DNA from: a virus
Reading direction: 5' to 3' (one strand)
Length of the DNA stretch: 23,249 nucleotides
Virus record (IMG/VR): IMGVR_UViG_3300006947_000085
Coordinates: 1-23,249 of that record
Shown here in pieces: positions 1-23,249 of the stretch. How positions within the stretch are numbered: position 1 is the first letter of the stretch; every line of letters begins with the position of its first letter. The notes beneath the pieces are model-generated. The model was not told the DNA's origin. It saw nothing but the letters and a program-made list of their open reading frames with translations, and ran no database searches. A program made the translations under genes and the position numbers.

Positions 1-1
1 A

Positions 2-580
2 TATAATAAAAAGATAGAAGAATTAGCAATACAAATTTATAATGATGGTTATGAATTTAATCAAATAGTATGTATAGCAAAGGGCGGTCTGCGAGTAGGA
101 GATATACTTTCTCGTATCTTTGATGTACCATTTGCTGTAATGTCAGTAGAGTCTTATCACGGTGAAGGCAAAAAAGACGAACAAGGACAGATTGTATTTG
201 GAAACTCATTAGCAAAGACGTCACCTAATCTAGGCAACAAAGTTTTATTAGTAGACGACTTAGCAGATTCTGGAACAACATTAGAAAAATGTGTAAAGTG
301 GTTACAGCACTATGAAGGTTTCTTTATCGATGAACTTAAAACTGCAACTGTATGGGTTAAAGGAGTATCAACATTCACACCAGACTATTATACAGACTTT
401 CTTAGTACAAGTCCGTGGATTCATCAACCCTTTGAGAAATATGAAACAATGACTATTGAAGAAATTAGAGATAATTGGTTTGAGGAAGATCATATTGCCG
501 ATAAGGCCGCAGAGGAACAATTACAATATTGGATAGATAAAGCAAAGGGCAAAGTTGATAATGATTATCAAAGGAGTTAA
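2..580 (+). CDS. Phosphoribosyltransferase, purine (Gpt/Hpt) type, 5'-partial
   Basis: The reading frame is open from base 2 and enters from upstream, so the start is missing; the first internal ATG at 140 is not the start, because the residues before it belong to the fold. Three features identify a type I phosphoribosyltransferase. Bases 74-88 read IAKGG, the substrate and pyrophosphate loop. Bases 242-280 read VLLVDDLADSGTT, the PRPP-binding loop with its paired Asp. Bases 413-433 read PWIHQPF, which resembles the purine-binding segment WIEQPWD of xanthine-guanine phosphoribosyltransferase. The family transfers ribose-5-phosphate from PRPP to a nucleobase in purine salvage, a plausible help for phage DNA synthesis. 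The C-terminus is acidic and lysine-rich. The stop is three bases before gene 44, and AAGGAG at its end serves as the next gene's ribosome binding site, so the two are co-transcribed. The exact base used is not determined. Confidence 0.85.
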   Translation, partial: YNKKIEELAIQIYNDGYEFNQIVCIAKGGLRVGDILSRIFDVPFAVMSVESYHGEGKKDEQGQIVFGNSLAKTSPNLGNKVLLVDDLADSGTTLEKCVKWLQHYEGFFIDELKTATVWVKGVSTFTPDYYTDFLSTSPWIHQPFEKYETMTIEEIRDNWFEEDHIADKAAEEQLQYWIDKAKGKVDNDYQRS

Positions 581-583
581 GTA

Positions 584-1510
584 ATGGCTGGTACTGATTT
601 ATGGGTTGAAAAGTATAGACCAGATAGTGTTTCGTCTTATGTATTTAAAGATGATAGACAAAGGAAGCAAGTACAGAATTGGATAAATGACGGCGGCATA
701 CCGCATTTATTATTCAGTGGTTCACCAGGAACAGGTAAAACTACACTGGCAAAGGTCTTAATTGCAGAGTTAGAGGTTGAGTCTGCAGATGTATTGTACA
801 TTAATGCCAGTCGCGATAATGGAGTCGAAATGATTCGTAAGAGAATCAGCGCCTTTAGTGAAACAATGCCATGGGGCGACTTCAAAGTAATTTTGTTGGA
901 CGAAGCAGATCATATTAGCCCTGAAGGACAGGCAGCGTTACGTGGAGTGATGGAACAGTATCACGCCAGTGTTCGTTTTATCTTAACTTGCAATTATCCT
1001 AATATGATTATTCCAGCATTGCATAGTAGATGCCAAGGATTTCATATTGAACAACTAGACCAAACAGACTTTACAGTTCGAGTTGCAGAAATTCTTGCAG
1101 ATAACGAAGTACAGTTTGATATAGAAACACTTGACGCAATGGTTAGGGCACACTATCCAGACTTAAGAAAAACTATTAATACCGTGCAAATGTCAGTTAC
1201 TGACAACACCTTACAAAAACCAGATGATGAAGGCGCAAGTGCAGAGTGGCGATTGGGCATGGTTGATCTTTTTAAAAGTAACGACATCAGTGGTGCAAGA
1301 AAACTTATAATTAAACATGCACGGTCAGATGAGTATAATGATATTTACAGTTGGCTGTATCGTAACTTAGACATATATACTGAAAATAATGACCAATATG
1401 ATGATTGTGTATTAGCAATTCGTAATGGATTAGTAAAACATACACAAGTCGCAGACGTTGAAATTAATTTATCTGCAACAATGATCGAAATATCTAGAGC
1501 CCTAGCCTAA
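584..1510 (+). CDS. 44: Sliding clamp loader ATPase, large subunit (gp44-like)
   Basis: This 308-residue protein matches the T4 gp44 family in length (T4 is about 319) and in motif order. It opens with the clamp-loader signature WVEKYRP (residues 7-13). Walker A is GSPGTGKT (46-53), Walker B is ILLDEAD (103-109), sensor 1 is TCN (135-137), and the arginine-finger motif is SRC (148-150). In T4, gp44 forms a complex with gp62 that opens the gp45 sliding clamp and loads it on primer-template DNA, using ATP. The ATG at 584 is preceded by AAGGAG at 571-576, an ideal spacing. Genes 62 and 45, its T4 partners, are not in the window: the next genes are a membrane pair and tail genes. The call is firm; only the identity of its partner subunit is open. 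Confidence 0.95.
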   Translation: MAGTDLWVEKYRPDSVSSYVFKDDRQRKQVQNWINDGGIPHLLFSGSPGTGKTTLAKVLIAELEVESADVLYINASRDNGVEMIRKRISAFSETMPWGDFKVILLDEADHISPEGQAALRGVMEQYHASVRFILTCNYPNMIIPALHSRCQGFHIEQLDQTDFTVRVAEILADNEVQFDIETLDAMVRAHYPDLRKTINTVQMSVTDNTLQKPDDEGASAEWRLGMVDLFKSNDISGARKLIIKHARSDEYNDIYSWLYRNLDIYTENNDQYDDCVLAIRNGLVKHTQVADVEINLSATMIEISRALA

Positions 1511-1514
1511 AAGC

Positions 1515-1521
1515 ATAAATA
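1515..1521 (+). promoter_or_regulatory. T4-type late promoter core (ATAAATA)
   Basis: CATAAATAGTA begins four bases after the gene 44 stop. ATAAATA is the core of the T4 late promoter TATAAATA, which is read by the gp55 sigma factor with the gp45 clamp. The box lies 120 bases upstream of the ExbB-like start, so the transcript would carry a long leader. The downstream GTA is shared with the box at 20116. Confidence 0.55.
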
Positions 1522-1597
1522 GTATACAAGGTACAAACATAACATAGTAGTTATACTAACCACGTCGTTTGTTAAATACTATTGTAATAATTATATA

Positions 1598-1604
1598 ATA
1601 AATA
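1598..1604 (+). promoter_or_regulatory. Second T4-type late promoter core (ATAAATA)
   Basis: ATAAATA sits in a run of A and T 38 bases before the ATG at 1642, a more usual leader length than the box at 1515. The surroundings are almost pure AT, so a chance match is more likely here than at the other boxes. Confidence 0.4.
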
Positions 1605-1641
1605 TAATTTATTGGACAACTATACAATCCGGGGAGGTGCA

Positions 1642-2106
1642 ATGTCTAGAGTTTTAAAATGGTGGTTAATGTTCTGCCTCAGTATACTACTTGGATTTAT
1701 AGCATATCATTTTGGATTAATACAAGAAATCTACACCAAAGACGTTACTAAACTAAGTCTTTTTATCTTTACCTTATACATATCATCTAGTATATACATC
1801 GGAAAAACCACATACGCTTCATTAAAAGGAGAAGATGTGTCTTCTCGAATTGATATTGGCTGGTTTACTTCTGAAAGTATGTTAGCACTAGGTATGGTGG
1901 GAACTGTTGTTGGATTTATTCTTATGCTTGGTGGTAGTTTTGAAAATATAGACACTGGTGATGCAGAAACATTAAAATCTGCGTTAAGCGACATGGCAAG
2001 GGGAATGAGTACTGCATTGTATACCACTCTTAGTGGACTAGTATGTAGTTTACTTACGAAAGTACAATTAGTTAATCTCGAAACAGGTATCAACAAAGAG
2101 GTGTAA
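1642..2106 (+). CDS. ExbB/TolQ/MotA-like proton-channel protein
   Basis: The protein has 154 residues from the ATG at 1642, which follows GGGGAGG (1631-1637) at ideal spacing; an upstream in-frame TTG at 1612 has no such site and is rejected. It is hydrophobic, with likely membrane segments near residues 5-25, 38-54, 81-98 and 122-139. Residues 84-93 (GMVGTVVGFI) and 125-138 (ALYTTLSGLVCSLL) match the two pore-lining helices of the ExbB/TolQ/MotA family, including the conserved Gly-Thr and the Thr-rich start of the last helix. In that family a ring of these subunits surrounds an ExbD/TolR/MotB dimer and converts proton flow into mechanical work. The next gene, two bases on, encodes just such a partner. 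The protein is shorter than bacterial ExbB or TolQ, with little cytoplasmic loop. Family assignment is good; its function in the phage is unknown. Confidence 0.75.
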   Translation: MSRVLKWWLMFCLSILLGFIAYHFGLIQEIYTKDVTKLSLFIFTLYISSSIYIGKTTYASLKGEDVSSRIDIGWFTSESMLALGMVGTVVGFILMLGGSFENIDTGDAETLKSALSDMARGMSTALYTTLSGLVCSLLTKVQLVNLETGINKEV

Positions 2107-2108
2107 CA

Positions 2109-2921
2109 ATGGCACTTTATCAGAAAGACAAATACAAAAGCTCAATAGGCTTCACCGATTTGTTATTTAATCTGCTAGTTGGCTTTGTATTTTTATTCAT
2201 CGTAGCCTTCATCCTAATTAATCCAATAACTAAAAAATCAGATGCTCCAAAGAAAGCAGAGTACTTAGTCATTATAGAATGGCCAAACGAATGGAATGAC
2301 GATATTGATTTATATGTCAAGGATCCAATGGGCACAGTCGTGTCATTTAGAAATAAATTTGGCGGGTTGCTACATTTAGAAAAAGATGATCTTGGGTTTT
2401 CAAATGACCAATGGATAGATGAAAACGGTGAGCGACATATTATTCCAATTAATAGAGAAGTTATAACTATTCGTGGCGTTCAAGACGGCAGATATGAAGT
2501 AGCATTTCATGTTTATTCTATTAAATCAGTTGGGTCAATAGATAAGACCTCAACCATAACTACACCACGAGTTGTTACTGCTACATTAATTAAACTTAAT
2601 CCATATAGAGAAGTAACAAAGGTACAAGTACATTACATGGCTGAACGCGGCCAAGCATTGACATTATTTAATTTCACTATTGATGGCGGAGCAACTGGCA
2701 CAAAAATTAAAGTAGACAGAGAACCTAATGATATAGTGTTGCAAGGGGTGTCTAATCATCGTGGCGAAGAAGACATTGGTGGCATTCAACCAGACCAAAC
2801 TGATGATTTTAATTCTAGTCTTGATAGAATCGTTGACCAACGAAGAGCTTCAGGTGTTATAGTTTCAACAGATGCACCAGGCGGTGGTTATCAGGAAGAT
2901 GATAACGACGCCAATTACTAA
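2109..2921 (+). CDS. ExbD/TolR/MotB-like membrane protein with beta-rich external domain
   Basis: The 270-residue protein has one N-terminal membrane helix (about residues 16-40) that begins GFTDLLFNLL. The single Asp17 at the helix start sits where ExbD, TolR and MotB carry their proton-binding Asp, and the short basic N-terminus predicts an inner-membrane anchor with the rest outside the cytoplasm. Residues 53-200 look like beta sandwiches. The stretch DIDLYVKDPMG (65-75), followed by a GG and an acidic turn, resembles the DUF2135/YfaP-type domain. No OmpA-type peptidoglycan-binding motif was seen, unlike MotB or the Zorya protein ZorB. The tail (about 215-270) is acidic and probably disordered. 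AGAGGTG before the start overlaps the end of the ExbB-like gene, so the two are coupled and likely form one complex. The family role is known; the phage role is not. Confidence 0.65.
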   Translation: MALYQKDKYKSSIGFTDLLFNLLVGFVFLFIVAFILINPITKKSDAPKKAEYLVIIEWPNEWNDDIDLYVKDPMGTVVSFRNKFGGLLHLEKDDLGFSNDQWIDENGERHIIPINREVITIRGVQDGRYEVAFHVYSIKSVGSIDKTSTITTPRVVTATLIKLNPYREVTKVQVHYMAERGQALTLFNFTIDGGATGTKIKVDREPNDIVLQGVSNHRGEEDIGGIQPDQTDDFNSSLDRIVDQRRASGVIVSTDAPGGGYQEDDNDANY

Positions 2922-2927
2922 TCTAAA

Positions 2928-2934
2928 ATAAATA
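2928..2934 (+). promoter_or_regulatory. T4-type late promoter core (ATAAATA)
   Basis: ATAAATACTA lies in the 18-base gap between the ExbD-like gene and the next gene. With T4 late-promoter geometry, transcription would begin about six bases after the box, at or next to the GTG start codon at 2940, giving a message with almost no leader. Confidence 0.55.
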
Positions 2935-2939
2935 CTAAT

Positions 2940-3605
2940 GTGGACCCACTTGCTAACATTAATCTGATTATCGTATCTATACCTCCTGGAGCAGGCAGTT
3001 CGTTTTTAGGCTACCTACAAAAAGTTTATTCAGGTACTAAAGATTATAAAACTGAATCTCAATTCCCTCCATTAAACTTTTGGGATTGTATGCTCCAAAA
3101 TGTAGACTTAGTACAACATTGGGACTCAAGTCTTTTTGGTGAATTTAAAACATTTACATCAATTATAACTGAAATAGATCTAAGTTCTAAGACTGTTTTT
3201 GTTAATACACATTCCTTTCCAACCGGTGATTCACCATTTAATATGGAACATGTATCGCATGTGTTGTCAGTTGAAGGTGATTTTGATGCTCACTTATATA
3301 TGGCTAAACTGAAGTCATTGAAAACTAAAAATCCTAAGTCTTCATTTGATATTAATGATATAACTGAAAGAGCCACTAAGGCATACGAACGTCAACTTAC
3401 ATCTAAAGCCACATTTAAACCTAATACTAGTATCAATTACAATAAATTTTTCATTGATGTAGATAGAAAAGAAATATCAAAGTTTTTAATAAGGACAATG
3501 GAAATAAAACGAATTGATGAAGAGAAATTGGATATCATATGCGATATGATTGCAATATATACAAGGCTTAATCAAGCCTTAATTAAAACTACATATAATC
3601 AGTAG
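2940..3605 (+). CDS. Unknown protein with P-loop-like N-terminus
   Basis: I do not recognise this 221-residue protein securely. Residues 9-28 form a hydrophobic strand followed by SIPPGAGSSF (13-22), which looks like a phosphate-binding loop of the kinase or sulfotransferase sort. Near the end, YNKFFIDVDRKEISKFL (about 167-183) resembles the C-terminal segment of P-loop sulfotransferases that folds over the cofactor. No second catalytic motif could be confirmed. The start is most likely the GTG at 2940, because the P-loop strand begins only eight residues later and no in-frame ATG lies before it; the ATG at 2938 is in another frame and stops at once. No ribosome binding site is visible and a late promoter box ends five bases upstream. 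It may be a nucleotide- or PAPS-binding enzyme, or a structural protein with a chance motif. Confidence 0.5.
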   Translation: MDPLANINLIIVSIPPGAGSSFLGYLQKVYSGTKDYKTESQFPPLNFWDCMLQNVDLVQHWDSSLFGEFKTFTSIITEIDLSSKTVFVNTHSFPTGDSPFNMEHVSHVLSVEGDFDAHLYMAKLKSLKTKNPKSSFDINDITERATKAYERQLTSKATFKPNTSINYNKFFIDVDRKEISKFLIRTMEIKRIDEEKLDIICDMIAIYTRLNQALIKTTYNQ

Positions 3606-3632
3606 ATTAACCGAGTATTTAATTCTTTAGGC

Positions 3633-3639
3633 ATAAATA
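3633..3639 (+). promoter_or_regulatory. T4-type late promoter core before gene 25
   Basis: GCATAAATATTAGT runs directly into the ATG of gene 25, with five bases between the box and the start. The expected transcription start falls on or beside that ATG, and there is no room for a ribosome binding site on the message. Confidence 0.6.
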
Positions 3640-3644
3640 TTAGT

Positions 3645-4013
3645 ATGAATAATATTATAGGTTTTACAAACTCCCAAACAAGTTGCACGAGTGTCGTCTT
3701 AACAGATTTAGAACTCGCAAAACAAGATTTGCGTAATCATTTTAGTATCACTAAAGGTGAAAAATGGACACTACCTAACTTTGGAAGTAACATACCTAAT
3801 TACATATTTGAACCCCTCGACGGTACAATTGTAGAATTAATACAGCAAGATGTTGTTGACGTTGTGTCGTACGATCCTCGATTTCAAGTAACAACACATG
3901 ATGTAAAAGTATCTGAAGATACACTTACAGTAACAGTTAATATAGAACTAACTTATGTTCCGTTAGCACAAATAACTACGTTAGAATTACTATTTGATCG
4001 AGACACAACATAA
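3645..4013 (+). CDS. 25: Baseplate wedge subunit gp25
   Basis: This 122-residue protein has the gp25 family length (T4 gp25 is 132) and its features. DLELAKQDLRNHF (21-33) is followed by KGEKWTLPNFGS (37-48), the conserved segment in which an aromatic and a Gly-Ser follow the target strand. Then come the helix with EPLDGTIVELIQQDV (56-70) and YDPRF (76-80). In T4, gp25 is a small wedge component that sits beside gp6 and gp53 and resembles one end of the sheath protein, so it acts in sheath attachment. It is followed 16 bases later by gene 6, the order found in T4-like phages. A late promoter box lies five bases upstream. No ribosome binding site is seen before the ATG, which may be translated as a near-leaderless message. 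Confidence 0.92.
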   Translation: MNNIIGFTNSQTSCTSVVLTDLELAKQDLRNHFSITKGEKWTLPNFGSNIPNYIFEPLDGTIVELIQQDVVDVVSYDPRFQVTTHDVKVSEDTLTVTVNIELTYVPLAQITTLELLFDRDTT

Positions 4014-4029
4014 TTGGAAAATAATTAAA

Positions 4030-7000
4030 ATGGCACAGTTAGTTAGACAATCAAAATTATTTGCGGCAGAAGATTACTCTGTTGTATATGATTCGTATTT
4101 GAACGCAAATTTCAAAGCATTCGATTTTGACACTATTAGAGAATCAATGGTTGCGTATATACGAGAAACTTATCCAGAAAGTTTTAATGACTGGATTGAA
4201 TCAAGTGAATTTGTAGCATTATTAGATGTGGTTTCACAATTTGGGCATAATTTGGCATATAGAGCCGATTTAAATGCTCGTAATAACTTTTTAAGCACAG
4301 CAACAAAGCAAGAAAGTGTTTATAAATTAGCAGAATTTTTAGGCTACTCAGCGAACAGGAATGTACCTGCATCGGGTGAGTTAAAAGTCACAAGTATTAA
4401 AACAAATGAAACAATAATTGGAAGTGACGGAAGTACACTTGCAGGTAAAGACATTCGTTTTGACAGTACAACAAACATAAGCAACTTAGACGACTTTATT
4501 GCTGTTATAAATGCAGTATTATTACCAAGTAATCAATATGGTAATCCACGCAAAACAGCAGTCGTTGGGAACACAACTACACAAATATATAATACAAATA
4601 ATAGTGCCAACCAAATTGTATTTGAAACAACAGGATTAGTTCAAGGAGCAGTGGTACCGTTTAATATAGTAGGTACTGATTATAATGAAAAACTTAAAAT
4701 ATTTACAGAATCAATACCTAATCCAAATAGTGCATTTAGTTTAATGTACAAAAATGATGGCAGAGGTATAGGAAGTACTGGAACAGGATTCTTTACACAG
4801 TTTAAACAAGGCTCATTAACATTCCAAGATGTTACAATTGAAGATCCAATAAGTGGATTAGCATTAGATGTCAACGTTAACAATATTAATAATGATGATG
4901 TTTGGGTTCAAAGTATTGATACTGATGGTACAATACTTAAAACGTGGACGAAAGTAGACAATGTTTTTGGATTTAATGCAGTATACAATGACATAGGCAG
5001 TGAAGTAAGAGATATTTTTGCAGTTAAATCACGAACTGACGGACAAATTAGTATTATGTTTCCAGACAGTTCAATTGGAAATGTTCCTAAAAACATAATT
5101 AGAGTATGGTATAGAACTGGATTAGATCAAACTTATAGTTTACGTCCAGATGATATTGGTAGCACATCATTTAATATTAACTATGCTGGTGTTGATGGCA
5201 ATGACTATATTGCAAATATTACAGTACAACTTCAAGTTGGAGTCACAAATGCCGCGGCAGCTGATACACTAGATGACATAAAAACAAATGCACCTCGCAT
5301 TTATGCAAGTCAAGATAGAATGATTACTGCAGGCGACTATAATGATTACTTAGTTTCACAAAGCACACAAATTGCAAAAATAAAGAGCGTAAATCGTACA
5401 CATAGCGGACACAGTAGGTTTGTTGATTTAACAGATCCAACTAGTCAATATAGTAATGTTAGATTATATGCAAACGATGGCGTACTTGCTAAAGCAAATC
5501 ATGTCATCTCAGAAACTACAAATGATGTGACTGCTGAAGTTACATTTGAGCAGTACATTAAGCCAATGCTAGATAATACAGAGATGTTAAATTTATATTA
5601 TGATGAGTTTACGACTAGTTTTGATGCATTACCGGCTACAATTACTGGTGATACTGTTCCTGCAAATATTAGTTATACTTGGCAAGCAATTGGAACTGAA
5701 CTAAAGAGTGGCTATATAATGTATTCAGATTCAGTTATTACAGGAAACAATGGTATTAAAGGAAATAACCTAACAAATGTCAATCCAGGTGGCTGGATGC
5801 AGTATGCACAAGTGGGCGCTTTATTAAAATTTGAATCAGGCGGAGTTGACTATTGGGCAAAAGTATCAAGACTATTTGCAAATGGTAATGGAGTTGACGA
5901 CACATTAGGAAATCCATCAGGATTAGATGCATTAGGAAATGGTGCAATTAGTTTAGATGCAGCAGTACCTGATGATGCAGTATTAACAAAAATTTATCCA
6001 GCATTTGCAAGAACATTTACTACGGCAGAAAGAGCAGAAATACTTATAAAAATAACTGCTGGAACTCCGTTTGTAATTTATTATGATTACAAACCTAATA
6101 ATGCTACTTACGGATGGAATACAGAGTTAGTATCAAATGTTAATGCAAGTTACCGAGGAAAACTAACAACACACTTTCCGACACCATTTGATGAAACAAC
6201 GTCAAGTTGGCTTATGCAAATAAACCCAGCGGCAGTTGGTAGTGGATATGAAGTTACAACTCGTGCAAAGAGATACACATTTACAAGTACCGCAATAGAA
6301 TTTAGCAACATTAGTCACGAATACGAATTAGATACATACACAAGTAAAACAAAACGAGATAAAATTGATATCGTTGATAGCGGATTAATAACACAAACAT
6401 TTTTCATTACAGGCTATCTGTTTGCAGAAAATGGAGTGTTTGACTCAAGTAAGGTCATATTAGGTCTTATTGATGCAAATAATGATGCAAGGCCAGATAG
6501 TCCAGATGCATTTACTAAAGTGGCAGCGGCAGCAGATTCAATAAGTTCAGTTAAATTTGAATGGAATCATGTTCCAGATCAAAACGAAATTATTGATCCA
6601 AGTTTTACAAATGTTGTTGACGCATATATACTTACAAGCAGTTACGATACAGATTTTAGAAGTTACTTAGTTAGTGATGACACAAGTTCAACCAAGCCAT
6701 TAGTACCAACAATTGATGAGTTAAATCAACAGTTTGCCACTATTGGTGATAAGAAAGCAATGAGCGATAGTATAATTTATCGACCAATTAAATATAAAAT
6801 CTTATTTGGAAACAAAGCACAAGATGATTTAAAGGCATCATTTAGTGTAATTAAAGTAATTGGAAGTTCATTAACTGATAATGACGTTAAGAGTAAAGTA
6901 GTTGATGCAGTAACAGAGTTCTTTAATATTACATATTGGGATTTTGGTGAAACATTTTACTTTACAGAATTGGCAGCATATGTACATCAACAATTAGATG

Positions 7001-7167
7001 GGCATATAAGTTCATTTGTAATTGTTCCTGATGGAGCAAGTAGTGTATTTGGAACGTTATTCCAAATTACACCACAGAGTGACGAGCTATTTGTACCTGA
7101 TGTTTCAGTTTCAGATATTGAATTAGTTAAAAATATTACAAAAGAAAATATTAAATCAACCGGATAA
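4030..7167 (+). CDS. 6: Baseplate wedge subunit gp6, enlarged
   Basis: The protein has 1045 residues from the ATG at 4030; an in-frame TTG at 3994 would overlap gene 25 and is disfavoured. The N-terminal part has the gp6 pattern: residues about 40-95 contain SFNDWIESSEFVALLDVVS, then a segment like NLAYRADLNARNNFLSTA, where the family packs its helices. Near residues 425-450, NAPRIYASQDRMITAGDYN is the conserved segment of the baseplate J/gp6 core. In T4, gp6 dimers link neighbouring wedges and hold the ring that opens during sheath contraction. T4 gp6 is about 660 residues, so this one carries about 385 extra. The region about 540-900 looks like added beta-rich domains ahead of a C-terminal part ending in the usual SDELFVPDV stretch. 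The stop is seven bases before the giant gene. The gp6 call is firm; the insert boundaries are estimates. Confidence 0.9.
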   Translation: MAQLVRQSKLFAAEDYSVVYDSYLNANFKAFDFDTIRESMVAYIRETYPESFNDWIESSEFVALLDVVSQFGHNLAYRADLNARNNFLSTATKQESVYKLAEFLGYSANRNVPASGELKVTSIKTNETIIGSDGSTLAGKDIRFDSTTNISNLDDFIAVINAVLLPSNQYGNPRKTAVVGNTTTQIYNTNNSANQIVFETTGLVQGAVVPFNIVGTDYNEKLKIFTESIPNPNSAFSLMYKNDGRGIGSTGTGFFTQFKQGSLTFQDVTIEDPISGLALDVNVNNINNDDVWVQSIDTDGTILKTWTKVDNVFGFNAVYNDIGSEVRDIFAVKSRTDGQISIMFPDSSIGNVPKNIIRVWYRTGLDQTYSLRPDDIGSTSFNINYAGVDGNDYIANITVQLQVGVTNAAAADTLDDIKTNAPRIYASQDRMITAGDYNDYLVSQSTQIAKIKSVNRTHSGHSRFVDLTDPTSQYSNVRLYANDGVLAKANHVISETTNDVTAEVTFEQYIKPMLDNTEMLNLYYDEFTTSFDALPATITGDTVPANISYTWQAIGTELKSGYIMYSDSVITGNNGIKGNNLTNVNPGGWMQYAQVGALLKFESGGVDYWAKVSRLFANGNGVDDTLGNPSGLDALGNGAISLDAAVPDDAVLTKIYPAFARTFTTAERAEILIKITAGTPFVIYYDYKPNNATYGWNTELVSNVNASYRGKLTTHFPTPFDETTSSWLMQINPAAVGSGYEVTTRAKRYTFTSTAIEFSNISHEYELDTYTSKTKRDKIDIVDSGLITQTFFITGYLFAENGVFDSSKVILGLIDANNDARPDSPDAFTKVAAAADSISSVKFEWNHVPDQNEIIDPSFTNVVDAYILTSSYDTDFRSYLVSDDTSSTKPLVPTIDELNQQFATIGDKKAMSDSIIYRPIKYKILFGNKAQDDLKASFSVIKVIGSSLTDNDVKSKVVDAVTEFFNITYWDFGETFYFTELAAYVHQQLDGHISSFVIVPDGASSVFGTLFQITPQSDELFVPDVSVSDIELVKNITKENIKSTG

Positions 7168-7174
7168 GTAACGA

Positions 7175-10100
7175 ATGGCAGACTTTAAAGCAACTAAACC
7201 AACAAAAGTAGGTGGTAAGCACAGAGCAGGCAAGAGGCCTGTAAACTTATTAAAAACAAATACGTTTTTACCAGAAGTATTCCAAACACCACTGAACAAA
7301 AAGTGGCTTGATGCAACTCTTGATAAAATGGTTTCCAAAGGAGATTTGGAAGACATAGATGCCTTTGTTGGCTCAACAAGTGGTAGTGCATTAGGTAAAT
7401 GGAATGATTATTATTTAAACACAAATACAAGTCATAAACAGTTACAGCCAGCAATTATAACATCTAATGATGATAAAACTCTTAAGAATGCAATTACAAT
7501 TGATGATGTAGCAAAAAACATTAACTATAATTTTGATACATATAGTTACAATAATGCATACAACACACAAAGTTATGTGTATGCTCCACCAATAGATATT
7601 GACAAGTTTGTTAATTATAGGATGTATTACTGGATTCCAGTGATGTACCCTATTCTATTTGAATTAGCGAGTGGAACAAATGTTAACCCAATTGATGATT
7701 TAACTGGATTGCCAACAGGTGAAATTACTGATGATAATGGAACAGTTACATTATATGATGGCATGAAAGTTCTGTTTATAGGGGCAGGTTGGGATCCATC
7801 TATTATTATTGGCAGAGAATGGATAGTAACAGGTGTTGGTGATAAAATTGTATTTAAAGATCCTGTAGGTTGGAATACAGATAATATATTATATACAAAT
7901 ACTGTTGATGGTGTTAATTTACCATTGGAGACAAAAGACTACATAGTAATTAATAGATCTGATTCCGCAAATAATGTCTCAGGCACCGATAGTGCTTGGA
8001 GCAGAGGTAACCATTGGGTTCATAGAGCAGCAATAGAGCATATGATTGAGTGGTACCCAGGGCTATCATATGAGGATTATATTAATTCTACAACACAGGC
8101 AAAACGTCCTATTATTGAATTTGACGCAAACATAACCATGATGGCAGGGCAAACAAAAGCAACGCCAAACCAAGCACCATTATTTAGATTAAAACATGCA
8201 TCGGGAACTTGGTTAGATGCATATAATTCAAGTAACTTTGTAGGCAACAAACTATTTGGCTATAAGGTAGCAACAACAGGCACAGCAGATACAGAACTTG
8301 ATTTTGTTCCTGTGTTTAAAGATATTGGTTCTAAAAGTGAAATGGTGTTTGTAAATGAATTAAGTCAAACAGAATATACATATTTAGAAGATCAAAGCAA
8401 CCTTAGTAATAAACTTAGAGGTTTATATTATTATGAAAGGAATGGTGTACCACATAATAATTATATAGCAAGTTCATATACAGCAGGTGCAAAAGATACA
8501 GTTCAAGTTATTGCAAATAATGATGCAGATGTTTCAATTCCAATTGGGTATCTTAGTTGGCGAAAAGATCCATTCAAATCCTTTGTTGTTTCTACTGATG
8601 ATGGAAAAATTGTAGCAAGTAGTATAACAAAAGAAGGTGATGCTAATCGTAATAATATTAAACAAAATGAATTATTTGTGGCAGCAGGCACTAGCTGTGG
8701 ATTTTATGATTTGATTGGGACTGGTACACTAAAATTTTATGATTCTTCCGGGGTTGATATAACCCCGACTCCTTCTATGACTAATGTTTTCCCACCAATT
8801 GGGTTGTCTTTGGGATCAGCGGTAAACATTCCTGCAACAGCTGGATCAGTAATATATTTTGGAACAAGTTTTGCAAATTCATCAAGAATTTATGCAGTTG
8901 ATAGTGCCGACGCACCCTTTCATAAATTACAAATAAATGGAAAAACTATTAATGAATCCAATTATACAATCTCGCCGACCACAATAACAGTACCCAAAGC
9001 ATTACTTACATCAGAAAAAAGTATTATTGATCTTGAGTATTATAATAAGGCAGAAAAAACAACAAAAGATGTGCAAGTACCTGATGTACATTCAAACAAT
9101 ACAAAAAATATACAAATTAGTGAGTTTACACAGAGTGAAACATTGGCACATTGGACAAGCATAATTGAAAATACACCTGGGTTTACTGGCGACAGTTTTG
9201 GTAATAACAATTATGCATCAACTATCCACGCCAAAGGACATGGTGGTGAAATCTTTATGCATAATGACATTAATATTATGCATGATTTATGTTATGGTGA
9301 TGATAAATTAAATATTACAACGGCACTTAGCGATCAAGGAAATGATTGGTGGGTATTTAGACAGAGATTTATTTCACAAGTTAAACGTTTATACGGCACA
9401 AAATCATATAGTGATGTACGTAGTTTGGTTATAGATGTTTTAGCAAGTACTACGGCAAGTAGAAAAGGCACTGACTTACATAAAAATTCTAATATGGCTT
9501 TTAGTAAGCCTAACAATATTAAAACACACAATACCAATGTAGCAGGCAAGTACTCATTAGGACATGGCTTTAATACAGATAACTTTAAGCAAGACCATGT
9601 TTATGTTTACTTAACTGACAATCGCGATAGTGATAATGTAGCAGTAAAACGAATATTAACGCAAGGAACTGATTACACAATTGCTGATGGGCAAGTAGTA
9701 GTAACAGCAACTGTTACAGCATTTACAGACACACAAAAAACAACAATAGGCATAGACTATAATAGCATGGACGATGACAGTTATGTACCTGCAAGTATGG
9801 TTAAACTTGGATTAGCAAGTATTTACAAGCCACAAGTACATAATAATCAACTAATTGGACATGATGGCAGCACTTATGATGTTAGTGCAACTGCAGAGTT
9901 ACATAAAATACAAAGTGCAAATTTTGATCCAGTCGCCGCATGTTTATTTGATTTAGAGAATCGTATTTGGTCAGGAACAAAAGTACAAACACAAAGTACA
10001 ACAAGTGCATTAAATTACCTACCAAATGAACAAGTAGGAACATGGTATACAAGAAGCAAAGTTGATAGTTATATTAAGTCAGAATTTTTGGATTGGTATA

Positions 10101-13100
10101 CAAAAACAAAACAAACGACACTTACTCCAACAGGATATTATGATGCATCAGATCCATTCACGTGGAATTATTCGGAAGTAAGTTTGGCTAATTATGCCGG
10201 TTGGAATGTAAGTAATTTTCCTGGACATTATACTGGTGCATATGCACTAATATTTGGCACACATACCCCACATTTGACTCCATGGCATATGCTTGGATAT
10301 TCATTTAAACCAACTTGGTGGGATACCTATTACAGTTGGACAGATGCAACTAAAAGAGCAGCATTGATTAATGCATTACAATATGGTATTATAAATAATC
10401 CTGGAGAAGCATCGGTACAAAACGTAAACTATGCAACATGGTCCTGGGATTGGTCCAGTAGATGTCCAGTTAAGACAGATGGTACATTAGACGATCCTGA
10501 TAATATATTAGTAAATCCAGGAGGCGGACTGTTTTTTGGGACTGGCAAGTCAGCACCATTTGTATTTGGCGATTGGGGGCCAACAGAATTACTTTGGAGG
10601 ACTTCAAGTTTAGGCCAATCTGCATTAGTTAACGCAGTACTTAAATTGAACCCAGCAAAAGCATGGACTGATTTCTTCCAACCATATACATTTGCCGATA
10701 ACTTTATTGGTACTTTTAAATTACATACAAGTAATTTTGCACCAATAAGTAATACAAAATTAGCATATCATACACAAGTTAATAATAGAAACGTTGCAAA
10801 AGTTACAGTTAAGAACAGCAGCGGCACTTTTCCAGTAGGAACCACAATTAATTTTGCTGGCGGAACTGACGGATTAGATGCAACAGGTACATTAGATTTA
10901 GATTCTTCTGGAAACGCAGTAGGCGTAAGTTTAACATTCAGAGGAAATGGATATACAAGCAGACCAAATATACAATTTGTTTGGCCAGTTGTGACTGCTG
11001 GTGCATTTGTAATTGGAACTGAATATACAATAGTAACACCAGGTACAACGAACTTTACATTAATCGGCGCAGCAGATAGCGATATTGGTACAGTATTTAC
11101 AGCAACAGGTGTAGGAACAGGTACTGGTACTGCAACTTATATTGGACCATCCACCTTACCAAGTGCAGACTTTAAGGTAACATTAGTAGATGATAACAAT
11201 TTTACATTGGGTATTAATAATGCTCAAGTAAATCATTTCCATAGAAATGACATAACATCAGATATAGTTGACTCATATAAAACAGTAGCGACAAAACTTG
11301 CACAACCACTAGGCGGCTTTAGTAGTGATCACTTATTAGAAGTATTAAGTGAAAGTGGAGCGGCTGGTAAGTTTAGATTAAGTGAGAAAGATGCTTCATT
11401 AAGTTTTTATGGTGGTAACTCTTTTGATTTATATCATGCAAGTGTTATTAATATAGAAAAAACTGCAAGTGGTTATAGTGTTGCTGGCGTAAGCAAATCA
11501 CGACAAGAATTTAAATTTAATTTACCATTAGAAACAAATAATGATTTCACAAGTGTTACAGTAAACTCAGACACATCATTAACAAAATATAAAAACTTTG
11601 TGACTACAACAAGTGTTGCTGAGTTTGGAACTATATTTGCTCGAATACAAGACACATATAACTTTATACGTGGTAATTATAATTATATGTCTGATAGCGG
11701 GTATACTTTTGTTGGTGCGGTTGGCGATGCCAAAGCATTAGATTTTGCAAAGTGGGCCATAGGCGCAAGTATAGGTGACAAATATACTGTTCCATTAGGT
11801 ACAAGTATTGGTTTTGATAGAGCTGATGGAGTTGCAGTTGCATATGGTAGTTTGCCTGGTAACATTAATAGCATACACGCTCTAAATAAAGCAGGTGAAA
11901 TAGTAAAGATTAATTTTAGTGATCTATGTATTGACAGGGACGGTACTAAAGTATCTATAATGCCACGTGATACAATCTCTACGGCAAAAACAGCAACGGC
12001 AGTAACAACGTATGAAACAATACAAGGTGCTGGCGTAGTATCAACACCAATTAACGAAAGTATAATAAGTGTTGAAACAGCAGTAACTACTTTTGAACAT
12101 TTGCTGGTAATTAACAATATAACACAATTTAATGAAACAATATTTAATGACATAACAAGCGAAAGACATTCGAGATTACAGTTAAGAGGACAGCGCACAC
12201 GTAACTGGAAAGGAACAACACAAGCACCAGGTTACTTAGTTACAGGCAATACTATTATACAAAACTTTGACACACTTGTTGAAGATATACAAGACTTTTA
12301 TAATTTTGATGTAAGTAAATTTAACACAGACATTACCAAGGCAGAAAACTATACAATGAGTAATAGTTATGCTAGAGATTGGGTACAAACTTTAGGACTA
12401 CCAGCAAATACTGTTAGTCAGTTTTATAAAGGTATTATTAAACATAAAGGTAGCAAGACAGCAATTGATCGTATTGATAGAACTAACCTTGTAAATGAAG
12501 GTAGAAGTAAAGTTTCAATGGCAGAAGAATGGATGTTGGCTTCAGGACATTATGGTGATACAACACGTACAAAAGCAACTGAAATTAAAATTGATACAAC
12601 AACATTGCATGACAAATATAATGTTATTGATTTGGCAAGTGGTAGTATTGAATTTGTAAATAATGAAGCAATTCCAGTATTTTCAACAAGTTCATTTAGC
12701 GACTCACCTGCATTATTAACGGCTGGTGAAGTACTAGCAACAGAGTATGATTACGTTGCTAAAAACTTAAATGAAATGGTTGATGTATTTGATAGTACAA
12801 AAGCATATGCAAACGTTAGAACATGGACTAGTAGTACAAGTTATAAGAGAAATGATTTAGTAAGGTACAAAGGCGGACTTTGGAAATGTAGTGTACCTAG
12901 TATTGGTATAGGAGCTCAATCATTGTCGTTTAATACTACAAATACAAAAGGTCCAACTAATACATTTACACATAGAAATGCCGTTAGTGATCCAAGTACA
13001 CCAAGTATTACATTGGATGGTGTTGATATATGGTTTGATCAAAAGGTTGATACATATGATAACATTATTGAAAATGGATCAATAACAACTCCAACAGTTA

Positions 13101-16100
13101 CATTTAATAATACATTAACCGTAGGAGATGGTAGCGTAGGTGACTTAATCACAACGTTTAATGAAACCTATGATGTAACAAGCATTGATGATGATGGCAT
13201 ACTACTAACTGGAACTCCGAATTCAATATCATACCGATCCAACTCTCCAACATATAATGGTAATCCACATGTTATATCATCAGTTGTAACAGGAACAATT
13301 CATGATGTTACTGACAAAGTATTGCTAATTGGCACCAATTTACTAGGAGCAAATCGAATTACTGTTCCGTTAGAAGGTAAAGGTACAAGTGTTGCAGTTA
13401 GTACAACAACAGAACAATTTAGTGGTGATGGGTCAATAGTTGACTTTACAGTAGCAACTCCATTAGTGATAGCAAACGCAACTGATAGAACAATTAGTGC
13501 AGTAAGAGTCGGCGGTGTAACAAAAGCAACACCGGCAGACTATTCAGTAAGTGGGCAAGTTGTTACGTTTACAGTAGCACCACCAGTAGGAACAAACAAT
13601 GTTGCAATAGATATACTTAATCCGGCACATATAACATTGACCGCAGCTCAACTTAAATTGGCTTGGGATAGTACACAACTAAGACAAAATGGAAATGATG
13701 TATATTTACAGGCTGACGTTATTGACAATAATAAAACTGCAATTTGGTTTGATGCGAAGAGTAGTATAGCAGCTCAATTAATTATTGACGGCTCAACACC
13801 ATCAGGTAAAATAAATGCGGCAATTGAACTTGGATTTACTCCAGCAACATATACGCCAATTTTAAAAGTAACGGCAACTGATCAGCCACAAACATTGGCA
13901 ATGGTAATAACAAAATTAACAGCAACACATGGGTCTACCCCATATACATTTACTGATGTAGGCAATGCCTTACAAATTTATAGATCAGTGAATCATATTC
14001 CAACTGCCGGTGCATTTATTATTGGCAAGTGGTATGTAATATCAACAATAGGCACAACAGACTTTACATTAGTTGGTGCACCTGATAGTAATGTTGGAAC
14101 AGTATTTTCAGCAACAGGTGTAGGAACAGGTACAGGAACTGCAAAAGAAGTATTTGATGCAAGTGTAACAGGCTCAGTAACTGATCTTGTTATAAGTGGC
14201 ACCGCACTTACAGAATTAGGACTTTCGGCCACTACATCACATGGTGCGGCAACTGGTACAATAAATGTACGACCAACACCAGCACAAATAGTATCTACAA
14301 TAACTGCGGCAGGTGTGGCAAATACTACAACAACATATGATGGCACAGCATTTTTTACTATAAGCAAAAGCACAGGAACTCAAATTAATTTAGGCAGTGG
14401 AGAATTTAATACAGAGAGTGGATTAGCAACAGGAGTCCAATCAATATCATCATCGCCAAATACATTCACAACAGCAGAATGGGGTAGCACTAACGTAAAT
14501 GATACTGATACTGCATTATTTAATATTTGGTTAACAAATGATAATGAATTACCAAACAAAATTACCAGTGATATTACAAGTAAATATTATGATTGGAATG
14601 TACAACAAGTACAAGCAATGCCATCTAATGGAGCCTGGGCAGATATTGTCGCAGGTGATCAAAGTGATCAAGGTAATGATGCAAAATTATCATTAAAAGA
14701 TATTAATGACAATGCAATTGTATCAAATATTATTGCAGGCGATTATATAATGATTGTTAATAGTACAACAGTACCAAACATTGATGGTATTCATAAAGTA
14801 TCAAGTGTACACCCAACTGAAACAAATTCATTTTATATAGACACGTTTATTGAAACTTCAGGTAATGCGCCAGGTATATTTGTGCTACGCAGTTCAAGAT
14901 TTAATACTATTGCTGACATGAATAAAAGCCTTACGAGAACTGCTTATTATAATTGGGCAGAAGGTGACATGGCATGGACTACTAAAAACTCATTGAATAT
15001 AGGCAGCACAAACGTATACAAATATGTTAGTGGTGTGTGGACATCATTACGTACAACAACTGAAAGACCAGTTAATAGCAAGATTGAAAACATGCACATA
15101 TATGATGTGAAAACAAATAATGTTACTGTAGAAATGGAAGTATTTGATCCATTACGTGGGATTATTCCTGGAGTAGCACAACGTGAATTAAACGAAACAA
15201 ACAAAATAGACGTCGCAGTATATAATAATAGTACAGACACTAATTACGATACAACGAATAGAGAGTATTGGGGCGAGGCACAAATTGATAATACTTGGTG
15301 GGACACTAGTACCGTTAAGTACTTTGATTACGATCAAAGTAATAATGAATACAAGAGTACCTATTGGGGATCTCAAATTCCTGGATCATCAATTGATGTT
15401 TATGAATGGACAAAGTCAACAGTATTACCAGAAGATTGGAAAGATGCAGTTGATAATAATCTTCAACAATATGGAGTAATTGCAACAGGTGACGCATATA
15501 GTGTAACTGACTCTACTGGTGAAGTATTATATTATTACACACAAGACGATGAATGGAATAAAACATTTTCCAGATATGATACAGTATATTATTTCTGGGT
15601 TAAGAATAAAACAACACTATCAGATAGCACAGCGGTTGCACAAGGTCGCATATTAAGTGTAAGTGATATTGCTAGTATTATTAATGATCCAACAGGAAAC
15701 GGAATTTCTTGGTGCGCAGCCATAAGTGGTACGGCATTTATAGTTAATAACATAACCGCATACATAAATGACTCAAGCACAATATTACAAATTAATATAA
15801 AGCCAGATGGTATAAGCCATAATAGTTGGACAGTAATTGCAGAAGATTTAGATGAGATACCAGATTATTGGTATATTGGATTAGATGATAACTTGCGTGG
15901 CACCCAACGAGTTACAGACTTACCACTCCCAAATCCAGCAGTACATGTATATAATCGTTATGGTGATCAACGTAAAATGACACACAATGCTAAAACGGTT
16001 GCACAAGGTTGGTTTAAAGATAAGTGGGACGCAAGATATGAAGCCATTAGTATTATTAATAGGCTATTGAAGAACCAAAACTTAGTTGATAATTTATCAA

Positions 16101-17431
16101 CTAAATGGCATAGAATCATTAGTAAGAAATGGATGCCTTCAGTTGTAACTGCAAATAGTAGCGGAACAACATTCCCAACAACTGGCGGATTTGTTGGCTA
16201 TATTTTTTATTATGAAACAACAAAAGTTTATTATACAATTGTTGGAATGAGTGCATTAGGATATGATTGGGAACAAACTGCAGGTTATGATATGACTCGT
16301 ACTTGGGAATACACAAATTATGTAAGTCCAACCAGAGTTACTTCACAGTTACCAAGTTTAGAAATAACAGCCGTTACAGATCTTAGCAGTATTGATACAA
16401 CTAAGCACCAAGTTGTGCAGTTTACAATACCAATAGAGAGTGATGGATTTGATAGAAGTGAAATTTATCAATACAATATAAAAACAAGTAAATGGGAATT
16501 AGCAGAAAAATTAAATGCTACAATTGCCTTCACTGATTTTGTTTGGAATAAAAATGGACAAATAGCGTGGGATATGGCAGGTTGGGGCGGACTATGGGAT
16601 CCAGATACTGCAGAGTATGTTGGATATATTATTAAAGCATGTAGAGAAGATTTATTTATTGAACAATATAAACAAAACTTTAATAAGTTGTTTATTGGAA
16701 TTATGAAATATGTAACAAGTATACATGATCAAGTTGATTGGTTATACAAAACAACTTATATTAGACTCAATATTAATACAGACATTGTAACAGATAATTC
16801 CATTAAGAAGTTTGTAAGGAATACAGTTAATGAAGTTAACTCATATGTTAACGCAGTTAAACCATTCCACACAAAAATTAGAGCAACTACTGATACGCAG
16901 AATGTAATTGAAAGTGATTGGAATGCAGGATTTACAGAGCATTTAGGAATAAATGTAGTAACAAATACAAGTGGCTCAACAGAAAACGCATCCACAAGAA
17001 CTTATGCGTATTTACAAGACAATTCACTAGATGTCTTTGCTTATAGTTTACAAGATAATGCAAGAACAACAACGTCTGGTGCATTGACGACTGCGACAGC
17101 CAACATTCCAGTAGTAGATGGCGCCAAGTTTAGTGGAAGTGGCGGAACGGCATACCTAAATGGTGAAATTATTTCTTATACAGGTGTTAGTAGTAACACA
17201 CTTACAGGAATAGCGAGAGGTATAGCAGAAACGTTAAATAGAAAACATGAATCGGGAAGTGTAATTATTGACTTAGACGGTTCAGTACTGAGGACTATAA
17301 CCTCAATAAGAGACAACGCCTCAACGGCCAATTTTGATGTGGCTACGGGCAAGAGTATACTAGATGGTACAGCAGTTGACTTAGATAGTCAAGACCTGCA
17401 AGGTACCACACGAGGGTGGAATCTAGGATAA
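7175..17431 (+). CDS. Giant virion structural protein (gp7 position, baseplate or tail)
   Basis: This 3418-residue protein fills 44% of the window. Its place right after gene 6 is that of T4 gene 7, but T4 gp7 is about 1032 residues and I cannot show homology. The N-terminus has HRAGKRPVNLL and FLPEVFQT (16-38) and PPIDIDKFVNYR (about 140-151), as in the giant structural proteins of marine T4-like phages. Other parts are a GHDGS motif (895-899) followed by an acidic helix; a roughly 49-residue module present twice (about 1274-1321 and 2277-2324); a patch like a CBM5/12 carbohydrate-binding module (about 1880-1910); a GDGS beta-sandwich (about 2080-2150); and a terminal domain of the GEIISYTG...TGIARG type (about 3300-3370). 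Residues about 3150-3250 form helices with VRNTVNEVNSYVNAVKPFH. It most likely builds the outer baseplate or a fibre and may bind the host. No frameshift was seen. Confidence 0.8.
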   Translation: MADFKATKPTKVGGKHRAGKRPVNLLKTNTFLPEVFQTPLNKKWLDATLDKMVSKGDLEDIDAFVGSTSGSALGKWNDYYLNTNTSHKQLQPAIITSNDDKTLKNAITIDDVAKNINYNFDTYSYNNAYNTQSYVYAPPIDIDKFVNYRMYYWIPVMYPILFELASGTNVNPIDDLTGLPTGEITDDNGTVTLYDGMKVLFIGAGWDPSIIIGREWIVTGVGDKIVFKDPVGWNTDNILYTNTVDGVNLPLETKDYIVINRSDSANNVSGTDSAWSRGNHWVHRAAIEHMIEWYPGLSYEDYINSTTQAKRPIIEFDANITMMAGQTKATPNQAPLFRLKHASGTWLDAYNSSNFVGNKLFGYKVATTGTADTELDFVPVFKDIGSKSEMVFVNELSQTEYTYLEDQSNLSNKLRGLYYYERNGVPHNNYIASSYTAGAKDTVQVIANNDADVSIPIGYLSWRKDPFKSFVVSTDDGKIVASSITKEGDANRNNIKQNELFVAAGTSCGFYDLIGTGTLKFYDSSGVDITPTPSMTNVFPPIGLSLGSAVNIPATAGSVIYFGTSFANSSRIYAVDSADAPFHKLQINGKTINESNYTISPTTITVPKALLTSEKSIIDLEYYNKAEKTTKDVQVPDVHSNNTKNIQISEFTQSETLAHWTSIIENTPGFTGDSFGNNNYASTIHAKGHGGEIFMHNDINIMHDLCYGDDKLNITTALSDQGNDWWVFRQRFISQVKRLYGTKSYSDVRSLVIDVLASTTASRKGTDLHKNSNMAFSKPNNIKTHNTNVAGKYSLGHGFNTDNFKQDHVYVYLTDNRDSDNVAVKRILTQGTDYTIADGQVVVTATVTAFTDTQKTTIGIDYNSMDDDSYVPASMVKLGLASIYKPQVHNNQLIGHDGSTYDVSATAELHKIQSANFDPVAACLFDLENRIWSGTKVQTQSTTSALNYLPNEQVGTWYTRSKVDSYIKSEFLDWYTKTKQTTLTPTGYYDASDPFTWNYSEVSLANYAGWNVSNFPGHYTGAYALIFGTHTPHLTPWHMLGYSFKPTWWDTYYSWTDATKRAALINALQYGIINNPGEASVQNVNYATWSWDWSSRCPVKTDGTLDDPDNILVNPGGGLFFGTGKSAPFVFGDWGPTELLWRTSSLGQSALVNAVLKLNPAKAWTDFFQPYTFADNFIGTFKLHTSNFAPISNTKLAYHTQVNNRNVAKVTVKNSSGTFPVGTTINFAGGTDGLDATGTLDLDSSGNAVGVSLTFRGNGYTSRPNIQFVWPVVTAGAFVIGTEYTIVTPGTTNFTLIGAADSDIGTVFTATGVGTGTGTATYIGPSTLPSADFKVTLVDDNNFTLGINNAQVNHFHRNDITSDIVDSYKTVATKLAQPLGGFSSDHLLEVLSESGAAGKFRLSEKDASLSFYGGNSFDLYHASVINIEKTASGYSVAGVSKSRQEFKFNLPLETNNDFTSVTVNSDTSLTKYKNFVTTTSVAEFGTIFARIQDTYNFIRGNYNYMSDSGYTFVGAVGDAKALDFAKWAIGASIGDKYTVPLGTSIGFDRADGVAVAYGSLPGNINSIHALNKAGEIVKINFSDLCIDRDGTKVSIMPRDTISTAKTATAVTTYETIQGAGVVSTPINESIISVETAVTTFEHLLVINNITQFNETIFNDITSERHSRLQLRGQRTRNWKGTTQAPGYLVTGNTIIQNFDTLVEDIQDFYNFDVSKFNTDITKAENYTMSNSYARDWVQTLGLPANTVSQFYKGIIKHKGSKTAIDRIDRTNLVNEGRSKVSMAEEWMLASGHYGDTTRTKATEIKIDTTTLHDKYNVIDLASGSIEFVNNEAIPVFSTSSFSDSPALLTAGEVLATEYDYVAKNLNEMVDVFDSTKAYANVRTWTSSTSYKRNDLVRYKGGLWKCSVPSIGIGAQSLSFNTTNTKGPTNTFTHRNAVSDPSTPSITLDGVDIWFDQKVDTYDNIIENGSITTPTVTFNNTLTVGDGSVGDLITTFNETYDVTSIDDDGILLTGTPNSISYRSNSPTYNGNPHVISSVVTGTIHDVTDKVLLIGTNLLGANRITVPLEGKGTSVAVSTTTEQFSGDGSIVDFTVATPLVIANATDRTISAVRVGGVTKATPADYSVSGQVVTFTVAPPVGTNNVAIDILNPAHITLTAAQLKLAWDSTQLRQNGNDVYLQADVIDNNKTAIWFDAKSSIAAQLIIDGSTPSGKINAAIELGFTPATYTPILKVTATDQPQTLAMVITKLTATHGSTPYTFTDVGNALQIYRSVNHIPTAGAFIIGKWYVISTIGTTDFTLVGAPDSNVGTVFSATGVGTGTGTAKEVFDASVTGSVTDLVISGTALTELGLSATTSHGAATGTINVRPTPAQIVSTITAAGVANTTTTYDGTAFFTISKSTGTQINLGSGEFNTESGLATGVQSISSSPNTFTTAEWGSTNVNDTDTALFNIWLTNDNELPNKITSDITSKYYDWNVQQVQAMPSNGAWADIVAGDQSDQGNDAKLSLKDINDNAIVSNIIAGDYIMIVNSTTVPNIDGIHKVSSVHPTETNSFYIDTFIETSGNAPGIFVLRSSRFNTIADMNKSLTRTAYYNWAEGDMAWTTKNSLNIGSTNVYKYVSGVWTSLRTTTERPVNSKIENMHIYDVKTNNVTVEMEVFDPLRGIIPGVAQRELNETNKIDVAVYNNSTDTNYDTTNREYWGEAQIDNTWWDTSTVKYFDYDQSNNEYKSTYWGSQIPGSSIDVYEWTKSTVLPEDWKDAVDNNLQQYGVIATGDAYSVTDSTGEVLYYYTQDDEWNKTFSRYDTVYYFWVKNKTTLSDSTAVAQGRILSVSDIASIINDPTGNGISWCAAISGTAFIVNNITAYINDSSTILQINIKPDGISHNSWTVIAEDLDEIPDYWYIGLDDNLRGTQRVTDLPLPNPAVHVYNRYGDQRKMTHNAKTVAQGWFKDKWDARYEAISIINRLLKNQNLVDNLSTKWHRIISKKWMPSVVTANSSGTTFPTTGGFVGYIFYYETTKVYYTIVGMSALGYDWEQTAGYDMTRTWEYTNYVSPTRVTSQLPSLEITAVTDLSSIDTTKHQVVQFTIPIESDGFDRSEIYQYNIKTSKWELAEKLNATIAFTDFVWNKNGQIAWDMAGWGGLWDPDTAEYVGYIIKACREDLFIEQYKQNFNKLFIGIMKYVTSIHDQVDWLYKTTYIRLNINTDIVTDNSIKKFVRNTVNEVNSYVNAVKPFHTKIRATTDTQNVIESDWNAGFTEHLGINVVTNTSGSTENASTRTYAYLQDNSLDVFAYSLQDNARTTTSGALTTATANIPVVDGAKFSGSGGTAYLNGEIISYTGVSSNTLTGIARGIAETLNRKHESGSVIIDLDGSVLRTITSIRDNASTANFDVATGKSILDGTAVDLDSQDLQGTTRGWNLG
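10991..11140 (+). repeat. Protein-coding repeat module, copy 1
   Basis: This stretch encodes TAGAFVIGTEYTIVTPGTT and ends VGTGTGTATY within the giant protein (residues 1273-1322). It matches the stretch at 14000-14143 at both protein and DNA level, including the identical string GCAACAGGTGTAGGAACAGG. Such Gly/Thr-rich modules recur in marine phage virion proteins as exchangeable surface units. Confidence 0.75.
14000..14146 (+). repeat. Protein-coding repeat module, copy 2
   Basis: This stretch encodes PTAGAFIIGKWYVISTIGTT and ends VGTGTGTAKE (residues 2276-2324 of the giant protein). It is about 3 kb downstream of copy 1, in the same frame and orientation, with similarity running along the whole module and several conservative changes. 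Confidence 0.75.
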
Positions 17432-17438
17432 AATGGGT

Positions 17439-17445
17439 ATAAATA
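17439..17445 (+). promoter_or_regulatory. T4-type late promoter core, first of a tandem pair
   Basis: GTATAAATATTAATA follows the giant gene's stop by seven bases and includes the full eight-base T4 consensus TATAAATA. It lies 33 bases before the next ATG. Confidence 0.6.
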
Positions 17446-17448
17446 TTA

Positions 17449-17455
17449 ATAAATA
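17449..17455 (+). promoter_or_regulatory. T4-type late promoter core, second of a tandem pair
   Basis: A second ATAAATA begins exactly ten bases after the first, close to one helical turn, and lies 23 bases before the ATG at 17479. Either box could drive the tail-fibre block; both may be used. Confidence 0.45.
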
Positions 17456-17478
17456 CAAGAGTATAAAGAGAATTTAAA

Positions 17479-18063
17479 ATGAAAAATAAACTAAAAGATA
17501 AGGCATTTATTGAAGTAGATGGCCATGTTTTAATTAAAGATATAGATACAGGTGAAGTTTTACTTGATAAGCATAATGCAATTAACTATGAAAATATGTC
17601 AATGGCAATTGCTGGAATGTTAGCGAGTGGAACAGCCACAGATTATATAGCACGTATTGATTTTGGTAACGGAGGTAGTAGCATTGATTCAGCAGGATTA
17701 ATTGCTTACCAAACGCCAAACACATCAATAAAAACTGGTGCACTTTATAATAAAACTATGGAAAAACCACTGCCAACAACTGCAGCGGCCAATGTTGGTG
17801 CGGCAGCAATAACAACGACACATGTAGATACAAATGTATATACAGATATAATTGTTAATGCCACATTAGATTATGGTGAACCAGCAGGACAAGGTACAAT
17901 AGATACTGGTACTAATCTTGCAGGTGATTATGTGTTTGATGAACTTGGACTTAGAACAAGTGCAGGCAATTACTTAACGCATATTATTTTTCATCCAATT
18001 GAAAAGAGTTCAAACAGAAAAATTCAAGTAGTTTATACCATTAGAATAAGAGCAGGAGCATAA
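17479..18063 (+). CDS. Conserved phage structural protein, hypothetical
   Basis: The protein has 194 residues. It opens with a lysine-rich tail and a segment reading VDGHVLIKDIDTGEVLLDKHNAI (about 13-35), a beta-strand-rich start that I associate with structural proteins next to tail-fibre genes in large phages. The middle (about 60-110) is Gly/Ser/Ala-rich and may be a linker. The C-terminal half (about 115-194) alternates hydrophobic residues as in a beta sandwich and ends in RKIQVVYTIRIRAGA. There is no signal peptide or membrane helix. It sits between the giant protein and a tail-fibre-like gene, with tandem late promoters upstream and a weak AAGAGAA ribosome binding site at 17466-17472; its last codons hold the AGGAG that starts the next gene. 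A small baseplate or fibre-attachment protein is likely, without a named homologue. Confidence 0.65.
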   Translation: MKNKLKDKAFIEVDGHVLIKDIDTGEVLLDKHNAINYENMSMAIAGMLASGTATDYIARIDFGNGGSSIDSAGLIAYQTPNTSIKTGALYNKTMEKPLPTTAAANVGAAAITTTHVDTNVYTDIIVNATLDYGEPAGQGTIDTGTNLAGDYVFDELGLRTSAGNYLTHIIFHPIEKSSNRKIQVVYTIRIRAGA

Positions 18064-18064
18064 C

Positions 18065-18979
18065 ATGGCATATAGAGTTAATTTCTATGATGCAACAACA
18101 CTTAACGGTAGTAATAACTACTTTAGTGTCAATGATGCAACAATAAACACCGAAACTTTTTTAAGTTTTGTCGGCAAGAATTGGTATGGATACGGTGAAA
18201 CAATTGCTGAAAATCAATTACACTTGTTAGAAAACTTTGCCGGAGATGCAGTACCGTCAAATGCCAAGGCAGTTGCAGGGCAATTACATTATAATAAAAC
18301 TTCAAATGTTTTTTATAAATTTAATGGTACGATTTGGGAAAAGTTAGATGCAGCAGGTGTAAAATTTGTTTCAGTAAACGATACCAGTAATAATGCACAT
18401 ATGGTAAAAATTTCATATGATGATGATATGACAACACCAATATTAATAACAAGTCTTGATACTGAATTTAATGTTCATGCATCAGAAACAGCAATACAAC
18501 CAACCTTTCCTAAGATTGGCAAGGGATTAACATTAAGTAATACTACTGATATGTTTTTCCATGGTACAGCAGTAAAGGCCTTATACGCCGACCTTGCAGA
18601 AATGTATTTAAGTGATGCGGAATATGAAGTAGGAACAGTATTAAAAATTGGTGGCGAGGCAGAGGTAACACAAACAACAAATTTATTTGATCCAGAAGTA
18701 TTTGGTATTGTATCATCTGATCCAGCATATTTAATGAATAGCGGATTAGAAGGAGTTTCAGTAGCAGTTGCATTAGAGGGTAGAGTACAGGTTAAAGTAA
18801 TTGGGCAAGTTAAAAAAGGTCAAAGACTACTTGCAAGTGAAGAACCTGGCGTTGCTAGAGCACCAACAGATTATGAAAAACAAGAATATATGGATTGGTA
18901 CAGAATTGTTGGCAGAGCATTAGAAGATAAAACCACTGAGAGCATTGGATTAGTTGAAGTAGTAGTCGGAGCAAAGTAA
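18065..18979 (+). CDS. Tail fibre-like structural protein
   Basis: The protein has 304 residues. Residues 15-95 resemble the N-terminus of fibre proteins in marine T4-like phages: a short phrase like FVGKNWYGYGETIAEN, then LHLLENFAG, then AGQLHYNKTSNVFYKFNGT. The C-terminal domain begins at about residue 171 with LYADLAEMYLSD and continues with EYEVGTVLKIGG, VFGIVSSDPAYLMNS and VALEGRVQVKVIGQVKKGQ. That order is typical of a C-terminal domain found on many phage fibres and related to the region near peptidase G2/chaperone domains; the catalytic residues of an autoprotease could not be placed. The ATG follows AGGAG (18054-18058) inside the previous gene's last codons, one base after its stop. 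It probably forms a trimeric fibre or spike for host contact. Confidence 0.75.
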   Translation: MAYRVNFYDATTLNGSNNYFSVNDATINTETFLSFVGKNWYGYGETIAENQLHLLENFAGDAVPSNAKAVAGQLHYNKTSNVFYKFNGTIWEKLDAAGVKFVSVNDTSNNAHMVKISYDDDMTTPILITSLDTEFNVHASETAIQPTFPKIGKGLTLSNTTDMFFHGTAVKALYADLAEMYLSDAEYEVGTVLKIGGEAEVTQTTNLFDPEVFGIVSSDPAYLMNSGLEGVSVAVALEGRVQVKVIGQVKKGQRLLASEEPGVARAPTDYEKQEYMDWYRIVGRALEDKTTESIGLVEVVVGAK

Positions 18980-18983
18980 TACA

Positions 18984-20072
18984 ATGGCATTTACTGGAGC
19001 ACCTGGCACAAAAATATTAGCCACGGATTTTAACACCCTGGTATCAGATTATAATCTGTACTGGAATGATAATCATTCTTCAGTATTATGGACCACTGCA
19101 GATAAAACAAATCATAAAAACGGTTGGGGACAGGCAGCAGTTGAACCAACAGTAGTTACCAATGTTAATCCAGCATTATGTGATGTCGTAACTGCTGAAC
19201 AAACAAATAGATTAATAGCACAAGAAAATTCCGGATTATTGCATACTGGACTTGCAACTTTAGGAACGCCTGCCGACTTCATAACAAAATATGCTGTTGA
19301 AACAGTAATTCCAGCAAGTGCTGGAGTGGCAATTGATGCAAAGACTACATTAATTGGCACAAACAAATTTAATTTAGGTGCAACTTACGGATCATTAAAC
19401 TTAGTAGTAAAAACAACAACAGACACAACAACTTGGTCAGACGAAGTATATTGTGTATTTAAAAATAGTTTTACCAATTATAACGAAGCAAGATACTTTT
19501 TTAATAGTGGCGGACAATTAACTATTGATTTAGATGCTTCAGGCGAAGTTGATGCTGATGCTGACGTAGATTTAAAATGGGAATCGATTTTTGATGCATT
19601 AGGCGAGGTATATATTGGTGCTGAAAATTGCACCAATACTGGAGCCACAAGTACACCGGCCAATCCAGTCACATCAGTTGGCGGGTTTTATTCATTTAAT
19701 GATTACAATTGGCATACCGTATGTTGGATAAAAGGTGCAGTCTATAATGCCCAGTATAATCCTACTGAATATGTGGATAGAGAAGTTAGAATTGAAATTA
19801 AAATTGATGAGCCATCAAGTGCAGGTAACGTTTTTGATGTTTATGTAAAGGTTAGATTAATAGACGATTTAATTGATAGCGTAGGAAACAACACAGTTGT
19901 ATTAGAAGCAAACACAGGACATAAGCATGCCATTGAAGCATGTACAGACGCAGAATTAAGTACAAGTAATGGTGATCCATTTAAAGCAGGATCATACACA
20001 TATCAATTCCAAGAACGTGCGGTTCCGACAGTAACCGTTGCTGATCCTTGGACTGTTATCGTATACCCATAA
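18984..20072 (+). CDS. Virion structural protein, putative tail fibre or spike
   Basis: The 362-residue protein has no signal peptide or membrane helix. The N-terminus, up to about residue 30, reads ILATDFNTLVSDYNLYWND, a short helix that in phage virion proteins sets subunit spacing or attachment. The rest is rich in Thr, Ser, Asn and Val with alternating strands. Residues about 165-185 (EARYFFNSGGQLTIDLDAS) look like the aromatic-Gly-Gly turn seen in related structural proteins of marine T4-like phages, which supports a structural role but no enzymatic one. The sequence VDADADVDLKW (about 189-199) is strongly acidic and could bind a cation. CGGAG (18967-18971) lies in front of the start and the gap to the previous gene is four bases, so it belongs to the same transcription unit. 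The block ends here; no terminator was seen before the next late promoter. Confidence 0.65.
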   Translation: MAFTGAPGTKILATDFNTLVSDYNLYWNDNHSSVLWTTADKTNHKNGWGQAAVEPTVVTNVNPALCDVVTAEQTNRLIAQENSGLLHTGLATLGTPADFITKYAVETVIPASAGVAIDAKTTLIGTNKFNLGATYGSLNLVVKTTTDTTTWSDEVYCVFKNSFTNYNEARYFFNSGGQLTIDLDASGEVDADADVDLKWESIFDALGEVYIGAENCTNTGATSTPANPVTSVGGFYSFNDYNWHTVCWIKGAVYNAQYNPTEYVDREVRIEIKIDEPSSAGNVFDVYVKVRLIDDLIDSVGNNTVVLEANTGHKHAIEACTDAELSTSNGDPFKAGSYTYQFQERAVPTVTVADPWTVIVYP

Positions 20073-20115
20073 CACTAACAATTCCCCAGTAACGACATTA
20101 AAGTTGTTTATTAAC

Positions 20116-20122
20116 ATAAATA
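20116..20122 (+). promoter_or_regulatory. T4-type late promoter core before the membrane block
   Basis: ACATAAATAGTATT lies in the 68-base gap after the last fibre gene. The core and its flank match the box at 1515 (CATAAATAGTAT) over twelve bases. A transcription start about six bases downstream would fall at an ATG at 20128 that opens a six-codon frame. Confidence 0.6.
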
Positions 20123-20140
20123 GTATTATGAAGGCAAGTT

Positions 20141-20641
20141 ATGAATAATGTACTTGATATACAACTGTTACCAATTCTAGTAGCACTAGGATTTTTATCT
20201 ATTGTAACTCTGTGGACTATAATAAAATATTATAAAAATTCACTTATAGTTGCAATACTAATTCCGTTAACTATTATATCTTTTACAACAACTTATATTA
20301 CATTGGAACGAGTGTTAGGTTATCCAATTGACTTAACAATACCCGAGGAGAGCATTTATCTTTCTCATGTAGTTTCTGATTATAATAATGTAATATATGT
20401 CTGGATTCTTGAACCTGGTTCAACAATACCGCGATCAATAATTATTCCATTAACTAAAGAAAATAAAGAGCAAATGAGAGCTGCCAAAAAACGACAAGCA
20501 TCTGGTATCCCTCAAATGATAAGGAAGGACGGTGATAATTTGGCAGGCGTCGGCCAAACAAAAGGCGGGGACTATGTGCTATATAATTTTCAAGTATCAG
20601 ATCCCGAAAATTTAAAAGAGATAGAAGAAGGCACTGAATAA
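20141..20641 (+). CDS. Two-helix membrane protein, unknown function
   Basis: I do not recognise this 166-residue protein. Two hydrophobic helices lie near residues 8-28 and 35-55, joined by a basic loop (KYYKN), which predicts a hairpin with both ends outside the cytoplasm and the loop inside. The soluble part (about 60-166) has a strand-rich stretch, YNNVIYVWILEP (about 80-91), and then a basic helix (KENKEQMRAAKKRQ, about 104-117) and an acidic end. The start at 20141 follows AAGG (20131-20134) and overlaps a six-codon frame that begins at 20128. It is first in a block of four membrane or exported proteins, so it may be a subunit or an anchor for them. Confidence 0.7.
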   Translation: MNNVLDIQLLPILVALGFLSIVTLWTIIKYYKNSLIVAILIPLTIISFTTTYITLERVLGYPIDLTIPEESIYLSHVVSDYNNVIYVWILEPGSTIPRSIIIPLTKENKEQMRAAKKRQASGIPQMIRKDGDNLAGVGQTKGGDYVLYNFQVSDPENLKEIEEGTE

Positions 20642-20648
20642 ATCAGTG
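20632..20648 (+). other. Inverted repeat over a stop codon
   Basis: CACTGA and TCAGTG form a perfect six-base stem with a five-base loop (ATAAA); the stop codon TAA of the two-helix protein lies in the loop. There is no T run after it, so a strong terminator is unlikely. It might set the ratio of the genes on either side or stabilise a message end. Confidence 0.35.
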
Positions 20649-20672
20649 ATACCATAATCGGGGAGAAGTAAC

Positions 20673-20963
20673 ATGAATGCAATTTTAGTAACAGGTATAT
20701 ATATAGTCTCCATTTTTAATGTACAACTTGGAGCACCAATACTTAGTTTTGTTCCAATGACAACAATGGAAGAATGCGAGAGACTCGTACCACATTTTAC
20801 TGGAGATCAAAAGATAGATATTGAATGGACTATGTATATGAGATCACAATGCTTAACAATGGACGAATACCAAGAACGAGTTCGAGCCATGGAAGCGGCA
20901 CAACGTGGCGAAGTACCAGGCCCACAAAAACCACAAGAACAATCAAAGCCAGGGGGTGAATAA
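20673..20963 (+). CDS. Small exported protein with two cysteines, unknown
   Basis: The 96-residue protein starts with a short hydrophobic stretch (about residues 3-18) that could be an uncleaved anchor or a weak signal peptide; there is no basic start and no lipobox. Two cysteines, Cys35 in MTTMEECERLVPHF and Cys60 in MRSQCLTMDEY, are placed as in small secreted proteins where they pair in a disulfide. The C-terminal quarter is rich in Pro, Gln and Lys and is likely disordered. CGGGGAG (20659-20665) precedes the ATG, and the stop shares one base with the next gene's ATG, so translation is coupled to the protease. Its function is unknown; an exported cofactor or substrate of the protease is a guess. 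Confidence 0.65.
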   Translation: MNAILVTGIYIVSIFNVQLGAPILSFVPMTTMEECERLVPHFTGDQKIDIEWTMYMRSQCLTMDEYQERVRAMEAAQRGEVPGPQKPQEQSKPGGE

Positions 20964-21859
20964 TGAAGAAAATATTAAATTTCTTAAAAGAGTCAATACA
21001 ACAAGTATGGTTATATAGATTTATAACTCAGCCTTTACAACATAAGGTAGGATGGATTATACTTATTGCTATGATTGGTTCAGGATCCTATTACGGTCCT
21101 ATATATTATGATAAGTTTATGGTAATGTATGAAGAAGCAAATAATGGAGAAGATGATGATGAAGATGATGTACAAGGAATTACCTTCACGCAGGTTGACA
21201 CACATTTATATACGTTAACCGGCACAATTAAAGAAGATGATTGTGAGAAAATTGTACCATTATTACCTCAAGCATTTACTGTTATATTAGAGTCACCAGG
21301 TGGTAACTTAGCAGAAGGTTCGTGTATCGCTGCGCATTTCAAGTTACGCAATGTTGTTACGGTTGTCCGTAATACACCAGTGTTAAATGATGAGGGGAAG
21401 GTAATATATGATCCAGGAGTTTCAACTCGAAATGACTATATTAAACAAGGCATGAGTCCAGAAGATTTAGACGATCTTAGAGAATCACAAGGATATCCAA
21501 AGGTTGTATGTGCAAGTGCGTGTGGAGTTATATTTTTAGGTGGTGCGAAACGATACTTAGTTGGTGAAGTGATGTTTGGCATACATGGCCCAGCGACTCC
21601 AGAAGAGTCTCTGAAAACTATGAATAGAAGACAATTAGAAACAACAAGTTATAGAACTGCTTCAAGTATATTACGATTGCTAGAGCAGTTAGGGGTACAT
21701 GAAAGTATTCGTTTGTTGTTCATACAAATACCTAGTCATTCCATGTACTGGTTACATCCAAATGATTTTGATGCTAGACCAGGATTAATTACAATAGCGA
21801 CAAATTATAAGAACTTTTTTGGATTTGAGAATAGTGATTTAGAAGGTGGGTTAAGATGA
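20963..21859 (+). CDS. Membrane-anchored ClpP/SppA-fold serine protease (COG3904-like)
   Basis: The 298-residue protein has a basic N-terminus, one membrane helix (about residues 29-48), a very acidic linker (EDDDEDD, 63-69) and a C-terminal ClpP/crotonase-fold domain outside the cytoplasm. SPGGNLAEG (111-119) matches the strand-turn that forms the oxyanion hole of ClpP and SppA proteases. CASACGVIFLGG (183-194) holds the presumed nucleophile Ser185 between two cysteines, and FGIHGP (205-210) the presumed catalytic His208. This is the pattern of the predicted periplasmic proteins of COG3904. The third catalytic residue could not be fixed. A Thr/Asn/Asp-rich insert (about 137-175) separates the two catalytic motifs. 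The gene is one base overlapped with the small protein upstream and ten bases from the SbmA-like gene, so the three are co-translated. Substrates are unknown. Confidence 0.75.
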   Translation: MKKILNFLKESIQQVWLYRFITQPLQHKVGWIILIAMIGSGSYYGPIYYDKFMVMYEEANNGEDDDEDDVQGITFTQVDTHLYTLTGTIKEDDCEKIVPLLPQAFTVILESPGGNLAEGSCIAAHFKLRNVVTVVRNTPVLNDEGKVIYDPGVSTRNDYIKQGMSPEDLDDLRESQGYPKVVCASACGVIFLGGAKRYLVGEVMFGIHGPATPEESLKTMNRRQLETTSYRTASSILRLLEQLGVHESIRLLFIQIPSHSMYWLHPNDFDARPGLITIATNYKNFFGFENSDLEGGLR

Positions 21860-21869
21860 GGAGAATAAT

Positions 21870-22889
21870 ATGTTAAAAAGTTTTTTTATTGGTAGATCTT
21901 ATTTTATATATGCTTGGTTTATGTTGGCATGGTTACTAGGAATTACCTGGTATAGTGTTGAGATACTTGTATTTTATAATGCATGGAACAAAGAATTTTA
22001 CGATGCAATACAAACACTTCAAGAAGAGAGGTTTTGGGAATTGCTATGGGGATATGATCTAACGAGATTATGGCAACTGGCAAGTCTGACTGAAGAAACG
22101 ATGCCTAGTTTCCTAGAGATTGTTTCATTATACATTCCAATTTCAGTGTATGCAGTATGGCAAACACAACGATATTGTTTCAGATGGAGACAAGCAAACA
22201 CTCATTATTATTTAACTCGATGGGAAACGTCAAAAGCAAAGATAGAAGGTGGAAGCCAGAGAATGCAAGAAGATCTTATGATATTTGGTAAAACATTGCA
22301 AGGATTATTTACTGGATTCTTTAGTGCAGTACTTATTCTTATTGCGTTTATACCAATTCTATGGGAACTATCAGAAGGATTGCCAATATGGAATGGACAG
22401 ATTATTCCAGGATTCCTTGTTTGGGTAGCACTTACCATATCAATTGGCGGCACATTAATTTCATTCATATTAGGTTATAAATTACCTAAACTTGAATATA
22501 ATAATCAGGTAGTAGAAGCAAAGTTTCGTAAGAAATTAGTATATTCAGAAGATGATTACTCACAGAGATTAACCTCAGAGTTATTTCCAATGTTTACTGC
22601 AATTAGAAAGAACTATTATAGACTTTTTAATTGGTACATGGGATTTGGCGTATGGCAAACCGCGTTTGGTTTTGTTGCAGGTAACTTAGCGATTGTTGTA
22701 CTTGCGCCTAGTTATTTTGCACAGTTAATCACATTAGGTGTTCTATTCCAGGTATTAAATGCCTTTGGTAGAGTTGAAAGTAGTATGACTTTCTTTATTG
22801 ATCGTTGGACAACAATTGTTGACTTCCAATCAGTTATTAGACGTATACGTGAATTCAACAAGGCACTAGACGAAGCAGACAAATTATAA
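21870..22889 (+). CDS. SbmA/BacA-like inner-membrane peptide transporter
   Basis: This 339-residue membrane protein lines up with E. coli SbmA through most of its length. The pairs include YNAWNKEFYDAIQTL (36-50) against the SbmA NAWYAPFYDLIQTAL, EGGSQRMQEDLMIFGKTLQ (126-144) against EGAAQRVQEDTMRFASTLE, KLPKLEY and VEAKFRKKLVYSEDD (204-229) against KLPGLEF and VEAAYRKELVYGEDD, and AIRKNYYRLF (244-253). SbmA and BacA are homodimeric importers that use the proton gradient, not ATP, to carry proline-rich peptides, microcins and related cargo; no ATP-binding motif occurs here. E. coli SbmA has 406 residues, so the first membrane helix region is shortened. GAGGAG (21858-21863) precedes the ATG. 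The gene ends the membrane block. The homology is strong; the cargo and whether it transports during infection are inference. Confidence 0.88.
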   Translation: MLKSFFIGRSYFIYAWFMLAWLLGITWYSVEILVFYNAWNKEFYDAIQTLQEERFWELLWGYDLTRLWQLASLTEETMPSFLEIVSLYIPISVYAVWQTQRYCFRWRQANTHYYLTRWETSKAKIEGGSQRMQEDLMIFGKTLQGLFTGFFSAVLILIAFIPILWELSEGLPIWNGQIIPGFLVWVALTISIGGTLISFILGYKLPKLEYNNQVVEAKFRKKLVYSEDDYSQRLTSELFPMFTAIRKNYYRLFNWYMGFGVWQTAFGFVAGNLAIVVLAPSYFAQLITLGVLFQVLNAFGRVESSMTFFIDRWTTIVDFQSVIRRIREFNKALDEADKL

Positions 22890-22893
22890 TTAA

Positions 22894-23249
22894 ATGAATG
22901 TCTTAATACTAGGTACAATGAAAAAATTGATGCCTGTATGGAAGTATTGTAGGGAAAATGGTTATGGAACTCTAGTTATAAGGTCCAAAGGAGACCAATT
23001 TTATCGTGATAAAGACGATGAAGGTAACTGGTTTTATAAAATTTATCATTATGATTCTGAAACTAACTCATCAGTTCTAGATAAAAATTCAGTCTGGCCA
23101 GGTGATTTGAATATGATTGCTAACGAAGATTTGAAAGGTCAATTATTTTATGATTTTTTCCCACGAACTATTCCATCGAAATCAACTTTTGATCCATTTA
23201 TTTTTGATACCGACAAGTTGATAAAAAATATAAGTGACGGAAGCCAAAC
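22894..23249 (+). CDS. Unknown protein, 3'-partial, possibly ATP-grasp-like
   Basis: The frame is open from the ATG at 22894 to the window end (118 codons seen). It begins MNVLILGTMKKLMPVWKYC, a strand, small turn and helix of the kind that opens ATP-grasp and other nucleotide-binding proteins, and later contains a tract like FPRTIPSKSTFDPF (about 89-102). No ATP-binding loop has been reached, so the class is tentative. There is no ribosome binding site before 22894; AGG at 22911 precedes a second in-frame ATG at 22918, but starting there would lose the first strand. It follows the SbmA-like gene by four bases and probably shares its message. An enzyme that modifies or links small molecules is possible, unconfirmed. 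Confidence 0.5.
   Translation, partial: MNVLILGTMKKLMPVWKYCRENGYGTLVIRSKGDQFYRDKDDEGNWFYKIYHYDSETNSSVLDKNSVWPGDLNMIANEDLKGQLFYDFFPRTIPSKSTFDPFIFDTDKLIKNISDGSQ

Follow-up and report, generated by a model that had tools for sequence, protein, structure and literature searches.

Introduction

Flagella, gliding, outer-membrane uptake, division and phage defence all draw on ion-driven motors of the MotA/TolQ/ExbB family. In these machines a channel ring surrounds axle helices, and an aspartate carries the proton. The closest described systems are ExbBD-TonB and TolQRA, which combine a PF01618 channel protein and a single-helix partner bearing an aspartate in a three-gene layout; the MotAB stator, with a torque-generating cytoplasmic domain in MotA and an OmpA-like peptidoglycan-binding domain in MotB; and the Zorya defence pair ZorAB, with a long ZorA tail, a ZorB peptidoglycan domain and the partners ZorC/D/E. 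Non-flagellar MotAB homologues, called the GIT clade (generic ion transporters), bear assorted DUF appendages according to a 2025 mBio survey, and its passages on that clade name neither the A-B-C set described here, nor the C subunit, nor phage copies (PMC12505986).

Here we describe a three-gene set, A-B-C, that appears to be a further branch of this motor family, with its own external domain and a third subunit. Roughly one in ten genomes sampled from two large proteobacterial groups carries it, as do at least 424 viral contigs. We found no annotation or paper naming it; our search for a description covered the open literature.

Results

Gene A and its channel family

The window, the whole stretch of DNA analysed, comprises 23,249 nucleotides of a marine phage contig (positions 1 to 23,249 of IMG/VR record IMGVR_UViG_3300006947_000085). 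The genes of the system are labelled A, B, C, D, E and F. The first two lie as follows:

about 1631..1637, + strand: Shine-Dalgarno sequence of A (GGGGAGG), read in the sequence
1642..2106, + strand: A, MotA/TolQ/ExbB-type protein of 154 aa (Pfam, PDB profiles, residue conservation)
2109..2921, + strand, ATG at 2109: B, 270 aa, starting 2 bases after A (AlphaFold2, Foldseek, hhalign, alignments)
2157..2159, + strand: codon of the conserved Asp17 of B (alignment)

The reading frame of A runs from the ATG at 1642 to a stop at 2106 behind a strong Shine-Dalgarno sequence, and both A and B have good ribosome-binding sites. A first-pass annotation, made from the letters alone, had proposed these gene positions with their two-base gap and an ExbB/TolQ/MotA-like protein at 1642. 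The two frames are indeed located there, and A scores above the gathering cut-off of PF01618 (MotA_ExbB; 31.3 bits against 22.9, E=2e-7, residues 82-142). Cellular A proteins score 34-43 bits with the same model. PDB profile matches of A were weak and pointed to MotA and TolQ, the best being MotA 8gqy. By inspection, A has four transmembrane helices with a very short loop between TM2 and TM3.

Alignment of 204 sequences showed conservation of G84, G87, T88, G91, A125, T128, T129 and G132. Among the pore residues, G87 was found in 204/204 sequences, G91 in 203/204 and T88 in 194/204. Thr129 was present in 201/204; the remaining three rows are gapped there, so it is kept wherever aligned. Judged by its sequence, A is a member of the MotA/TolQ/ExbB channel family PF01618. 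Both genes are under purifying selection in comparison with the nearest relative, L005 (NG86), with dN/dS of 0.06 for A and 0.16 for B.

Gene B and its external domain

The AlphaFold2 model of B, built from a 72-row alignment (mean pLDDT 80), consists of one helix (residues 11-37), a beta-sandwich (50-203, mostly pLDDT >90) and a disordered, acidic tail. All 72 aligned homologues keep Asp17 at the helix start. In a larger hmmalign alignment, 182 of 208 rows carry aspartate in this column, and most of the other 26 have one a few residues away. B thus has the hallmark of ExbD/TolR/MotB-type axles, a single transmembrane helix at the N terminus that carries an acidic residue close to its beginning. 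The model and alignments agree with the earlier description of a single helix opening on Asp17 and of an acidic tail.

No Pfam family matched B with hmmscan, including PF02472 (ExbD/TolR), and profiles of B, C and E found nothing useful in the PDB. A single hhalign comparison with DUF2135 (PF09906) gave a probability of 95% (E 1e-8), which upholds the DUF2135/YfaP-like external domain first proposed. Foldseek matched the model to TerD (3ibz; E=1.6e-4, probability 1.00, TMt 0.49), with no sequence match. The modelled sandwich may therefore be likened to YfaP/DUF2135 on profile evidence and to TerD in its fold; compared with YfaP and TerD domains, the similar domain is here fused to the axle-type helix of a proton-channel pair. 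The absence of a peptidoglycan-binding motif from B, also noted at first reading, fits both the lack of a Pfam match and the different fold.

Comparison with known ion-driven systems

A-B-C shares with ExbBD-TonB and TolQRA the PF01618 channel protein, the single-helix partner with its aspartate and the three-gene layout. However, A has only 154 aa and its cytoplasmic loop is very short; B has no PF02472 domain, and its modelled YfaP/TerD-like beta-sandwich matches the fold of TerD but neither that of ExbD nor that of TolR; and C, unlike TonB and TolA, has two transmembrane helices and no TonB/TolA domain. The likeness to the MotAB stator lies in the four predicted transmembrane helices of A and the aspartate at the start of the B helix, whereas A lacks the torque-generating cytoplasmic domain, B lacks the OmpA-like peptidoglycan-binding domain and flagellar genes were absent among the neighbours examined. 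ZorA profiles were the nearest defence models of A (weak matches, E 4e-5). The best NCBIfam ZorA score was nevertheless 20.4 bits against a cut-off of 500, and B had no PADLOC match. The long ZorA tail, the ZorB peptidoglycan domain and ZorC/D/E are missing, and A-B-C is carried by phages. A Zorya-type defence pair was rejected on the missed cut-offs and absent partners. The initial view that the pair is distinct from MotAB, TolQR, ExbBD and Zorya is therefore borne out by the profiles and the fold of B.

A third subunit and the A-B-C set in viruses

A and B belong to a larger gene set, whose remaining genes are found at the far end of the window:

20141..20641, + strand: C, third subunit, 166 aa (phmmer and profile matches to C of other loci, AlphaFold2, Foldseek)
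20673..20963, + strand: D, small protein, secreted or membrane-bound, of some A-B-C-D-E-F modules (homologues immediately after C in L006, L063 and L086)
20963..21859, + strand: E, membrane-anchored ClpP/SppA-like predicted serine protease (family alignment, adjacency to F)
21870..22889, + strand: F, SbmA/BacA-family peptide transporter (Pfam SbmA_BacA)

C adjoins A-B in the relatives and is relocated in the window. The AlphaFold2 model of C contains two transmembrane helices and a small periplasmic alpha/beta domain. Foldseek matched this model to the corresponding protein of Rhizobium phage RHph_Y68 (E=5.5e-8) and to nothing in the PDB, so that C has no recognisable fold beyond its own family. 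Among sufficiently long relatives, A, B and C occur together in 131 of 137 loci, and nearly all of the other 6 are cut by contig ends or masked stretches. The stand-alone pair envisaged in the first-pass annotation is accordingly replaced by a set of three. That annotation had also proposed looking for the pair in other T4-like phages; it was found in other phages, for instance in Rhizobium phages, usually with C alongside.

Profile scans recovered B from at least 424 viral contigs, and tblastn from 21-24 Rhizobium phage records; in the first three of the latter looked at, the third gene directly follows A-B. The culturable Rhizobium phages P10VF, RHph_N3_13 and 16-3 carry A-B-C or a divergent relative, which makes the question of A-B-C directly testable. 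The profiles recognised only two of the three subunits in 16-3 and in TM3_3_14B. Rhizobium phage RHph_I1_18 encodes a vWA protein close to the set.

In the window, A-B follows a clamp-loader gene and lies shortly before baseplate-type genes. The relatives are mainly beside genes for gp46/47, the clamp, the clamp loader, DNA polymerase, ribonucleotide reductase, ThyX and topoisomerase, and in TM3_3_14B A-B-C lies outside the lysis genes. There is no T4 late-promoter word upstream of A, which is weak evidence, as the word is rarer than chance across the window. A late or lysis region had been assumed at first; given the replication and nucleotide-metabolism neighbours of the relatives, a late or lysis role is unlikely, and a lysis cassette was rejected on the same ground.

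Partners of the phage set

F matched SbmA_BacA (PF05992) with 261.5 bits (cut-off 24, E=1.6e-77) but stayed below the NCBIfam SbmA equivalog cut-off (236.7 vs 492). It is a clear member of the SbmA/BacA family that is here phage-borne and paired with a ClpP-like membrane-anchored protein. The latter, E, had no Pfam family and no PDB profile match; its family alignment conserves ESPGG...CASxC...GIHxP, and from this signature E is predicted to be a serine protease.

After the relocated C, the order in the window is D, E, F. The full order A-B-C-D-E-F is contiguous in L006, L063 and L086, and E-F-A-B-C is contiguous in L067, L089, L093, L094, L096, L104 and L109; a ClpP gene is often present as well. 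A third arrangement, A-B-C followed by a lipoprotein, SbmA and an HtrA-like protease, occurs in L012 and L024, and in L019 without the lipoprotein. HtrA/trypsin-like proteases neighbour A-B-C in 4 marine phage loci, and a trypsin-like protease is found a few genes from the set in Rhizobium phages 16-3, TM3_3_14B and N3_13. That two unrelated types of protease occupy the same place argues that proteolysis is part of the function, and from this gene company A-B-C would seem to serve periplasmic proteolysis, at least in part.

The association holds from either side. Among 67 dereplicated viral loci, 18 carry SbmA and 10 carry E, arranged in either of two orders; the corresponding counts among 50,697 catalogued phage records are 3 and 0. 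A chance neighbourhood of SbmA was rejected on this comparison. SbmA/BacA-type transporters were detected on at least 447 viral contigs. Of 78 loci collected by working outward from SbmA, 32 carry E as well as A, B and C. E adjoins F in all 63 SbmA loci that hold both; 33 of these 63 also hold A-B within the examined stretch, nearly all directly adjacent. Where E-F stands alone, B is elsewhere on the contig in 5 of 26 records, as in the window. A related record of 342 kb holds both A-B-C and E-F. In 49 of the 67 phage loci no SbmA lies within the examined stretch, so the core must work without it.

A-B-C on bacterial chromosomes

The set had been regarded as peculiar to phages, a view contradicted by its wide distribution on bacterial chromosomes. 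Searching bacterial assemblies with the B profile yielded 27 loci, a few of which, L111-L114, resemble phage sequence that ended up in bacterial bins. A-B-C lies between fumarase-like and aconitase-like genes, on contigs of up to 820 kb, in ~20 marine gammaproteobacterial genomes that are streamlined and, from their context, SAR86-like. It is present in 17 of 398 sampled Pseudomonadota, in 28 of 249 genomes from an order that gene content suggests is Hyphomicrobiales and in 28 of 229 genomes from a class that gene content suggests is Gammaproteobacteria, a frequency of about 11-12% in the last two groups.

The cellular neighbours vary and include two-component systems, a Sel1-repeat protein, a vWA/FHA protein and an L,D-transpeptidase. 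In gammaproteobacterial loci L366, L367, L369, L371, L382 and L384, a vWA+FHA protein is encoded close downstream of C. About a quarter of the cellular loci lie in or beside clusters for PQQ-dependent alcohol dehydrogenases (L155-L157, L368, L378, L379, L385, L386, L389, L396, L398 and L402), and representatives scored above the NCBIfam cut-offs for TIGR03075, 03861, 03863, 03864, 03866, 04557 and 04558. Such dehydrogenases scored above cut-off in 33 of 41 genomes with A-B-C and in 6 of 39 genomes lacking it that came from the same draws (Fisher p=3e-9; genomes not matched for phylogeny). This link offers a second, independent route to function.

Canonical ExbD-type proteins are present in 10 of 12 ABC-bearing genomes tested, and replacement of host ExbBD/TolQR was rejected on that count. 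SbmA family members occur in 12 of 20 ABC genomes. A linkage of SbmA to the set in cells was also rejected, as the phage SbmA profile labelled none of the genes shown around cellular A-B-C.

Phage and cellular branches

In a quick maximum-likelihood tree of B, most cellular sequences form one supported group, and marine phages and Rhizobium phages stand largely apart from cells. As few as 3 changes between phage and cell are needed, with some long branches unsure. The 16-3-like phages group with a handful of divergent copies from cells; these long branches are of unsure placement. Recent capture of a host gene was rejected given the mostly separate positions of phage and cellular B in this quick tree. 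The span from Asp34 to Gly84 of A measures 38-58 residues in phage or phage-like copies and 91-112 in SAR86-like cells, while other cells have a median of 114 (58-129); the cytoplasmic loop of phage A is thus some 50-60 residues shorter. The mostly separate phage branches and the consistently shortened A suggest that the machine benefits phages.

Discussion

Our preferred reading, held tentatively and with somewhat less than even confidence, is that a proton-driven A-B-C complex handles envelope proteins or peptides together with a protease and SbmA import. What confidence we have in the proteolysis and import comes from the gene company of A-B-C. From the gene content, conservation, domain architecture and recurrent linkage of A-B-C observed above, we infer a 5:2 assembly, proton flow, energy coupling, a target, a direct partnership with protease and SbmA, and a benefit to the phage.

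In such a mechanism, A, B and C would assemble into a single ion-driven complex in the inner membrane, of MotA/TolQ/ExbB type, with A as the multimeric channel wheel, probably a pentamer, and B as the axle, probably a dimer, whose Asp17 would take the proton. B would put its YfaP/TerD-like, possibly metal-binding, sandwich into the periplasm beside the periplasmic domain of C. Because the short cytoplasmic loop of A leaves little for a cytoplasmic rotor, work would probably be delivered to the periplasm through the sandwich of B and through C. Phages encode the shortened set along with a predicted serine protease, periplasmic or membrane-anchored, and many marine phages add an SbmA-type proton-driven peptide importer. 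The proton gradient may then drive the presentation or unfolding of envelope proteins or peptides to the protease, with the fragments being imported, and the gain may be that periplasmic peptides are cleared, detoxified or salvaged during infection. Against this reading, cellular A-B-C adjoins PQQ-dehydrogenase clusters, two-component systems and other genes, not SbmA. The many phage loci without SbmA, the lack of a recognisable fold for C beyond its own family and the absence of Pfam or PDB matches for E count against it too. More doubtful is the broader proposal that A-B-C constitutes an undescribed class of three-subunit ion-driven motor, common in Pseudomonadota, of which old phage lineages keep a stripped-down branch coupled to periplasmic proteolysis and peptide import.

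The first-pass annotation had suggested dissipation of the proton gradient, lysis timing or exclusion as possible roles, whereas the neighbouring genes favour periplasmic proteolysis and peptide import. The alternatives are taken in order of falling belief. Superinfection exclusion or counter-competition, in which an altered envelope or membrane potential would bar phages or bacteriocins by a machine Zorya-like in its place but used by the phage, is unlikely. It would suit the standing of ZorA as the nearest defence model of A, the neighbouring replication and nucleotide genes and the position outside the lysis genes in TM3_3_14B. The fold closest to that of B is TerD, and both phage inhibition and colicin resistance have been associated with ter loci. 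However, ZorB, ZorC and ZorD are absent, the NCBIfam ZorA cut-offs are far off, and streamlined bacterial chromosomes stably carry the same complex next to housekeeping genes. Exclusion would leave SbmA and the protease unexplained as partners, although SbmA could import toxic peptides.

Envelope upkeep comes next and is less probable again. Here a Tol/Ton-like force transducer would maintain the outer membrane and periplasm during a long infection, with B and C touching an outer-membrane partner. The channel, the axle and the third periplasmic protein do recall the layout of TolQRA and ExbBD-TonB, several phages have a lipoprotein (cluster 6) immediately after C, and L,D-transpeptidase and lipoprotein genes are neighbours in bacteria. 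The TonB/TolA domain and any peptidoglycan- or Pal-binding motif are nevertheless missing, and with canonical ExbD-type proteins in most ABC genomes tested a replacement would be unneeded.

The dehydrogenase link bears on another candidate, an energiser of uptake that would drive import of a nutrient or cofactor as ExbBD drives TonB and would be borrowed by phages to feed the infected cell. PQQ-dependent alcohol dehydrogenase clusters use imported or metal cofactors; cellular A-B-C tracks these enzymes and sits inside their clusters, and phage A-B-C pairs with the importer SbmA. We regard this candidate as improbable, since it lacks a TonB-like protein and its PQQ comparison is not phylogeny-matched. 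Least credible, to the point of being very improbable, is lysis timing or dissipation of the proton gradient through an open channel: the pair does precede baseplate-type genes closely in the window and a deregulated channel would collapse the gradient, but its relatives sit beside clamp loader, gp46/47, DNA polymerase, ribonucleotide reductase and ThyX genes, the late-promoter word is missing before A (a weak point), bacteria keep A-B-C on their chromosomes and B retains its full conserved periplasmic domain.

Other features of the window

The 221-aa reading frame at 2940-3605, with a GTG start, had no family match and was otherwise seen only in L005 within a subset of the loci. The clamp loader homologue at 584-1510 has its nearest relatives in jumbo phages (PA5oct-like, Phosso and Atu_ph07). 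Among the baseplate-type genes, positions 7175-17431 are occupied by a single reading frame of 3,418 aa.
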